From Solibacillus sp. FSL R7-0668 (lineage in GTDB: Bacteria > Bacillota > Bacilli > Bacillales_A > Planococcaceae), in contig NZ_JBBOUU010000001.1 of assembly GCF_038006205.1 (NCBI RefSeq), forward strand, positions 3,226,001-3,290,000: a DNA stretch of 64,000 bases, in the 5' to 3' direction. Position numbers and translations under genes: made by a program. Positions within the stretch are counted from its first letter, which is position 1. Every line of letters starts with the position of its first letter. Positions 1 through 64,000 of the stretch are shown piece after piece. The notes under the pieces are model-generated. The model was not told the DNA's origin. It worked only from the letters and a program-made list of their open reading frames with translations, and did not search any database.

Positions 1-191
1 AGCTTTTTGACAATGGTATAAAGTCGACGTGCAATGGCTGCATTTTCCGTTTGCACATCTAAACTTAATTGACGATTGGCAAAGCTTAAAGATCCATTCA
101 TTCGGATTAGGGCGGACACTTCAGCTTTTAAGCAGGTGTCATCCGCTTCAACTTGCGTGAGCTCTTTTTTCGTTTCTGATGCAAATGACAT
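1..191 (-). CDS. whiA: Sporulation/division regulator WhiA, N-terminal 63 residues (runs off the window)
   Basis: Reading the minus strand from the ATG at 191 gives [20 protein letters not shown] and continues open to base 1, with no stop. This is the N-terminal LAGLIDADG-like part of WhiA, a DNA-binding protein needed for cell division and chromosome segregation in Bacillus. A GAAAGGGGG ribosome site lies just upstream. It follows yvcK by 37 bp on the same strand, which is the conserved rapZ-yvcK-whiA order of Firmicutes. The missing C-terminal helix-turn-helix is simply outside the window, so this is not a broken gene. Confidence 0.9.
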
Positions 192-228
192 CTTTCGTGT
201 TCCCCCTTTCTAGCAAACTATGTAGTGT

Positions 229-1206
229 TTAGGGCTGCAAATTTTGTTGCTTTTGTGCAGCGTATTCACATAGCCAATCTGCTAAATTTTTGGCATCGTG
301 ACGTACTGTACCGTCTTCAATGAGTGCAATTTCTTTTTTTATTATTTTTAAGCCCATTTGCATTAATTTTTCTACATCAAAATGAACGGGCTCCGCATTT
401 TCTTCGCGATATTGCGCGTAAATTGCAGGAGGCAACTCTTTTTCATTAAATAACACCGATTCAATAAAGGGTTCACCTACATGTTCGTGAATGGCCTCTA
501 TGTGCTGGGATACCGAATAATGGATTGTTTCTCCTTGTTGGGTCATTAAGTTCGCAATATAGATTTTTTCGCCTTTCGCCTTGACGACCGCTTGCCCAAT
601 TCCCTTTACTAAAAGGTTTGGGATAATGCTTGTATATAAACTTCCTGGACCAATTAAGATAAAATCCGCACGTTCAATCGCATGGACAGCAGCTGGCAAC
701 GGCTTTAAATTACTTGGTTCTAAAAAGACACGCTTAATAGCCGCATGACCTGATGGGATTTTGGATTCTCCGACAATCGTTGTTCCGTCGGTTAGCTCGG
801 CATGGAGCGTCACCTTTTTATTGGCAGCTGGAATGACCTTCCCATGAACATTTAATACTTTACTCATTTCGGCAATGGCATGGTTAAAGTCACCTGTAAT
901 CTCGATTAGGGCTGTTAACATTAAATTGCCTAAAGAATGTCCATTCAAATCATTGGACTGCGAAAAGCGGAACTGAAACATTTGCTCGACTAACGGTTCC
1001 ACATCTGATAAAGCCGCGATGACGTTTCGTACGTCCCCTGGTGGTGGAATATCATAGTCATCTCGTAGTCGCCCAGAAGAGCCGCCGTCATCTGCTACGG
1101 TGACAATCGCGGTAATATCGAACGAATGCAGCTTTAATCCGCGTAGTACTGTCGATAGCCCCGTGCCTCCCCCAATGACTACGATGCGCGTTTTTCTTTT
1201 TTTCAT
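229..1206 (-). CDS. yvcK: Gluconeogenesis factor YvcK (CofD-like, UDP-sugar binding)
   Basis: This 325-residue protein opens with a Rossmann-type nucleotide loop, IGGGTGLSTVLRGLK, at about residues 11-25. That loop and the ADDGGSSGRLR segment at about 39-49 are hallmarks of the YvcK/CofD-like family. In B. subtilis YvcK is needed for growth on gluconeogenic carbon sources and for cell shape, and it binds UDP-sugars. Full length is present. It sits 4 bp after rapZ and 37 bp before whiA, so the three genes are probably one transcript. Function is taken from the family; the sequence itself shows the fold signature and the synteny. Confidence 0.95.
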   Translation of the reverse strand: MKKRKTRIVVIGGGTGLSTVLRGLKLHSFDITAIVTVADDGGSSGRLRDDYDIPPPGDVRNVIAALSDVEPLVEQMFQFRFSQSNDLNGHSLGNLMLTALIEITGDFNHAIAEMSKVLNVHGKVIPAANKKVTLHAELTDGTTIVGESKIPSGHAAIKRVFLEPSNLKPLPAAVHAIERADFILIGPGSLYTSIIPNLLVKGIGQAVVKAKGEKIYIANLMTQQGETIHYSVSQHIEAIHEHVGEPFIESVLFNEKELPPAIYAQYREENAEPVHFDVEKLMQMGLKIIKKEIALIEDGTVRHDAKNLADWLCEYAAQKQQNLQP

Positions 1207-1210
1207 GCTA

Positions 1211-2083
1211 TCAATCCTTCCTATGATTGATATCTCTATGTGTAATAATGACTGGATTGTTTTTCGTTAATAACTTACCAAAGTATTCTGCAAGCGTTAC
1301 CGAACGATGCTGACCACCCGTACAACCAAATGCAATCACAAGCTGGGACTTCCCCTCATTACGATACTGGGGAATCATAAAGGCAAATAGGTCTGTTAAT
1401 TTGGCAATTAACTGCTGAGTCTCATCCGTTGCTAAAACATATGATGAAACCTCTGTTTGAAGCCCTGTTTTATGACGAAGCTCCTCCACATAATAGGGAT
1501 TTTTTAAAAAGCGCACATCAAACACTAAATCGGCATCGATGGGAATACCATGCTTAAAGCCAAATGACATCACGTTTACTGAAAATGCTGGGCTACTTTG
1601 ATTATCAAATTCCTGTGCAATATGCTCACGTAATTCACGTGGTTTTAGCGAAGATGTATTCACGACCGTTTTCGCGCGACCTTTTAATTCTGATAATAAT
1701 TCGCGCTCTAGCTGAATACCTTCAAGCGGTAAACCTTGAGGGGCTAATGGGTGTGAGCGGCGTGATTCTTTATAGCGGCGTACAAGTGTGGCATCATCTG
1801 AATCTAAAAATAAAATACGTGCGAGTAAATCCTCTTCTTCTAATAAGGCATCTAGTGTCTCGATTAATGAATCGAAAAACTCCCGTCCACGTAAATCCAT
1901 CACAACCGCGATACGTGAAATTTTCTTTTCAGAATCCTTCATTAGTGCCAAAAAGGTCATTAATAGTTCTGGCGGTAAATTATCCACACAGTAATAACCT
2001 AAGTCTTCAAAGCTTCGAACAGCGACTGTTTTACCAGCACCCGACATCCCTGTTATAATGACTAGCTCATGTGTATAATCCAA
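1211..2083 (-). CDS. rapZ: RNase adapter / nucleotide-binding protein RapZ (YvcJ)
   Basis: The P-loop GMSGAGKT lies at about residues 12-19, followed by [18 protein letters not shown], and the C-terminal half carries [17 protein letters not shown]-type residues ([10 protein letters not shown] at about 250-260). This is the YvcJ/RapZ family: an ATP/GTP-hydrolysing protein that binds UDP-GlcNAc in E. coli and affects competence in B. subtilis. I place the start at the TTG at 2083, because AAGGTGGGG lies a proper distance before it; an in-frame GTG at 2092 overlaps that ribosome site. About 290 residues, normal for the family. It is the first gene of the rapZ-yvcK-whiA unit and follows the Nudix gene closely. 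Confidence 0.93.
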
Positions 2084-2107
2084 ACTCCCCACCTTCTTTC
2101 ATCTCCT

Positions 2108-2578
2108 CTAGTTTTGTTCGAGTGAATTTTGGATTCTTTCGCTAATTAGCTCAAAATCCTCTGTATATTCAAATGTACCATATTGCATGCCTTTATTTAA
2201 CGCTGCAAATAATAAGTTTGTTCGATCTCCTTCAGCCATCGGAAGTTCTTTAATACTGTCAATAGAATGCCAGCCTAAGATTCCTTCACGTGTTTCAACA
2301 AACGGTGTACCTTCCACGTCATTCGCAACAAAAGTATACAACATCCATTCGTCGACTACTGTCTCATTATTTTTGATAATCATTGTATAGGCACCTTTTA
2401 AATGAACATCATTTGGTGTTAAGTTCGTTTCTTCCTGAAATTCGCGTACAGCGGATTCATAGATGGATTCTCCTAACTCCATTTTCCCTCCTGGCGCAAC
2501 ATACCAACCGCGTCTCGGCTTTTGAAGTAATAAAACTTTCCCATCTTTTACAGCTAATAAATTCGTAATTCGTTGCAT
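2108..2578 (-). CDS. yvcI: Nudix hydrolase, 8-oxo-dGTP diphosphatase-like (YvcI)
   Basis: A complete Nudix box is visible: GGKMELGESIYESAVREFQEE at about residues 30-50 fits the GX5EX7REUXEE pattern, with the acidic residues that bind the catalytic metal all present. The product is 156 residues. B. subtilis has yvcI in the same place, between trxB and yvcJ. The start is the ATG at 2578, six bases after GAGGTG; the GTG three codons upstream overlaps that ribosome site. A SigA-like promoter precedes it, so this gene probably heads the yvcI-rapZ-yvcK-whiA transcript. Substrate is not known from the sequence. Confidence 0.88.
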   Translation of the reverse strand: MQRITNLLAVKDGKVLLLQKPRRGWYVAPGGKMELGESIYESAVREFQEETNLTPNDVHLKGAYTMIIKNNETVVDEWMLYTFVANDVEGTPFVETREGILGWHSIDSIKELPMAEGDRTNLLFAALNKGMQYGTFEYTEDFELISERIQNSLEQN

Positions 2579-2615
2579 ACGAAGCACCTCAATTCTTTCA
2601 TGTAAGCTTATTTCT

Positions 2616-2644
2616 ATTATACCTTGTCCTATGCATTCCGTAAA
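2616..2644 (-). promoter_or_regulatory. SigA-type promoter of yvcI-rapZ-yvcK-whiA
   Basis: Minus strand -35 TTTACG (2639-2644), 17-bp spacer, and a perfect -10 TATAAT (2616-2621), about 40 bp before the yvcI start and after the trxB terminator. Confidence 0.65.
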
Positions 2645-2689
2645 AGTACATCATTCCATTTATTGTATTTCCAAGGGTGGGATTCACGC

Positions 2690-2732
2690 AAAAAAGAGGT
2701 TGCTTCGGCGTAGGTACGCACGAAACAACCTT
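2690..2732 (-). terminator. Rho-independent terminator after trxB
   Basis: Long imperfect hairpin with arms AGGTTG/CAACCT and an inner TTCG/CGAA section, followed on the minus strand by TTTTTT. It separates trxB from the yvcI transcript. Confidence 0.8.
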
Positions 2733-2824
2733 AAACGAATTTTGAATATAAGGGGGTTAAAACGAATTCATACGTTTAGTATACCCTATCTTTGTAACGA
2801 TTCGATTACAAATATGTTAAAGAA

Positions 2825-3793
<969 letters not shown>

Positions 3794-3800
3794 CTATAAT

Positions 3801-3830
3801 AGTATATATCGTATAAGATTACTGTCACAA
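3801..3830 (-). promoter_or_regulatory. Possible promoter of trxB
   Basis: Minus strand TTGTGA, 18-bp spacer, TATACT, about 30 bp before the trxB start. Moderate match only. Confidence 0.4.
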
Positions 3831-3845
3831 ATACAACTTTACTGC

Positions 3846-5378
3846 TTATTCCGTATCAATTGGTACAAACTGGAATAATTCATCATTATATTTAGATAAT
3901 GTCGCTGTGGAAATACCATATTTCTCGGCCATTTCCTTTTTAGTTACCTTTTTTTCGATTGCTACATGAAATGAATATTCTACCGCTGCTGCCAATGCTG
4001 CACCATTTTTGAAAGGATACCCTTGCTTGAATGCAATTTCCCCAAGTGCAAACCAAGTGCTTAAAATTTGCGCGACTTCTAAATTAATCGCTTCATTTTT
4101 TTGGACGATGATTTCTGCTACTTGCATCAAGCCTAGAAAAGTCTGTTCTTGCTTACTTGAAGCATTAAATTCATATTCCAGGGCATACGCCAAGCTTAAT
4201 TTTTCAAGCTCCGACAAACGCGATACATTTAATAATGTAGGATGTGCCACAATTTCTTGCTTATGCGCAGAACGTTTTAATAAAAATAAACCAAATAAGC
4301 GACTTGATTCATGTTCTTCTGATAATTGGCGAATGATGAAATCTCGATGGTTTTCTGCAGAATTTCGCATGTGGCCCGCTTCCCCGTGCACCCATGGCTC
4401 CATCCCTTCTTTTGTTGGATCTATTTTAATGAGTGTTTGCCATGCATCTTTTGCTGTTTGCTGATGTCCAGTAAAATGCGCGGATTGCGCCAACCAAAAA
4501 TAAAAGCCGGCATCTCCCTCGTAGCCACGCTTACTCATTGAGCGTAACCATTTATAGGCACTTTCATATTCACCAATCAATGCAAACGTTGCGCCAAGCT
4601 TGTAGCGATTATCCCAATCATACGGCTGAATTTTTTTCAACAGCGGTAATAAATAATCAAGCTCCTCGTCATTTTTTTCATAATACGCAAATACAGCTAA
4701 ATTACATAATGCATGTAAGTTTCCTTGATTTTCACGTAACACCTGATGAAGTAGCGCTCGTGCTTGCTCGGCTTCACCAATATAAAAATAGGCCAATGCT
4801 AAATTATTATAGGCATTCCACAAATCTGGGAACTCCTCTATCGTTTGTTCCAATACTTCAATCGCAGACTGAAAATCACCTTGCTCCATTAAACGACGCG
4901 CTTTTTCTTGAGCCACGAGCTTTTCGCCATCATACTCATCCTGGTCTTCAAAGGGCTCTGCTTCCGATACATAATCAACAAAATCCAAAATTTCTGTTGC
5001 ATCTTCAATGTATGCACCATTTGGATCCATCTCTAAGTATTGCGCAGCATATTTCTGAGCATCTGAAATATGCCCGATACAGCCTGAGATTTCAGCTAGC
5101 ATAAATACAATTTCTGCTTCATTCGGCTCAATGCTATAAGCCGTATGAATCAGTTCATAGGCATGGTCGAAATTTTGTAGCTCCATTTCTAAAATGCCAT
5201 ATTGTAATAACACATGCGCTTCACCAGGGCTTAAATCAGCTGCACGTTTAATGTACTTATAGGCCTTTTCCATTTCATCACGATCAATCGCTTTTAGGGC
5301 CTTATTGTAGTAATAATCACCATTCGGAACAAATGACACGATATTCGTAGATTTTACCTTTAAACGTTTATTTTCCAA
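3846..5378 (-). CDS. TPR-repeat protein with C-terminal HTH-like segment (YvcD-like)
   Basis: A 510-residue soluble protein made of tetratricopeptide units. Clear TPR signatures include KAIDRDEMEKAYKYIKRAA at about 28-46, a second set at 55-125, and NAYNNLALAYFYIGEAEQA at about 188-206. The last 40 residues (EMAEKYGISTATLSKYNDEL) look like a helix-turn-helix, so the protein may bind nucleic acid as well as protein partners. B. subtilis yvcD lies at the same place between hisI and trxB. The start is TTG at 5378, seven bases after GGAGG. No enzymatic motif is seen and its role is unknown. Confidence 0.8.
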   Translation of the reverse strand: MENKRLKVKSTNIVSFVPNGDYYYNKALKAIDRDEMEKAYKYIKRAADLSPGEAHVLLQYGILEMELQNFDHAYELIHTAYSIEPNEAEIVFMLAEISGCIGHISDAQKYAAQYLEMDPNGAYIEDATEILDFVDYVSEAEPFEDQDEYDGEKLVAQEKARRLMEQGDFQSAIEVLEQTIEEFPDLWNAYNNLALAYFYIGEAEQARALLHQVLRENQGNLHALCNLAVFAYYEKNDEELDYLLPLLKKIQPYDWDNRYKLGATFALIGEYESAYKWLRSMSKRGYEGDAGFYFWLAQSAHFTGHQQTAKDAWQTLIKIDPTKEGMEPWVHGEAGHMRNSAENHRDFIIRQLSEEHESSRLFGLFLLKRSAHKQEIVAHPTLLNVSRLSELEKLSLAYALEYEFNASSKQEQTFLGLMQVAEIIVQKNEAINLEVAQILSTWFALGEIAFKQGYPFKNGAALAAAVEYSFHVAIEKKVTKKEMAEKYGISTATLSKYNDELFQFVPIDTE

Positions 5379-5442
5379 TCAAATTCCTCCGACTTATTTC
5401 CGTTCGTTTTCTCTATAATATGAAAGATTATATTTGTTTTTA

Positions 5443-5478
5443 AGAAAAACAGATTTCGCGCCAAAATAGCGCGAAATC
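5443..5478 (-). terminator. Hairpin terminator downstream of the his operon
   Basis: Perfect 10-bp stem GATTTCGCGC/GCGCGAAATC with a 7-base loop, followed on the minus strand by TGTTTTTCTT. It may stop residual his read-through before the TPR gene. Confidence 0.7.
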
Positions 5479-5531
5479 ATAATTTTTCTTATGTGGACTT
5501 CTTTAAAGTAGTTGTTCGCTCTTATCCACAG

Positions 5532-5568
5532 ACAAAGAAATAAGGAACGAGCGAAATGTCGTTCCTTA
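5532..5568 (-). terminator. First terminator of the his operon
   Basis: Perfect 10-bp stem TAAGGAACGA/TCGTTCCTTA with an 8-base loop and TTTCTTTG downstream on the minus strand. With the hairpin at 5443-5478 it forms a double terminator in the 269-bp gap between hisIE and the TPR gene. Confidence 0.7.
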
Positions 5569-5647
5569 ATCAATTCTTATAATTATAGCATATCCCATGT
5601 CAATGTCATAAAATTACGAATGACAATATCGTGAAAATTAGTCCTTA

Positions 5648-6271
5648 TTATTTTTGTGGTTTTTTACCTTCGTGGCGTTTTTGTAGTACTTCTAACACTT
5701 CATATACATCCACTTTTTGTTCTTGTAGTAAAACTAATAAGTGGTATATTAAATCGGCTGCTTCCCACTTTACTTCCTCTGCATCACGGTTTTTTGCACC
5801 GATGACTACCTCTGTTGCTTCTTCCCCGACTTTTTTACAAATTTTATCGATGCCTTTTTCAAATAAATATGTTGTGTACGCGCCTTCTGGCATATCGATT
5901 TCACGTTGTTTAATCACTTCCACTAATTGCGGTAAAATTGCAACGGTACCTGGACGAGCGTTTTCAATAAGTGATTCTGTGAAGCAAGATGTTGTGCCGT
6001 TGTGGCAAGCTGGTCCTGCTGGTAGGACTTCAATCACTAACGCATCTTGATCGCAATCTGTTTTAATGGATACAACTTTCTGCGTATTGCCACTTGTTGC
6101 TCCTTTATGCCATAGTTCGTTGCGAGAGCGTGAAAAGAACCATGTTTCGCTGGTTTCAATTGTTTTTTGTAAGGATTCCTCGTTCATAAAAGCAACTGTT
6201 AAGATTTCTTTTGATTGTGCATCTTGGACTACCGCAGGAATTAATCCCTGCTCATTAAATTTTACATTCAT
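5648..6271 (-). CDS. hisI: Bifunctional phosphoribosyl-AMP cyclohydrolase / phosphoribosyl-ATP pyrophosphatase HisIE
   Basis: A 207-residue fusion. The N-terminal half carries the cyclohydrolase signature ([13 protein letters not shown] at about 52-64, [10 protein letters not shown] and the zinc-site CHNGTTSCF at about 88-96). The C-terminal half is the MazG-like pyrophosphatase ([15 protein letters not shown] at about 147-161). It performs the second and third steps of histidine synthesis. It overlaps hisF by 4 bp and ends the operon; a double terminator follows. Confidence 0.96.
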
Positions 6272-7026
6272 CGTACGTGGACCCCTTTATCTTGTAAGTA
6301 GCTTTTTACTTCTGCTACGCTCGTTTCTTTATAGTGGAAAATGCTCGCAGCAAGTGCGGCATCTGTGTCAACATCTTGTAATACTTCACGGAAATGCTCG
6401 GCATTACCAGCACCACCACTTGCGATGACTGGTACGGTTACAGCATCACGCACCGCTTTTGTTAATGCTAAATCAAAGCCTGATTTTTCGCCATCCTGAT
6501 TCATAGACGTAAGTAATATTTCACCAGCGCCAAGTCTAACTGCTTCTTTTGCCCAATCGACGGCCTTCCACTCAGTCTTCTTGCGGCCTCCATGAGTATA
6601 AACCATCCATGTTCCGTCTTCTTCCGAGTAACGAGCATCAATGGCACAAACAATGCATTGTGCGCCGAAATAATCTGAGCCTTCTTTAATTAATTCTGGT
6701 CGCTCTAGTGCTGATGTATTAACGGAAACTTTATCCGCTCCAGCACGCAAAATACGCTTCATATCTTCTAATGTGCGAATCCCTCCGCCTACTGTAAAGG
6801 GAATAGCTAATGCGGACGCTGTTTGACGCACCACATCGACCATCGTTTCGCGCCCTTCATGGGAAGCTGAAATGTCTAAAAACACCAGTTCATCTGCACC
6901 TTGCTCATCATAAAACTTCGCTAGTTCTACTGGATCCCCAGCATCTCGTAGCTCTACAAATTGTACACCTTTTACAACGCGGCCTTCTTTCACATCGAGG
7001 CACGGAATAATTCGTTTTGTTAACAT
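6268..7026 (-). CDS. hisF: Imidazole glycerol phosphate synthase, cyclase subunit HisF
   Basis: 252-residue TIM barrel. The start [20 protein letters not shown] and the motif [20 protein letters not shown] are classical HisF, with the catalytic Asp of CLDV at about residue 11 and the second Asp in [12 protein letters not shown] at about 130. HisF condenses PRFAR with ammonia from HisH to give IGP and AICAR. The ATG at 7026 is chosen because it gives the family N-terminus; an upstream ATG at 7053 would overlap most of the hisH tail. It overlaps the hisH stop by 7 bp, leaving no room for hisA. Confidence 0.96.
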
Positions 7027-7640
7027 ACTGTATTCATAACCCCTTTCGCCCATGCTGTTAATAAGTACACACCGAATGAACCTGATTTTTCTGGGTGGAA
7101 CTGCATCCCCGTGAAGTTTGCTTTCGCGACAATGCCTGGCACTTGCACATTTTCATAATCCGCATACGCTACAAGCTGATTGTTATCCATTTCACTCGCA
7201 TAAAAGGAGTGCACAAAATAGACATGACGCGCAGCAGGTAACGCCTTTATGTCTAACCAATTTGGCGTTTGTTGAAGCTCTAGGTTATTCCAGCCCATAT
7301 GTGGAATACGGGAAACACCTTCAAAGCGCTTAATACGCCCCGTAAATATCCCCAGCCCTTTAGTTGGTGTTACTTCATTACTTTCTTCAAATAATAATTG
7401 CATGCCTAAGCAAATACCTAATAATGGCTTTTTCGTTGTTTGAATAAATTCGATTAGACTCGTTTCCTCTAGACGCTTCATCGCATCTGGAAATGCACCT
7501 ACACCTGGTAAAACAAGTGCATCTACTGCTTGTAGCTGTGCTTTATCACTTGTGACAACTACTTTTGCACCGAGCCTTTTTAATGCCTGCTCGACACTAA
7601 ATAAGTTGCCCATTCCATAATCAATTACACCAATTTTCAC
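7020..7640 (-). CDS. hisH: Imidazole glycerol phosphate synthase, glutaminase subunit HisH
   Basis: 206-residue class I glutamine amidotransferase. The nucleophile Cys is in [10 protein letters not shown] at about residues 77-86 and the His-Glu pair is in [10 protein letters not shown] near residue 185. It supplies ammonia to HisF. It overlaps hisB by 4 bp upstream and hisF by 7 bp downstream, so the three are translationally coupled. In most Bacillales hisA lies between hisH and hisF; here it does not. Confidence 0.96.
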
Positions 7641-8227
7641 GTTAACAGCCCCTTTGTTGATGGCACGCCTTTGACACGTGGGTCAATTTGAATCGCATCA
7701 TCTAGTGCGCGCGCTAATGCTTTGAAAATTGCTTCGATAATATGATGTGTATTTTGACCATAAGGAACGATTACATGTAAATTGATGCGTGCCTCTAACG
7801 CGAACTTCCATAAAAACTCTTGCACTAACTCCGTATCAAATGCACCTACCTTAGCGTTCAACGGCGGTGTCACACGGTATTCTAAGTGCGGACGATTTGA
7901 GCAATCCACGACTACTTGTGCTAGCGCATCATCCATTGGTACAAAGGCATTGCCATAACGTTTAATCCCTTTTTTATCGCCTAATGCTTCGCGGAAAACC
8001 TGTCCTAACACAATCCCGATATCCTCTGTTGTATGGTGGTCGTCAATCCAAGTATCGCCGTTTGCTACAATTTTGCCGTCAAATAAACCATGCTTTATGA
8101 ACAGGTCAAGCATATGATCCATAAATCCAACGCCTGTTTTAATTTCGGCTTGGCCTGAACCATCTAAATTTAGCTCTACTTCAATTTTTGTTTCATTTGT
8201 ATTTCGTTCAATTTTTGCAAAACGCAT
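7637..8227 (-). CDS. hisB: Imidazoleglycerol-phosphate dehydratase HisB
   Basis: 196 residues with the metal-binding motifs of IGP dehydratase: DDHHTTEDIG at about 62-71 and NTHHIIEAIFKALARAL at about 160-176. It is the monofunctional form (no phosphatase domain) usual in Firmicutes. It catalyses dehydration of IGP to imidazole acetol phosphate. Its ATG overlaps the last base of hisD and it overlaps hisH, so it is internal to the operon. Confidence 0.96.
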   Translation of the reverse strand: MRFAKIERNTNETKIEVELNLDGSGQAEIKTGVGFMDHMLDLFIKHGLFDGKIVANGDTWIDDHHTTEDIGIVLGQVFREALGDKKGIKRYGNAFVPMDDALAQVVVDCSNRPHLEYRVTPPLNAKVGAFDTELVQEFLWKFALEARINLHVIVPYGQNTHHIIEAIFKALARALDDAIQIDPRVKGVPSTKGLLT

Positions 8228-9510
8228 TATGCTTCTTCTCCTTTATCCCAGCCGCGTGATTCAACCGCGCGTGCATGTCCTTCTAAGCCTTCTAAACGGG
8301 CAAGGCGGGCAATTTTTGGTGCATTTTGTTGCCATGTTTTTTCGCTATAATAAACAACACTCGTACGCTTAATGAAATCATCGACATTTAAGCCACTTGC
8401 AAAGCGCGCTGTTGAGTTAGTTGGTAATACGTGATTCGTACCTGCGAAGTAATCTCCAACTGGCTCTGAGCTATAACGCCCAATGAAAATCGCACCCGCA
8501 TGTGTAATCATCTGTGATACCTGTTCAGCATTTTCTGTTACAATCTCTAAATGCTCAGGTGCTAAAGAATTTACTGCACGCACCGCTTCTTCAATTGATT
8601 CTGCCACATAAATTTGACCAAAGTTTTCAATCGCTTTACGTGCAATGGCTTCACGTGGTAAGTTACTTAATTGCATTTCTACTTGCTCTGCAACCTGCTC
8701 TGCTAAATCATCACTTGTTGTAATGAGTACCGCGCATGCTAATGCATCATGCTCTGCCTGTGATAAAAGATCTGCTGCAATTTCGTCTGCATAGGCTGTA
8801 TCATCTGCAATTACACATATTTCAGAAGGACCCGCAATCATATCGATCGCTACTTCACCGAACACTTCACGCTTTGCTAAGGCGACAAAAATATTGCCTG
8901 GACCTGTAATTTTATCTACGGGTGCAATTGTTTCTGTCCCGTAGGCAAGTGCGGCAATTGCTTGTGCACCACCCACTTTATAAATTTCAGAAATCCCTAA
9001 AATATACGCCGCTACTAGCACAGCTTCTGGTAATTTACCATCCTTACCAGCAGGTGATGTAATAACAATACGCTTTACGCCCGCTACTTGTGCTGGGATG
9101 ACATTCATTAATACTGAAGACGGATACGCTGCCGAACCACCTGGCACATACAGCCCCACTGCATCAAGTGCTGTAATACGCTGTGCCAAATATGAACCAT
9201 CCGCAAGTGGTAATTGAAAACCATTACGCTTTTGCTCATTATGATACAGACGAATATTGTCCGCTGCTTCTTGTAAATCCATATATAATTGGGAGTCAAA
9301 ATTCTTAACTGCCTCTGTAATTTCCTGCTTCGTCACACGTAGGTTTTCTGGTGCAAAGCCGTCCCATTTTTCACTATAATATTTAATCGCCTCATCGCCT
9401 TTTGCACGAACGTCTGCAATGACATCTCGTACCGTTTGCAGCTGCTGTTCATTGCCCTGCTCTAGCTGGCGTTTTAACGAAATATCACTTGTTAATGTTG
9501 TAATTTTCAT
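8227..9510 (-). CDS. hisD: Histidinol dehydrogenase HisD
   Basis: 427 residues, the normal length. The signature region IDMIAGPSEICVIADDTAYADEIAADLLSQAEHD spans about residues 222-256 (active-site and zinc residues), and APEHLEIVTENA at about 313-324 contains a conserved Glu-His. It oxidises histidinol to histidine with two NAD+. It lies between hisG (13 bp) and hisB (1-bp overlap). Confidence 0.97.
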   Translation of the reverse strand: MKITTLTSDISLKRQLEQGNEQQLQTVRDVIADVRAKGDEAIKYYSEKWDGFAPENLRVTKQEITEAVKNFDSQLYMDLQEAADNIRLYHNEQKRNGFQLPLADGSYLAQRITALDAVGLYVPGGSAAYPSSVLMNVIPAQVAGVKRIVITSPAGKDGKLPEAVLVAAYILGISEIYKVGGAQAIAALAYGTETIAPVDKITGPGNIFVALAKREVFGEVAIDMIAGPSEICVIADDTAYADEIAADLLSQAEHDALACAVLITTSDDLAEQVAEQVEMQLSNLPREAIARKAIENFGQIYVAESIEEAVRAVNSLAPEHLEIVTENAEQVSQMITHAGAIFIGRYSSEPVGDYFAGTNHVLPTNSTARFASGLNVDDFIKRTSVVYYSEKTWQQNAPKIARLARLEGLEGHARAVESRGWDKGEEA

Positions 9511-9523
9511 AACGAAGCCTCTC

Positions 9524-10147
9524 TTATTTCACGCATTTTTTTAAGCGTGTTACTAAGTCTTGAATACGCTCACTCTTCATACGGTAGCTCACTGGGTTGG
9601 CAATTAAACGCGAAGAAACCTCTGCAATTCGCTCATATTCAACTAAGCCATTTTCCTTTAATGTGCGCCCCGTTGACACGATATCGACAATGCGATCAGA
9701 TAAGCCTATCATCGGTGCTAATTCAATCGATCCGTTTAGCTCGATTATTTCCACTTGCTCGCCAATGCCTTTGTAATACTTCATCGCGATATTTGGATAC
9801 TTTGTTGCAATGCGTGGCGCGATTTCGTTCATCGTTGTATTCGGAAGTCCAGCTGATGCGATATAGCATTCGCTAATTTTTAAATCAAGTAGCTCATGGA
9901 CTGTTCGTGCCTGTTCAAGTAACACGTCCTTACCTGCAATGCCGATATCTGCAACGCCATGCTCGACATAAACCGGTACGTCCATCGGCTTTGCTAAAAT
10001 GAAGCGAATTTGTTCTTCTGGAATTTCAATCATCAGCTTGCGTGACATTTCTACTTCTTCTGGAAGGTTAAAGCCTGCCTCTTGTAACATCACATAGGCT
10101 TCTTCAAAAATACGACCTTTTGGCATCGCAATCGTTAACTGTGTCAT
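9524..10147 (-). CDS. hisG: ATP phosphoribosyltransferase catalytic subunit HisG (short form)
   Basis: 207 residues, the short form lacking the C-terminal regulatory domain; such enzymes need His[21 protein letters not shown] and the pyrophosphate-binding [14 protein letters not shown] at about 153-166 are diagnostic. It makes the committed step, ATP plus PRPP to phosphoribosyl-ATP. hisZ lies 2 bp upstream on the same strand, consistent with the hetero-octameric enzyme. Confidence 0.97.
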
Positions 10148-10149
10148 GC

Positions 10150-11310
10150 TTATGCCTCCTTGCTTTTAAATTCATTTACTTGGTGAAATTGTACTTTCAG
10201 TGCATCGATATTTTCGATACCTTCATAGCTTTGGAATGTTACTCGTTTGCCTTGCTCACGTAAATTTTGCGCCTGTGCCAATGCTTCAGAAAAACGCTCC
10301 GTTGAAAATAAGACGAGTACTTCATCGTTATCGAGCTCAATTTTTGGCATCGCTTCAAATACACGATCTACACGTAAGCCAAAGCCTGTAGCCCCAACCT
10401 GTGAACCAAAATGCTCTAACAATCCATCATAGCGACCACCATTACCTAACGGGAAGCCACTGCCTGAAGCAAATACTTCAAATAACATCCCTGTGTAATA
10501 GCTCATATGACTTGAAAGCGTAAAATCAAAGGCGATATAGTCCGCATAGCCCGCAGCCTCTAAAATACGCGACAAACTGCGCATATACTCAAGTGCATCG
10601 TTTTTGCGTACATATTTTTCAATTGCCTCAATAGAAGGGAGGCTAATCGCTTCGTCAATGTAAGCCAGTAGCGCATCCGATTTCGTTTTTGGTAAATCAA
10701 AAGCTAATACTGCCTCTTCAAAGCCTACATAATTACGTTTTACAAGTAGTTCATTTAATGCCTGGGCTTGCTGTTTGCTTTCTGTATAGTCCTTTAAAAT
10801 GCAGCTTAATACCCCTGCATGACCGATCGTTACTTTGAAGTCTTCAATTTTATAGGCCTTTACTAAATCAATCGCTGTCATGATGACTTCTGCATCAGCA
10901 AAAACACTTGAATCACCGATAAGCTCAATCCCCATTTGATCGAATTCTGCTGGGCGTCCGCCTTCACGCTGCTGTGCACGAAATACATTAGCGAAATAAG
11001 CTAAGCGTTGTGGAATTTTCTCTTTTAATAATTTTGATGTCGCGACACGCGCAATCGGTGTTGTCATATCTGGTCGTAGTACAAGCGTATTGCCCTGACT
11101 ATCCACTAATTTAAAAAGACGTGCATCTGAAATGGCCGATGCTTTTCCGACTGTATCGTAATATTCAACAGAAGGCGTTTTAATAAATTCATAGCCACGT
11201 CCACGCAGTAGTTCACGTCCTGTTGAGCGAATTTGTTCTAATTTTTCGTAAATATTGGGAAATGTATCACGCATCCCAAGAGGTTTTTCGAACATTTTAA
11301 TTGCTGACAT
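10150..11310 (-). CDS. hisZ: ATP phosphoribosyltransferase regulatory subunit HisZ
   Basis: 386 residues resembling histidyl-tRNA synthetase without an anticodon-binding domain. Class II motif 2 ([20 protein letters not shown] at about 86-105) and motif 3-like [10 protein letters not shown] at about 292-301 are present. HisZ binds histidine and gates HisG. First gene of the his operon; the start at 11310 has an AGGA about 9 bp upstream. The upstream leader has no T-box but carries a promoter and a palindrome. Confidence 0.95.
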
Positions 11311-11353
11311 TTTGACACATCCTAAACTTTAAATATGATTTCCGTTCCTTTAA

Positions 11354-11377
11354 ATCACTTTAGTGTGCTAGAGTGAT
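11354..11377 (-). promoter_or_regulatory. Palindrome in the his operon leader (operator or attenuating hairpin)
   Basis: 24-nt near-perfect inverted repeat, arms ATCACTTTAG and CTAGAGTGAT around TGTG, with a single G-T wobble. It lies between the likely transcription start and the hisZ start, where a repressor or RNA hairpin would act. Confidence 0.45.
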
Positions 11378-11399
11378 AAATTACTAGTGTATGAAAGTA

Positions 11400-11428
11400 T
11401 TTTACTGCTAGAAGCCATTATCGTCAAC
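11400..11428 (-). promoter_or_regulatory. SigA-type promoter of the his operon
   Basis: Minus strand -35 TTGACG (11423-11428), 17-bp spacer, -10 TAAAAA (11400-11405), giving a leader of roughly 80 nt before hisZ. The remainder of the gap to 11550 is AT-rich with no recognisable signal. Confidence 0.6.
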
Positions 11429-11550
11429 CCATTATTCCTAATAGACTTAATAAATTCAATTTTCTGATATATATATTATTATACACCACTTTCACGCGCA
11501 TTCTGAGGTGACTGCATGAATTCCATTATATTAGTAGGAATAGTGTGTAC

Positions 11551-11585
11551 AAAAAAAGCAAAACCTTGGGAAAGATTTTGCTTTT
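11551..11585 (-). terminator. Terminator of the lgt-region acyltransferase unit
   Basis: Hairpin AGCAAAA/TTTTGCT followed on the minus strand by seven T residues, directly after the acyltransferase stop. Confidence 0.8.
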
Positions 11586-11589
11586 GCTT

Positions 11590-12123
11590 TTATTCGTTCT
11601 GCCAAATGGGGTTATCTAACTTTCTTCGTTCTGCCATTTCTTCCGCAGTAAAAATGATACGCATTGGATTTCCACCAGCCATCGCCCCAGCTGGGACATC
11701 TTTATGAACAAGCGTTGCTGCTGAAACAATTGCACCATCACCTATTTTTACGCCCGGTAAAATAGTAGAATTTGCGCCAATCATGACCTGACTACCAATT
11801 TCGACATCCCCTAAGCGATATTCTTCAATCAAATATTCATGTGCTAATATTGTCGTATTAAAGCCGATAATTGTGTTATCGCCAACTGAAATGCGTTCAG
11901 GGAACATTGAATCGGGCATCACCATTAACGCTAATGACGTTTGCTTGCCAATTTTCATTTTTAAAAAGGTGCGATATAGCCAATTTTTCATCGAAAGAAA
12001 AGGTGTTATTCGACCAATTTGAATAATCGTAAAACATTTCATAATTTTCCAAAATGACACCGTTTCATAAACATTCCATAATGAATTAGCGCCATGCACA
12101 CGATAACGCTCTATTTTTCTCAT
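11590..12123 (-). CDS. Hexapeptide-repeat (left-handed beta-helix) O-acetyltransferase, YvoF-like
   Basis: 177 residues with the imperfect hexapeptide repeats of LbH acyltransferases, for example VGDNTIIGFNTTILAHEYLI at about 80-99, then MIGANSTILPGVKIGDGAIV and GAMAGGNPMRI near residues 112-160. The fold transfers acetyl groups from acetyl-CoA; the acceptor cannot be read from the sequence. B. subtilis yvoF sits in the same place between ppaX and hisZ. Only 2 bp separate it from ppaX, so they are co-transcribed. Confidence 0.85.
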   Translation of the reverse strand: MRKIERYRVHGANSLWNVYETVSFWKIMKCFTIIQIGRITPFLSMKNWLYRTFLKMKIGKQTSLALMVMPDSMFPERISVGDNTIIGFNTTILAHEYLIEEYRLGDVEIGSQVMIGANSTILPGVKIGDGAIVSAATLVHKDVPAGAMAGGNPMRIIFTAEEMAERRKLDNPIWQNE

Positions 12124-12125
12124 CG

Positions 12126-12767
12126 CTATTCCCCCTTCACAATATCAAGTAAGTCGCGCATATGGTACAGCATATAGGTTGGTTCAAATGTCTTTAAAAA
12201 ATCGACACCCTTTGCAGACCATGCTACCCCTGCTGTGCGCACGCCAGCATTTTTTCCACCTTCAATATCATGCGAATTATCACCAATCATAATCGCTTCT
12301 TCTTTTTTGACCCCTAATTTTTCTAACGCCAGTAATATCGGCTCTGGATGTGGCTTGACATGCTCGACATCGTCTACACCTATAATGACCTCAAATAAAT
12401 GCTCTGCCTTTAATACCTTTAACCCGCGTGCTAAGCCTTCACTGCTTTTAGTGGAAACAATCGCTAATTGAATCCCCATTGCATGAAGCGCCTCTAATGT
12501 TTCGAGTACAGCGTCATAGCCTGTGACAAGTGCGTCGTGATTCGCTGCATTCCATTCTTTATACTTAGCAATCATCGCATCCGTTTCACCCGGCGTTATT
12601 TCGTCAAATGTCTGCTTTAATGACGGACCGATGAATTGTAAGCAGTCTTGTGTCGAATATTTCCCCGGAAATTTTTCGTCAAAAATATACATAAAGGTTT
12701 GAACGATTAAATTATTGGTGTTTAATAATGTACCGTCAAAATCAAATAATAATGCGGTTGTTTTCAT
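12126..12767 (-). CDS. ppaX: Pyrophosphatase PpaX (HAD superfamily)
   Basis: 213 residues. HAD motif I DFDGTLLNT is at about 9-17, motif II VSTKSSEGL near 107, and motif IV MIGDNSHDIEGGKNAG near 165-180. PpaX hydrolyses the pyrophosphate released by HPr kinase/phosphorylase when it dephosphorylates P-Ser-HPr, and hprK is two genes away. I use the ATG at 12767, seven bases after GAGG; the longer reading would start inside the lgt terminator hairpin. Confidence 0.93.
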   Translation of the reverse strand: MKTTALLFDFDGTLLNTNNLIVQTFMYIFDEKFPGKYSTQDCLQFIGPSLKQTFDEITPGETDAMIAKYKEWNAANHDALVTGYDAVLETLEALHAMGIQLAIVSTKSSEGLARGLKVLKAEHLFEVIIGVDDVEHVKPHPEPILLALEKLGVKKEEAIMIGDNSHDIEGGKNAGVRTAGVAWSAKGVDFLKTFEPTYMLYHMRDLLDIVKGE

Positions 12768-12785
12768 TTCGCTGCCTCTTTCTTG

Positions 12786-12816
12786 TAAAAAACCGTTCGC
12801 AATCATTGCAAACGGT
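12786..12816 (-). terminator. Terminator after lgt
   Basis: Stem ACCGTT-GCAAT/ATTGC-AACGGT with one mismatch, followed on the minus strand by TTTTTT. It ends just before the ppaX ribosome site. Confidence 0.75.
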
Positions 12817-12824
12817 CTACATTA

Positions 12825-13691
12825 TTATTTCTTTTTATTTTGCTTATTCTTCGCTGATGCTGTCAAAGCTTGTTCTTTATCTAAATAATGCACAGCAGGC
12901 TTCACATTGACACGACGGTAAATAATGCAAATTAAACCGACTGCAAAGCCAATGATCGATACAACTTGTGCTGAACGTAAGTCACCTATTAAATATAAGC
13001 TGTCGGTACGTAAACCTTCGATGAAGAAGCGTCCAAACGAATACCACATTAAATAGAAGAAGAACATTTCGCCACGACGCCAATTCCACTTGCGAGCAAA
13101 TAATAAAATAATGAAGCCAATAATATTCCACACGGATTCGTATAAGAATGTAGGATGAACATATGTACCATCTTCCTTAATATACATTTGCTCGATTAGC
13201 CAATTCGGTAAAAATAAGTTTTCTAAAAAACTACGGCTAACTGGTCCACCATATGCTTCTTGATTGACGAAGTTCCCCCAGCGTCCAATAATTTGCCCTA
13301 CTAAAATACTTGGTGCCGCGATATCTGCCAAATGTAAGAAGCTTGTTTTTCGTTTTTTCGTAAAAATATAAGCGGTAATAAACGCCCCAATTAATGCACC
13401 ATGAATGGCAATCCCACCATTCCAAATTTGAATGATGCGTTCTGGATTCTGACCATAATAATCCCATTTCATCGTAACATAATAGATGCGCGCACAGACA
13501 ATCGAAATTGGCACTGCCCAAAGTAATAAATCGGCAATATACTCTGAATCATAGCCATGGCGTACCGATTCACGCTGTGCGATAAAATACGCCAGTACAA
13601 TCCCTAATCCAATTAAAATTCCATACCAGTTCACCGGGATTGGTCCTAAATGAAAGGCGACGGGGTTAATCGTTAAAACAACTGATGACAT
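12825..13691 (-). CDS. lgt: Phosphatidylglycerol-prolipoprotein diacylglyceryl transferase Lgt
   Basis: 288 residues with about seven membrane segments. The Lgt signature [15 protein letters not shown] lies at about residues 137-151, and HGALIGAF (about 100) contains the conserved His/Gly region. It attaches diacylglycerol to the lipobox cysteine of prolipoproteins, several of which are encoded in this window (cytochrome c, PrsA, the FixH-like and propeller lipoproteins). The basic tail is KQNKKK. It lies 45 bp after hprK on the same strand. Confidence 0.97.
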
Positions 13692-13736
13692 AATATTCTC
13701 CCTTCAACTACAGTATTTTCACGTTGGTTTATATGG

Positions 13737-14675
13737 TTAAAAATCATCCATTTCATCGCCAGCGACTAACATATCGTCTAACCGCCGTGAAAATTCCTCT
13801 GCTGCATTCACGCCCATTTTTTTCAGGCGATAATTCATCGCAGCTACTTCAATAATTACTGATACATTTCGTCCCGGCTGTACGGGAACCGTTAGCTTTG
13901 TCACATCGGTATCAATAATCTTCATTTTTTCTTCATCTAATCCAAGACGATCGTAAAACTTATCTGGATTCCAATTTTCTAGTTCAACAATTAATGTAAT
14001 GCGTTTATATGGACGCACAGCACTTGCGCCGAATAACGTCATAATATCAATGATACCGATTCCACGAATTTCAAGTAGATGTTCCAATAACGGTGGCGGA
14101 CTACCGATTAACATATTCTCTCCTTCTTGGCGAATTTCCACACTATCATCTGCGACAAGACGATGCCCTTTTTTCACAAGCTCAAGCGCCGTTTCACTTT
14201 TCCCTACACCGCTTTTCCCCATAATTAGTACACCAATGCCATAAACATCTACAAGTACGCCATGTATCGCTGTTGTCGGTGCTAGCTTACTTTCTAAAAA
14301 GTTCGTTAATCGGCTTGAAAAACGAGTCGTTGTTAAAGTTGTAATTAACACAGGTACATGATTTTCATTGGAAGCATCGATGAGCTCCTGTGGCACTTCC
14401 AGCCCACGAGATATAATAATAGCTGGGGTTTGCTCAGAGCATAGCTGCTTCATGCGGCTTATTTTTTCTTCTTTCGGCAGCATTTCAAAAAACGAGAGCT
14501 CGGTTTTCCCTAACAGCTGCACACGATTTGCCGGATAATGTGTAAAATAACCCGCCATCTCTAGCCCTGGACGTGAAATATCACTCGTCGTAATATAGCG
14601 GCCTATTCCAATTTCGCCACTTACTAATTCTAGCTGAAATTTTTCCATAACATCTTTTGTGATTACTTGAATCAT
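13737..14675 (-). CDS. hprK: HPr kinase/phosphorylase
   Basis: 312 residues. The Walker [20 protein letters not shown] is at about 152-170, the adjacent VADDSVEIR holds the catalytic Asp, and the C-terminal signature [18 protein letters not shown] is near 232-249. HprK phosphorylates HPr on Ser46 (and reverses this) to drive carbon catabolite control in Firmicutes. It heads the hprK-lgt-ppaX-acyltransferase cluster, the same order as B. subtilis minus yvoD. Confidence 0.97.
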
Positions 14676-14766
14676 AAATTTAGTACGCTCCTATCTTCAA
14701 CCCATCTCCACTGTATTTTACCATGTAACCACCAATTGCTATATAATATGAACTCATTTAATTGAA

Positions 14767-14801
14767 AATAAAAACGATGAGGCTTATTCGCCCCATCGTT
14801 T
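14767..14801 (-). terminator. Terminator after the cytochrome c gene
   Basis: Stem AAACGATG/CATCGTTT extended by GG/CC, followed on the minus strand by TTTTATTTTC. Confidence 0.8.
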
Positions 14802-14811
14802 AATAAGTAAC

Positions 14812-15129
14812 TTATTTTAATCCTGCTAAATATTCAGCAGCTGCTTCTGCTTTTTCATCTTTTACGATACCAGGAGGCATACCGCCCTTACCATTTACAA
14901 TGATGTCTAAAATTTCTTCTTGTGAGTATTTTGCACCTATTTTATCTAATGCTGGTGCACTGCCACCTTGTAATTGACCACCATGGCAAGTTGCGCAAGA
15001 TTGTTGAACAACTTTTTTACCATCTAATTCTGCTGTTTCTCCGTTAGATGATTCAGAATCACCGCCACCACATGCTGCTAAAAATAGTGCAGAGCCTAAT
15101 ACAATTGTAGAAAGTAAACTTTTCTTCAT
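14812..15129 (-). CDS. cccB: Cytochrome c-551-type lipoprotein (CccB-like)
   Basis: 105 residues. A lipoprotein signal peptide ends in LFLAACGGG, so Cys at about 19 is the likely lipidated residue. One CXXCH heme site (SCATCHGGQ) is at about residues 45-53, and the distal Met ligand is probably in GGMPPGIV near 82-89. This fits the small membrane-anchored c-type cytochromes of Bacillus that carry electrons to terminal oxidases. The start is the ATG at 15129 after GGAGGGG; an upstream in-frame ATG lies inside that ribosome site. In B. subtilis cccB also neighbours yvjA, the YitT-type gene found next here. Confidence 0.9.
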
Positions 15130-15181
15130 TCTGTACCCCTCCAAAAATGAATTTTTCTTTTCGTTATCTAGTATACCAAAT

Positions 15182-16045
15182 TTAAGCTCGTTTGAAACCT
15201 TCTCCTAATACCTCATAGGCATCTGAAACGATAACAAACGCTTGTGGGTCAACATCTTTCAACACTTGTTTCAGCTTTGTGAACTCTGTTTGATAGACAA
15301 CAACCATCAATACTGGACGATTTTCACCTGTATAGCCACCAATCGCAGACAGCTTTGTCACGCCACGATTGACATTTTTATAAATCGCATCACGCACTTC
15401 CTCTTCCCTTTGCGTAATAATGTAGACCATTTTAGATTGACTAAAGCCCAGCTGAACAATATCGATTGTTTTCGTTGTCACATAAAGGCCGATCAGTGCA
15501 TATAATCCCTTTTCTAAATCAAAAACAAGCGCCGCACTCACCGCAATTATTCCGTCAATTAACAGCACGCTCGTTCCAAGTGTTAATCCGGTATATTTCG
15601 TAATGATTTGAGCCAATAAATCCGTACCACCAGTAGAGGCATTGCCCTTAAACACTAAACCAATGCCAAACCCAACAACGATGCCACCAAAGATGGCGCC
15701 CAATAACGGATTGAGCGTCCAAGCCTCCCAATCCTCCGTTAAAATAACAAACAGCGGTAATGCCAACGTCCCGACTAAAGACTTCACACCAAATTTCTTT
15801 CCAAGCACTAAAACACCTGCGATAAATAGTGGAATATTAAATGCATATTGCACAATACCTGCATTCCAACCGAACATACCGTGTAAAATTGTACTAATCC
15901 CACTCACACCACCAGAGGCGACTTGGTTTGGGAATAAAAAAACATTAAAACCCAGTGCAATGACAGCTGCACCGGCAATTACAAATATATATTCCTGTAT
16001 CACGTTTTTTACCGAGCTATGTGATTGATAAGCTGTATTTCCCAT
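15182..16045 (-). CDS. YitT/YvjA-family membrane protein with DUF2179 domain
   Basis: 287 residues with about five N-terminal membrane helices and a soluble C-terminal domain of some 90 residues ([20 protein letters not shown], then [19 protein letters not shown]), the DUF2179 part seen in YitT proteins. Family function is unsettled; some members are linked to metabolite export or germination. The start is the ATG at 16045, following GTGAGGATTTAC; the longer open frame adds an unlikely N-terminus. Next to cccB as in B. subtilis (yvjA). Confidence 0.85.
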
Positions 16046-16154
16046 GTAAATCCTCACTTCTTTTCTAAATTCCATTGAATTATAGCAAATCCCCATACAA
16101 AAGAGAACTTCATCATAGTGAAGAAAAAGGAAGACAAACTTATAATGAAACAAT

Positions 16155-16184
16155 TAAAAGAGTGCCCAGAAAACGCCTGGACAC
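16155..16184 (-). terminator. Terminator after the EAL-HDOD gene
   Basis: Stem GTGTCCAG/CTGGGCAC (one G-T pair) followed by CTCTTTTAATTG on the minus strand. Confidence 0.7.
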
Positions 16185-16193
16185 CCTTGTTTG

Positions 16194-17435
16194 TTACTTA
16201 TTTATATTGATTGTCTCTTTCACCCAAGCACTGACTTCTTCATACATGGGGAGTATGTCATCTATCGGTATGTTTAACTGCTGTGCTAACGGTTCGATTT
16301 CTACCCAATCTAATTTGCTTACCGCAATGCTAAATTGTAAATACGGCGTCATCTCTGTATCGGCACCGCTAATGGTTTCTAAAATTGTTTCTGCTAAAGG
16401 GAGTTGCGCCAAAATCGTGTTGATAGGACGATTTAATAATGCATCGATTAAAGAAAATAATCCTACTAAAAAATACTCTGAATAATTCGCTTGGTAATTT
16501 AAGCGTGCGCATTTTTCGCATACTTTTGCTCTAAATAGCGACGCATACATCAATTCATTGAATACCTCACCATTTTGCTGAAGATCGGATTCGCGCATCG
16601 CTAATAAGTAAATCCATTTTCGGAGCTCTGTTAATCCGAGTAATAATATGGCCTGCTTTATCGAACGAACCTTTAATTTTGAACGCTTCGATGTATGATT
16701 AATTAGCTTTAACAGACGATAAGTTAACGAGATTTCTTGCTCAATATTTTCTACGATTCTATCAATATCCATTTCATCCTCGCGTAACAACGAAATAATT
16801 TGGAAATATTGCAATAGATTTGCCGGTATATCTGTCCCTTTAATAATTTGCGGTTGCTGAAAGAAATAGCCTTGGAACAAGGAATAGCCTAAATGCTTTG
16901 CCTGTTCATATTCCCTACGTGTCTCTACTTTTTCAGCTAGCAATTGAATATGAGGGTATTGACCCTTTACTTTATTTTCTACAATCGCTCTCTCTTGTTC
17001 GGAGGACTTGATAAAATCGATTTTAATATAGTCTACTAACTTAAATAAATCATCATAGATTTGCACCTTTTCATCCAGGATAAAATCATCTAACGCGATT
17101 TTAAATCCCTTGCTCTTAATTTCCTTCAACCGATTAACTAATACAGGCGTAATCGGGATATCCTCTAAAAGTTCAATCACCACTTTGTTCGGACTTAATA
17201 ATTCAAGCTCCTCCTGCATAATTAAATTTTCCGTGAAATTAATAAAAGACGGATAACCATTCGATACCTCTTTAATACCAATTGTTAAAAATGAATTGAT
17301 CAACACTTCTATCGTTGCCTTATCTGAATCAATTTGGGGAAATTTATTAACACCATTATTTCGATATAATAGCTCATACGCGACAATTTCTTCATCTCTA
17401 TTAAATATTGGTTGTCTACCGATGAAAACTTCCAT
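16194..17435 (-). CDS. EAL-HDOD signalling protein (YuxH/CdgJ type)
   Basis: 413 residues. The N-terminal EAL-like domain (1-210) starts with EVFIGRQPIFN and has YELLYRNN where the catalytic Glu-Ala-Leu of c-di-GMP phosphodiesterases would be, so the motif is degenerate (ELL). Further on are ALDDFILDEK and IKIDFIKSS. The C-terminal half (about 210-400) is an HDOD domain. Proteins of this architecture often act in signalling or motility without phosphodiesterase activity; catalytic loss here is inference. Start is the ATG at 17435 after GAGGAGGGG. It stands alone with its own terminator. Confidence 0.85.
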   Translation of the reverse strand: MEVFIGRQPIFNRDEEIVAYELLYRNNGVNKFPQIDSDKATIEVLINSFLTIGIKEVSNGYPSFINFTENLIMQEELELLSPNKVVIELLEDIPITPVLVNRLKEIKSKGFKIALDDFILDEKVQIYDDLFKLVDYIKIDFIKSSEQERAIVENKVKGQYPHIQLLAEKVETRREYEQAKHLGYSLFQGYFFQQPQIIKGTDIPANLLQYFQIISLLREDEMDIDRIVENIEQEISLTYRLLKLINHTSKRSKLKVRSIKQAILLLGLTELRKWIYLLAMRESDLQQNGEVFNELMYASLFRAKVCEKCARLNYQANYSEYFLVGLFSLIDALLNRPINTILAQLPLAETILETISGADTEMTPYLQFSIAVSKLDWVEIEPLAQQLNIPIDDILPMYEEVSAWVKETININK

Positions 17436-17532
17436 TTTTATTCCCCTCCTCAATTCTGAATAGATTCATTATATTTTTCTTTTTTTCCATTGTACTATAA
17501 AATAGGTTAACAAAATATAGGAGGTTGTATAT

Positions 17533-18309
17533 GTGAATACTGTAAAATACGAACAAAAAGATTTTATCGCCTATGTTACATTAGATCGTCCTGATATGTT
17601 AAATGCCTTTAATTTTGAAATGCTCGAGCAATTGCGTAAAGTAATGGAATCGATTCAAATCCACCCAGATATTCGACTTGTCATTATTACTGGCGCCGGT
17701 GACAAAGCATTTTCAGTTGGTGCGGATTTAAAGGAACGCAAAACATTGCCCGATGCACTTGTTAAACGAAATTTAAATCGCTTTGGTGAGGTGTTTTCAC
17801 TCATCGAGCAATTACCGCAGCCAACCATCTGTGTGTTGAATGGCTATGCATTTGGTGGAGGTCTTGAACTTGCGCTTGCCTGTGACTTCCGGATTGCCGC
17901 AGATTCCATTACACTTGGCTTAACTGAAACAAGTCTCGGCATAATCCCAGGCGCTGGAGGTACTCAACGTTTACCGCGACTCATCGGCGAGGCAAAGGCA
18001 CTCGAATTAATCTTAACAGCCAAACGTTTGACAGCAGCAGAAGCACTACAATATGGCGTTGTCACAAAAATTGCACCTAAAGAACAGCTCCATGAACTGA
18101 CGGGAGCATTTGCAATGACCATCTTAAAAAATGCACCGATTGCCATTCAACAGGCAAAATTCGCTGTAAAGCAGGGCATGAAAACTGATATTCAAACGGG
18201 CTTACAAATCGAGCGTAAAGCTTATGAACTGACGATTCCTACAGAAGATCGCATTGAAGCACTTAACGCATTTGCAGAAAAAAGACCTCCCCAATTTAAG
18301 GGAAGGTAA
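17533..18309 (+). CDS. Enoyl-CoA hydratase/isomerase family protein
   Basis: 258-residue crotonase. The oxyanion-hole segment AFSVGADLKE is at about 58-67, FGGGLELALACDFRIAA at about 107-123, and the catalytic region TSLGIIPGAGGTQRLPRLIG at about 132-151 with Glu/Gly positions typical of true hydratases. It probably hydrates enoyl-CoA in fatty or branched acid breakdown. The GTG start at 17533 follows AGGAGG by 8 bases. It is a single plus-strand gene between minus-strand neighbours; the second crotonase at 55.9 kb is only distantly similar. Confidence 0.9.
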   Translation: MNTVKYEQKDFIAYVTLDRPDMLNAFNFEMLEQLRKVMESIQIHPDIRLVIITGAGDKAFSVGADLKERKTLPDALVKRNLNRFGEVFSLIEQLPQPTICVLNGYAFGGGLELALACDFRIAADSITLGLTETSLGIIPGAGGTQRLPRLIGEAKALELILTAKRLTAAEALQYGVVTKIAPKEQLHELTGAFAMTILKNAPIAIQQAKFAVKQGMKTDIQTGLQIERKAYELTIPTEDRIEALNAFAEKRPPQFKGR

Positions 18310-18366
18310 ACTTGCCTTTTTAGATTTTTTTATGAATAAGTTACAGCATATTATTGTATCACAAAA

Positions 18367-18396
18367 GGGCATTGCTTCAATAAATAAGCAATGCCC
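18367..18396. terminator. Bidirectional terminator between the enoyl-CoA hydratase and dedA
   Basis: Perfect 11-bp stem GGGCATTGCTT/AAGCAATGCCC with an 8-base loop; TTTTG follows on the minus strand and a T-rich run on the plus strand. Confidence 0.85.
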
Positions 18397-18402
18397 CTTC
18401 CT

Positions 18403-19041
18403 TTATTTTTTACGCGCTTTTACTGCCCCAATAATTGCTGGCAATACTGAAATCACAATAATTAAAATCAGTACAACCGAGAAGTTGTCTTTAATAATTG
18501 GAATATTTCCGAAGAAGTACCCAAGTAGCGTACAACTCATTACCCATAAAAACGCACCAACAACGTTATAAACAAGGAAATAACGATAATTCATGCGACT
18601 AGCACCGGCAACAAACGGAATGAATGTACGGATAAATGGCATGAATCGTGCAATAACAATCGTTTTCCCACCATGCTTATTAAAGAAGCGCTGTGCGATT
18701 TCTAAACGCTCACGGTTAATTACACGTCCGAGAAAGCTGTTTTCCGGAATCGACATCCCTACCTTATGTCCAATATGGTAATTAACCGTATCCCCAAGAA
18801 CAGCCGCTATGAAGAAGACAATCAATAATGTATACAAATTAAATGCACCTAATGCGGCCAGCGTACCACTAGCAAATAACAGCGAATCCCCCGGTAAAAA
18901 TGGCATAATCACTACACCAGTTTCAACGAAGACAATCCCAAATAAAATCCCGTACGACCAATTTCCAAACTGTTGAATAATTTCAACAAGATGGTCGTCA
19001 ATGTGTAAAATAAAATCAATTAACCCATAAATGACTGACAT
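18403..19041 (-). CDS. DedA-family membrane protein
   Basis: 212 residues with a typical DedA/SNARE-associated layout: the conserved ETGVVIMPFLPGDSLLFASG at about 41-60, the helical GDTVNYHIGHKVG at about 83-95, and ARFMPFIRTFIPFVAGASRM at about 130-149 with the essential Arg residues. Members are undecaprenyl-phosphate or phospholipid translocases or help proton homeostasis; the exact substrate is not readable. A 20-bp palindrome lies upstream. Confidence 0.93.
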   Translation of the reverse strand: MSVIYGLIDFILHIDDHLVEIIQQFGNWSYGILFGIVFVETGVVIMPFLPGDSLLFASGTLAALGAFNLYTLLIVFFIAAVLGDTVNYHIGHKVGMSIPENSFLGRVINRERLEIAQRFFNKHGGKTIVIARFMPFIRTFIPFVAGASRMNYRYFLVYNVVGAFLWVMSCTLLGYFFGNIPIIKDNFSVVLILIIVISVLPAIIGAVKARKK

Positions 19042-19109
19042 CGTTTTTCTCTCTTTTCCACTAAATTATTTTTTTATTTTACCATACTATGAAAGTGATG
19101 GCTGATTAT

Positions 19110-19129
19110 TACGTCTTTGTAAAGACGTA
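19110..19129. promoter_or_regulatory. 20-bp palindrome upstream of dedA
   Basis: TACGTCTTTGTAAAGACGTA is a perfect inverted repeat (9-bp arms, 2-base centre), about 70 bp upstream of dedA and outside any gene. A repressor or activator site is plausible; there is no T tract to make it a terminator. Confidence 0.35.
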
Positions 19130-19213
19130 TTGTACATTAATTTGTTGCCATACCCCTTCGTTCATTAATCAAATTTACAAAACTGTAATATTCCAGCGCC
19201 ATTATGACCAAAT

Positions 19214-19242
19214 TGAAAAGGCATCCTCCTTAGATGGATGCC
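19214..19242 (-). terminator. Terminator after the S9 peptidase gene
   Basis: Stem GGCATCC/GGATGCC with TTTTC on the minus strand, 12 bp after the stop codon. Confidence 0.8.
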
Positions 19243-19253
19243 TTCGAATTGAG

Positions 19254-21227
19254 TTATAAATATTTTTTAAACCAACCTGTAATTTGAGCTAATCGTTCTA
19301 CTCTTAGGCTTGGAATTCCTGTACGAGATAGATTATGATCACTTTCTGGGAAGCGGACAAAGCCTACTTCTTTGCCCATACGTTTTAATGTAATATAAAA
19401 TTGCTCTGCTTGCTCGATTGGACAGCGGAAATCCCGTTCACTATGCAAGATTAATAACGGTGTTTCTACATTTGCTGCATACTTTAACGGTGAATGGTGC
19501 CATAGCTTTTCGACATTATTCATATCGGCAAGCATTTGCCATTCTGTGAAGTAATAGCCAATATCGGATACGCCATTAAAGCTAATCCAGTTTGAAATAG
19601 AACGCTGTGTCACTGCTGCTTTAAAGCGATTTGTATGCCCTACCGCCCAGTTCGTCATAAAGCCACCGTAGCTCCCACCTGTTAACCCAACACGTGCTTC
19701 ATCAATCCAATCATAGTTGGCTAATGCATAGTCTAATCCTGCCATAATATCTTCATAGTCTCCGCCACCATAATCCCCGCGCACAGCATCTACAAATTCC
19801 TGTGAATAACCATGACTGCCTCGTGGATTTACATATAGTACGCCATAGCCTTGCGCTGCTAATAGCTGCATTTCGTGGAAGAAAGTGTTGGCATAAAGTG
19901 TATGTGGCCCACCATGAACTTCCACGATTAGTGGATACTTTTCACCCACAATATAATTTGTCGGCTTCATGATCCATCCATGCACCGTTAGGCCATCTTT
20001 TGTTGTATATATGATTGCCTCTGGTGTTGAAAGGGTTGTGCTTGCCAAAAATTCGGCATTAAATGTTGTTAATTGTTTGCGCTCACCTGTTGTAATATCA
20101 AAGTCAAAAAGCTCTCCAGGGAATGTTGGATTGGATACGGTCATTAATGCGCGATTGCCATTTTTAAAAATGGCATAGCCGTAGACATGCTCATTTTCAG
20201 GAGATGCCGGATAAATGGCGCCTTCAAGCGTTGCATAATACAAGCGGACATCGCCTACTGTTGATACTTGGAAATACAAATCATTGTTTTCTGTCCACAT
20301 GACAGTTGGTGCAGATGCAGCTTGTTGTGTATCCCCTACTGCATAATCCCCTACAGGCACATCAAACATTTCCGTTAGCTTCTGGGTTGTTTTAGATTGT
20401 GTGTCATAAATATAAATATGACCATGTGTTGCGTTTTTAAATGTTTGGTCTGATCCACCAAATGCAATATAGCGTTCATCAAATGAAAAGGCAGCATCTC
20501 CATAATAACCATCTTCATCGATTAACACGGTTTCTTCTTTCGTGTCCACATTTACTAAATAAAGCGGTGTACGGAATACATCATCAGTATTATCAGCTCG
20601 GTTTACCGCTACTACTAATGTTTTGCCATCATGCGAAATGCCTTGTAAGCTATGTGAATAAGGTGTATCTGTAAAGGCAGTAATCTCTTTTGTGTCCAAT
20701 GCAACAACGGCAATTTGCGCATAACGCTTTTGAGGTAATAGCCCCACGCTATCTGCTTTATACTTCATTTTGTCGACTACATATGCTTTCGGGAATTTTT
20801 TATCTTCCTCTTCTTCCTCCTCTGTAATCGCTAGCCCTTCTTTGACGGAAGTAGTCAGCCAAATCTTTTCACCACAAGGGCTCCATAAAAATGAGTTCAC
20901 TCCATTTGGTAATGTCGTCATTTCTTGCGCTTCGCCTCCGCGACGATTTAATACATAAAGTTGTTGCTTTTCTCCACGCTTCACTAAAAATGCTACGCGC
21001 TCCCCATTTGGAGACCAAGCAGCATTTGAAACTCGTTCATTACCAAATGTCCATTGTGTTATGTTGCCTGATGCAAGCTCAATATGGAATAAATGAGCGT
21101 TATAGTTATTTTCTTTTTCGTTCATCTGTGTTCGAATAAATAATGCTTCCTGCTCATTTGGCGCTAGTACCGGATTCGTAATCGACTGTAATTCAAATAA
21201 GCTCTCTTTTGTTATAAAGTTTGTCAT
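19254..21227 (-). CDS. S9 family prolyl oligopeptidase / acylaminoacyl-peptidase
   Basis: 657 residues. The N-terminal 380 residues show WD-like propeller repeats (AAWSPNGERVAF, FLWSPCGEKIWL). The C-terminal alpha/beta hydrolase has the catalytic Ser in LTGGSYGGFMTNWAVG at about 510-525, then Asp in HSERDFRCP and His in ESDHNLSR near 635. Such cytoplasmic enzymes cleave short or acylated peptides. Start is the ATG at 21227, six bases after GAGG; the longer frame upstream is not supported by a ribosome site. Single-gene unit. Confidence 0.93.
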   Translation of the reverse strand: MTNFITKESLFELQSITNPVLAPNEQEALFIRTQMNEKENNYNAHLFHIELASGNITQWTFGNERVSNAAWSPNGERVAFLVKRGEKQQLYVLNRRGGEAQEMTTLPNGVNSFLWSPCGEKIWLTTSVKEGLAITEEEEEEDKKFPKAYVVDKMKYKADSVGLLPQKRYAQIAVVALDTKEITAFTDTPYSHSLQGISHDGKTLVVAVNRADNTDDVFRTPLYLVNVDTKEETVLIDEDGYYGDAAFSFDERYIAFGGSDQTFKNATHGHIYIYDTQSKTTQKLTEMFDVPVGDYAVGDTQQAASAPTVMWTENNDLYFQVSTVGDVRLYYATLEGAIYPASPENEHVYGYAIFKNGNRALMTVSNPTFPGELFDFDITTGERKQLTTFNAEFLASTTLSTPEAIIYTTKDGLTVHGWIMKPTNYIVGEKYPLIVEVHGGPHTLYANTFFHEMQLLAAQGYGVLYVNPRGSHGYSQEFVDAVRGDYGGGDYEDIMAGLDYALANYDWIDEARVGLTGGSYGGFMTNWAVGHTNRFKAAVTQRSISNWISFNGVSDIGYYFTEWQMLADMNNVEKLWHHSPLKYAANVETPLLILHSERDFRCPIEQAEQFYITLKRMGKEVGFVRFPESDHNLSRTGIPSLRVERLAQITGWFKKYL

Positions 21228-21283
21228 AGGGCACCTCGTTATTATTTCGAATTTCGTAATACATAGTTTACCAGTTTTTCGCC

Positions 21284-21325
21284 AAAAAATAAATAACACT
21301 TACCACTAAGTACAGCAGTAAGTGT
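21284..21325 (-). terminator. Terminator after the acyl-CoA ligase gene
   Basis: Stem ACACTTAC/GTAAGTGT followed by TATTTATTTTTTGG on the minus strand. Confidence 0.75.
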
Positions 21326-21332
21326 CATTATA

Positions 21333-22883
21333 TTAGGCTTTTGTCGTTTCTTTTAGTGAACGACGTAAAATTTTACCTGTCGTATTTTTTGGTAACTCGT
21401 CAATAATTTCAATCACTGTAGGCACTTTATATTTTACAATATGTTTTGAGCAGTATTCTTGAATATTTTCCACTGTGATGGATGGGTCCTTTAAAACGAC
21501 GAAAGCATGCACAGCCTCACCAAAGTTTGGATCTGGGAAGCCGACAACAGCTGCTTCTACAATTCCATTGTGTGAATATAATACCTCTTCTACTTCACGA
21601 GGGTATACATTATAGCCCCCAACAATGATTAAATCCTTTTTGCGATCCACGATAAAGAAATAACCCTCTTCATCCTTTCGTGCTAAATCTCCTGTATATA
21701 ACCAGCCATTGCGAATCGTAATAGCTGTTTCTTCTGGCATTTTGTAATAGCCCTTCATGACATTTGGTCCACGTACGATTAATTCGCCAACTTCACCTAT
21801 CGCAACTTCTTCTCCATTTTCATCAACGACTTTGTTTTCAACATTGACAATGGATTGTCCGATCGAACCCGATTTACGTTCACGGTCAATTGGATTGAAG
21901 CAAGTAACAGGTGAAGCCTCTGATAAACCATAACCTTCTGAAATTCGCACATTAAACTTATTTTCAAAGTTATGTAGCAATGATACCGGTAAAGATGAAC
22001 CACCAGAAATCGCCAGTCGCAATGTAGAGAATGCACTTACATCGCCCGCTTCGTATTGATATAAGAAGTTAAACATCGTCGGTACACCTGCAAATATCGT
22101 TGCTTGATAAGCATCTGCTAACGCGAAAATTTCGCCCGGACTAAAGCGTGGCGCTAATAAAATTGTAGCTCCGCGCGTTAACGGTGCATTCACTACGACC
22201 GTTAATGCAAATACGTGGAATACTGGTAAAGTTGCGATTACGCGGTCCTCATGCGTCATTTTTAAATAATCACCAATATCTCGTGCATTGGAATACAGAT
22301 TTTGATGTGTTAGCATGGCTCCCTTTGGATGACCAGTTGTACCAGATGTATACAAAATAACCGCCGTATCATCTGGTGACACTTCCACTGGGTCCACTGA
22401 ACGTGTTGCGCCTGCTAATACTTGTGTAAATAATTTTGTTTTTGCTTTTACTGCATCCGACAATGTCGCAAATTTCTCACCAATATCTGGTGTCGTTTCG
22501 CATACGATGTAATTTTTCACCTGTGGGAATCTTTGCACCCCTGCTTCCACAAGTGGTAATAGCATGTCTAATGCGATTACAGCCTTTACATCACCATTTT
22601 GGATAATGTACGAAATTTCGTCTGCTGTGTATATCGGGTTAATCGGAATTGCGACTGCCCCAATACGCATGGACGCGTACAAACTAATGATAAAATGTGG
22701 TGTATTGCCGAGTAAAAGAGCGATATGATCTCCCTTTTGTACACCTAAATCTTCTAAGGCTCCAGCAAAGCGGGCAATCGTTTGCTCCAGCTCGCCATAA
22801 GAAGTACCCTTTCCTAAAAAGTGAAACGCCGTTTTTTCAGGTTGTTCGAAAGCTTGTTGTCTTACTTTTTCAACTAAATTCAA
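21333..22883 (-). CDS. Long-chain fatty acid-CoA ligase (YhfL-like)
   Basis: 516-residue ANL-superfamily enzyme. The P-loop-like ILYTSGTTGHPKGAMLTH is at about 170-187, GYGLSEASPVTCFNP at about 310-324, TGDLARKDEEGYFFIVDRKK near 390-409, and the C-terminal catalytic Lys region is PKNTTGKILRRSLK. It activates fatty acids to acyl-CoA via an acyl-adenylate. N-terminus MNLVEKVRQQ matches B. subtilis YhfL when the TTG at 22883 is used, which has GGGG nine bases upstream; the ATG at 22892 directly abuts that ribosome site. A SigA promoter and a FadR-like box precede it. Confidence 0.92.
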   Translation of the reverse strand: MNLVEKVRQQAFEQPEKTAFHFLGKGTSYGELEQTIARFAGALEDLGVQKGDHIALLLGNTPHFIISLYASMRIGAVAIPINPIYTADEISYIIQNGDVKAVIALDMLLPLVEAGVQRFPQVKNYIVCETTPDIGEKFATLSDAVKAKTKLFTQVLAGATRSVDPVEVSPDDTAVILYTSGTTGHPKGAMLTHQNLYSNARDIGDYLKMTHEDRVIATLPVFHVFALTVVVNAPLTRGATILLAPRFSPGEIFALADAYQATIFAGVPTMFNFLYQYEAGDVSAFSTLRLAISGGSSLPVSLLHNFENKFNVRISEGYGLSEASPVTCFNPIDRERKSGSIGQSIVNVENKVVDENGEEVAIGEVGELIVRGPNVMKGYYKMPEETAITIRNGWLYTGDLARKDEEGYFFIVDRKKDLIIVGGYNVYPREVEEVLYSHNGIVEAAVVGFPDPNFGEAVHAFVVLKDPSITVENIQEYCSKHIVKYKVPTVIEIIDELPKNTTGKILRRSLKETTKA

Positions 22884-22908
22884 TACACCCATCCCCTTTT
22901 CACATAAA

Positions 22909-22928
22909 ATGAAAGAATATTCACTTTA
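22909..22928 (-). promoter_or_regulatory. Putative FadR operator of the acyl-CoA ligase gene
   Basis: ATGAAAGAATATTCACTTTA agrees at 15 of 20 positions with the B. subtilis FadR consensus as I recall it (ATGAATGANTANTCATTCAT), counting the two free positions. It overlaps the expected transcription start, just downstream of the -10. Confidence 0.5.
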
Positions 22929-22933
22929 ATGAA

Positions 22934-22962
22934 AGTATAGAATAAGTATATTAATAAAACAA
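22934..22962 (-). promoter_or_regulatory. SigA-type promoter of the acyl-CoA ligase gene
   Basis: Minus strand TTGTTT (22957-22962), 17-bp spacer, TATACT (22934-22939). Confidence 0.6.
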
Positions 22963-23020
22963 TAAGAATTTCTATTTCATGCATAAATTTTGTTATTAAA
23001 AACATATTTTCAGTTCAAAA

Positions 23021-24961
23021 TCATCCTTTGATATGCGAAATATAACGCCAGCGAATCAAGAAGAAATAGACGATTTGAATGATTGTAAAGCATGTAAATG
23101 AAAATACAACTTCTTTTACAATCGATAAATCCATGACATCATTTAATACCATTTGTACGACATAAAATGCGAATGCGCTATGCACAAGGGCTAATCCCCA
23201 TGGCAAGAAAAATTGAATGACTAAATTTCGAGTGACCAGTCGCTTCATTTCTTTATCTGTTAACCCAATTCGCTTTAATGTATTAAATTGATTTTTCTCT
23301 CGATCTAGGTTGGCATAAATTTTAAAATACACAAAACTACCTGAAGCCAGTAAAAATACTGCAACGACCAAAATGCCAACAAGTGTCAATAATGCATAGG
23401 TAGCTAATATATAAGAATAATTTAACCCTGCATTTTCAAAATAAAATGGCAAGGAGTACTTCTCATTCAACACATATTCCCTTGCCACCATTTGCTGAAT
23501 ACCTAATCCTACCAATTTGGTTTCTGTCCAGTTCGGTATATCAAACGTAAACAAATGGTAACCAGGCTCAACATCTGGCGCGCGTTCGAATCGATTTGCT
23601 AGCTTTTCAAAATCTTCGTCACTAATAATAATGGAATTGCTACTAATCATCGCTGACGGGAAAAACATTTTTGGGTAGACGCTATTAATCGTTAACTTTA
23701 CATCATTTTCCTTTAGCGTTGTATGAACAACCGTTTCGCGCAGCTCTTTTATGGAGTCTTCCGAATACGGAATGAACATCGCCTCGCCACTTTTTAAATT
23801 TACTAGCGGGTATTTATATGAAAACAACAAATGATTAATGTCTGTTTCTCGAAAAACCTCTACTGGATTTGATGTAAAAGTAGACGTTTGACGCACAACT
23901 GAAAAGCGCGTCATATGATAGCTAATACCATTGGTTTCTAAATCTTCTATTACCGAAAGCACATGCTCGACTTCATAAGGATTATCAATTTCCCCTTTAT
24001 AAATAATGCCAATGGGATTGATTTTGTCATATTGTGATGTGTAGGATGACATCGCTGACAGCACACCTACCGTCAAAAATGCCAAGGTCGAAACAAGCGT
24101 TACAATAAAAAACATGCGCGAATTAACACGTAGTACTTGTACTTGATCAGCAATCGATAACATATGCGAGCGCTTCCAGTACACATGCTTGCGTCGCTTA
24201 ATCAGGTCAATAATAAGCAAGGTCGTATCCGAAAAGAAATAATACGTACCAAACGTCACAAAAAACGGAATCAGTAAGGTGTAGGAAAATAGAGATGATT
24301 TTGTAGTTAACAGCGCCAAGCTATAACCAACGACAATGAGTACAATCCCTAATATGCCATTGCGCTTTGAATACGTTTGGTTAATTTCAATCGATTGCTG
24401 CCCCCGAATCAAATCGCGAATCCTCAAATCTGGAATAAACATCATACTAATCGTTGAAATTACCACGAATGCGCTTACATATACAAAAAAGGTAAGCACA
24501 AAAGGCTCCCAAGAAATGTACAAAGGCAATGCCGATAAATTCAAAATTTCGCGTACGATCATAAAGAAAAACTTTGAAAAGGCAAAACCAAATACAATGC
24601 CCGATAAACAGGAAAACAGCCCGATTGTCATCGTTTCAATGAAAATTAACTTTCCAAGCTGATGACGATCCATGCCGAGCTGTAGTAATATTGCAAATTC
24701 CTTCGTCCGCGCTTCTAAAAAGGCTCGCAACGAATAATAAATAAAAAACCATGAAAATAACACGAGAATGATTTCTGCAAAAATCATGCCCGCAATCGAT
24801 ACTTCTCCTAAAAATCCACTTTCAATTTCAGGGTGAAACATAAGCATCGAGTAAATAAAAAATACAAACACACTAAAAAAACTGGCCATAAAAAACGCTG
24901 CATAATTACGGAAGTTACGGAAAACGTTACGGTAAGCGAATTGAAGAAAAGTCACCGACAT
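23021..24961 (-). CDS. Bce-type ABC transporter permease (FtsX-like, BceB family)
   Basis: 646 residues, with about ten membrane helices and a large extracellular domain between roughly residues 310 and 510, the arrangement of BceB/VraG permeases. Two FtsX-like blocks are visible: helices near 55-250 and the last three helices near 520-640. These transporters sense and free cell-wall intermediates from peptide antibiotics and pass the signal to a short-loop kinase. It overlaps the ATPase gene by 35 bp and is the last gene of a regulator-kinase-small protein-ATPase-permease set. No clear terminator is seen in the 137-bp gap after it. Confidence 0.9.
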   Translation of the reverse strand: MSVTFLQFAYRNVFRNFRNYAAFFMASFFSVFVFFIYSMLMFHPEIESGFLGEVSIAGMIFAEIILVLFSWFFIYYSLRAFLEARTKEFAILLQLGMDRHQLGKLIFIETMTIGLFSCLSGIVFGFAFSKFFFMIVREILNLSALPLYISWEPFVLTFFVYVSAFVVISTISMMFIPDLRIRDLIRGQQSIEINQTYSKRNGILGIVLIVVGYSLALLTTKSSLFSYTLLIPFFVTFGTYYFFSDTTLLIIDLIKRRKHVYWKRSHMLSIADQVQVLRVNSRMFFIVTLVSTLAFLTVGVLSAMSSYTSQYDKINPIGIIYKGEIDNPYEVEHVLSVIEDLETNGISYHMTRFSVVRQTSTFTSNPVEVFRETDINHLLFSYKYPLVNLKSGEAMFIPYSEDSIKELRETVVHTTLKENDVKLTINSVYPKMFFPSAMISSNSIIISDEDFEKLANRFERAPDVEPGYHLFTFDIPNWTETKLVGLGIQQMVAREYVLNEKYSLPFYFENAGLNYSYILATYALLTLVGILVVAVFLLASGSFVYFKIYANLDREKNQFNTLKRIGLTDKEMKRLVTRNLVIQFFLPWGLALVHSAFAFYVVQMVLNDVMDLSIVKEVVFSFTCFTIIQIVYFFLIRWRYISHIKG

Positions 24962-25700
24962 GTCCCCCTAATAAGCTTAGTACATTTAAAATGCGTTGAA
25001 AAAACGTTTGACGACGGTCATCTGTATAGATTTCATTGAAAAATTCACCATCTTTAATGAAAATGACACGGTCACAATAGCTAGCAGCAATCGGATCATG
25101 CGTGACCATTAATATCGTCGTTTTGTTTTCTTTATTCATTTTACCAAGGAGCTCTAACACTTCACGTGATGCATTCGAATCTAAATTTCCCGTAGGCTCA
25201 TCCGCTAGCACGAGCATCGGTTCATGAATCAGTGCACGTGCAATCGCTGTTCGCTGCGCCTGCCCACCTGATATTTCATCGGGACGCTTATCAAGAATTT
25301 GCGTTAAATCGAGCTTGTCACTTAAATAAGCTAATCGTTCCTCCATCACGGCAATTGGCTGTTCATCCAGCGTTAACGGCAAAATAATGTTTTCTTCTAC
25401 CGTTAGCGTCGGCAATAGGTTGAATTCTTGAAAGACAAATCCTAGCTGTCTACGGCGAAAATAAGCCAGCTCCTCACTCGTAAATTTTTGTGGCTTCATT
25501 CCATCAAAAATAACATCGCCTGAAGTAGGAACATCAATCATCGACACCACGTTCATCAGTGTTGTTTTTCCACTACCTGAGGGTCCCATGATTGCAACAA
25601 ATTCACCCTTTTCCACTTCAAAGCTTAGCTGATTGAGTGCACGCTTTGTTACTTTGCCCTCATAAACTTTCGTCACTTCATGTATTTGTAAAATCGACAT
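24927..25700 (-). CDS. Bce-type ABC transporter ATP-binding protein (BceA family)
   Basis: 257 residues with Walker A GPSGSGKTTLMN at about 39-50, Q-loop FVFQEFNLLP, signature SGGQAQRTAIARALIHEP at about 143-160, and Walker B LVLADEPTGNLDS. This is the MacB/BceA-type ATPase that powers the adjacent permease. Its C-terminal 12 codons lie inside the permease reading region, so translation is coupled. Confidence 0.95.
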   Translation of the reverse strand: MSILQIHEVTKVYEGKVTKRALNQLSFEVEKGEFVAIMGPSGSGKTTLMNVVSMIDVPTSGDVIFDGMKPQKFTSEELAYFRRRQLGFVFQEFNLLPTLTVEENIILPLTLDEQPIAVMEERLAYLSDKLDLTQILDKRPDEISGGQAQRTAIARALIHEPMLVLADEPTGNLDSNASREVLELLGKMNKENKTTILMVTHDPIAASYCDRVIFIKDGEFFNEIYTDDRRQTFFQRILNVLSLLGGHVGDFSSIRLP

Positions 25701-25716
25701 AGTTACTCCCTCATAC

Positions 25717-26139
25717 TTAAACTTTCATTTCTACTTCCAGTACCCAAGGCAGTACAACTTCGAAGCTAATTTCAATAATTGAACCCATCATAAAGATAGG
25801 AACCGTTTCCATTTCAGATGTTAATGAAAAGCAATGCTCATCTACTACAATATCCCACGCATCCAGCTCGCCCTCAATGATTTCACCAATAATATGATAC
25901 TTGCCTGAATACATGATGGCTGTATTACCGTTGACATGATGACTTTCTAGTTGACTTGGCTTCGCTAGATCAATGCCTAATTTTTCGGCAAACTCCAGTA
26001 CAACAGGACTCATATGCACTTCACATGCTTTTACAAAATTACGACACTCATCACCCACACATCGGTAGCTATTGTATTCAAAGGCCATTTTCGTATTTTC
26101 CATATCTATCGCTAATAGCCAATCTTCTATTTGTATCAT
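25717..26139 (-). CDS. Unrecognised 140-residue protein inside the Bce operon
   Basis: I do not recognise this family. It is soluble, acidic, with no signal peptide or membrane helix. Visible features are an N-terminal segment with two Cys in GDECRNFVKACEVHM (about residues 28-42), a middle His pair in LESHHVNG, and a beta-rich C-terminal half (YSGKYHIIGEIIEGELDAW, then EISFEVVLPWVLEVEMKV). It lies 10 bp after the kinase gene and 16 bp before the ATPase gene on the same strand, so it is made with the sensing system. It could be a metal-binding or accessory factor; that is speculation. Confidence 0.6.
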   Translation of the reverse strand: MIQIEDWLLAIDMENTKMAFEYNSYRCVGDECRNFVKACEVHMSPVVLEFAEKLGIDLAKPSQLESHHVNGNTAIMYSGKYHIIGEIIEGELDAWDIVVDEHCFSLTSEMETVPIFMMGSIIEISFEVVLPWVLEVEMKV

Positions 26140-26149
26140 CGTGTTCCTC

Positions 26150-27133
26150 CTAAGATTGAAAAATTACTTCGATTTGAGTTCCTTTGTCTACTTCTGATGT
26201 GATCACGAGTTGATGTCCGAGCTTATCACAAATTTCCTTGGCGATATATAAGCCCATCCCAGTAGATTCTCCTGTTTTGCGTCCATTTTCACCTGTATAA
26301 AAAGCCTTTGTTACACGTGAGATGTCGGCCTTTGGAATGCCTATCCCCTCATCACGAATCATTAGGTGAATTTGGTGTTCTATTTTTTTAGCCGAAATAT
26401 AGATTTTTTTATTGGGCTCAAATGTATATTTCACAGCATTTGTGATGAATTGCTCTAAAAAAAAGCGCAGCCATTTCAAATCACTCATCACGACAATCGC
26501 CTCGTCCACATCCACTTCAGGAAATACACGATTCGCGATAAATAATCGCTTATTGTCATTGACTGCTGTCATCACGGCTGATTTTAAAGGGATTTGCACA
26601 ATTTGCATATCATCCGAAAAATTTTCGAGCCTCGCATGCATAAGCACCATTTCGAGCCCGCGCTTTAATCGCTCGACTTCCTCTTGCACGCTCTTTTTGT
26701 CTAGTTCTTCCTCCTGCTGTAATAGTAGCTCCAAAATGGATACAGGGGTTTTCATTTGATGGACCCATTGATTCATAAATTTATACTGCCTTGATTGAAT
26801 GGCGTATAAGGTTTGTACTTCGTGTTGGTAGATTTTATAGAGCTCTGATAAATACTGCTCTGTAATCGCATACTCCGTCGTTTTGGCATTTTTATGTAGC
26901 GCATCTTCCATCGTTGTCGGTAGCTCCAAAATCTTGGATAAATAGCGTCTACGTAGCATATAGCGCACCACTAAAAACGATGTAATTAATAGCACACTAA
27001 TGGCAATTGCATAAATAGCCGTATTGATATTTCGTAAGCCCTCAAGCCAAAATAATGCCAGTAAAAAAGCTGTTAATGCCACTTGAAACAAAATATAGGA
27101 AATATGCTCTTTTAAAAATAACTTCACAGCCAT
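26150..27133 (-). CDS. Intramembrane-sensing histidine kinase (BceS family)
   Basis: 327 residues. Two helices at about 12-30 and 37-57 with only a few residues between them mark an intramembrane-sensing kinase with no extracellular sensor. The phosphoacceptor His is in MNQWVHQMKTPVSILELLLQ at about 118-137, and the ATPase part has FLEQFITNAVKYT, DEGIGIPKADI and GMGLYIAKEIC. Such kinases take their signal from the partner ABC transporter, here three genes down. One-base overlap with the regulator. Confidence 0.93.
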   Translation of the reverse strand: MAVKLFLKEHISYILFQVALTAFLLALFWLEGLRNINTAIYAIAISVLLITSFLVVRYMLRRRYLSKILELPTTMEDALHKNAKTTEYAITEQYLSELYKIYQHEVQTLYAIQSRQYKFMNQWVHQMKTPVSILELLLQQEEELDKKSVQEEVERLKRGLEMVLMHARLENFSDDMQIVQIPLKSAVMTAVNDNKRLFIANRVFPEVDVDEAIVVMSDLKWLRFFLEQFITNAVKYTFEPNKKIYISAKKIEHQIHLMIRDEGIGIPKADISRVTKAFYTGENGRKTGESTGMGLYIAKEICDKLGHQLVITSEVDKGTQIEVIFQS

Positions 27134-27837
27134 TACATTTCCTCCGCGCTTAACACGAAGCGATATCCAGCACCACGCACAGTTTCAATGCTTGATTGGA
27201 TGCCATAATCCGCTAGCTTTTTGCGCACGCGTGTCATATTGACATTCAATGTATTTTCATCCACAAATGCCTGATCATCCCATAGTTCTTCTAGCAGTTG
27301 ATCACGCGACACTACTTTTGGTGCCTGTCCCATTAACAAGCCAAGGATGATGCATTCCTTTTTTTGTAGCGGTACAATTAACTCCTTCAACTGTAAATCC
27401 ATACGTTCTAAATAAAGTGTCAGCTGTCCTTGAGCAACGGTGCGCTCTTCTTGACGTGCTGAATATTCACCATATGTACGACGTAGATGACTGCGAATTT
27501 TTGCGAGTACAATTTCATAGTTAAACGGCTTCGTAATAAAATCATCGCCACCATTTTCAAGCGCAAAGATTTGGTCCATTTCTCCTGAACGTGCCGAAAT
27601 AAAAATAATTGGACATTTTGTATAGGAGCGTAATTTACGACACCAATAATAGCCGTCGTATAATGGTAAATTTATATCTAACAAAATCATATGAGGTGCA
27701 AACGCCATGCATTGTTCAACTAATGTTTCAAAGTCAGAAACAGTTTCCACATCATATTGATACTTTCGTAGTGTATCTGCCAATAATGAGGCGATTTTCG
27801 GATCATCTTCAACAATAAAAATTCGATGCTTTTCCAT
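27133..27837 (-). CDS. OmpR/PhoB-type response regulator (BceR family)
   Basis: 234 residues. Receiver domain (1-120) with acidic pocket EDDP, phosphoacceptor Asp in ILLDINLPLYDG at about 53-64 and Lys in ITKPFNYEI. The C-terminal winged helix includes TLNVNMTRVRKKLADYG and ETVRGAGYRFVL. The ATG at 27837 sits eight bases after GGAGG; a GTG one codon upstream is less likely. First gene of the Bce-type operon. Confidence 0.94.
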   Translation of the reverse strand: MEKHRIFIVEDDPKIASLLADTLRKYQYDVETVSDFETLVEQCMAFAPHMILLDINLPLYDGYYWCRKLRSYTKCPIIFISARSGEMDQIFALENGGDDFITKPFNYEIVLAKIRSHLRRTYGEYSARQEERTVAQGQLTLYLERMDLQLKELIVPLQKKECIILGLLMGQAPKVVSRDQLLEELWDDQAFVDENTLNVNMTRVRKKLADYGIQSSIETVRGAGYRFVLSAEEM

Positions 27838-27895
27838 CACCTATGCCTCCTTTATTTTCCAAAAAAATCTATTCAGTTCCTTCTATCTATTGTAA

Positions 27896-27935
27896 CAAAA
27901 AAACAGAGCACTAGAAAATACCAGCACCCTGTTTT
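27896..27935 (-). terminator. Likely terminator after the lipoate ligase gene
   Basis: Stem AAACAG/CTGTTT followed on the minus strand by TTTTTTTG; the stem interior is poorly paired. Confidence 0.5.
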
Positions 27936-27954
27936 AATGATTTGACATTTTGAA

Positions 27955-28947
27955 TTAATAAATTAGCTGTAAGAAATCCTCTTCTGTAATACCGCCGAAG
28001 TATGTTGGAATATCCATGTCTTTTAACACTTCTGCGATTGCCGTACGGTCATACTTTGTACCGATTAAACGCTGTGCTACTTCCTCCACATCACCAACGC
28101 CGAAGAAATCACCGAAAATCGTTACGTCTTCAATAATCCCTTTATTCACTTCAAGACGAATATCAATGCTGCCTGATGGGAAGCGCTTTGTTTTTTGAAT
28201 GTTGAATCGTGGTGATTTCCCGTAATTCCACTCCCAAAGTTGATAACGATTTTTTGAAATTTCATGGATGTTTGTCCAATCCTCTTCCGTTAATTCATAA
28301 TATTGAATATTTTCTTCTCCACCAAAGATCGATTTTAAAATCTCCATACGGAACTCCTCGACCGTAATTTTTTCTGGCAAGAAATCAATAATATTTGCAA
28401 CACGCGAGCGAACCGATTTAATCCCTTTTGATTCGATTTTGTCCTGCTTTACTTTTAAGGAATTCACTACCGCATCAATATCTAAATCAAACATTAATGT
28501 CCCGTGGCTAAACATGCGTCCACGAGTAGAGTATTGCGCATTACCAGACACTTTTTTGCCTTCTGCTAAAATATCATTACGACCTGATAATTCAGAGTTT
28601 ACACCTAATTTTGCAAGCGCATCTACAACTGGCTGTGTGAATTTTTTGTAGTTACTAAAGCTGTTGCCGTCATCCTTCGTTAAGAAGCTGAAGTTTAAGT
28701 TGTTGAGATCATGGTATACCGCGCCACCACCTGAAAGACGACGAACGACTAAAACATTATTGGCTTCTACGTAGTCTGTGTTAATTTCCTCAATCGTGTT
28801 TTGGTTTTTGCCAATGATAATTGAAGGCTGATTGATGTAGAACAGTAAAAAGTCATCCTTTTCGATATCCATGTTTTTTAGTACATATTCTTCGATTGCT
28901 AAGTTAATTCGTGGATCTGTAATTCCTTTATTGTCGATAAAATACAA
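27955..28947 (-). CDS. lplJ: Lipoate-protein ligase (LplJ-like)
   Basis: 330 residues. The biotin/lipoate ligase core has NQPSIIIGKNQNTIEEIN at about 41-58, RRLSGGGAVYHDLNNLNFSF at about 70-89, and the lysine-containing KKVSGNAQ near 131-138. A C-terminal accessory domain follows. It attaches scavenged lipoate to 2-oxoacid dehydrogenases and GcvH. I pick the TTG at 28947, eight bases after AAGGAG, giving MYFIDNKG, the usual family start; the in-frame GTG at 28956 overlaps the ribosome site. In B. subtilis lplJ (yhfJ) is likewise near yhfH. Confidence 0.93.
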   Translation of the reverse strand: MYFIDNKGITDPRINLAIEEYVLKNMDIEKDDFLLFYINQPSIIIGKNQNTIEEINTDYVEANNVLVVRRLSGGGAVYHDLNNLNFSFLTKDDGNSFSNYKKFTQPVVDALAKLGVNSELSGRNDILAEGKKVSGNAQYSTRGRMFSHGTLMFDLDIDAVVNSLKVKQDKIESKGIKSVRSRVANIIDFLPEKITVEEFRMEILKSIFGGEENIQYYELTEEDWTNIHEISKNRYQLWEWNYGKSPRFNIQKTKRFPSGSIDIRLEVNKGIIEDVTIFGDFFGVGDVEEVAQRLIGTKYDRTAIAEVLKDMDIPTYFGGITEEDFLQLIY

Positions 28948-29001
28948 GCCGATCACTCCTTCACAAATTGTCCATAATTATTTTAACTTAAATTTCACGT
29001 T

Positions 29002-29030
29002 TTGTGTTGACGAATTGCAACTGTTATAAT
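29002..29030 (+). promoter_or_regulatory. SigA-type promoter of the yhfH-like gene
   Basis: TTGTGT, 17-bp spacer, perfect TATAAT, about 57 bp before the small ORF. Confidence 0.6.
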
Positions 29031-29086
29031 ACACTATAAAATATAAACAGAAGTAATATAACAGAAACTTAAAGGAGGCACACACA

Positions 29087-29212
29087 ATGTTAGAAAACGT
29101 AGTGGAATTTTTCAAAAATTTACCAGATAAAGTTTGCGTATCATGCGGTGACAAAATTGAAGAACAAAGCGAATGCTACAGCAACAATTGTGATAAATGC
29201 AACTCACTTTAA
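29087..29212 (+). CDS. yhfH: Small zinc-ribbon-like protein, YhfH family (41 residues)
   Basis: The ATG follows AAAGGAGG and the frame encodes 41 residues with four cysteines in two CxxC-like pairs plus one more: VCVSCGDK at about 16-23, ECYSNNCDKCN near 29-39. This matches the small YhfH proteins of Bacillus, also encoded next to lipoate ligase. The cysteines suggest a zinc knuckle. Role unknown. It is divergent from lplJ, with its own promoter and a strong terminator, and was too short for routine gene calling. Confidence 0.8.
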   Translation: MLENVVEFFKNLPDKVCVSCGDKIEEQSECYSNNCDKCNSL

Positions 29213-29286
29213 TTCTTTATTCACTGTTTAACTAGACTTAAAATACCTTCATCTTAGACCAAGATGAACCTATAACGCTTACTTCA

Positions 29287-29320
29287 AGCCATAAGCTCGC
29301 TCAAAGCTTATGGCTTTTTT
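29287..29320 (+). terminator. Terminator after the yhfH-like gene
   Basis: Perfect 11-bp stem AGCCATAAGCT/AGCTTATGGCT followed by a T run. Confidence 0.9.
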
Positions 29321-29326
29321 CTGCAT

Positions 29327-29365
29327 AAAAAAGCGCATGGACCAAATGCCATGCACTTATTTTTT
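29327..29365. terminator. Second hairpin, likely terminator for yhgE read-through on the minus strand
   Basis: Stem GCATGG/CCATGC with TTTTTT on both sides, so it can work in either direction. It lies between the yhfH terminator and the tandem repeat. Confidence 0.6.
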
Positions 29366-29461
29366 ATCCCGCATTAAGGGACAGTAAGAAGATACCACTG
29401 TCCCTAAAAGCCCGATTGGTGATGCTAATGCTCGGTCAAACCCCACCGAGCAAAGATTCAC
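29363..29461 (-). repeat. Intergenic repeat element, copy 1 of a tandem pair
   Basis: 99-bp unit. It contains an inverted repeat GGGACAGT/ACTGTCCC, the shared block TAAAAGCCCGATT, and a hairpin CTCGGT/ACCGAG. The unit begins with TTTATCCCGCATTAAGGG. The next 101 bp repeat it almost exactly, and a diverged third copy lies near 38.6 kb. Oriented as the minus-strand genes it follows. Confidence 0.85.
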
Positions 29462-29562
29462 TTTATCCCGCATTAAGGGACAGTAAGAAGATACCACTGT
29501 CCCTAAAAGCCCGATTGGTGATGCTAATGCTCGGTCATAACCCCACCGAGCTAAAGGTTCAC
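29462..29562 (-). repeat. Intergenic repeat element, copy 2 of a tandem pair
   Basis: Nearly identical to the preceding 99 bp, differing by a 2-bp gain around the CTCGGT hairpin and a few substitutions. It ends in CTTATCC, seven bases from the yhgE stop codon. Confidence 0.85.
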
Positions 29563-29569
29563 CTTATCC

Positions 29570-31756
29570 TTATGCTTCTGTATGATGTTTTGAATAGCGT
29601 TTTTTGTGTACTAATGCGAAATAACCGAATGTAACGACTAAACATAACAGCATCACTGTAGCTAGTAATGACCAATTGAACATTAAGAATGTTGTATCAC
29701 CTGTTGAAATAGCTGCCTTGAAGCCTTGAACAGAGAATGTCATCGGTAAAATTTTATTAAAGAATTGTAATTGTTCTGGTACTAATTCGATTGGGAATGT
29801 ACCTGCACTTGTTGTTAATTGAAGAATTAACACAATAATGGCGATAAAGCGGCCAGGGTCACCGAATAATGACACAAGCATTTGAACAATTGCAAGGAAT
29901 GTAAAGCTTGTTAAAATCGTTGTGAAAATAAACTGTGGCATGTTCCCTACTTCAAGTCCTAATCCCCACACGACAATCGCTACTGTTAATAAGGATTGTA
30001 CAATACCAACACCCATTAATACAGATACTTTACTAATAAACCAACTTGCTCCTGTTTTTGGAATAATCGCTGGTTCCACAAGTGGGAAGACAATGGAAAT
30101 TAATAATGCCCCGACAAATAACCCTAATGAAATAAAGTATGGTGCAAAACCTGTACCATAGTTTGGTACGTGGTTGACAGATTCTTTTTCAACTTCCACT
30201 GGTGCACCGACCATATCGTACGTATCTTCAGTTGGATGTACGTCTGCTTTTTCACTAGCTTCTGTCAATTTATCGGTTAATGTCGTTGTACCATCTGTTA
30301 GCTCTTTGGTACCTTCGACTAATGTAGTAGAGCCTTGCGCTAACTCACCAGATTTTTCTGCCAGTAAGCTTGTGCCGTCATTTAATTTGTTAGAGCCCTC
30401 TACTAAAGTATTTAACCCTTGTGCTAATGATTGTGCTCCTGCTTCAGCACTTGCTGCACCTGTGCTTAATTCAAGTAGCTTATCCGCAATTGTAGCGTTA
30501 CCTGCTGCAAGGGAAGCGGCACCATCTGTAAGCTGGGCTGAATTTTGCTGTAATTGACCTACCCCTTCACTTACTTGCTGTTGACCCGCATTTAATTTTT
30601 CAGCACCCGCGCTAATCGCAGCGATTTTATCGTCTAAGCCATTTGTTCCAACATGTAATTGACTTAAACCACCGCTTACTTGTTTCGTGCCTTCTTGTAA
30701 TTGCGCCAATGCTGTTGTTAACGCTGCTTGCTTTTCTTCTGGTAGCATCGGAATAATCGCTTCTAGCTGTGCTGCTAGTTGCTCCATGCCCGCAGATACA
30801 TTGGCTGATCCATCGGCTAATGCTTTTACCTTGTCATCAATACCTGCTGTACCTTGTGTTAATAACGCTAAATTTTCCGTTAAATTTGCCTGACCAGCTG
30901 TTAATTCTGTTTGACCATTTGCGACTTGAGCAACCCCATTTGTGTAGCTTTCAATACCTTGCTGTAAGCTATTTGCACCTTCTGCGGCTGTTTGTGCTCC
31001 GTCTGATAATTGTTTACTGCCATCTGCAATTTTGGCTACACCTGTTGCTAATTCACTCGCCCCTGTTGCAGCTGTTTTTGCACCCTCTGCTAATGTATCT
31101 GTACCAGCTGATAATTCAACTGAGCTTGAAGCTAATTGCTCTAAATAGCCTTTCAATTCATCGGCACCGTCTGCTAATTTTTTGGCACCTTCATCTAATT
31201 TTCCAGCGCCATCCGCTGCTTCCACAAAACCATCACCAAGCTGGGTAATCGAATCAAATAATTTTTCAGCATAGGTAGTAGACACTTGTTTATTAACTTC
31301 TGCTTTAATGCGATCCATCGCTGTTTCACCAATTTGCGCACTTAAAAAGTTGAAGCCCTCATTCGGGATATAATCAATCACTAATTTTTGTGGCTGATCG
31401 TCCAATAATGTTGTCACATGCTCAGAAAAATTTTCTGGGATTTTAATTAAAATATAATATTTTTGATTTAATAATTGTTGATTGGCATCTGCTGCATCGA
31501 TTTCTTCAAATTGAAATTGCTTACTTTCAACGAGCTTATCCACTAAGGTTTGACCAAGCTCCATCGATTCCCCGTCCATGGTAGTCCCTTTGTCTTCATT
31601 GACAATTGCTACGGGCATGCTATCTAAATTTGCGTATGGATCCCAAAACGCCCATAAAAACATACCACTATACATGACAGGCACGAAAAGTACCGCAATT
31701 ACAGAAATCAGCATTTTTCTCGTTTTGAAAATTTTCAGCCATTCTGCTTTTATCAC
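29570..31756 (-). CDS. yhgE: YhgE/Pip family ABC-2-like membrane protein
   Basis: 728 residues. One N-terminal membrane helix (VIAVLFVPVMYSGMFLWAFW, about 19-38) is followed by an extracellular domain, then a 300-residue region of coiled heptad-like repeats such as LAEGAKTAATGASELATGV and LADGSANVSAGMEQLA (about 190-500), and finally five or six helices with PIELVPEQLQFFNKILPMTF. This is the YhgE/phage-infection-protein family; Lactococcus Pip is a phage receptor and ESX-type systems use relatives. GTG start after GGAGG. It lies downstream of a TetR regulator with its own operator, as in B. subtilis. Confidence 0.9.
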   Translation of the reverse strand: MIKAEWLKIFKTRKMLISVIAVLFVPVMYSGMFLWAFWDPYANLDSMPVAIVNEDKGTTMDGESMELGQTLVDKLVESKQFQFEEIDAADANQQLLNQKYYILIKIPENFSEHVTTLLDDQPQKLVIDYIPNEGFNFLSAQIGETAMDRIKAEVNKQVSTTYAEKLFDSITQLGDGFVEAADGAGKLDEGAKKLADGADELKGYLEQLASSSVELSAGTDTLAEGAKTAATGASELATGVAKIADGSKQLSDGAQTAAEGANSLQQGIESYTNGVAQVANGQTELTAGQANLTENLALLTQGTAGIDDKVKALADGSANVSAGMEQLAAQLEAIIPMLPEEKQAALTTALAQLQEGTKQVSGGLSQLHVGTNGLDDKIAAISAGAEKLNAGQQQVSEGVGQLQQNSAQLTDGAASLAAGNATIADKLLELSTGAASAEAGAQSLAQGLNTLVEGSNKLNDGTSLLAEKSGELAQGSTTLVEGTKELTDGTTTLTDKLTEASEKADVHPTEDTYDMVGAPVEVEKESVNHVPNYGTGFAPYFISLGLFVGALLISIVFPLVEPAIIPKTGASWFISKVSVLMGVGIVQSLLTVAIVVWGLGLEVGNMPQFIFTTILTSFTFLAIVQMLVSLFGDPGRFIAIIVLILQLTTSAGTFPIELVPEQLQFFNKILPMTFSVQGFKAAISTGDTTFLMFNWSLLATVMLLCLVVTFGYFALVHKKRYSKHHTEA

Positions 31757-31782
31757 ACTATTTCCTCCTTGTTAAAACTAAT

Positions 31783-31805
31783 TGACCATAAACGTCACTC
31801 GGTCA
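31783..31805 (-). promoter_or_regulatory. Putative YhgD operator upstream of yhgE
   Basis: 23-bp imperfect palindrome TGACC-N13-GGTCA between the tetR terminator and the yhgE ribosome site. The same spacing and half-sites occur upstream of the regulator gene. Confidence 0.6.
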
Positions 31806-31814
31806 TTTCACTGT

Positions 31815-31842
31815 AAAAAGAAACCCACCTCACATGGAAGTG
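31815..31842 (-). terminator. Terminator after the tetR (yhgD) gene
   Basis: Stem CACTTC/GAGGTG (one wobble) followed by GGTTTCTTTTT on the minus strand. Confidence 0.6.
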
Positions 31843-31846
31843 AATG

Positions 31847-32422
31847 CTACTTTTTCTTTGCTAAACCACGAAAAATGGTTTCACTAAATAAGGCCAAAAT
31901 CTCTTGTTCGTTAAGTGGCTCATGATGTGTCAACTGCCAATCTACAATAAACGCTAAATACGATTTAAACAATAAATAGGCTACATGCTCTGCATTACAA
32001 TCAATGATTTCATCTTTTGCAATCCCATTTCGAATACGCATGGACACATATGAAATAATCTCTGCCTCGATTTTTAAAAGCATTTGCTGTACTTCTGGTG
32101 TACGAAGTGCTTTTTCTTCTTCAATCAATTTGGCAAATAGCATATGCCGCTCACGGAATTGAAGCATTTTCATTAAGGCTGTATGCGCATTTTGAATAAA
32201 GCTCGCATTCGTATCGATGAGTTGATCGGTTTCATGCTTCATTTCATTAATTAAATGAAAGACCACCTCTTGAAATAGTTCTTCCTTATTTGAAAAAAAC
32301 GTATAAATCGTTCCTTTACCGACATTAGCGATTTTTGCCACCTGCTCTATCGTCGTTGCTTTATAACCAAATAATGAAAACGATTTTGTAGCTGCATGTA
32401 AAATTTCATATCGACGATCCAT
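31847..32422 (-). CDS. yhgD: TetR/AcrR family regulator (YhgD-like)
   Basis: 191 residues. The N-terminal helix-turn-helix AATKSFSLFGYKATTIEQVA ... NVGKGTIYTFFSNKEELF (about 9-50) is typical TetR; the rest is a ligand-binding helical domain. Start is the ATG at 32422 after GAGGAGG; the longer frame upstream reads through the promoter and operator. It sits directly upstream of yhgE and the two share an operator motif, so it probably represses itself and yhgE. Ligand unknown. Confidence 0.9.
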   Translation of the reverse strand: MDRRYEILHAATKSFSLFGYKATTIEQVAKIANVGKGTIYTFFSNKEELFQEVVFHLINEMKHETDQLIDTNASFIQNAHTALMKMLQFRERHMLFAKLIEEEKALRTPEVQQMLLKIEAEIISYVSMRIRNGIAKDEIIDCNAEHVAYLLFKSYLAFIVDWQLTHHEPLNEQEILALFSETIFRGLAKKK

Positions 32423-32446
32423 AAATCCACCTCCTCTAAACAAAAG

Positions 32447-32469
32447 TGACCAGAAAACCACTTTGGTCA
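32447..32469 (-). promoter_or_regulatory. Putative YhgD operator at its own promoter
   Basis: TGACC-N13-GGTCA, the same layout as at 31783-31805. An extra half-site TCTGGTCA (32470-32477) extends the palindrome. Confidence 0.6.
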
Positions 32470-32479
32470 TCTGGTCATT

Positions 32480-32507
32480 ATTATACACCGCTCATTTCAT
32501 TTTGCAA
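32480..32507 (-). promoter_or_regulatory. SigA-type promoter of yhgD
   Basis: Minus strand TTGCAA, 16-bp spacer, perfect TATAAT, immediately upstream of the operator, so a bound repressor would block initiation. Confidence 0.6.
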
Positions 32508-32510
32508 CTA

Positions 32511-33002
32511 TTAATGATTATGATCTTCTTCTTTTTCTTCGTCTTTATGCTCTGAATCCTCCATTGTATCGGAGCTTGTATCTTCTAACACCTTGCTCAT
32601 ATCCGGTTTCCCTACAACAAGCTTTTGCTTTGGCATGACATGCATTCCTCGCGCTGTAGTATGAGCATACATATAGTAAACCCCGTCATAATCGAATGTA
32701 TAGTCCACCGCGTATAAACCATCTGACGTTAATTCCCCAAATAGCATTTCTCCTTGGTCACGTAGGCCGGATTCCCATACTTCGAATTTTACTTCATCCG
32801 CATCATCTACGGCCTCTCCATTTTGTGTAATGCGGGCTGCTAATTGAATTGGTTCACCAGCGGATACTAATTCGGCTGTTTGAATATCCACCTCAACAAT
32901 TGCCGGTGCCTCGGTATTGGCATCTGTTTGAAGTTGTTGTTCATCTCCACAGCCAAATAATAAAAACGGTACTGCAACCATACTATACATCCATTTTTTC
33001 AT
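32511..33002 (-). CDS. FixH/YtkA-like lipoprotein
   Basis: 163 residues. Signal peptide MKKWMYSMVAVPFLLFGC ends in a lipobox with Cys at about 18. The mature part is an Ig-like beta-sandwich as in FixH/YtkA proteins (IQLAARITQNGEAVDDADEV, then GLYAVDYTFDYDGVYYMYAH). The tail from about residue 140 is strongly acidic with histidines (EHKDEEKEEDHNH), a plausible metal-binding end. It is the last gene of a four-gene set with a beta-propeller lipoprotein and a two-component system; its start overlaps the kinase stop by 4 bp. Function inferred only. Confidence 0.75.
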   Translation of the reverse strand: MKKWMYSMVAVPFLLFGCGDEQQLQTDANTEAPAIVEVDIQTAELVSAGEPIQLAARITQNGEAVDDADEVKFEVWESGLRDQGEMLFGELTSDGLYAVDYTFDYDGVYYMYAHTTARGMHVMPKQKLVVGKPDMSKVLEDTSSDTMEDSEHKDEEKEEDHNH

Positions 33003-34390
33003 CCTGATTCCTCCATTAATGGTAGTGTTATCATTACATTTGTCCCTTGTTCAACTTTGCTTTCAATTTTTAACGATCCGTTATGCTGTTGAATGATTTG
33101 TTCTACGATTGACAGCCCTAATCCACTGCCTCCATCCATTCGACTACGTGCCTTATTCACACGATAAAAGCGCTCCGTTACATGAGGTACATCTTCCTCG
33201 GGGATACCAATTCCAAAATCCTGTATTGTAATGACTGCCTCTTTGTCTAATTGAGACGTTGTCATGATAATTTGTGCATGCTCATGTGAATAACGAATTG
33301 CATTTTCGATAACATTAATCCATACCTGCTTTAGCTTTTGTTCATCACCTATGACAATCAATTCTTCATCAAAATTTTGCTTGATTTGAATCTGCTTGTT
33401 CATCGCTTGCTGGCTTACTAAGCAAATCGCATCACGTAAGCTTTCCGCCAAGACAAGCGGATCATATTCACTCACCGTCATTTCGTCTTTTCGTGCGAGC
33501 TGCATGAACTCATTCGTTAAACGTTCCATACGCGCAGCTTCTTTTGCAATAATTTGAACGGCCTCTTCCTTTTGCTGCGCATCCACTAGTCCATTTTGAA
33601 TGGCTTCACTATAGCCTTTGACATAGCTAATTGGTGTACGTAGTTCATGCGATACGGTAGCTAAAAAGGATTTTTGTGCTTCATCCTCTCGTTGAATTGC
33701 TGCTGCCATCTGGTTAAATGCAGCTGACAGGCTTCCGATTTCATCTTTGGATGTCACTTCCACTCTCGTTTCATAATGTCCCTTTGTCATTTTGCCTACC
33801 GCTCGCTGCAATTTCGCAAGTGGCTGCAAAATTTTGCCCATACCATAATAAACAAAAAATGCCGCCACTAATAAAAACATTACAGCACCCGTTACAAGTA
33901 AAATGACTTCTTGCTGAGCAAGCTCAGAAATTTTAGCAAGTGGGTAATACACATAAATAATACCCTCTAAACGATTTTGATCGGTAAATGGTAAAATAAC
34001 AGAAATGATTTGACGCTCAAAACGTTCCTCATAGCCTATTTTCGTAACGGCCTTACCCTGCAGCAGCTGCTGACGTTCATCGACCCCAATTAAGGCATCA
34101 TAATCAATATCAAACGGAACACAGGCACTAAGCTCACGTGGGTTACGTACCGCAAAAATTTCGAGATTGGAATAAGCCGCATACGCATCAATTTCAGCGA
34201 TCAGCTCATCCGTTACTTTGCCACCTGTGTATTTGGTTTGCAGCTTTTCCCCTACTTCAATCATGGTAGTCTTTGTATCTTCTACATAGAGCTGCTCATA
34301 TAAAAAGTTTGTAAATATATACATAAATACTACGGTAGCACTTAAAAATAACACGATGAGCAACCAAATTTTCGATGAAAGCTTTTTCAT
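32999..34390 (-). CDS. Sensor histidine kinase with HAMP domain
   Basis: 463 residues. TM1 at about 9-29, an extracellular sensor of some 135 residues, TM2 at about 167-190, then HAMP (about 190-242), HisKA with SHELRTPISYVKGYSEAIQNG at about 255-275, and HATPase boxes NVIENAIRYS, DFGIGIPEEDV and GGSGLGLSIVEQI. All catalytic elements are intact. It overlaps the regulator gene by 4 bp (ATGA). Signal unknown; the linked lipoproteins suggest an envelope cue. Confidence 0.93.
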   Translation of the reverse strand: MKKLSSKIWLLIVLFLSATVVFMYIFTNFLYEQLYVEDTKTTMIEVGEKLQTKYTGGKVTDELIAEIDAYAAYSNLEIFAVRNPRELSACVPFDIDYDALIGVDERQQLLQGKAVTKIGYEERFERQIISVILPFTDQNRLEGIIYVYYPLAKISELAQQEVILLVTGAVMFLLVAAFFVYYGMGKILQPLAKLQRAVGKMTKGHYETRVEVTSKDEIGSLSAAFNQMAAAIQREDEAQKSFLATVSHELRTPISYVKGYSEAIQNGLVDAQQKEEAVQIIAKEAARMERLTNEFMQLARKDEMTVSEYDPLVLAESLRDAICLVSQQAMNKQIQIKQNFDEELIVIGDEQKLKQVWINVIENAIRYSHEHAQIIMTTSQLDKEAVITIQDFGIGIPEEDVPHVTERFYRVNKARSRMDGGSGLGLSIVEQIIQQHNGSLKIESKVEQGTNVMITLPLMEESG

Positions 34391-35085
34391 AAGACCTTTT
34401 CAAAGCGATAGCCTACACCCCATACCGTTTGAATATAGTCGCTTGCTTCCTTTGATTTTTTTCCTAATTTAATACGTAATGTTTTAATATGTGTATCGAC
34501 TGTGCGCGTGCCACCAGAATAATTCAAATCCCAAATATGCTCCAGCAGCTGTTCGCGTGAATAGACATTATTTGGATGCTTCATAAATAAATAGAGCAGT
34601 TCAAACTCCTTTAAAGTCAACATAATCAATTCATCCTCGATAAAAACTTTACGCGAAATTTCATCTAATTTAATGACCCCATGCTGGATAATCTGAACTT
34701 CCGGCTCTTGAATGAGTCCACCTGAGCGGCGCAACACCGCATAAATCCGTGCAACTAATTCCTCTGCCGTAAAGGGCTTTACAATATAGTCATCGCCACC
34801 AATCATCAGTCCCTTTACTTTATCGTCCTTCGCATCCCGCGCCGTTAAAAAGATAATAGGCACCTTGTCCATCGTCATGGCATGGATGGCTTGACACACC
34901 TCAAAGCCATCTTCACCTGGCATCATGACATCTAATAACACTAAGTCAATGGCCTGTCGACTAATTATTTGATAAGCCTCTGCCCCATTTTCAGCGTGAA
35001 TCGTTTGGAAGCCTGAGTTTACTAATACTAAATCAATGAGCTGACGCATATCGATTTCATCATCTACAATTAAGATTGTCGTCAT
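34387..35085 (-). CDS. OmpR/PhoB-type response regulator
   Basis: 232 residues. Receiver with VDDEID, phosphoacceptor Asp in LVLLDVMMPGEDGFEV at about 49-64, LTAR and Lys in VKPFTAEEL; winged-helix C-terminus with GGTRTVDTHIKTLRIKLGK and VWGVGYRFEK. Its ATG overlaps the stop of the propeller lipoprotein gene, so it is co-translated. Likely binds the 11-bp-phased TGAAAT repeats upstream of the module. Confidence 0.94.
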   Translation of the reverse strand: MTTILIVDDEIDMRQLIDLVLVNSGFQTIHAENGAEAYQIISRQAIDLVLLDVMMPGEDGFEVCQAIHAMTMDKVPIIFLTARDAKDDKVKGLMIGGDDYIVKPFTAEELVARIYAVLRRSGGLIQEPEVQIIQHGVIKLDEISRKVFIEDELIMLTLKEFELLYLFMKHPNNVYSREQLLEHIWDLNYSGGTRTVDTHIKTLRIKLGKKSKEASDYIQTVWGVGYRFEKVL

Positions 35086-36041
35086 TAAGGTCTCTCCCTT
35101 ACGAATAACTGAAATGCACCTTTTCCGGTAGCGATTTTTCTTATAATTTGTGCTTGTTCCATCACATACAGTGTTTGATCATCATAGCCCGCTACCACTA
35201 ATTGATCATTAAAATAAGCGACTGTAAACGGGTTCGCTGCAACCTCTTGCTGCCAATGTATCTTTCCATCTAATGACATACTATAAATCGTATTTGAGCC
35301 GTGACTCGCAATAACGATTTCTTGGTCCTGCTGGATTAATGTGACCGGCATCATTGGTACTGCAACTTCACTTTTCAGTTCGCCTGTCGTCAAATCCATT
35401 ATTTGCACCATCTCATTTGGCTTACTTCCTTGTCCGTGTCCACCAAGCCAAAGCTCGTTTGTCTGTTCTACTACGAGCACACCTTGAGCAGAGCTTGCAA
35501 TCTTCCATTCATCGATTGCTTGAAAGGTTGTTGTATCAATAACAGAAAGGACTGTATCTTTATAGTTCACTACATAGAGTAGCTTTTCATGTAACGCCAT
35601 CGACATCGGATAATTGCCTAGCTTGATGCTTTGCTGTACTTCGCCGATGACGGAATAGCTTGTTAATTCATTAGTCTTGCTATTGGTTATATAAATGGTC
35701 TGTGCTTGTTCATCATAAAGTGCATTAGTCGTACCAATACCTGTTTTCAACTTCGCGATTTGCTTCCCTGTTGAAAGCTCATAGAGTTCGGCTTCATCTA
35801 GTTGGTGACCATATAGTAATATAGCATTTGTTCCAACTAATATTGCACCGGTATAAGCCTTTTCTAAATGCCAGGTTGCTAGTAGCTCATAGCCTTCATC
35901 ATAAAATGTAATGGTTGGCTCTAAAATATTCATGGAGGCTAAAAAGCTTTGCTGCTCATCAATTGCATCAAAGGCCTCGTCATTACATCCAGCTAAAGCG
36001 AGCAGGCAGCCTACTAATAATAGCGCTTTTATCAATTTCAT
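35085..36041 (-). CDS. YncE-like beta-propeller lipoprotein
   Basis: 318 residues. Lipobox signal LIKALLLVGCLLALAGCNDE with Cys at about 18. The mature part has YVTN/YncE-type propeller repeats, such as EQAQTIYITNSKTNELTSYS, LLYVVNYKDTVLSVIDTTTF and ELWLGGHGQGSKPNE. It resembles the quinoprotein-like propellers but I see no cofactor site. The ATG at 36041 is preferred over a GTG nine bases upstream that abuts the ribosome site. First gene of the module, after a hem operon terminator. Confidence 0.75.
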   Translation of the reverse strand: MKLIKALLLVGCLLALAGCNDEAFDAIDEQQSFLASMNILEPTITFYDEGYELLATWHLEKAYTGAILVGTNAILLYGHQLDEAELYELSTGKQIAKLKTGIGTTNALYDEQAQTIYITNSKTNELTSYSVIGEVQQSIKLGNYPMSMALHEKLLYVVNYKDTVLSVIDTTTFQAIDEWKIASSAQGVLVVEQTNELWLGGHGQGSKPNEMVQIMDLTTGELKSEVAVPMMPVTLIQQDQEIVIASHGSNTIYSMSLDGKIHWQQEVAANPFTVAYFNDQLVVAGYDDQTLYVMEQAQIIRKIATGKGAFQLFVRERP

Positions 36042-36075
36042 GGCGTACACACCTCACTTTCAAGCCTACTAAATA

Positions 36076-36121
36076 TTTGTGAAATTTGCATGAAATGAAA
36101 AGGATAATTTTGTGAAATTTG
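36076..36121 (-). promoter_or_regulatory. Phased TGAAAT direct repeats upstream of the propeller/two-component module
   Basis: TTTGTGAAATTTG occurs twice, starts 33 bp apart (36076 and 36109). TGAAAT also lies at 36091, so the three TGAAAT hexamers at 36080, 36091 and 36113 are phased at multiples of 11 bp, typical of OmpR-family binding sites. Confidence 0.55.
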
Positions 36122-36126
36122 TATAC

Positions 36127-36170
36127 AAAAAAAGCTAGGTTAAAAGTACATGCTTTTAATCCAGCTTTTT
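36127..36170 (-). terminator. Terminator of the hem operon
   Basis: Stem AAAGCTGGATTAAAAG / CTTTTAACCTAGCTTT with one mismatch, followed by TTTTTT on the minus strand, just after hemY. Confidence 0.85.
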
Positions 36171-36199
36171 CTTTCTATTTGAATGGCAAGGTACATCTC

Positions 36200-37630
36200 T
36201 CAATTTGCTTGTGAAAGTTGTGAGATAATTTGCTCGGCCGTTTCCATTCCTTGTGTTACACAATCTGGAATACTAATGCCTTCATAGGAGCTGCCCGTCA
36301 AATAGACATTGGGAAATTCCTTGTAAAATTGTGCTTTCAATAGCTGCACACGCTCTGCATGACCAATGGTATATTGTGGCATCGCTTCTTTCCAGCGCGC
36401 GACTACCATTAATGAGGGCCTCTCATTTAAGCCAATTGCCTTTTTTAAATCCTGCAGCACAATTTTTTCGATTTCACTATCCGATAATTCTACAATCGAT
36501 TCATCCCCGACACGTCCAATATAGACACGTAGTAGCTCATGTCCTTCAGGTGCTACATGGTCAAATTTACGATCGCTCCAGGTGCATGTTGTAATCGCAA
36601 AATCACTATTACGAGACACAAAGAAATTGATAGCATCGTTATACTTTTGCATTACTTCTTTATCAAAAGCGAGTGTCACGGTTGCTATCGTTGCATAATT
36701 CATTGTCTCCATGCTTTGAAGTGTTTCTGAATCTCGGAATATTTTTTTGGCAACATTAAAAGGTGTCGTCACCACGACTTGATCTGCTTGAATGGACGTC
36801 CCATCATTTAAAAAGAGCTGCTGTGTGGAATCTGCGCTATTTTCAATTGTATCCACTTTTAGACCTTTTAATATTGTAACATTTGTTAGTGCAGCCTCCA
36901 AAGACTCCACCATCGTTTCTAAACCACCATCGAATGATTCATAATGGATTTCACCAGGTGCATCGAATAATGCATAAATGCCTCGGCCTGTCTTTTTCAT
37001 TCCGATTAATAGACTTCCGTAATCTTTCTCTAACTGGTAAAACTGCGGGAACATAGATTGCATACTAACATGATCGACATCACCAGCATACGTACCTGCT
37101 AATACAGGTTCAACAAGGTTTTCGACCAATTCCTTACCAAAGCGACGGCGGAAAAAATCACTAATTGGTTCGTCCGCCTCATGTGGTAGTTTTGGTAAAA
37201 GCAAATCACCCGCTGCACGAATTTTACCACTTAAAGAAAGAAAATTCGAAGTCAACATAGACAGGATTTTAGGTGACCCTCCTAGCAATAAATTACTTGG
37301 GATTTGGTGAAGTTTGTTGCCGATTGCGATAAATGTTCGACCGTTATTATTTTGTATAATTTTATGTTCGATTTTTAAATCACGCGCTAAACTATGTACA
37401 CTATTACGTGTATCAAAAAACGATTCAGGGCCACGCTCAATAATGTAGCCATTTTTACGAACAGTGTGAATTTTTCCACCTAAACGTAAAGACGATTCAA
37501 TTAACACAATCTCAAGTGGTATATTGTACGTCATCGATTTTTGCTGTAAATAGTATGCCGTCGTTAAGCCCGTAATTCCACCGCCAACGATTACAATCTT
37601 TCTCCTTTTTAAGGTCACCATCATCATCAC
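36200..37630 (-). CDS. hemY: Coproporphyrinogen III oxidase (HemY/CgoX type)
   Basis: 476 residues. FAD-binding GGGITGLTTAYYLQQK at about 15-30, ERGPESFFDTR at about 66-76, and the C-terminal dinucleotide region LTGSSYEGISIPDCVTQGME. In Gram-positive bacteria this enzyme oxidises coproporphyrinogen III to coproporphyrin III. Several alternative starts (three ATG and a GTG in a row) follow AGAGAG; the first is taken. It lies 8 bp after hemH and ends the operon. Confidence 0.95.
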   Translation of the reverse strand: MMMMVTLKRRKIVIVGGGITGLTTAYYLQQKSMTYNIPLEIVLIESSLRLGGKIHTVRKNGYIIERGPESFFDTRNSVHSLARDLKIEHKIIQNNNGRTFIAIGNKLHQIPSNLLLGGSPKILSMLTSNFLSLSGKIRAAGDLLLPKLPHEADEPISDFFRRRFGKELVENLVEPVLAGTYAGDVDHVSMQSMFPQFYQLEKDYGSLLIGMKKTGRGIYALFDAPGEIHYESFDGGLETMVESLEAALTNVTILKGLKVDTIENSADSTQQLFLNDGTSIQADQVVVTTPFNVAKKIFRDSETLQSMETMNYATIATVTLAFDKEVMQKYNDAINFFVSRNSDFAITTCTWSDRKFDHVAPEGHELLRVYIGRVGDESIVELSDSEIEKIVLQDLKKAIGLNERPSLMVVARWKEAMPQYTIGHAERVQLLKAQFYKEFPNVYLTGSSYEGISIPDCVTQGMETAEQIISQLSQAN

Positions 37631-37638
37631 TCTCTATA

Positions 37639-38571
37639 TTATTTCGCTAATTTTTTTGCAATTGCATCGACCATTGCATCAATAAATAACGGATGCGTAT
37701 TTGGCATTGTTGGTCGATAATAGTTAGCGCCAATTTCATCACAGACTACTTTACATTCAATATCATTATCATAAAGCACCTCTAAGTGTTCTGTTACGAA
37801 GCCAACAGGTGTATAAATGAATGATTTATAGCCTTTTTGTTCAAATAATTCTTTTGTTAAATCTTGTACGTCTGGCCCTAACCATGGCTCTGGTGTTTTA
37901 CCAGCTGATTGCCAGCCGATTTCAACGTTTTCAATATTAGAAGCCGCTTCGATTAAACGCGCCGTTTCGATTAGCTGTTCTTCATATGGGTCACCTGCTA
38001 ATTTAATCTTTTCAGGTAATGAGTGATTTGACACGATTAAGCACGCAGTTTTGCGCTCTTCTTCTGTCATTTTCGCTAATTCTCCATTTACTGCTTGCTT
38101 CCAGAACTCAATGAATTTTGGCTCGTCATACCATGCTTCAACCGAAGTGATATTTAAAGTGCCACCTAATTTTTCGGCTGCTTCTTTTGCACGACCGTTG
38201 TAAGATTTAATCGAGAATGTTGAGAAATGTGGGGCAAGTACGATTGATACAGCTTCCGTAATTCCTTCGTTTACCATAGCTTCCACTGCATCCTCTACGA
38301 ATGGCTCGATATGCTTTAAGCCGATAAATAATTTATATTCTACCTCGTCTTGTACTTCATTTAAGCGTGCACAAAGAGCTTCAGCCTGTGCTTTTGTCAT
38401 TTTTGCTAGTGGCGAAATCCCACCAATTGCACGGTAACGCTCTGTTAAGTCATCAATATGCTCCTGTGATGGCTTGCGACCATGACGAATATGTGTGTAA
38501 TAACGTTCGATATCTTCTTCTTTATATGGTGTGCCATATGCCATGACTAATAAACCACGTACTTGTTTCAT
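37639..38571 (-). CDS. hemH: Coproporphyrin III ferrochelatase HemH/CpfC
   Basis: 310 residues with the ferrochelatase start [34 protein letters not shown] at about 181-194 (iron-site His and Ser/Thr region), SNHSLPEKI and [15 protein letters not shown]. It inserts iron into coproporphyrin III. It is separated from hemE by a 173-bp gap holding the repeat element; hemY follows closely. Confidence 0.96.
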
Positions 38572-38590
38572 GTTTAATCACCTCAAATTA

Positions 38591-38744
38591 TTTTATCCCG
38601 CATTAAGGGACAGTAAGCAAACCATTTTTACCTTGAAATCGTTAATAGATGGTTAAATGCATAATTTACTGTCCCTAAAAGCCCGATTTATGAAAGCTCA
38701 TTCTCGGTGGAAGATACGAACCTCCCATCGATCAAAAATTCCCC
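38591..38744 (-). repeat. Intergenic repeat element, third copy, between hemE and hemH
   Basis: It keeps the conserved outer parts of the tandem copies at 29.4 kb: ATCCCGCATTAAGGGACAG at one end and CTGTCCCTAAAAGCCCGAT in the middle, with longer arms GGGACAGTAA/TTACTGTCCC and a loop of different sequence. It begins three bases from the hemE stop codon, as copy 2 does at yhgE. Confidence 0.8.
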
Positions 38745-39797
38745 TTATCCGCGCTTGGTAATTTGTTCATGACTATACTCATGAACGAAAGTCGTTAAAC
38801 GTTTTAATACAGCTGGCTCTACTTCTGGGAATACTCCGTGACCTAAGTTGAAAATATGACCACCCTTATGTGCTAAGCCTTGGTCAACAATCTCTTTAGC
38901 ACGTGCTTCAATAACAGACCAATCTGCTAATAATAAGGTCGGATCTAAGTTCCCTTGCACTGCTTTTGTGACACCGCGTGCCTCAGCTTCATGAATCGGT
39001 AAACGCCAGTCTAATCCGACAACATCGATTGGTAGCTCATGCCATTCATTGACTAAATGAGATGCACCCACTCCAAATTGAATTAACGGTACATTAAGTG
39101 CACGTAATTCGCCAAAAATGCGTGTCATAATAGGCTTGATGAAAATACGGTAATCTTCGACATTTAATGCGCCAACCCAAGAATCAAAAATTTGGATGGC
39201 CTTTGCACCAGCTTCTACTTGTGCTGTAATATCTGCAATAATCATGTCTGCAAGCTTGTCCATTAATTTAAACCAAGCTTGTGGCTGTGATACCATAAAG
39301 GATTTTGTCTTCGCGTAGTTACGACTTGGACCACCTTCAATCATATAGCTAGCTAATGTAAAAGGTGCGCCTCCAAAACCGATTAATGGCACATTTAATT
39401 GCTCTTGCGTTAACATTTTGATTGTTTCAAGTACAAAGGGTGTATGCTCTTTCGCATTGAACTCGCCTAGCTTGTCAACATCTGCAGCCGAGCGAATCGG
39501 GTTAGAAATGACTGGCCCTACACCTGCTTTAATTTTTACATCAATTCCAATTCCAGGTAGTGGTGTTACAATGTCTTTATAAAGAATTGCCGCATCCACA
39601 TTATATTGTTCAACCGGTAAACGTGTAACATACGCACATAATTCCGGCTGCATTGTAATTTGTTCTAATGAATATTTTTCTTTAATTTCTCGATACTCAG
39701 GCTGCGAACGTCCTGCCTGGCGCATAAACCAAACCGGCGTATGCTCTACTTGTTCACCACGAGCTGCACGTAATAATGTATCATTAAATTTCGTCAT
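38745..39797 (-). CDS. hemE: Uroporphyrinogen decarboxylase HemE
   Basis: 350 residues. The signature [17 protein letters not shown] at about 21-37 holds the substrate-binding Arg, and [19 protein letters not shown] at about 140-158 and [17 protein letters not shown] at the C-terminus are characteristic. It makes coproporphyrinogen III. First gene of hemE-hemH-hemY; a candidate Fur-type box overlaps its promoter. Confidence 0.97.
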
Positions 39798-39858
39798 GTT
39801 TGATTATACTCCTTATCAAATATAATTTTTTGATTTTGCCAATCATTAAAAACGTCAT

Positions 39859-39873
39859 TGATATCCATTATCG
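39859..39873 (-). promoter_or_regulatory. Fur-like box at the hemE promoter
   Basis: TGATATCCATTATCG agrees with TGATAATNATTATCA at 12 of 15 positions (counting N). It lies directly downstream of the -10, where a repressor would block the operon. Confidence 0.45.
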
Positions 39874-39902
39874 ACTATAAACTTTTCCTATAAATTTGTA
39901 TA
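39874..39902 (-). promoter_or_regulatory. SigA-type promoter of hemEHY
   Basis: Minus strand TATACA (39897-39902), 17-bp spacer, TATAGT (39874-39879). Confidence 0.5.
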
Positions 39903-39952
39903 GATTTCTTAAGTAAATGTCATAAATTTGCCCCTTCTCAACACTGAACTTT

Positions 39953-39981
39953 TTGACAAAAGGCTTGAACAGCTTTATAAA
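39953..39981 (+). promoter_or_regulatory. Strong SigA promoter of hmoB
   Basis: Perfect -35 TTGACA, 17-bp spacer, TATAAA, about 33 bp before the hmoB start. It is divergent from the hem promoter. Confidence 0.75.
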
Positions 39982-40013
39982 TGGAAATAATAGAATAAAG
40001 GAGGTCTATATCT

Positions 40014-40520
40014 ATGAATTTTTATGTAACATCTGGTACACCAGATTATATGGAGAAGTTAATCGAAAAAAACGCGCAGCAACCTTTAATTTTGCTTCAC
40101 GGTAATGGGAATTCAGTCGTTTTACATGAAAGCGATAAAAAATCCATTTTTGCCGTCCCAAGAAAATTCGAGGTGATTGGTCAAAAAGGACAGTTTGAAC
40201 AAAAGGGCTATTTCACATTTTACAATATGCCTATTATGTCAGATGAGCGCCATGTTTTCGAGAAAAAAGCACTCGATCTCATTTCACTACTGAACTCAAA
40301 CGACGCTGTCATCGCCTATCGCTTATTACGTCCTATAAAGGAAGAAACGTATTTGTTCATCATTCAATGGGGTGGACCAGCATCCTATGAAGTTTGGAAA
40401 AATAGCCCCATCTATATCGAGCAATTTGCACCTATTTTTGAGGGCAAATCAGCCGCTCTTCAATCGATGTTCAACGCTTCTTCCTATATTACGACATATA
40501 GCGCACCACCTAAAGAATAA
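40014..40520 (+). CDS. hmoB: Heme-degrading monooxygenase HmoB (YhgC)
   Basis: 168 residues, ending in the antibiotic-biosynthesis monooxygenase (ABM) ferredoxin-like fold seen in IsdG/HmoB enzymes: EETYLFIIQWGGPASYEVWKNSP at about 111-133 is the diagnostic stretch. It breaks down heme to release iron and biliverdin-like product. Strong AAAGGAGG ribosome site. B. subtilis hmoB (yhgC) also lies next to the hemEHY operon. A hairpin terminator follows. Confidence 0.88.
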   Translation: MNFYVTSGTPDYMEKLIEKNAQQPLILLHGNGNSVVLHESDKKSIFAVPRKFEVIGQKGQFEQKGYFTFYNMPIMSDERHVFEKKALDLISLLNSNDAVIAYRLLRPIKEETYLFIIQWGGPASYEVWKNSPIYIEQFAPIFEGKSAALQSMFNASSYITTYSAPPKE

Positions 40521-40565
40521 TGCTTAGATAAAATTTATCGAATAAAATGAATCATTCCTTTTCAT

Positions 40566-40601
40566 AAAGCTGCGGTCGTTAGGTTTTAACTCGCAGCTTT
40601 T
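40566..40601 (+). terminator. Terminator after hmoB
   Basis: Stem AAAGCTGCG/CGCAGCTTT followed by TGTATT. Confidence 0.65.
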
Positions 40602-40636
40602 GTATTGATTCATACACAATTCAGATGGAGGAGATT

Positions 40637-41191
40637 ATGTTAGCTAACCAATTACATATATTTATCGCCTTTTTTCGTTCTGGGATTTTAGGTTTTGGTG
40701 GAGGTCCTACAACAATTCCACTCGTACATAAAGAAGTCGTCAAAACATACGGTTGGATGACAGATGAAGAATTTGCAGATGTGATATCAATCGGGAATAC
40801 ATTACCAGGACCTATCGCGACTAAAATGGCGGGCTATATTGGCTACCGAGTTGGTGGTTGGCTTGGTCTTATCACTGCCCTCGTTGCAACCGTTTTCCCA
40901 ACTTTATTACTCATCATTTTATTATTGGATACATTAAAGTATTTTCAGGATTCAAAATTTGTTAATGGCATGACCAATGGCGTTATTCCAATTGTGGCTG
41001 TGATGATGGGTGTGTTAACTTATGATTTTATAAAAAAATCGAAGACTTCCCTAGGTATCAAAATAGCGACCCTTATTTTTAGCGTAAGCTTTATCGCCAT
41101 TATTCTATTAAATATTCATCCGGGCATTGTTATTTTCATATTATTAGTGCTTGCCTTAGCATTGCCGGTTAAAGGTGGTCAAGAATCATGA
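40637..41191 (+). CDS. Short-chain CHR family transporter, subunit 1
   Basis: 184 residues with about five membrane helices; the CHR motif FGGGPTTIPLVHKEVV is near residues 18-33 and SIGNTLPGPIATKMAGYIGY near 53-72. It is one half of a chromate-type transporter. Pairs of short CHR genes act together in Bacillus for chromate resistance. Start is the ATG at 40637 after GGAGG; an ATG four codons up overlaps it. The next gene overlaps by 4 bp. Confidence 0.9.
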   Translation: MLANQLHIFIAFFRSGILGFGGGPTTIPLVHKEVVKTYGWMTDEEFADVISIGNTLPGPIATKMAGYIGYRVGGWLGLITALVATVFPTLLLIILLLDTLKYFQDSKFVNGMTNGVIPIVAVMMGVLTYDFIKKSKTSLGIKIATLIFSVSFIAIILLNIHPGIVIFILLVLALALPVKGGQES

Positions 41192-41715
41192 CTTACTTCC
41201 ATTTATTTATCGCCTTTTTCTTTCCGAATATTTTAGCTTACGGTGGCGGCCCTTCTGCAATTCCATTAATTGAGCATGAAGTCGTGGATAAATATGAGTG
41301 GCTCTCTAAAACCGAATTTAGTGAATTGCTAGCTCTTGCCAATTCATTACCCGGACCTATTGCGACAAAAATGGCAGGCTATATTGGCTATGAAGTGGCC
41401 GGGATTTTAGGAAGCACAGTTGCCTTATTTGCAACAATCGCACCATCACTAGCATTGATGCTGCTCTTGCTTAATCTATTGTATAAGCATCGTAACTCAC
41501 CGCGTGTAAAACGCTTATCAAGCTTTGTTTTACCTGCCATCGCCGTACTCATGCTGTCATTAACAGTTGATTTTTTACAAACATCCTACGAGCAAATTAA
41601 TTGGATTCCGACATTATTACTTGTTATCGCGAGCTATCTTGCATTAGAAAAGATGAAAATTCACCCGGCATTCGTGATTTTAGCGGGGCTTATCATAGGC
41701 GGCTTATTTTTATAG
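41188..41715 (+). CDS. Short-chain CHR family transporter, subunit 2
   Basis: 175 residues, similar to its partner in the conserved half: GGGPSAIPLIEHEVVDKYEW and LANSLPGPIATKMAGYIGYE. The two share about half their residues in this stretch, which points to an old tandem duplication. ATGA overlap with subunit 1, so one transcript. Its stop codon directly abuts the -35 of the flagellin promoter. Confidence 0.9.
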   Translation: MTYFHLFIAFFFPNILAYGGGPSAIPLIEHEVVDKYEWLSKTEFSELLALANSLPGPIATKMAGYIGYEVAGILGSTVALFATIAPSLALMLLLLNLLYKHRNSPRVKRLSSFVLPAIAVLMLSLTVDFLQTSYEQINWIPTLLLVIASYLALEKMKIHPAFVILAGLIIGGLFL

Positions 41716-41742
41716 TAAATAATGGTAGCACCCCACCGATAT
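41716..41742 (+). promoter_or_regulatory. SigD (FliA)-type promoter of the flagellin-like gene
   Basis: TAAA, 15 bp, ACCGATAT: one mismatch from the B. subtilis SigD consensus TAAA-N15-GCCGATAT. The expected start is about 27 nt upstream of the gene's ATG. Confidence 0.75.
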
Positions 41743-41775
41743 AACTATTAAGTATGTTAGATGGAGGGAAGCAAT

Positions 41776-42627
41776 ATGCGTATTGGAGGCTGGAGCAGTG
41801 CTGGACTGGCAATCTATAATAACTATAATCGTCAGTATAATGCGATGAATAAAGCGCTGTATCGTATTTCTACAGGCTACCGGATTAATAGTGCTGCTGA
41901 CGATGCGGCAGGACTCGCCATTTCTGAAAAAATGCGCGCACAAATCCGTGGCTTAAATATGGCAGGTAAAAATATTCAAGATGGTATTTCGCTCATTCAA
42001 ACAGCTGAAGGCGCCTTAAATGAAACACATGCCATCATTCAACGTATGCGTGAGCTGTCTGTACAGGCGAGCAACGATACATTAACTGATGATGATCGCA
42101 AGCTGCTCGATATTGAATTCCAAGAGCTAAAAAAGGAAATTACCCGCATCTCTACCGATACAGAATTCAATACCCGTACATTATTAAATGGGGATTATAA
42201 GGATAACGGATTAAAAATTCAGGTCGGTGCTAATAGCGGACAAAATATGGAAGTATTAATTGGGGAAGTAAGTAGCTTCTCTTTAGGCTTGGATACTTTG
42301 TCCATTTCTACAAGAGACGATGCCGAAAAATCACTTAGCCAATTAGACAAATCATTAAGTCAAACATCGATGGAGCGCGCTCGCTTAGGTGCCTATCAAA
42401 ATCGATTAGAGCATGCCTATAATGTGACGATGAACACCTCTGAAAATTTAACAGCTGCTGAATCTCGCATTCGTGATGCAGATATCGCAAAGGAAATGAT
42501 GAATTTCACTAAGGCCAGCATTTTAATGCAGGCTACACAATATGCGATGCGACTGCATATGCAACAGGCATTTTCAATATTAGACTTACTAAACTCTGGC
42601 TTAACGCCGAAAAAAAGATGGGGCTAG
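41776..42627 (+). CDS. Flagellin-like protein (isolated, divergent)
   Basis: 283 residues. The conserved flagellin N-terminus is recognisable (MNKALYRISTGYRINSAADDAAGLAISEKMRAQIRGL at about 23-60, then NIQDGISLIQTAEGALNE), with the C-terminal block LTAAESRIRDADIAKEMMNFTK at about 226-247. The variable domain is minimal. Two departures stand out: the first 20 residues (MRIGGWSSAGLAIYNNYNRQ) replace the usual MRINTNIxSLNAQ type start, and the last 30 residues are atypical (AMRLHMQQAFSILDLL, then GLTPKKRWG). Start ATG at 41776 after GGAGG. Monocistronic, with a SigD promoter and its own terminator. Confidence 0.88.
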   Translation: MRIGGWSSAGLAIYNNYNRQYNAMNKALYRISTGYRINSAADDAAGLAISEKMRAQIRGLNMAGKNIQDGISLIQTAEGALNETHAIIQRMRELSVQASNDTLTDDDRKLLDIEFQELKKEITRISTDTEFNTRTLLNGDYKDNGLKIQVGANSGQNMEVLIGEVSSFSLGLDTLSISTRDDAEKSLSQLDKSLSQTSMERARLGAYQNRLEHAYNVTMNTSENLTAAESRIRDADIAKEMMNFTKASILMQATQYAMRLHMQQAFSILDLLNSGLTPKKRWG

Positions 42628-42650
42628 CGAATTCGCTAAAACCCCATCTT
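42615..42650. terminator. Bidirectional terminator between the flagellin-like gene and ecsB
   Basis: Stem AAGATGGGG/CCCCATCTT with an inner TAGCG/CGCTA, T runs on both sides. The left arm overlaps the last flagellin codons. Confidence 0.8.
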
Positions 42651-43829
42651 TTATTTTGACATCCGTAATGTTACCTCACTCACAACAATCATAACGATTG
42701 GAATGATATAGAATTGTGGCTGCATGACCGCGCATAGCATCACGATGATTGCTTGTACAACGCTTAATTGACGCAGTAATTTCGCCACCGCCTGCTTTCT
42801 TGTATCGCGCGCAATTGGGTAGAGCATGTCCATGCGGAACTCCCCGGCATTCATAAGCGCATATTTCAATTGCAATGTCGTCGCAAAGGCCATTGCCGCC
42901 ACAACAACCCATGTCACAAATGGAATGGAAATAAATAGCGCAATCCCCCCTGCAATAGCCGTTAAACGCACCCATAAATAAAAATGGTCATCCGTACGAA
43001 TAAATGTGCGATACACTAAATAAGCCTGTGTATTGTCCTTTTTGAAAGCAATCGTTTTATACGCAGCATCTAACCATGCACGACGCTTGACCGAGCCTTT
43101 TAAATGCGGTACATCCGTAAAATAATTGGCAAAGCGATAAAAGCCCATCATCCGATTTTGCTCTAGCTTAATGAAATGCTCATAAGGTACAGGATTATTC
43201 ACCGTTTTCTTCATAAGTACGAAAATATAATACGCCAGCATGACTAAAAATACTGCAGCAATAAAGCCATCCGCTAATGACATCTGAATGCCTAAAATCG
43301 TTACAACCGCACGTACAAAACGATCCAGCAGCACCGCGTTGCCACGATTAACAAAACGATAATAAAATTCCGCACGCACATTCAGCCATTTTAAAATCGC
43401 AACAAATAATACGGTCAGCCAAATAGATAGTACCGACAAATCCGTCACCGCTTTAAGCAGTGGAATCGAAACAATAAATAACACTACGGGCACAAGCACT
43501 TGCGACCAAAACGTCCAATTCATTGCCTTTTTAAAGTAGCCCATCATCTGACTTTCAAGCGGAAGGAGGTACACTTGGTCTGGCTCACGTAATAAGGTTA
43601 CCGGGCGACTAAATGCCACGATTCCCCCAACAAGCACCGCAATCAGCCACTCTGCTGGAAAATCTCGCGCTACCACTTTTAACCACTCACTATATTGATA
43701 GCCCCCTGCCCCAACAATAAAGACAAGCACAATCGCAATATGACCAGTAAAGACGAAACGCATGTATTTCATCACTTCACCGATATAATGCTCAAAGCGC
43801 TTTGTCCAAACACTATGCATGTTGTTCAT
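42651..43829 (-). CDS. ecsB: ABC transporter permease EcsB
   Basis: 392 residues with about seven to ten membrane helices and a soluble loop (VPYEHFIKLEQNRMMGFYRF at about 182-201). Partner of EcsA; in B. subtilis Ecs affects competence, sporulation, exoprotein secretion and, in related species, peptide pheromone processing. It overlaps ecsA by 17 bp. Start ATG seven bases after GGAG. Confidence 0.9.
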   Translation of the reverse strand: MNNMHSVWTKRFEHYIGEVMKYMRFVFTGHIAIVLVFIVGAGGYQYSEWLKVVARDFPAEWLIAVLVGGIVAFSRPVTLLREPDQVYLLPLESQMMGYFKKAMNWTFWSQVLVPVVLFIVSIPLLKAVTDLSVLSIWLTVLFVAILKWLNVRAEFYYRFVNRGNAVLLDRFVRAVVTILGIQMSLADGFIAAVFLVMLAYYIFVLMKKTVNNPVPYEHFIKLEQNRMMGFYRFANYFTDVPHLKGSVKRRAWLDAAYKTIAFKKDNTQAYLVYRTFIRTDDHFYLWVRLTAIAGGIALFISIPFVTWVVVAAMAFATTLQLKYALMNAGEFRMDMLYPIARDTRKQAVAKLLRQLSVVQAIIVMLCAVMQPQFYIIPIVMIVVSEVTLRMSK

Positions 43830-44562
43830 TGTCCTGCTCCTTCGTCATCGCAATGTACAAGTCATCTAATGTCGCAGTTGGCATGTTAAAGGCTTGTCGT
43901 AAATCAGCCATCGTTCCCTGTGCACGTACACGCCCCTCATGTAATAAAATAATGCGGTCACAATGCTTTTCCGCCGTCGATAAAATATGGGTCGACATTA
44001 AAATGGAAGCGCCCGCTCGTTTTTTTGCATCCATTTGATCGAGTAAGGATTGAATTCCAAGTGGGTCTAGCCCTACAAATGGTTCATCAATAATATACAA
44101 ACTCGGATTCACTAAAAACGCGCACATAATCATGACCTTTTGGCGCATCCCTTTTGAGAAGTGTGACGGGAACCAGTTTAAGCGCTTTTCCATCCGAAAT
44201 TCTTTTAATAGGCTTTCAGAACGTGCTGCTAATGTTTTTTCATCTAATCCATAGGCCATTGCTGTTAACTCTAAATGCTCTTTTAATGTCAATTCTTCAT
44301 ATAATACCGGTGTTTCAGGAATATACGAAAAACTTGAACGGTATTGATCCATATCCTCTTTTAACGTTACACCGTTTAGACGAATTTCACCTGTGCGCGG
44401 TAAAAGTGTTCCGATAATATGCTTAATCGTTGTACTTTTCCCTGCCCCATTTAGTCCAATCAAGCCAACAAGCTCACCTTTATTAATTTCAAATGATAGA
44501 TCTTGAATTACAGGTTTTTTCGTATACCCACCTGTTACATTTTGTAGTTGTAAAATCGTCAC
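43813..44562 (-). CDS. ecsA: ABC transporter ATP-binding protein EcsA
   Basis: 249 residues, with Walker A GLNGAGKSTTIKHIIG at about 35-50, the EcsA-typical SYIPETPVLYEELTLKEHLE at about 79-98, signature FSKGMRQKVMIMCAFL near 136-151, and Walker B YIIDEPFVGLDP. Start GTG at 44562, eight bases after AAGGAG; a GTG three codons upstream overlaps it. Forms an operon with ecsB, divergent from hit. Confidence 0.95.
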   Translation of the reverse strand: MTILQLQNVTGGYTKKPVIQDLSFEINKGELVGLIGLNGAGKSTTIKHIIGTLLPRTGEIRLNGVTLKEDMDQYRSSFSYIPETPVLYEELTLKEHLELTAMAYGLDEKTLAARSESLLKEFRMEKRLNWFPSHFSKGMRQKVMIMCAFLVNPSLYIIDEPFVGLDPLGIQSLLDQMDAKKRAGASILMSTHILSTAEKHCDRIILLHEGRVRAQGTMADLRQAFNMPTATLDDLYIAMTKEQDNEQHA

Positions 44563-44731
44563 CGTGGTCACTCCTTTTTCTAAATTTTAGTTTATCAAAA
44601 GCTTGTGAAGTTGAACACCGAATGTATCTATTTGATACAGACAAAACGGAATTTTTCCATTATATCCGGTAGTTTTCCATATTTTCTATGTTAGAATGAA
44701 AGAAAATATCACGAAAAAGGAGCGAATAAAA

Positions 44732-45151
44732 ATGAGTGATTGCTTATTTTGCAAAATTATCGCGGGCGAAATTCCAAGCCTAAAAGTATATGAGGACGAG
44801 CATGTATATGCATTTATGGACATTATGCCCTTAACAAAAGGCCATACTTTATTAATTCCAAAAACACATTGCAAGGATCTTTTTGAAATGCCAGAGGATG
44901 TTGCACGCAATCTATATGCGGCTGCACCAAAAGTAGCGAATGCGATTAAAGCAGCATTCAATCCAGTAGGTATGAATACGATTAACAACAATGGTGCAGA
45001 AGCGGGTCAAACGGTGTTCCACTATCATTTGCATCTTGTACCACGCTACGATGAAACAGATGGCTTAAAAGTTGAATGGAACAGTCGTCAAGCAGAATTC
45101 CCTACGGAAGTACTTACAGAAATTTCAGCCCATATTAAAGCAAATCTATAA
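44732..45151 (+). CDS. hit: HIT-family nucleotide-binding protein
   Basis: 139 residues. SDCLFCKIIAGEIPSLKVYE at the start and the histidine triad HYHLHLVPRY at about 98-107 are diagnostic of Hint-type nucleoside phosphoramidate hydrolases; two Cys near the start are typical of the zinc-binding members. Start is the ATG at 44732 after AAAGGAG. Divergent from ecsA, as in B. subtilis (yhaE/hit). Confidence 0.95.
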   Translation: MSDCLFCKIIAGEIPSLKVYEDEHVYAFMDIMPLTKGHTLLIPKTHCKDLFEMPEDVARNLYAAAPKVANAIKAAFNPVGMNTINNNGAEAGQTVFHYHLHLVPRYDETDGLKVEWNSRQAEFPTEVLTEISAHIKANL

Positions 45152-45157
45152 TGATCG

Positions 45158-45196
45158 AGCGGTACAAAAAGCAAACACTTTTAGTACCGCTTTTTT
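45158..45196 (+). terminator. Terminator after hit
   Basis: Stem AGCGGTAC/GTACCGCT with a T run. Confidence 0.85.
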
Positions 45197-45278
45197 CAAA
45201 ATGAAGACCTTGAAGTTTACGATAATTACAAGATGGAAATAAGTGTATTCACAACACTTTTGAAAGGACGTTATTTAG

Positions 45279-45647
45279 ATGAAAGCAAAATCATTTCTTT
45301 TAGGGTTAACAACTGGATTAGTAGGTGGTGCGATCGCTGTATTATTTTCAGCTCCACAATCAGGCGAACAGCTTCGCCAAAATATTGCACGAAACACAGC
45401 TAGAGCAAAATCAAAATTACAGGATGTACAAGTTGAAATGGATCATGTAAAACAATCTATCCTCACACTAAAATCCGAAGCACAGAATAATATGCCTAGT
45501 ATAATAAATGAATTGAAGGATAATTTCACGACATTTAAAGCAGAAATCGAGCCAGAAGCAAAAATATTAAAACAAGAAATTGAGAATTTACAGAATTCTA
45601 TTGATGAAATCGAGAAAATTATACCTCAAAGCAAAAATAACAAATAA
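45279..45647 (+). CDS. yhaH: YtxH-domain protein (YhaH-like)
   Basis: 122 residues. It starts with a short membrane anchor containing the YtxH signature LGLTTGLVGGAIAVLFSAPQ at about 8-27, followed by a long charged coiled coil (LRQNIARNTARAKSKLQDV; KQEIENLQNSIDEIEKI). Members are stress-linked envelope proteins of unclear role. B. subtilis yhaH lies between hit and hpr as here. No operon partner. Confidence 0.82.
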   Translation: MKAKSFLLGLTTGLVGGAIAVLFSAPQSGEQLRQNIARNTARAKSKLQDVQVEMDHVKQSILTLKSEAQNNMPSIINELKDNFTTFKAEIEPEAKILKQEIENLQNSIDEIEKIIPQSKNNK

Positions 45648-45770
45648 TGAATATCGGTTCATTCATAATACCTTTGAACTAACATACCCATAAAAAAACA
45701 TCGATTTTAATCCAAAAATATCATTTTTTAGTAATTTTAAACCAACATTTAATTATTCGATTTTTCTAAC

Positions 45771-45799
45771 TTTAAACTTTTTTCTTTTATTGCTATAAT
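45771..45799 (+). promoter_or_regulatory. Likely promoter of hpr
   Basis: TTTAAA, 17-bp T-rich spacer, perfect TATAAT, about 39 bp before the hpr start. Confidence 0.5.
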
Positions 45800-45837
45800 A
45801 TTTTCAAAATGATAAATGAAAGAAGAAGGTGATTGCT

Positions 45838-46404
45838 TTGACAGAAGATTTATACTCACAACGAGAGGCTATGCTATTTAGCCAAAGAGTGGCTCAATTA
45901 TCAAAAGCGCTATGGAAAGCTATCGAAAAAGATTGGCAGACTTGGATCAAGCCTTTTGATTTAAATATTAATGAGCATCATATTTTATGGATTTCGTACC
46001 ACTTAAAAGGCGCCTCGATTTCAGATGTAGCTAAATTTGGCGTCATGCATGTATCTACTGCATTTAACTTTTCTAAAAAGTTAGAAGAACGTGGATTACT
46101 CACTTTCTCCAAGCGCGATGAAGATAAGCGTAATACATACGTAGAGCTAACACCAGCAGGCTCTGAGCTCATTTTGCGTATGTATGATCATTATCACGAT
46201 ACCGAACATACCATTTTACAAGGTGCGCTTCCTTTAAAAGAACTATATGGTCGCTTCCCTGAATTTTTAGATGTCATGGCAGTCATTCGTAACATTTACG
46301 GGGATGACTTTATCGAAATCTTTGAGCGCTCTTTTTATAACTTTAAAGAAACAATCGATGAATCAGGCAAAAAAATTACTACTGCACCTGCATCTTCATT
46401 ATAA
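45838..46404 (+). CDS. hpr: MarR-family transition-state regulator Hpr (ScoC)
   Basis: 188 residues closely matching B. subtilis Hpr: [20 protein letters not shown] at about 21-40, [20 protein letters not shown], and [20 protein letters not shown] at about 66-85 (recognition helix). Hpr represses protease, sporulation and other post-exponential genes. Start is the TTG at 45838, preceded by AAGAAGG; an in-frame GTG three codons upstream overlaps the ribosome site. Own promoter and terminator. Confidence 0.95.
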
Positions 46405-46417
46405 TCAGCTTATTCAC

Positions 46418-46458
46418 AAGAAATGTCCTCAACTAAAATTTGAAGACATTTCTTTTTT
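46418..46458 (+). terminator. Terminator after hpr
   Basis: Stem AAGAAATGTC/GACATTTCTT followed by TTTTAG. Confidence 0.8.
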
Positions 46459-46596
46459 AGTGTATAAAAAAGTATAGGTATTCAAATAAAATACAGCATT
46501 ACCACTTAAATTGTGCTGTATATTTCTATTTTCTTGAAAAAATATAGTATGGGGCTGTCTAGCATCAATCGGACATGCCTATATAGGAGGATATTT

Positions 46597-47139
46597 GTGC
46601 ACTGTTGGAAAACCATTAACATCGAACGCGAGTACGGAACGACAAGACTTTATTTACTAGCAATCATCCTGTTCGTTCTCGTATTTTGCTTTTCATACAT
46701 TGCGTTTAGCTTTAATTTCAAAGGGCAGCATATCGATCGCTACTTATGGTTAGTCTTTTTAATTGTACCGGTTATTTACCCCCTTCATAAATATTTACAT
46801 TATGTCGCGCTATTTCATTACAAAAAATCGCTCGTTTTTCGCTTCAAAATTCAGTATCATTTCGTTCCCATTATTCATATGCGCTTGCAGCATGGCATTC
46901 CGAAATGGGCATATATTTTTGCGTTAATCACACCATTTATTGTACTGAACACGGTTTTTATTATTGGGGGCTTCCTTTTGCCTGAATTTGCGCATTATTT
47001 TAGTGTGCTGCTTGCTTACCATTGTGGTATTTGCTTAATGGACTTTTTGTATATCAAAAATTTAAAGTCTGCTCCAAACAATGCTATAATTGAGGAAACA
47101 CCAAGAGGCTATGAAATTTTAGTACCGATTGATCTATAA
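46597..47139 (+). CDS. DUF3267 membrane protein
   Basis: 180 residues with four membrane helices (around 22-42, 52-70, 108-132, 138-158). The HKYLHYVALFHYKKSL segment at about 68-83 fits DUF3267 proteins, a group distantly like zincin membrane proteases though I see no HExxH. Start GTG at 46597 after AGGAGG with six bases between, giving MHCWKTINIE. Related genes lie in the hpr-prsA neighbourhood of Bacillus. The 28-bp gap to the next small gene suggests an operon. Confidence 0.75.
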   Translation: MHCWKTINIEREYGTTRLYLLAIILFVLVFCFSYIAFSFNFKGQHIDRYLWLVFLIVPVIYPLHKYLHYVALFHYKKSLVFRFKIQYHFVPIIHMRLQHGIPKWAYIFALITPFIVLNTVFIIGGFLLPEFAHYFSVLLAYHCGICLMDFLYIKNLKSAPNNAIIEETPRGYEILVPIDL

Positions 47140-47167
47140 TTTTTTTGTTTAGAGGGGAGGAATAAAT

Positions 47168-47353
47168 TTGTTACTTCTTATCGTCATCTTATTTTCAGTA
47201 ATATACTTATTCCAAATTAATCGAATGACGGCTGCCTTATGTATGCGCCGTGAAATTCCAGAAGAAAAACAACCTAAAATTTTCCGCACTATAAATGTAC
47301 TCATTACCATTTTATTAGTATCCATGTATGTAGAAGTATTGCTAGCCATTTAA
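47168..47353 (+). CDS. Small two-helix membrane protein (61 residues)
   Basis: I do not recognise the family. TTG start after GGGAGG. Two hydrophobic stretches, LLIVILFSVIYLFQI at the start and VLITILLVSMYVEVLLAI at the end, with a basic-acidic linker (CMRREIPEEKQPKIF). Likely co-transcribed with the DUF3267 gene upstream. A terminator follows. Confidence 0.6.
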   Translation: MLLLIVILFSVIYLFQINRMTAALCMRREIPEEKQPKIFRTINVLITILLVSMYVEVLLAI

Positions 47354-47380
47354 AGATTACTGTTTTTGTTAATGTTGAAA

Positions 47381-47420
47381 GGAGGCGTCGAGAAAGAATT
47401 TTCCCGAACGCCTCCTTTTT
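47381..47420 (+). terminator. Terminator after the small membrane gene
   Basis: Stem GGAGGCGT/ACGCCTCC with TTTTTCG. It also lies just past the minus-strand YjcZ gene, with fewer T residues on that side. Confidence 0.75.
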
Positions 47421-47449
47421 CGTTATAGCCACTAGCACTCACCTATTGA

Positions 47450-47554
47450 TTAGTAAAGAAACGCTGCACCAACGATAATTAATAAGATGAATAACACGAC
47501 TAATAACGCAAAGCCAGAACCGTAACCGCCACCATTGTAGCCACCGCCGCCCAT
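47450..47554 (-). CDS. YjcZ-family sporulation peptide (34 residues)
   Basis: The ATG at 47554, preceded by GAAAGGGGGTGAG, starts MGGGGYNGGGYGSGFALLVV and ends in a hydrophobic helix (LFILLIIVGAAFLY). This Gly/Tyr-rich head plus single transmembrane tail is the YjcZ family of tiny spore-associated proteins. CATAGGATA at 47577-47585 on the minus strand resembles a SigK -10, but I do not see a matching -35. Too short for routine gene calling. Confidence 0.8.
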   Translation of the reverse strand: MGGGGYNGGGYGSGFALLVVLFILLIIVGAAFLY

Positions 47555-47695
47555 ACACTCACCCCCTTTCTCCTTTTATCCTATGCACGCGTTTTTGTAT
47601 AACTTAGGCAGTCTTGATATGCAACCATTTTGTTTTTAAAACGTTTATGTTATAGTAACTAGTGATTTAAAGTTCAGTTAGGAGCGTAATTTAAA

Positions 47696-48550
47696 ATGAA
47701 AAAAACACTTTTAGCATTAACATTTGCTGCTTCTCTAGGCTTAGCAGCATGTAGTAATCCAGGGGATGAAGTAGTCGTTTCAACAAGTGTAGGCAACATC
47801 ACGCAAGAAGAGTTTTATAAATCAATTAAAGAAATTGCCGGCGACCAACTTTTACAACAAGTGGTAATCGAAAAAATCTTAAACGACAAATATGAAGTAA
47901 CAGACAAAGAGGTAGACGAAGAATTTGCTGCTGTTAAAGAGCAATACGGTGAAAGCTTCGATGCTGCACTTGCTCAAAGTAATTTAACAGAAGAAATGTT
48001 TAAAACAAACATCCGCTTCAGCTTATTACAACAAAAAGCAACAAACGATGTTGAAGTAACAGATGAAGAAATTCAAAAGTACTATGACCAAGCTTCTCAA
48101 GAACTAAATGCGCGTCACATCTTAGTTGAAGACGAGGCATTAGCGAAAGAATTAGTTGAAAAACTTAAAGCTGGCGAAGATTTCGCGAAATTAGCGAAAG
48201 AACATTCAGTAGACACAGGCTCTGCTGAAAAAGGCGGCGAATTAGGTTGGTTCACTGTTGGTACAATGGTTCAAGAATTCAACGATGCAGCGTATGAATT
48301 AGAAATTGATAAAATTAGCGAACCTGTAAAATCTGATTTTGGTTACCACATCATTCAAGTTTCAGAAAAGCGTGACGTAAAAGACTACGGTACACTTGAA
48401 GAGAAAAAAGAAGAAATTCGTGAATCTATCGCTGCTACAAAAGGCGACTGGAATACAAAAATGGCGGAGTTAATCAAAGAATCTAAAGTCGAAGTTAAAG
48501 ACGAAGACCTAAAAGATGCTTTTGATGGTATGACTTCTACTGAAAAATAA
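47696..48550 (+). CDS. prsA: Foldase lipoprotein PrsA (parvulin peptidyl-prolyl isomerase)
   Basis: 284 residues. Lipoprotein signal ending LGLAACSNP with Cys at about 20. N-terminal SurA-like arms surround a parvulin domain ([20 protein letters not shown] at about 138-157; [20 protein letters not shown] at about 179-198). It folds exported proteins on the outer face of the membrane and is essential in B. subtilis. Monocistronic with a strong terminator. Placed near hpr and yhaM as in B. subtilis. Confidence 0.95.
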
Positions 48551-48560
48551 ATGGAACGTA

Positions 48561-48598
48561 AAAAATGCGAAGTCCCAATAGCTGGACTTCGCATTTTT
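48561..48598. terminator. Bidirectional terminator between prsA and yjdM
   Basis: Stem AAAAATGCGAAGTCC/GGACTTCGCATTTTT, perfect. Confidence 0.9.
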
Positions 48599-48933
48599 TA
48601 ATTTTTCTTTACAAACTCTGATTTTAGCTTCATTGCGCCAAAGCCATCGATCTTGCAGTCAATATTGTGATCGCCTTCTACAAGACGAATATTTTTTACG
48701 CGTGTCCCAATTTTTAATGTAGAGGAGCTCCCCTTAACTTTTAAATCTTTCACAACAGTTACCGTATCACCGTCAACAAGTAGGTTGCCATTTGCATCTC
48801 GTACAACTAAGCCCTCTTCTTCTACAGCTTCAGCAACTTGAGGCCATTCATGCGCACATTCAGGACATACAAAATTTGCACCATCCTCATATGTATATTC
48901 AGAGCCGCATTGTGGACATTTTGGATATACCAT
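48598..48933 (-). CDS. yjdM: YjdM/PhnA zinc-ribbon protein
   Basis: 111 residues. N-terminal zinc ribbon [20 protein letters not shown] at about 5-24, C-terminal SH3-like domain ([21 protein letters not shown]). Widespread protein once tied to phosphonate use (PhnA) without clear proof; no phosphonate genes are nearby. Single gene, sharing the terminator with prsA. Confidence 0.92.
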
Positions 48934-49044
48934 TTCACATACCTCCAGTATTTATTCCTCTCCATACTGGCATACTTCTCGCCAAGAAACAACTTTAGCT
49001 CAATAATTCACATAATTTCTACAAAATTCACCTGTTTTTCATGA

Positions 49045-49815
49045 TTAGTATTCTCGATTTCCAGTTTCCGTTAACCAAAGGGCAACTCCTAATAATGCGC
49101 CCCCTAATGCATTACCAATTGTTACGGGAATTAAATTATGTAAAAAATGATTAATTGAAAAGACAGCACCCTCGGGAATCATTGATGCGACTGAAAATAG
49201 CATCATATTGGCAATACTATGCTCGAAACCGCCTAATATAAAGGGAAAGATGCAGCAAAAAATCAATGCTATTTTTGCCATTTCGCTTTTTACCCGATAG
49301 AAGCACCACACGGCCATGCATACTAAAATATTGCAAAAGACACCACGAAACACGAGCTCGCTAAATTCGGCTGATGTTTTGAGTTGCGTCACATTTTCGA
49401 CATAGGTAGCTAAATCCCCGACAACATAACCAGTCATTACGAGTAGCCATGCGCAAACATATGCGCCGACAAAATTACCACAATAGCCAACAGTCCATAT
49501 TTTTGTCAAATCCATCCATGATGTACGTTTTTCTAAAGCACCGATTGTCAGTACTAAATTATTACCCGTAAACAAATCGGCACCCCCTAGCATGACCATG
49601 CACAGCGCGATTCCAAACACTGCGGCTTGTACAATTTTTACAGATGGCACTTCTGCAGGCGTGAGCATTCCACCAATAACGATAAATGTCAGCATTCCAA
49701 ATCCAATAAATAATCCACCGAAAAAGGCCAATACTACATAACTAATAACACTGCGATTTAAGACAGTTACTTTCTTTTGCGCTACAGCTGCAATCGCTTG
49801 AAATGTTTCATTCAA
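49045..49815 (-). CDS. Formate/nitrite transporter family channel
   Basis: 256 residues with six helices and the FNT pentamer motifs, such as ADLFTGNNLVLTIGALEKR at about 78-96 (first cytoplasmic helix break) and KIWTVGYCGNFVGAYVCAWL at about 103-122. Such channels pass formate, nitrite or hydrosulfide. Start is the TTG at 49815, eight bases after GAGG. Divergent from serC; an extended -10 promoter (TGTTATAAT) is at 49851-49859. Confidence 0.9.
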   Translation of the reverse strand: MNETFQAIAAVAQKKVTVLNRSVISYVVLAFFGGLFIGFGMLTFIVIGGMLTPAEVPSVKIVQAAVFGIALCMVMLGGADLFTGNNLVLTIGALEKRTSWMDLTKIWTVGYCGNFVGAYVCAWLLVMTGYVVGDLATYVENVTQLKTSAEFSELVFRGVFCNILVCMAVWCFYRVKSEMAKIALIFCCIFPFILGGFEHSIANMMLFSVASMIPEGAVFSINHFLHNLIPVTIGNALGGALLGVALWLTETGNREY

Positions 49816-49850
49816 CAGTAATACCTCGTTTCTAATCAAGATCCCTCTAA

Positions 49851-49859
49851 ATTATAACA
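49851..49859 (-). promoter_or_regulatory. Extended -10 promoter of the formate/nitrite channel gene
   Basis: Minus strand TGTTATAAT; a good -35 is not obvious. Confidence 0.4.
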
Positions 49860-49953
49860 AGTTCAATCCTAACATGTTGATGAAAGGTGAAATTTCTGTG
49901 TTTTTCTTAACATTCAAACAAAAAATCCGTACGAATTTGAATGATAATCCACA

Positions 49954-49966
49954 AAAACCGAACATT
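49954..49966 (+). promoter_or_regulatory. PurBox-like sequence between the formate channel and serC
   Basis: AAAACCGAACATT fits the B. subtilis PurR half-site pattern AWWWCCGAACWWT fully. PurR usually needs two inverted boxes; I see only weak partners nearby. Rest of the 300-bp gap holds AT-rich DNA and short direct repeats of TTCGTGAATTT (49991 and 50040 regions). Confidence 0.3.
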
Positions 49967-50121
49967 CGATTTTCGTTCAATACAAAAATTCGTGAATTTG
50001 TTGTTAGTTCTGCTCTTTTATGTTTTTTATAAAAATAATTTCGTGAATTTTCCCACATTTATCGCAAAAGAGTATATTATCAAGATAGAGATTATTTAAC
50101 TTTACACAAGGAGTGTTTCCA

Positions 50122-51219
50122 TTGACAGTTACAGAAAAACGCGCATTTAACTTTAACGCAGGTCCATCTGCATTACCACTTGAAGTATTACAAAAAGCAC
50201 AAGCTGAGCTAGTGAATTTCCAGGGTACAGGTATGTCAGTGATGGAGCTTAGTCACCGTAGTGCAACATTTGAGGCTGTGCACAATGAGGCCATTGCACG
50301 CTTACGTAAGCTTTTTGCTATTCCTGAAAACTATGAAGTGTTATTTTTACAAGGTGGCGCTAGCTTACAATTCACAATGATTCCGATGAATTTCTTACAA
50401 GAAGGCAAAAAAGCAAGCTACATCCAAACAGGTGCTTGGTCTGAAAAAGCATTCAAAGAAGCAAAACTTTTCGGAACACCTGTTGAAGCAGCAAGCACAA
50501 AAGAAAACAATTATAAAAACATTCCTGCTGTAGCCGATATCAACATCGACCCAGAAGCAGCATATGTTCACTTAACTTCAAATAATACGATTTTCGGTAC
50601 ACAGTGGAAAACATTCCCAATGACAGGCGATATTCCGCTAATTGCTGATATGAGTTCTGATATTTTATCGAAAAAAGTAGATGTAAGTAATTTTGCTATG
50701 ATTTACGCTGGTGCACAGAAAAACTTAGGTCCTTCTGGTGTTACAGTCGTGATTGCACGCAAAGACTTTTTGGAAACAGCAAACACAAATATTCCAACAA
50801 TGTTACAATACGCAACACATGTAAAAAACAATTCCCTTTACAATACACCGCCAACATTTGGTATTTATATGTTAGGTGAAGTTTTAAAATGGGTCGAAGC
50901 AGAAGGTGGATTAGATGTAATCGAAAAACGCAACGAAGAAAAAGCCGCCTACATTTACGATGTAATCGACAGCTCAAACGGCTTCTACTATGGTCATGCC
51001 ACAGAGGATTCTCGTTCATTAATGAACATTACATTCCGTGTAGCTGACGAAGAATTAGAGAAAAAATTCTTAGCTGAAGCAAAAGAGGCTGGCTTTGTTG
51101 GCTTAAACGGTCACCGTTCAGTTGGTGGCTGCCGCGCATCTGCTTACAACTCGGTACCTGTTGAAGCATGTAAAGCACTTGCTGATTTCATGGTCAAATT
51201 CCAACAAGATAATCAGTAA
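50122..51219 (+). CDS. serC: Phosphoserine aminotransferase
   Basis: 365 residues. KRAFNFNAGPSALPLEVLQKAQ at the start, ELSHRSATFEAVHNEA near 41-56, and the PLP lysine in MIYAGAQKNLGPSGVTVVIA at about 193-212. It converts 3-phosphohydroxypyruvate, made by SerA at 59-61 kb, to phosphoserine. Start is the TTG at 50122, eight bases after AAGGAG. B. subtilis serC also lies by hpr and prsA. Single gene, strong terminator. Confidence 0.95.
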   Translation: MTVTEKRAFNFNAGPSALPLEVLQKAQAELVNFQGTGMSVMELSHRSATFEAVHNEAIARLRKLFAIPENYEVLFLQGGASLQFTMIPMNFLQEGKKASYIQTGAWSEKAFKEAKLFGTPVEAASTKENNYKNIPAVADINIDPEAAYVHLTSNNTIFGTQWKTFPMTGDIPLIADMSSDILSKKVDVSNFAMIYAGAQKNLGPSGVTVVIARKDFLETANTNIPTMLQYATHVKNNSLYNTPPTFGIYMLGEVLKWVEAEGGLDVIEKRNEEKAAYIYDVIDSSNGFYYGHATEDSRSLMNITFRVADEELEKKFLAEAKEAGFVGLNGHRSVGGCRASAYNSVPVEACKALADFMVKFQQDNQ

Positions 51220-51237
51220 TTGATTCGCTTTAAAGAA

Positions 51238-51267
51238 AATGCCCCCGCACACTTGGGGGCATTTTTT
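51238..51267 (+). terminator. Terminator after serC
   Basis: Stem AATGCCCCC/GGGGGCATT with a T run. Confidence 0.9.
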
Positions 51268-51290
51268 CTCGCTCATTTGGAGGTGAAATT

Positions 51291-52541
51291 TTGAAGAAAT
51301 GGCATTATAGCTGGATTGTATTAGCAGTGACGTTTGCATCGATTATCGTAGCTGGCATTATCCGTTCCTCTGCCGGCGTATTTATCGACCCATTTGAGCA
51401 AGATTTCGGTTGGAATCGCCCATCGATTTCCTTTGCCTTTGCTGTTTGTTTATTTTTATATGGATTCTCTGGTCCATTTATGGCCGCATTTGTTGAAAAA
51501 TATGGATTAAAACGTATGATGTTGATTTCCATGTTCCTCTTATCCGTTGCCCTTGCTTGTACGGCAATCATGCAGGAAGAGTGGCAGCTGATTCTCATAT
51601 GGGGTGTTATGATGGGGATTGGTTCGGGATTATTTTTAACCGTATTAAGTACACAGGTAGCCAATCGTTGGTTTGATAAGCGACGAGGCTTAGCTGTCGG
51701 TATTTTAACAGCTGCTACTGCAACAGGGCAGCTCATTTTACTACCTGTGCTTGCGGCTTTAATTGAGCATTATTCATGGCAAGCAGCCATTCTGTTAATT
51801 TTTATTTTAAGTTTGCTTATGCTTGTAATTATTGCGCTCTTTATGCGTAATTATCCGAGTGAAAAAAAGATTGGCCCATATGGCAGAGATAAAGTCATTG
51901 AACACACGCCGAAACATGTCGGCAATCCATTTCAAATGGCATTAAGTGCATTAGCAGAAGGCTTAAAGGTAAAGGAGTTTTGGCTACTAGCAGGCAGCTT
52001 CTTTATTTGCGGCTTGTCTACAAGTGGGCTGATCGGAACGCACTTTATTTCGTATTGTATTGGCTTTGGCATTCCAGTCGTAACGGCCGCTGCCATGCTA
52101 TCGTTTATGGGTGTTTTCGATTTAATTGGCACGACACTTTCTGGTTGGTTGTCTGACCGTTTTGATAATCGTTGGTTACTATTTTGGTATTATTCATTAC
52201 GTGGGCTGTCCTTACTAGCATTACCATTTGCATTGGCCAGTAGCTCGTATACATGGTTAATGATTTTTGCTATTTTTTATGGGCTGGACTGGATTGCGAC
52301 TGTACCACCGACAATTGGCTTAACACGTCAACGCTTTGGCATTGAAAAAAGTGCCATGATGTACGGCTGGATGGTTGCCGCTCATCAAGTTGGCGCTGGA
52401 GTTGCTGCTTATTTTGGTGGCGTGGTATTCGAAGTAATGGGCTCGTATAAAATGGCATTCCTATTAGCAGGTGGCTTCTGCTTACTGGCAAGCTTATTTG
52501 TCATCATTATTAAAAAACAGCCGAATCCATCAACTACATAA
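51291..52541 (+). CDS. MFS transporter, OFA (oxalate/formate-type) family
   Basis: 416 residues, twelve predicted helices. GVFIDPFEQDFGWNRPSISFAFAV near 25-48 and the loop WFDKRRGLAVGILTAATATG near 125-144 are the OFA-family motifs. Substrate class is a monocarboxylate or organic anion; the exact one is not readable. TTG start seven bases after GGAGG, with KKWHYSW. Single gene with a bidirectional terminator. Confidence 0.85.
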   Translation: MKKWHYSWIVLAVTFASIIVAGIIRSSAGVFIDPFEQDFGWNRPSISFAFAVCLFLYGFSGPFMAAFVEKYGLKRMMLISMFLLSVALACTAIMQEEWQLILIWGVMMGIGSGLFLTVLSTQVANRWFDKRRGLAVGILTAATATGQLILLPVLAALIEHYSWQAAILLIFILSLLMLVIIALFMRNYPSEKKIGPYGRDKVIEHTPKHVGNPFQMALSALAEGLKVKEFWLLAGSFFICGLSTSGLIGTHFISYCIGFGIPVVTAAAMLSFMGVFDLIGTTLSGWLSDRFDNRWLLFWYYSLRGLSLLALPFALASSSYTWLMIFAIFYGLDWIATVPPTIGLTRQRFGIEKSAMMYGWMVAAHQVGAGVAAYFGGVVFEVMGSYKMAFLLAGGFCLLASLFVIIIKKQPNPSTT

Positions 52542-52581
52542 AAAAGCATGAACCACTTCTTTGGTGGTCCATGCCTTTTTT
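52541..52581. terminator. Bidirectional terminator between the OFA transporter and yhaM
   Basis: Stem GCATG-ACCAC/GTGGT-CATGC with A/T runs on both ends. Confidence 0.85.
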
Positions 52582-53515
52582 AAATTGTTGGCTTATAGAA
52601 CGAACGATTATCTAATGGGAATAAACGTTCAGTAAATTCGCCTGGCTTTGTTTTATCAAGCGCACGCGTCAGCATATTCATTTTTGCATCGATATTGTCG
52701 ATGTAATGTAAAATTTCAGCCTCTTGAATCATTGGCTTTTTCGGGCTACCCCACTCTTCTTTTCCGTGGTGTGCTAATACTAAATGTTGCAGTAGCATTA
52801 CTTCTTCGCCCTCGATTTTTAACTCTGTTGCGGCTTGACCGATTTCGTTGACCATAATGGAAATATGACCGAGTAAATTCCCCTCCACCGTATACATTGT
52901 GCCGACTGGACCGCTTAGCTCTATTACTTTCCCAATATCATGTAAAATAACGCCCGCATATAATAGATCACGGTTTAATGTTGGGTATAAATTGCAAATC
53001 GCCTCGCTTAATTTCAGCATTGAAACAACATGGTCAATTAAACCTGATGCATAATCATGATGGTTTTTTGTTGCTGCTGGATAAATGATAAGCCGATCTT
53101 GATATTTTTTTACTAAAAAACGTGTAATACGTGAAATATTTGGATTTTGAATTTGGAAAAAATATTGTGTTAGCTCTTCAAATAGTTGCTCTTTTGGCAC
53201 GGCTGATGTTGGCAGTAAATCACTAATTGTAACCCCTTCATCTTCACGTGCGGGGCGAATTTGCTTCACACGCAGTTGATTTTTACCGCGATAATCATGA
53301 ATTTCGCCACCTACTTTTACGATGATTTGGGCACGGTATAGGTTTTCGTGTTCTTCATTCGTATCCCATAGCTTTGCCTCAATATCTCCACTTCGATCTT
53401 GCAACACAAGCGACATGAATGGCTTGCCTACAGTGGTAACTCCTTTTTTAGCCTCTTTAATTAACAAATATTGATCGACTTGATCTCCAGGTTGAAGTTT
53501 CGTAATTCCATCCAC
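52580..53515 (-). CDS. yhaM: 3'-5' exoribonuclease YhaM
   Basis: 311 residues. N-terminal OB-fold (about 10-95; [20 protein letters not shown]) and HD-domain hydrolase with [11 protein letters not shown] at about 191-201 and [12 protein letters not shown] near 250. YhaM degrades RNA 3'-5' in Firmicutes. Start is the GTG at 53515, nine bases after AAGGAG. Monocistronic. Confidence 0.95.
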
Positions 53516-53710
53516 AAGCAATCACTCCTTTATAACTCTATTACAAGTAATTGTAACATGTATATGCAAATGTTTCCGACTAAAAGACTGGATAATTGTT
53601 CATGAACATTTCAATATTTCAAATATTTTCTAATAAAAATAGAGTTGTACGTGAATTGTCAAAATATTTTATGTATAATGTAAATATATTGCTTAAAAAG
53701 GGTGGTTTAT

Positions 53711-53896
53711 ATGGAGAATTATCGTTTCACAGCTTTCGAAAAAACAGGCGAGACTTTATTCGATGAAGTTTGGACTTTTGATAATGACCAAACAGCAAAA
53801 GTTGAGGGCCAAAAGCAAATTGAAGAAAAAGGAATTGCCGAAAAAACACATCGCTTAGTAAATGCACAAGGAAAATTAATTTTATTTCACGTTTAA
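53711..53896 (+). CDS. Small conserved protein, YhzD-like (61 residues)
   Basis: 61 residues, no signal or helix. The C-terminal THRLVNAQGKLILFHV resembles B. subtilis YhzD, which lies beside yhaM as this gene does. Start is the ATG at 53711 after AAGGGTGG. Function unknown. Followed by a strong hairpin. Confidence 0.75.
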   Translation: MENYRFTAFEKTGETLFDEVWTFDNDQTAKVEGQKQIEEKGIAEKTHRLVNAQGKLILFHV

Positions 53897-53914
53897 ACTG
53901 CTTTGCATAAAATC

Positions 53915-53955
53915 AAAGGGAATGTCCCAGAAATTCTTCTCGGACATTCCCTTTT
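53915..53955. terminator. Bidirectional terminator after the yhzD-like gene
   Basis: Stem AAAGGGAATGTCC/GGACATTCCCTTT with loop CAGAAATTCTTCTC; the core also recurs at 55.87 kb. Confidence 0.85.
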
Positions 53956-55123
53956 ATACTAATCGCACAATCATTTCATAAAGCTCTTGATTCGTTGGTA
54001 CTTGCAAATACATGCGCTGACGTACAATACGATCTAATTCCTTTTCAATCATTTCACGCGCGAATGCTTCTCGATTATCCGAAGCAAACATATTCCGCAA
54101 TTCTTGCCGCATATTATAAATTTCATTAAAATCATTTAGTACTTGCTGCAGCTCTCGTTCATTCAGTAAATATTGCTGTGCTAAATCAACAAGTGCTTCA
54201 TTAAATATTTCGAGCATGCATACGGCATCGTCTTTAATTATAAAGTCCAGTGCCTTTTTCACAAGCTTTGTCGTAACAACGCTCCCCAAAATAAGGCCAA
54301 TAATACCTCCAATTAAGCTAATGACGGCTGTACTTACACTAGGAATAGTAAAACCAATTCCCCCGCCAATAATGAAGCCTGCAATACTCCCTACCAAGCC
54401 TGTAGCTGTTTTCGAGACATGTTTAAATAACTGCGCCGGTGACAGATGGCCCTTTATCGTCTGTACGATATCTACGTTCGCCATCACATCCGTTACAATG
54501 GCATTGGTCACCATATTACCATTCGATAATGTAAAAGCTTTTTTTGTCGCAATGGAACTATATTTCGCTTTTTTCGTTGCGGAGCTGGCCATTTTTTGAA
54601 TGACCACTTTTTCACCGTTCTTTTGGATAGCCTCAACAATTTCCGCGTCTAATTCCATGTCATCGATAAAATCTACTAATTGAATTTGCTGTTTTATTAC
54701 TTGTTGGGCAAATAATTCACCATCAATCATTAAACCCGTAAAAACAGCATTCTCTACAGCCTCTGCTCGTTCTGCACCGTTCCATTTACTTTGGGCAAAC
54801 GATACGGCTGTACTCATGCCAATCGTTTCTTCAGTAAAATAAATACTTCCTTGTGCATCCATCGTTAAATGATGGACATTCCCCGCCTCTGCAATATGTC
54901 GCACCTGCTGATAGGTAAATGCACCTTGCTTTATATTATTCGTTTGATTAAAATGCGCTGAAATCTGTTCAAATTGTTCAAATGGTACTTCTAAATAGTT
55001 CATTTGCCCTTTATCTTGCTGCTTTAATTCCACTTCACAGATTGCAATCGTTTGTTCAACAGTTGGACAATAGACATTAAGCAATGCTTGTCGCTGTTTT
55101 TTAGAAAGCACTATTGGTTCCAC
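53954..55123 (-). CDS. Unrecognised 389-residue protein with a glycine-rich hydrophobic hairpin
   Basis: I do not recognise this family. The first 230 residues are soluble and mostly alpha-helical (KKQRQALLNVYCPTVEQTIA; MDAQGSIYFTEETIG). Residues about 248-298 form two glycine-rich hydrophobic helices (GLVGSIAGFIIGGGIGF and LIGGIIGLILGSVV), like glycine-zipper membrane-inserting segments. A charged helical tail follows. GTG start at 55123, seven bases after GGAGG, gives MEPIVLSKKQ. It lies between the yhzD-like gene and a long non-coding stretch, with no operon partner. Could be a membrane-damaging or envelope-stress protein; no evidence for either. Confidence 0.6.
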   Translation of the reverse strand: MEPIVLSKKQRQALLNVYCPTVEQTIAICEVELKQQDKGQMNYLEVPFEQFEQISAHFNQTNNIKQGAFTYQQVRHIAEAGNVHHLTMDAQGSIYFTEETIGMSTAVSFAQSKWNGAERAEAVENAVFTGLMIDGELFAQQVIKQQIQLVDFIDDMELDAEIVEAIQKNGEKVVIQKMASSATKKAKYSSIATKKAFTLSNGNMVTNAIVTDVMANVDIVQTIKGHLSPAQLFKHVSKTATGLVGSIAGFIIGGGIGFTIPSVSTAVISLIGGIIGLILGSVVTTKLVKKALDFIIKDDAVCMLEIFNEALVDLAQQYLLNERELQQVLNDFNEIYNMRQELRNMFASDNREAFAREMIEKELDRIVRQRMYLQVPTNQELYEMIVRLV

Positions 55124-55252
55124 GAAGCTACCTCCAGTTATTAAGTCCTCCATTATCATAATGGCAATGAGGGAGGTTGTACAGATTTTTATTTAACAAC
55201 ATTGAGCAAATTCACTAACAATAAATGGATTAAGTACAGTGTGCTTTCTTTT

Positions 55253-55461
55253 TTTGGCGGGCTACGGCAAAGTTAAAACCAATCGCAATCTGGATTGGTT
55301 TTAACTTCTGCGACGAAAGCGTTGTGACAGGAGCATGAACCCTGCTTCTGCGGGGAGTAAAATCGCGATTTCACTCTCCTCGGCGTAAAGAGAATTTCTA
55401 AAAAGTGTTTTAGAAATTCCCTTTACTACTGTCTTTAATGCCGCATGCAAGGCCCGCCAAA
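55253..55461 (-). other. Structured non-coding element: five hairpins enclosed by a 10-bp helix
   Basis: TTTGGCGGGC (55253-55262) pairs exactly with GCCCGCCAAA (55452-55461). Inside are a perfect 15-bp hairpin (AAGTTAAAACCAATC, 55270-55284, with 55293-55307), a GCGACG/CGTTGT stem near 55309-55324, CCCTGC/GCGGGG around a 4-base loop (55340-55355), a stem centred on the palindrome AAATCGCGATTT (55360-55371) and an 18-bp stem at 55386-55425 with one wobble. No ORF of 60 codons or more lies within. The rest of the 786-bp gene-free stretch (55124-55909) has two further inverted repeats (AAAATTATTG/CAATAATTTT and AATCATTTGT/ACAAATGATT) and no gene that I can see. Confidence 0.7.
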
Positions 55462-55862
55462 CTAAAATGTTGCGTTCAAATAAAATGAAAAGCGCTCAAT
55501 ACTACCGCTAGCGCTAACGCGAGGCGGCGGTGCTGGATAAAATATGGCGTTGTACCAATAGAGTGGCTTTGTTCAATGCTTAGCTCTTTGAATAAAATTA
55601 TTTACTATAATTGTGTTATGGTAAAACTTTTTTAGGTTAAAGTTGGTGATATTAAAATTATTGCGCTAGATTCACCAATAATTTTCGAAACATTCGCAAT
55701 ATAAACCAAACTTAGTTTTGTAGCAAAGTGACGCGAAATGAAGTAGGTGCCCTCTTGGGGATATCCAATCATTTGTACCGCCAATAATGCACAAATGATT
55801 TAGCAGATAAGCACTCTTAATTCCAATTTTTGCATTAAGAAATACTCTTTTTGAGTAACAAC

Positions 55863-55904
55863 AAAAAAGGAGCGTCCGAGAGTAATTTCTGGGACAGCTC
55901 CTTT
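55863..55904 (-). terminator. Terminator after the enoyl-CoA hydratase gene
   Basis: Stem GGAGC-GTCC/GGAC-GCTCC with one bulge, then TTTTTTG on the minus strand. Its 22-bp core is 20/22 identical to the terminator at 53.92 kb. Confidence 0.75.
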
Positions 55905-55909
55905 CCTAC

Positions 55910-56689
55910 TTATTGTCCGACAAATTGCGGGACACGCTTTGCTACAAATGCTTGGATGCCTTCTAAATGATCCTTCGTTTGACGCATTTTTACTTGTCCT
56001 TCTGATTCGCCTTGTAAAATTTGCTCCAGCGTACTTAAATTCGCATGATGCAAAATTCGCTTCGTTTCAATCATTGCTAAAATCGGTGCAGCTAATAACT
56101 TCCCTACAATTTGGTCTACCGCAACACTCGCTGTACCATCCGCTACATTGTAGTCAATTAAGCCAAGTGCTAATGCTTGTTCACCATCTAATACTTTCCC
56201 CTCCCAAATCATCTGTTTCGCCTTTACCGTACCCAGTCGCTCCTTCATGAAGAAATGGCCCGCTCCATCCGGAATTAAGCCAATTCCTATAAAGTTCATC
56301 GCCAGCTTACTTGACTGTTCGGCAACTATAAAATCGCTCCCTAATGCCAAGCTAAACCCTAATCCAGCCGAAGCACCATGTATTTGGGCAATCGTAATCA
56401 TCGGCAGCGTATAATAGGCCTTTACTAAACGTGCAATATCCTCCATCACCGTACCGAAATCCGAAAAATCATCTGATGCCAGCATCCTCTTTACATCGCC
56501 ACCAGCTGAAAAGACCTTTCCTTCCCCTTTAATAACAAGCACTTGGACAACCTTTTCGTGATGCAGCGCTTCAAAGCAATCTGCTAATTCGCGCATCATT
56601 GTAAAATCCATGGCATTCATTGCGCTTGGACGATTTAACGTCACTGTCGCTTTTCGCTCTGCTACTTCTAATTGAATTGTTTCATACAT
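55910..56689 (-). CDS. Enoyl-CoA hydratase/isomerase family protein
   Basis: 259 residues of the crotonase fold: KVFSAGGDVKRMLASDDFSD at about 58-77 (oxyanion hole), IHGASAGLGFSLALGSDF at about 102-119 and MNFIGIGLIPDGAGHFFMKE at about 130-149, where Asp replaces the second catalytic Glu of true hydratases (isomerase-like). A FadR-like palindrome lies about 20 bp upstream. It follows the FAD dehydrogenase by 60 bp on the same strand. Confidence 0.88.
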   Translation of the reverse strand: MYETIQLEVAERKATVTLNRPSAMNAMDFTMMRELADCFEALHHEKVVQVLVIKGEGKVFSAGGDVKRMLASDDFSDFGTVMEDIARLVKAYYTLPMITIAQIHGASAGLGFSLALGSDFIVAEQSSKLAMNFIGIGLIPDGAGHFFMKERLGTVKAKQMIWEGKVLDGEQALALGLIDYNVADGTASVAVDQIVGKLLAAPILAMIETKRILHHANLSTLEQILQGESEGQVKMRQTKDHLEGIQAFVAKRVPQFVGQ

Positions 56690-56708
56690 TGTTCATACAC
56701 CCCTTTTT

Positions 56709-56724
56709 ATGAATAACCATTCAT
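56709..56724 (-). promoter_or_regulatory. Putative FadR operator of the enoyl-CoA hydratase gene
   Basis: ATGAATAACCATTCAT, a palindrome. Aligned as a 20-mer on the minus strand it matches my recalled FadR consensus at 16 of 20 positions, counting free positions. Confidence 0.45.
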
Positions 56725-56749
56725 TTCGACATCATGTAGCATTTTTCCT

Positions 56750-58396
56750 TTATTTACTCAAAAATTTTCCAACTTGAAGCCCTGTGAACAGACAGCCTCC
56801 TAGAAATGTTCCTTCTAAAGAGCGGTAGCCATGGACACCGCCACCACCAAAGCCACTTACTTCTCCCGCTGCAAAAAGCCCAGTAATAGGTTCTCCCTGC
56901 CCATCCATTACTTGCCCGTTTAAATTTGTTTGCAGCCCACCCAATGTTTTGCGCGTTAATATATTTAATCGTACAGCAATCAGAGGACCCGCTTTTGCAT
57001 CTAGTAATTTATGTGGCTTCGCAGCACGAATTAGCTTATCCCCAATATAATTTCGTGCACCATGAATTGCTGTAATTTGCGCATCTTTGGAAAATTTATT
57101 TTCAATTTCACGGTCCCGCGCCAAAACTTGCTCCTTAATATGCATAAAATCGAGCAACTCACTTCCAACTAACTCATTCATGCCACGTACTAAATCCTTC
57201 AAATTATCGGCGACGACAAAATCCTCTCCATGATCCTTGAACGCTTGCACCGCAGCTGGCGGACCTGGTAATACGCGTTTCAACACTTCTTTGATGCTTT
57301 TATTTGTTAAATCCGTATTTTGTTCAGAACCTGATAAAGCAAATTCCTTTTCGATTATTTTTTCAGTTAAAAGAAACCACGAATAGTCATAACCTGTTTT
57401 TTGAATGGCCTCAAGGGTACTAAGCGTATCAAAGCCTGGGAAATTCGGTGCAGTAAAACGATTGCCTCGCGCATCCAACCACATGGAGGATGGTCCTGGT
57501 AAGATGCGAATGCCATGATTTGGCCAAATGGGATTCCAGTTTTTTAAACCTTCTGTGTAATGCCACATTCGGTCACGATTAACGATGCGCCCGCCAATTT
57601 GCTCCGTAATGTCAAGCATTTTTCCATCGACATAGGCTGGTACACCAGATACCATCTTTTCAGGGGGCGCTCCCAGTCGTGCTGGCCAATTTTTCTTTAC
57701 TAATTCGATATTGGCTCCAATTCCACCACTTGCTACGACGACGGCCTCTGCATAATATTCAAAATGATCAATTACAACACGCGAGCTTTCTTCCCCACGT
57801 GTGATTGTAGCCGGTTCTAATAGATTGCCTCGAATACCCGACACAGCTCCGTTTGTTGTTATCAGCTCGGTCACTTGATGTCTCGGCTTATAATCGATTT
57901 TTCCTTCACTTGCTGCTTGTAATACTTGTTTCGCAAATGGCTCCACTAAGCCCGGCCCCGTTCCCCAAACAATATGAAAGCGCGGAACAGAATTGCCATG
58001 TCCTCCAGCAAGTGCGCCACCACGCTCTGCCCACCCCACTACTGGGAAAAAATTTATGCCCTTTGATTTTAGCCAGCTATATTTTTCTCCAGCCGCAAAA
58101 TCAACATAGGCCTTAGCCCATTTATAAGCCCAAATATCCTCATCCTCTAACCGATCAAATCCAGCCGTACCACACCAATCTTGCCAAGCTAACACCTTAC
58201 TATCTTTAATGCCAAGTCTTCTCTGCTCAGCTGAATCAACTAGGAATAATCCACCAAAAGACCAAAATGCTTGCCCACCAATGGAATTTTCAGGCTCCTG
58301 ATCGACAAGTAATACTTTTTTATTTGCCTCCAATAATTCACAAGCAGCGACTAGACCCGCAAGCCCAGCTCCGATGATAATGACATCATAACGCAT
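56750..58396 (-). CDS. FAD-binding dehydrogenase (flavoprotein, fumarate reductase/KsdD fold)
   Basis: 548 residues. Starts MRYDVIIIGAGLAGLVAACE (FAD Rossmann loop), followed by VDQEPENSIGGQAFWSFGG; the C-terminus has LAGEVSGFGGGGVHGYRSL-type residues (FAAGEVSGFGGGGVHGYRS) binding FAD. It belongs with the COG3573-type dehydrogenases related to 3-ketosteroid dehydrogenase and fumarate reductase; the substrate is unknown. ATG at 58396, eight bases after GGGGG. Probably transcribed independently of the hydratase gene downstream. Confidence 0.85.
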   Translation of the reverse strand: MRYDVIIIGAGLAGLVAACELLEANKKVLLVDQEPENSIGGQAFWSFGGLFLVDSAEQRRLGIKDSKVLAWQDWCGTAGFDRLEDEDIWAYKWAKAYVDFAAGEKYSWLKSKGINFFPVVGWAERGGALAGGHGNSVPRFHIVWGTGPGLVEPFAKQVLQAASEGKIDYKPRHQVTELITTNGAVSGIRGNLLEPATITRGEESSRVVIDHFEYYAEAVVVASGGIGANIELVKKNWPARLGAPPEKMVSGVPAYVDGKMLDITEQIGGRIVNRDRMWHYTEGLKNWNPIWPNHGIRILPGPSSMWLDARGNRFTAPNFPGFDTLSTLEAIQKTGYDYSWFLLTEKIIEKEFALSGSEQNTDLTNKSIKEVLKRVLPGPPAAVQAFKDHGEDFVVADNLKDLVRGMNELVGSELLDFMHIKEQVLARDREIENKFSKDAQITAIHGARNYIGDKLIRAAKPHKLLDAKAGPLIAVRLNILTRKTLGGLQTNLNGQVMDGQGEPITGLFAAGEVSGFGGGGVHGYRSLEGTFLGGCLFTGLQVGKFLSK

Positions 58397-58743
58397 ACAA
58401 AAGGCCCCCTTTATTTTCCATAACATATGTGATAAATGCTGAATCTAATTTAAATTTCGTGCTCACTCATATTTCCCCTTCTTATTGGCAATAAATAAAA
58501 GGATTCATCAAAATTATTTTGTGACAAAATTATGTCACAAAAATGAAAACGAATTTCTATGAGAGAATTTCACTTGTGTTATTATCAGTAAATTCAATCA
58601 AATAGCATCAGACCAACATCGTTAGCGCTTACATCAAAAATCGCAAAGACGAATATTAAATGATTTATTTTATTTATAGTTCGGTTTTTGTTGTTTATAC
58701 GTAGATGGAAATGAAGTAAATTTCAGAAAATCCGAATATCCCG

Positions 58744-58773
58744 TTGACAAAGGTGAACAATCGGGTTTATGAT
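58744..58773 (+). promoter_or_regulatory. SigA promoter of the serA T-box leader
   Basis: Perfect -35 TTGACA (58744-58749), 18-bp spacer, -10 TATGAT (58768-58773). Upstream 58400-58740 is AT-rich with no gene. Confidence 0.65.
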
Positions 58774-58779
58774 GTAATC

Positions 58780-59075
58780 AAATTTAATTACGACAAACTA
58801 TTGCGATAGAGACATGCTTTTCGTTTTGTATAGCAAAGAGAGCTGGTGGTTGGTGTAAACCAGTATATACGGCGATAAAGTTCCACTCTTGAATAGAATA
58901 ACTGAAATGTATTAGTAGGTTATTCCGTCCCATGCACGTTACGCATACGGATAAGGTTGTACGAGTATTTATCTGAATATTACGTCAACGAATAAGGGTG
59001 GTACCGCGATTCTGATATTTTTAGCCTTTCGCCCCTTACAGTGACATGTAAGGGACGGAAGGCTTTTTTATTTCA
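58780..59075 (+). ncRNA. T-box riboswitch (serine, specifier UCC) upstream of serA
   Basis: The antiterminator T-box sequence AAGGGTGGTACCGCG is exact at 58994-59008. Stem I shows the AG bulge and GGTG distal loop near 58839-58855, and the specifier segment AGTTCCACTCTTGA, where TCC (58882-58884) sits in the codon position. TCC is a serine codon, which fits serA. Uncharged tRNA-Ser would favour the antiterminator and let transcription continue into serA. The leader's exact start is estimated from the promoter. Confidence 0.92.
59023..59069 (+). terminator. T-box-controlled terminator before serA
   Basis: Stem AGCCTTTCG...CCTTAC with GTAAGG...CGGAAGGCT, then a T run. Confidence 0.9.
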
Positions 59076-59119
59076 TTATTAATTAAAATGGGTTAACCAT
59101 TAAGGGAGAGAATTTTATT

Positions 59120-60742
59120 ATGGCAACAAAAGTTATCGAACAAGCAACTAAAACAATTAACGTATTTATTGCGGATCCACTTAGTGAAGATGGAATTTTT
59201 CCATTACGTCAAGAAACAGAATTAGACTTAAATGTAATTATTGATACAGGTCTTGCACCAGAAGAGCTTATCGCAAAAATTGCTGACGTAGATGTACTAC
59301 TTGTTCGTTCTCAAACAACTGTTACACGCGAAGTAATCGAGGCAGCAAAAAACTTAAAATTAATCGGGCGTGCTGGTGTTGGTGTAGATAACATCGACTT
59401 AACTGCTGCAACAGAACACGGAATTATCGTTGTCAACGCACCAGATGGCAACACAAACTCTGCTGCTGAACATTCAATCGCAATGATGACATCTTTAGCA
59501 CGTCATATTCCACAAGCATTTAATACACTTAAAAACGGTAAATGGGATCGCAAATCTTTCGTTGGTGTGGAATTAAAAAATAAAACTTTAGGCGTTATTG
59601 GTATGGGCCGTATCGGTGCTGAAGTGGCATACCGTGCAAAAGGTCAACGTATGAACGTCATCGCTTATGACCCATTCTTAACAGAAGAACGCGCAAAAGA
59701 GCTTGGCGTAACAAAAGGAACAGTTGATGAAGTATGTGCAGCTGCTGAGTTCATCACAGTACACACACCATTACTACCAGAAACACGCAACATCATTAAT
59801 AAAGCGCGCTTTGCCATTATGAAAGACGGCGTTCGCATTATTAACTGTGCACGTGGTGGTATCATTAATGAAGATGATTTATATGACGCAATCGTAGAAG
59901 GTAAAGTAGCTGGTGCAGCACTAGACGTATTCGTACAAGAGCCAGCAACAGACCACAAATTACTAACACTTCCACAAGTAATTGCAACACCTCACTTAGG
60001 TGCATCTACAGTAGAAGCACAAGAATCAGTTGCAGTTGACGTTTCAAATGATATTATTAAATTCTTTAAAACAGGTACAGTTACAAACCCAGTAAACATG
60101 CCTTCAATTCCTAAAGAAAAGCTTGCACAAGTTGAGCCATTCTTTGCACTTGCTGAAAAGCTTGGTAAATTCTTAATCCAAGTAACAGAAGAGGGCATTC
60201 AACAATTAAATATTTCTTATGCAGGAGAAGTTGCTAACTTTGATGTTCGCCCATTAACTGCCAATGCAATTAAAGGATTACTTTCTACAAATCACGGCAC
60301 GCATGTAAATGATGTCAATGCACGTTATTTAGCAGAGCGCATTGGTATGCAAATTAACGAGCACAAAACAACTACTGCAAAAGGATTCACGAACTTAATT
60401 ACAGTGGAAATCATTACAGAAACAGAAAAACATACAGTTGCAGGTACGCTATTAAATGGTCTTGGCGCTCGCATTGTGAAAGTGGAAGGTTTCGTAGTAG
60501 ACGTTATTCCTGAAGGTCACCTACTATACATCAAAAACCAAGACAAGCCAGGTTCAATCGGCCGCGTAGCTACAAAATTAGCTGATAAAAACATTAATAT
60601 CGCGACAATGCAAGTAGGACGCGACCAAATTGGTGGTTCTGCAGTTATGATGCTTGCTGTTGATAATGAAGTAACAACTGAAGAATTAATCTATGTTGCA
60701 CAACTTGAAAATATTGATGAAGTAAAAGCCATTACTCTATAA
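59120..60742 (+). CDS. serA: D-3-phosphoglycerate dehydrogenase
   Basis: 540 residues. Substrate and NAD domain with [20 protein letters not shown] near 86-105, [18 protein letters not shown] near 157-174 (Rossmann loop) and [12 protein letters not shown] with the catalytic His region. After an intervening domain it ends in an ACT domain ([19 protein letters not shown] at about 466-484), which usually lets serine inhibit the enzyme. It makes phosphohydroxypyruvate from phosphoglycerate, feeding serC at 50-51 kb. Controlled by a serine T-box upstream. Confidence 0.97.
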
Positions 60743-60752
60743 TTTCATTTCG

Positions 60753-60791
60753 AAAACGGATAAGCCTATTTCCATGCTTATCCGTTTTTTT
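60753..60791 (+). terminator. Terminator after serA
   Basis: Stem AAACGGATAAGC/GCTTATCCGTTT with a T run. Confidence 0.9.
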
Positions 60792-60949
60792 CATTCTTTT
60801 TACGTTCATCGCATATACAATAGGAGCTGGTCTAGTTCTAAATAAGGATTTATCTGTCGTTTGTTTCAGTTTTTAGAAAAGGAAATGTATACTAAAGGAA
60901 AGAGTCATTTTTAACAAAGACTGACATTTCAAGTAAAGGAGCTTTCCAT

Positions 60950-62197
60950 ATGAGAAGAGTATTTTTCCTGCTTACAATGTTGCTATGTGCAGGCCTTACT
61001 TATTTGATCATGCCTCATTATACATACGCAGCAACCGAAGATCCTATAACGATTAAATTTACATCCATTGAAAGTGAACTTTATGATGATCCATTGCAAG
61101 AACCTGTCATGATCATCCCTGAAAATTCACCCGTTATTGTGTTATTCGAGGAAGATGGTTGGTCTGAGGTTCAATACAAAACATTCACTGGCTCTATACC
61201 AACAGAGCAGTTAATTACCGCAAAGCCTAAGCATTTGCTCATCAATTCAAAAAACGAGCCTCTTGTGCGTATGACAGATTCCCCACAAAGTGATTCGCTT
61301 GGTCATTTATATTCGAATAGCATTGTCGAAGTTTATGAGATTGATTCGCCACAATTTGTCTTTGTCCGTTATGGTCATTTAGCGGGCTATGTGTATAATA
61401 ATGTGTTCGTTCAGCAAAATGCCCGACAAAGAGTTGTCAAAGATCCTTCTGTCATTGTGCGTTCAACGGCTGGTGCTTCAGGTGTAAAAATCGGTGAATT
61501 GCCTGCTAAAACGGAAGTGACGGTGTTAACGAATTTTAATGGCTGGGCATTTATTGAAACCGATCAAGCTTCTGGTTATGTATTAGCAAGCAGTTTGGCT
61601 ATCAGTGAAGCTAAGCCTACTCAGCCAAAGCCGCCTGCAACGTCAAAGAAAATTGCCCTTACCTTCGATGACGGACCGCATCCTAAGGTAACACCACAGA
61701 TTTTAAAAATATTAAAAAAATATGAGGCCAAAGCTACCTTCTTCGTTGTTGGCTGTGAGGTAAAAAAGTATCCACAAGTGTTGAAAGACGTGGCAAATGC
61801 AGGTCACGAAATCGGTAATCATACATTCAATCATAAAAAACTCACAACATTGTCGCTTCGAAATGCCAAATTACAAATCGATTCTACAGATGCCGTGATT
61901 AAGGCTGCCATCGGACATAATGCTACGGTTTTTCGCCCGCCATATGGTGCCTATAATAAAAGTATCGTCAATCAACTAAATGTACCTAATGTTCTTTGGT
62001 CTATTGATACACTTGATTGGAAGCATCATAATCCGCAAAAAACATTAGCTGCCGTGCAAAAAAATGCGAAAAATGGCAGCATTGTGCTCATGCATGATAT
62101 TCACCAAGAGACAGCCGATGCACTGGATTCCATTTTAGCTATGTTGCAAAAGCAAGGCTATGAATTTGTGACCGTTTCAGAATTAACTACTAAATAA
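60950..62197 (+). CDS. Secreted polysaccharide deacetylase with SH3 domains
   Basis: 415 residues. A cleavable signal (FFLLTMLLCAGLTYLIMPHY, cut near AATEDP) is followed by three SH3-type repeats (about 35-80, 100-137, 145-215) that usually bind the cell wall, then a NodB deacetylase from about 228. NodB motifs are complete: ALTFDDGP (Asp-Asp), GHEIGNHTFNHKKL (metal His) and RPPYG. It probably deacetylates peptidoglycan or a related sugar at the wall. Ribosome site AAAGGAGC. Confidence 0.92.
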   Translation: MRRVFFLLTMLLCAGLTYLIMPHYTYAATEDPITIKFTSIESELYDDPLQEPVMIIPENSPVIVLFEEDGWSEVQYKTFTGSIPTEQLITAKPKHLLINSKNEPLVRMTDSPQSDSLGHLYSNSIVEVYEIDSPQFVFVRYGHLAGYVYNNVFVQQNARQRVVKDPSVIVRSTAGASGVKIGELPAKTEVTVLTNFNGWAFIETDQASGYVLASSLAISEAKPTQPKPPATSKKIALTFDDGPHPKVTPQILKILKKYEAKATFFVVGCEVKKYPQVLKDVANAGHEIGNHTFNHKKLTTLSLRNAKLQIDSTDAVIKAAIGHNATVFRPPYGAYNKSIVNQLNVPNVLWSIDTLDWKHHNPQKTLAAVQKNAKNGSIVLMHDIHQETADALDSILAMLQKQGYEFVTVSELTTK

Positions 62198-62202
62198 AAA
62201 AC

Positions 62203-62245
62203 AAAGCTCCACATTCAAGCAATACGAGCTTGGATGTGGAGCTTT
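62203..62245. terminator. Bidirectional terminator after the deacetylase gene
   Basis: Stem AAAGCTCCACAT-CAAGC/GCTTG-ATGTGGAGCTTT with A and T runs, shared with the minus-strand gene that follows. Confidence 0.85.
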
Positions 62246-62626
62246 TTATTGTAAAGATTTTAGGTGTAAAAATGTTAAGGACGCTTCCACTGACTGAGCT
62301 GAATCAATTGGGTTTGGAACAAGCGCGTTTATATCAAAGCCCTGTGTAACCCCAACCGCCATTACAGCAACTGCCGCGAGCACTGAACCAACCCCGATCA
62401 TTCGGGATATGAGTCGATGCGCCTGCTGCATTTCAGAATTGGAGTGCTGAATCTTTTTTTGCCGAACAAGCTTGAAAAAACGGGCTTGCTGCTGAGGAAA
62501 TGATAAAACATGAGCACATGCCAAGCATAGCTGCGCACTGTGATGCTGAATCGTTATCAAATCAATTTGAACATATTCTGTTGTACGTCCACAGTTTTCA
62601 CAGCTACATGCTACATTGTTTACCAT
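62246..62626 (-). CDS. Small zinc-ribbon membrane protein
   Basis: 126 residues. N-terminal Cys pairs ACSCENCGRT (about 5-14) and LCLACAHV (about 35-42) can bind zinc. A membrane helix near 78-98 (GVGSVLAAVAVMAVGVTQGF) is followed by a short tail. I do not recognise the family. Start ATG at 62626, eight bases after GAGG. No clear partner gene. Confidence 0.6.
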   Translation of the reverse strand: MVNNVACSCENCGRTTEYVQIDLITIQHHSAQLCLACAHVLSFPQQQARFFKLVRQKKIQHSNSEMQQAHRLISRMIGVGSVLAAVAVMAVGVTQGFDINALVPNPIDSAQSVEASLTFLHLKSLQ

Positions 62627-62713
62627 ACTCATAACCTCTTTCATCTGTTTCATAATGTTAGTATAACATAAATTTTTAGAAAATTCTTTATTTTTGTTTT
62701 ATTGAAAAGTTAA

Positions 62714-62741
62714 TTGATACAATGCCTTATACTGGTAAAAT
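62714..62741 (+). promoter_or_regulatory. Possible promoter of the HXXEE gene
   Basis: TTGATA, 16-bp spacer, TAAAAT, about 50 bp before the start. Weak. Confidence 0.35.
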
Positions 62742-62791
62742 AAAGGGGACTATCGAATTAATCTGGTAGAAATCAAAAATGGAGGAATTCC

Positions 62792-63301
62792 ATGTCTAAT
62801 AATTTAGAAGAACGAATTTCGCTGAACCAATATGCCTTATTTTTTTGCTTTGCAATTACAGTGCATAATATTGAGGAAGCAATTTGGTTACCTAATTGGA
62901 CTCAATCATCCTATGCTATTCAACAGCCTGTAACATCGACTGAGTTTCACTTCGCTGTACTTATCATTACAGCATTGGCTTATTTAACAGCCTTTTTCTT
63001 TGGTCAATTTTCACACAGTCAGCTAGCCAAATATACTTTTACAGGATTTTTAGGCTCCATGATTTTCAATACGTTTTTTCCCCACTTGCTTTCAACGATT
63101 ATTATGCAAGCCTATGCACCTGGGCTTATTACAGGATTACTGCTGATCGTCCCAATTAATACATACATTCTTTATCAATTACATAAGAAGGGTCATATCA
63201 AGCTTAAACATATATTCCTTTCAACTGTTATGGTCGGTGGGATATTACTGTTGCTCATTCCTGTACTATTCAAGATTTCAAATATTATGTTCATTTATTA
63301 G
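62792..63301 (+). CDS. HXXEE-domain membrane protein
   Basis: 169 residues with four or five helices. The motif HNIEEAIWLPNW at about 25-36 is the HXXEE signature; a second conserved His lies in STEFHFAVLIITAL near 54. Function of the family is unknown. Ribosome site GGAGGAA seven bases before the ATG. Alone on its strand. Confidence 0.82.
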   Translation: MSNNLEERISLNQYALFFCFAITVHNIEEAIWLPNWTQSSYAIQQPVTSTEFHFAVLIITALAYLTAFFFGQFSHSQLAKYTFTGFLGSMIFNTFFPHLLSTIIMQAYAPGLITGLLLIVPINTYILYQLHKKGHIKLKHIFLSTVMVGGILLLLIPVLFKISNIMFIY

Positions 63302-63463
63302 CGTACAGGACGTTCTCACTATCGCTTTGGGAACTTTCTTTTCTTAATATAGATAAAATATACTGTTAATATTGAAGTAGCATTATTAAGAGAAAACCAC
63401 AATCTCTATGGTAGGTATTTGCTTACTGGTCGTTCTTCAAAAAAACTGTAAGGAGATAATTCA

Positions 63464-63661
63464 ATGAATCTTAATATTAATCTAGTACGTAAATTTGCTA
63501 TTTTTATATTTTTTTTATTTCTTTTAAATGGTCTAACTAATATAGTAAATCACTCACACTACGCCTATCTCCTTTTAGGAATATTTCAAACTGTCATCTG
63601 TACTATTAGTATTATGATTCTTTTCTTTAAAAAAGGTTCTTCGCAAAAATTTCGAGATTGA
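63464..63661 (+). CDS. Small two-helix membrane protein (65 residues)
   Basis: Unrecognised. Ribosome site AAGGAG before the ATG. Two hydrophobic stretches, FAIFIFFLFLLNGLTNIV and LLLGIFQTVICTISIMILFF, with a basic tail. The final 340 bp of the window are AT-rich with no gene seen; a small inverted repeat GGGGA/TTCCCC lies near 63793. Confidence 0.55.
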   Translation: MNLNINLVRKFAIFIFFLFLLNGLTNIVNHSHYAYLLLGIFQTVICTISIMILFFKKGSSQKFRD

Positions 63662-64000
63662 CAAAATCAAAGCCCTATTTCCAAACATAATAAAATAATA
63701 AAGTGGTACCGTTCTGATACCCCATCCACTTTCTTGGTAATGAATATGATATAAATTTTAAATTAAATAACGTTTCTAAATGACACTTTGGGGACAAATT
63801 CCCCCTTATTTCAATTAAATGAGGGTGATTTTTCCTCTTATGAATGATAAATCCATAAATTAGGAATTTTATGCTATATAATTTATCGTAGTTAGTACAT
63901 TAACATTGCATTAAATTAAAACACTATTCATCAAGAGTCCTTCTAACTAAAAAAATTCCAAAACAAGGTATTCCGTTGCACAAAAAAACTCCTTATAATT

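Follow-up and report, generated by a model that had tools for sequence, protein, structure and literature searches.

A multi-hairpin intergenic element of Solibacillus as a likely copy of a MITE-like repeat family with a putative RNA hairpin cargo

The closest described systems are the BOX elements of streptococci, which are, like the elements studied here, small dispersed intergenic repeats built of swappable hairpin modules. According to the portions of PMC3049150 and PMC10969869 drawn on here, BOX elements consist of boxA-boxB-boxC modules (with boxE/boxF in S. suis) with predicted RNA folds, occupy convergent gaps and insert into one another, with transcription seen in several instances. 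The family described below shows the same modularity, with one socket holding differing interiors and one cassette occurring at several places. Its likeness to BOX is one of architecture, convergent gaps making up 15 of the 44 assigned gaps (raw count), and it differs from BOX in the strong covariation of one of its hairpins (H2), its several types of end, its tandem arrays, its presence in four genera and the 8-bp duplications of some copies. The folding of MITEs is commonly put down to their terminal repeats (see also PMC10969869, in part). In the present family, two internal hairpins surpass the adjoining sequence in conservation and occur together with varied ends, and one of them (H2) covaries and has a preferred strand. 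The family offers a good test case for the possible carriage of RNA genes by small transposons.

The window, i.e., the whole 64,000-nucleotide stretch of Solibacillus sp. FSL R7-0668 DNA that was analyzed, contains a 209-nt multi-hairpin fold for which an earlier note had offered two readings, a structured RNA not described before or a mobile repeat that folds. The fold itself was confirmed: the enclosing 10-bp helix (100% matched) and the perfect 15-bp hairpin are present, and the near-perfect long hairpin, put at 18 bp before, measures 19 nt with 95% complementarity (Table 1). Folded as RNA, the 211-nt sequence reaches –90.9 kcal/mol, against –52.6 ± 4.5 kcal/mol for 200 dinucleotide shuffles, none of which was as low (z of –8.46), and with DNA parameters it also falls far below the shuffles (z of –8.12). 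Both 10-bp inverted repeats reported downstream were found as well, the first of them overlapped by TTGGTGA (55643-55649) and TCACCAA (55672-55678). The gene-free gap around the fold indeed spans 786 bp when the neighboring 401-aa gene is started at its GTG codon, and 750 bp with its ATG start. This GTG is preceded by GGAGGT at 6 nt spacing, and the orthologues of the gene in relatives also begin at the matching GTG position (by eye). The evolutionary unit is longer than the 209-nt fold and runs from about 55202 to 55855. No ORF of at least 60 aa was found within 55202-55855, so that the window element holds no transposase gene.

Table 1. Features of the window element and its surroundings (positions in the window; an empty strand cell means that no strand is assigned).
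Feature	Position	Strand	Remarks
Neighbor gene, 401 aa as called, no Pfam family	53954..55159	-	start probably GTG 55123
Left TAACAACA direct repeat (8 bp), putative target duplication	55194..55201		
MITE-like element, about 654 bp, between two minus-strand genes	55202..55855		ends set by TAACAACA repeat
H2 closing helix P1, 3′ arm in the proposed RNA orientation	55253..55262	-	
H2 helix P2, arm CGGCA	55265..55269	-	partner 55439-55443
Nested multi-hairpin insert in place of H2 tip, this subfamily	55270..55438		
Cassette hairpin, 15-bp arms, 8-nt loop	55270..55307	+	arms 55270-55284/55293-55307; same geometry, other arm sequences elsewhere
26-nt cassette tail GCGACGAAAGCGTTGTGACAGGAGCA	55310..55335	+	two mismatches to common form
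Further insert hairpin	55352..55379	+	MFE; 94% paired, 4 both-side pairs (long-type alignment)
19-bp insert hairpin, 95% complementary	55385..55426	+	arms 55385-55403/55408-55426; 91% paired, 4 both-side pairs
H2 helix P2, arm TGCCG	55439..55443	-	partner 55265-55269
J1, conserved one-sided bulge	55444..55451	-	CATGCAAG on plus strand, CTTGCATG in RNA orientation
H2 closing helix P1, 5′ arm in the proposed RNA orientation	55452..55461	-	
H1, G+C-rich hairpin, before H2 in the proposed RNA orientation	55505..55527	-	
10-bp inverted repeat in A+T-rich linker of element	55654..55685		arms 55654-55663/55676-55685
10-bp inverted repeat, probably hairpin remnant of third conserved domain	55767..55800		arms 55767-55776/55791-55800; position matches hairpin of L058-type copies, by eye
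Right copy of 8-bp direct repeat TAACAACA	55856..55863		
Neighbor gene, enoyl-CoA hydratase/isomerase (PF00378)	55910..56689	-	

Searching the window's own genome with 55200-55850 revealed six diverged loci (74–83% identity in the main matching parts), and element matches occurred in 10 of the 61 genomes searched, every one of them within Solibacillus; a distant-mode search of plasmid and phage records gave no match to the element. The gap between the hydratase gene and the 401-aa gene is 754 nt long here, compared to 88–180 nt in relatives. Both genes are adjacent in 11 of the 15 other genus genomes, and the element is absent from all 11; in the remaining G003, G005, G007 and G010, a homologue of the 401-aa gene was not found in the stretch examined. 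Because the gene pair stands without the element in relatives, the element is shown to be an insertion. With six copies in its own genome, empty orthologous sites, and the terminal repeats and 8-bp duplications of its relatives (see below), the window element is very probably a mobile repeat, as one of the two alternatives in the earlier note had it, and that note's provisos of a single genomic copy or a lack of conservation in relatives both fell away. The window would thereby contain a copy belonging to a genus-level family of non-autonomous, transposase-mobilized MITE-like elements, some copies of which have decayed (L044, L050 and L085). Among 57 copies, 15 lie in convergent, 22 in co-directional and 7 in divergent gaps, with one side unassigned for another 13 (raw counts), and no preference in flanking-gene orientation was apparent. 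After the empty-site comparison and this orientation count, a role as cis-regulator of the neighboring gene was dropped as a reading.

Elements of relatives have clear terminal inverted repeats with ends beginning GGYTCATCACCRTAA, and exact 8-bp duplications were seen in 4 of the 12 copies with a recognized right end (L076, L079, L080 and L083). A further copy (L074) matches at 7 of the 8 bases and another (L086) has no duplication, while the left end was unreadable in the rest of the 12. In the window's clade, an 8-bp repeat at a similar offset occurs in 7 of 24 copies (raw count; four exact, three with one mismatch), and the two ends match imperfectly over ~50 bp (by eye). The window's own TAACAACA pair, with its left-end offset shifted by ~6 nt compared to other copies, is suggestive only of a target duplication.

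The ends of the relatives' elements (GGYTCATCACCRTAACATGGGG) resemble those of the genus's own ISL3 elements (GGTTCTANNTCAAATGTTGGGG), being similar and not the same, and the ends of the window's clade differ from the ISL3-like ends of the copies in other species; equality with the ends of a resident ISL3 element, the mark of an ISL3-derived MITE, was thus not found. At the ISL3 loci of the genus, a relaxed search recovered ends in five of six cases (with four exact duplications and one at 7 of 8 bases), while the motif search and the exact-duplication search in unrelaxed form found none, and no ends were recovered at the ISL3 locus of the window's own genome (L158). ISL3-like MITEs and the present family have in common terminal inverted repeats (clear in relatives), A+T-rich 8-bp duplications (in some copies of relatives), an intergenic position and, in the window copy, the lack of ORFs of 60 aa. 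They are set apart by the differing ends of the window's clade and by the copy-rich genomes G002, G011 and G015, where no match to an ISL3 transposase was found, which weakens ISL3 as the present mobilizer.

In short copies of the element, P1 encloses one 87-nt hairpin (H2) in place of the five stems, and a second G+C-rich hairpin (H1) lies ~40 nt beyond H2 on the plus strand. In pairwise comparisons of 29 short copies from three species, identity averages 93.6% for H2, 87.3% for H1 and 73.1% for the sequence between them, and 65.0% for the first 130 nt of the linker and 66.9% for the left flank. The far end of the element holds a third G+C-rich domain, which is again well conserved in the copies that have it, so that conservation is not unique to H1–H2. 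Its motif (AAGCGTGCGCGGAAAATCC...GTAGCGTAGCAGAACGGA) stands in the 3′ part of the element in L045, L051, L058 and others; the domain was lost in some copies and is no more than a remnant in the window copy, and its sequence is presumably akin to repeats that other Bacillales have in large numbers.

Some matches had the look of a different hairpin and were set apart as class B. Once turned to the opposite strand, copies of class A, of class B and of a second genus share one alignment. This joint alignment (A5; 57 sequences from three classes and two genera) retained 57 of 68 proposed rows, with 8 class A, 1 second-genus and 2 class B rows omitted by eye (some of them decayed or of odd length); since class A candidates had moreover been limited beforehand to 85–88 nt, A5 favors well-formed copies. 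Its order is P1, a one-sided bulge (C-T-n-n-C-A), P2, an A-rich one-sided bulge, a helix of 13 bp and, at the tip, a hairpin that typically reads ACAYGTRCMACRTGGC, with H1 upstream. Within J1, T12 is invariant and C15 and A16 are each conserved in at least 90%.

The earlier note had suggested covariation of the stems as a check. With the H2 structure drawn by hand from the A5 sequences themselves, which favors the percentage paired, 93.6% of the cells pair. Both-side changes occur in 25 of 33 pairs, totaling 315 cells vs. 105.4 ± 8.0 in shuffled and 17–59 in slid alignments (and a covariation score of 0.476 vs. 0.185), where the shuffles do not keep relatedness and the cells are not independent events. 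P1 in relatives has a both-side change in 9 of 9 pairs, and RNAalifold on A5 returned only 22 pairs, of which 17 have changed on both sides, and omitted P2. Covariation beyond shuffles was likewise found in an earlier set of 34 sequences (A1, out of 59 loci compared, from which covariance model R1 derives) and in 105 distinct sequences. A second covariance model (R2), built from the hand-drawn A5 structure, yielded a check set of 11 matches at ten loci, 9 of the 11 from genomes without a training row. With the caveat that these were aligned to R2 itself, so that the alignment leans toward the model, 95.2% of the check set is paired, 19 of 33 pairs have both-side changes, and these total 41 cells vs. 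11.6 ± 2.6. An H1-like GCGGCCTACCACTGTAAGCCGC or a relative of it precedes H2 by ~30–45 nt in 9 of the 11 later matches, being missing in L339 and decayed in L341, so that H1 has a counterpart 5′ of H2 in other genera as well (all by eye). Covariation is, in sum, strong for the relatives' H2 and weaker for the window's insert (see below), and it is quite likely that the H2 of the family is selected as a folded strand. Its stem sequence has changed many times with pairing kept.

R1 matches were found in 15 of the 16 genus genomes, with weaker matches of class B in about half of these genomes. G011 holds 81 R1 matches (a few perhaps counted on both strands), many of those listed lying at about 0.27–0.82 Mb and 2.9–3.3 Mb of its 3.74-Mb contig. 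In wider searches, R1 matched 18 of 200 family genomes (two genera) and, among 299 class genomes, only the window's own. R2 matched 26 of 261 genomes (4 of 19 genera) of the family Caryophanaceae and, among 398 class genomes, the window's own genome plus one weak partial hit. These multi-genome searches used stricter filters and scored at most 14 (class) or 22 (family) candidates per genome for R1 and at most 11 (class) or 17 (family) for R2, so that copy numbers are lower bounds and negatives hold at those settings only. An R2 hit in G171 (32.7 bits, positions 23-71) was taken as chance.

The H1–H2 module is carried by elements with the ends of the window's clade and by elements with ISL3-like ends, and several copies in the second genus lie between ends reading GAGGCTGGGACA (by eye). 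It also stands at one fixed locus in five species, beside the end of a gene that we take to be an acyl-CoA ligase, and is present there in tandem in G001 and G006. G011 has tandem arrays of the module with units of about 249 bp (L129, L130, L131, L132 and L133); their P1 "socket" stays the same from unit to unit, and class A and class B take turns as the interior. Hairpin interiors likewise differ around 1100-1900 in L106-L110, which represent one orthologous locus in five species; by eye, L109 has the interior of one socket replaced by a GCGACGAAAGCG cassette and another hairpin inserted into a GGCGCC hairpin. At L073 and L075, the end of a transposase-like ORF (by eye) runs directly into a truncated H2, upstream of the core, and the same cut point occurs twice, as if an IS had interrupted the module.

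The window copy keeps H1, P1, P2 and the first bulge, and carries ~150 nt of hairpins as a replacement of the tip, which produces the "five stems in one helix" originally described; short copies have a small hairpin at this place. The stack of nested hairpins that took the place of the H2 tip includes a widespread cassette, and hairpins nested within hairpins illustrate one way in which such folds grow. In an alignment of 13 long-type copies (the window's included; L059 is partly deleted), the insert interior has both-side changes in 14 of 74 pairs, totaling 22 cells vs. 7.1 ± 1.9 in shuffles. Since a slide of +1 already gives 18 cells vs. the 22 unslid, the interior is weaker evidence of covariation. 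R2 run on 54900-56200 did not recognize the window's H2, the best hit scoring 11.2 bits (E of 0.057). This hit, at 55642-55679 on the minus strand, corresponds to the TTGGTGA/TCACCAA pair with CTAGCGCA at the place of J1, and is either chance or a second, decayed socket. It may be that the window copy has ceased to produce the standard RNA.

The 26-nt tail of the cassette is found in 15 of the 16 genus genomes and in 44 of 200 family genomes, which cover 8 of 19 genera including the window's own, while the tail pattern read backwards gave none among the matches listed. Eight tandem tails at 72-bp spacing occur at L192 (1500-2030) in G014, the one genome of the genus in which neither R1 nor R2 found a match. 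At L211, L212 and L214-L217, in another genus, the tail adjoins TTATCCAGTTTTCAAAGAACAA, which we assume to be rRNA operon spacer sequence from its looks.

Mismatches within H2 bear on the strand that folds. For class A, they were counted in 107 of the 122 R1 matches (94 distinct sequences; the 15 lowest-scoring matches were left out) and on the window plus strand amounted to 84 A.C vs. 21 G.U cells, with 30 of the 84 from one pair. Of the 94 sequences, 88 fold better as the minus strand, which on average also has the better fold with DNA parameters. Both observations led us to drop H2 as a plus-strand RNA. Read on the minus strand, the joint alignment has 100 G.U and 20 A.C cells, each of the three groups leaning the same way (55:11, 19:2 and 26:7), and the eleven later matches have 24 and 6, respectively. 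Because 43 of the 100 G.U cells come from a single pair, the size of this bias is less certain than its direction; distinct column types number 17 vs. 13. Taken together, these data suggest that the folded and used strand is the window minus strand, either as RNA or as single-stranded DNA.

Of these two forms, RNA is somewhat favored for the family's folded strand. H1–H2 is proposed to act as an RNA from the minus strand on two grounds: read on that strand, the mismatches that H2 tolerates are G.U, and its apical hairpin and one-sided bulges are conserved while its stems vary. Free stems with a fixed apical hairpin and fixed bulges point to a protein-binding hairpin, of which the latter two would likely be the binding surfaces. 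Minus-strand promoter-like sites lie upstream of H1 at 55726-55698 and 55625-55597 (weak), and the region contains 5 promoter-like sites vs. 2.0 ± 1.2 in shuffles. A simple promoter pattern upstream of H1 was not common to the 28 copies examined, and terminator-like sites were absent from 55130-55930.

Integron attC sites and the ends of IS200/IS605 elements work as folded single-stranded DNA, and the hairpins could similarly be recombination or transposition sites at which a protein reads the bottom strand, with covariation as the outcome. A single-stranded DNA hairpin would likewise favor G.T over A.C, so the wobble bias fits one DNA strand equally well, in keeping with the better minus-strand folding under DNA parameters. 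Furthermore, the arrays with their constant P1 socket and alternating class A/B interiors look like hairpin exchange, and H2 arrays resemble attC arrays in hairpin length, in their tandem imperfect hairpins, in their one-sided bulges and in the preference for one strand. However, the array units are similar repeats, unlike integron cassettes, which are different genes, and the readable ends consist of terminal inverted repeats with 8-bp duplications, the signature of a DDE transposase acting on double strands. We consider such DNA sites an unlikely explanation.

It is quite improbable, in turn, that the hairpins have no function and that covariation arose from mutation alone, with template switching perfecting quasi-palindromes and gene conversion homogenizing copies. 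Palindromes are indeed common in these repeats, some copies are decayed, and the cassette hairpins have perfect or near-perfect arms whose sequences are unrelated, all as such a mutational process would have it. Yet correction of this kind should remove one-sided bulges and lasting mismatches, whereas all three classes of A5 retain J1 and the bulge that follows P2, and the mismatches lean toward G.U on one strand. Finally, although the very stable 209-nt fold lies just upstream of the promoter-like TGTACA-17-TATGAT of the 401-aa gene, its being a functional RNA of its own locus (e.g., a leader of that gene) is extremely improbable, as the 11 of 11 relatives with the gene pair lack it and other copies sit between genes in all orientations.

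The explanation that we retain is that the window holds a copy of a MITE-like family in which H1–H2 is probably a minus-strand RNA cargo, spread by several small transposons. With at least three kinds of end, tandem arrays and a fixed locus, H1–H2 is best seen as RNA cargo. The more specific reading, i.e., that it represents an undescribed Caryophanaceae non-coding RNA that is MITE-borne, array-amplified and tip-exchanging, an RNA gene hitch-hiking on small transposons, is put forward tentatively and at somewhat less than an even chance; such an RNA would span four genera or more, reach up to tens of copies in a genome and have at least three different-looking kinds of MITE end. The proposal of an undescribed structured RNA thereby stands in part. 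It gains from the family's H2, with its covariation, G.U strand bias and lack of an Rfam match, and it loses for the 209-nt fold as such, in which the insert interior is confined to the subfamily and covaries more weakly and in which R2 misses H2.

H2 shares with Rfam RNAs the form of a compact stem-loop that covaries and whose bulges and apical hairpin are conserved. At gathering score, Rfam 15 placed no family on the window element, relaxed searches that took in the element plus six loci came nowhere near that score, and the literature, covered in part and judged by title and start of abstract, held no description of this repeat or RNA. Nine loci of relatives were equally free of Rfam families at gathering score except for a Bacillaceae-1 RNA elsewhere in L334 of genome G010, at 1050-1116 on the minus strand and ~390 nt from the H2 copy. 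Further along the window, a T-box leader was recognized at gathering score at 58794-59039 on the plus strand, directly before a gene at 59120 that, judged by its sequence, is presumably a D-3-phosphoglycerate dehydrogenase.
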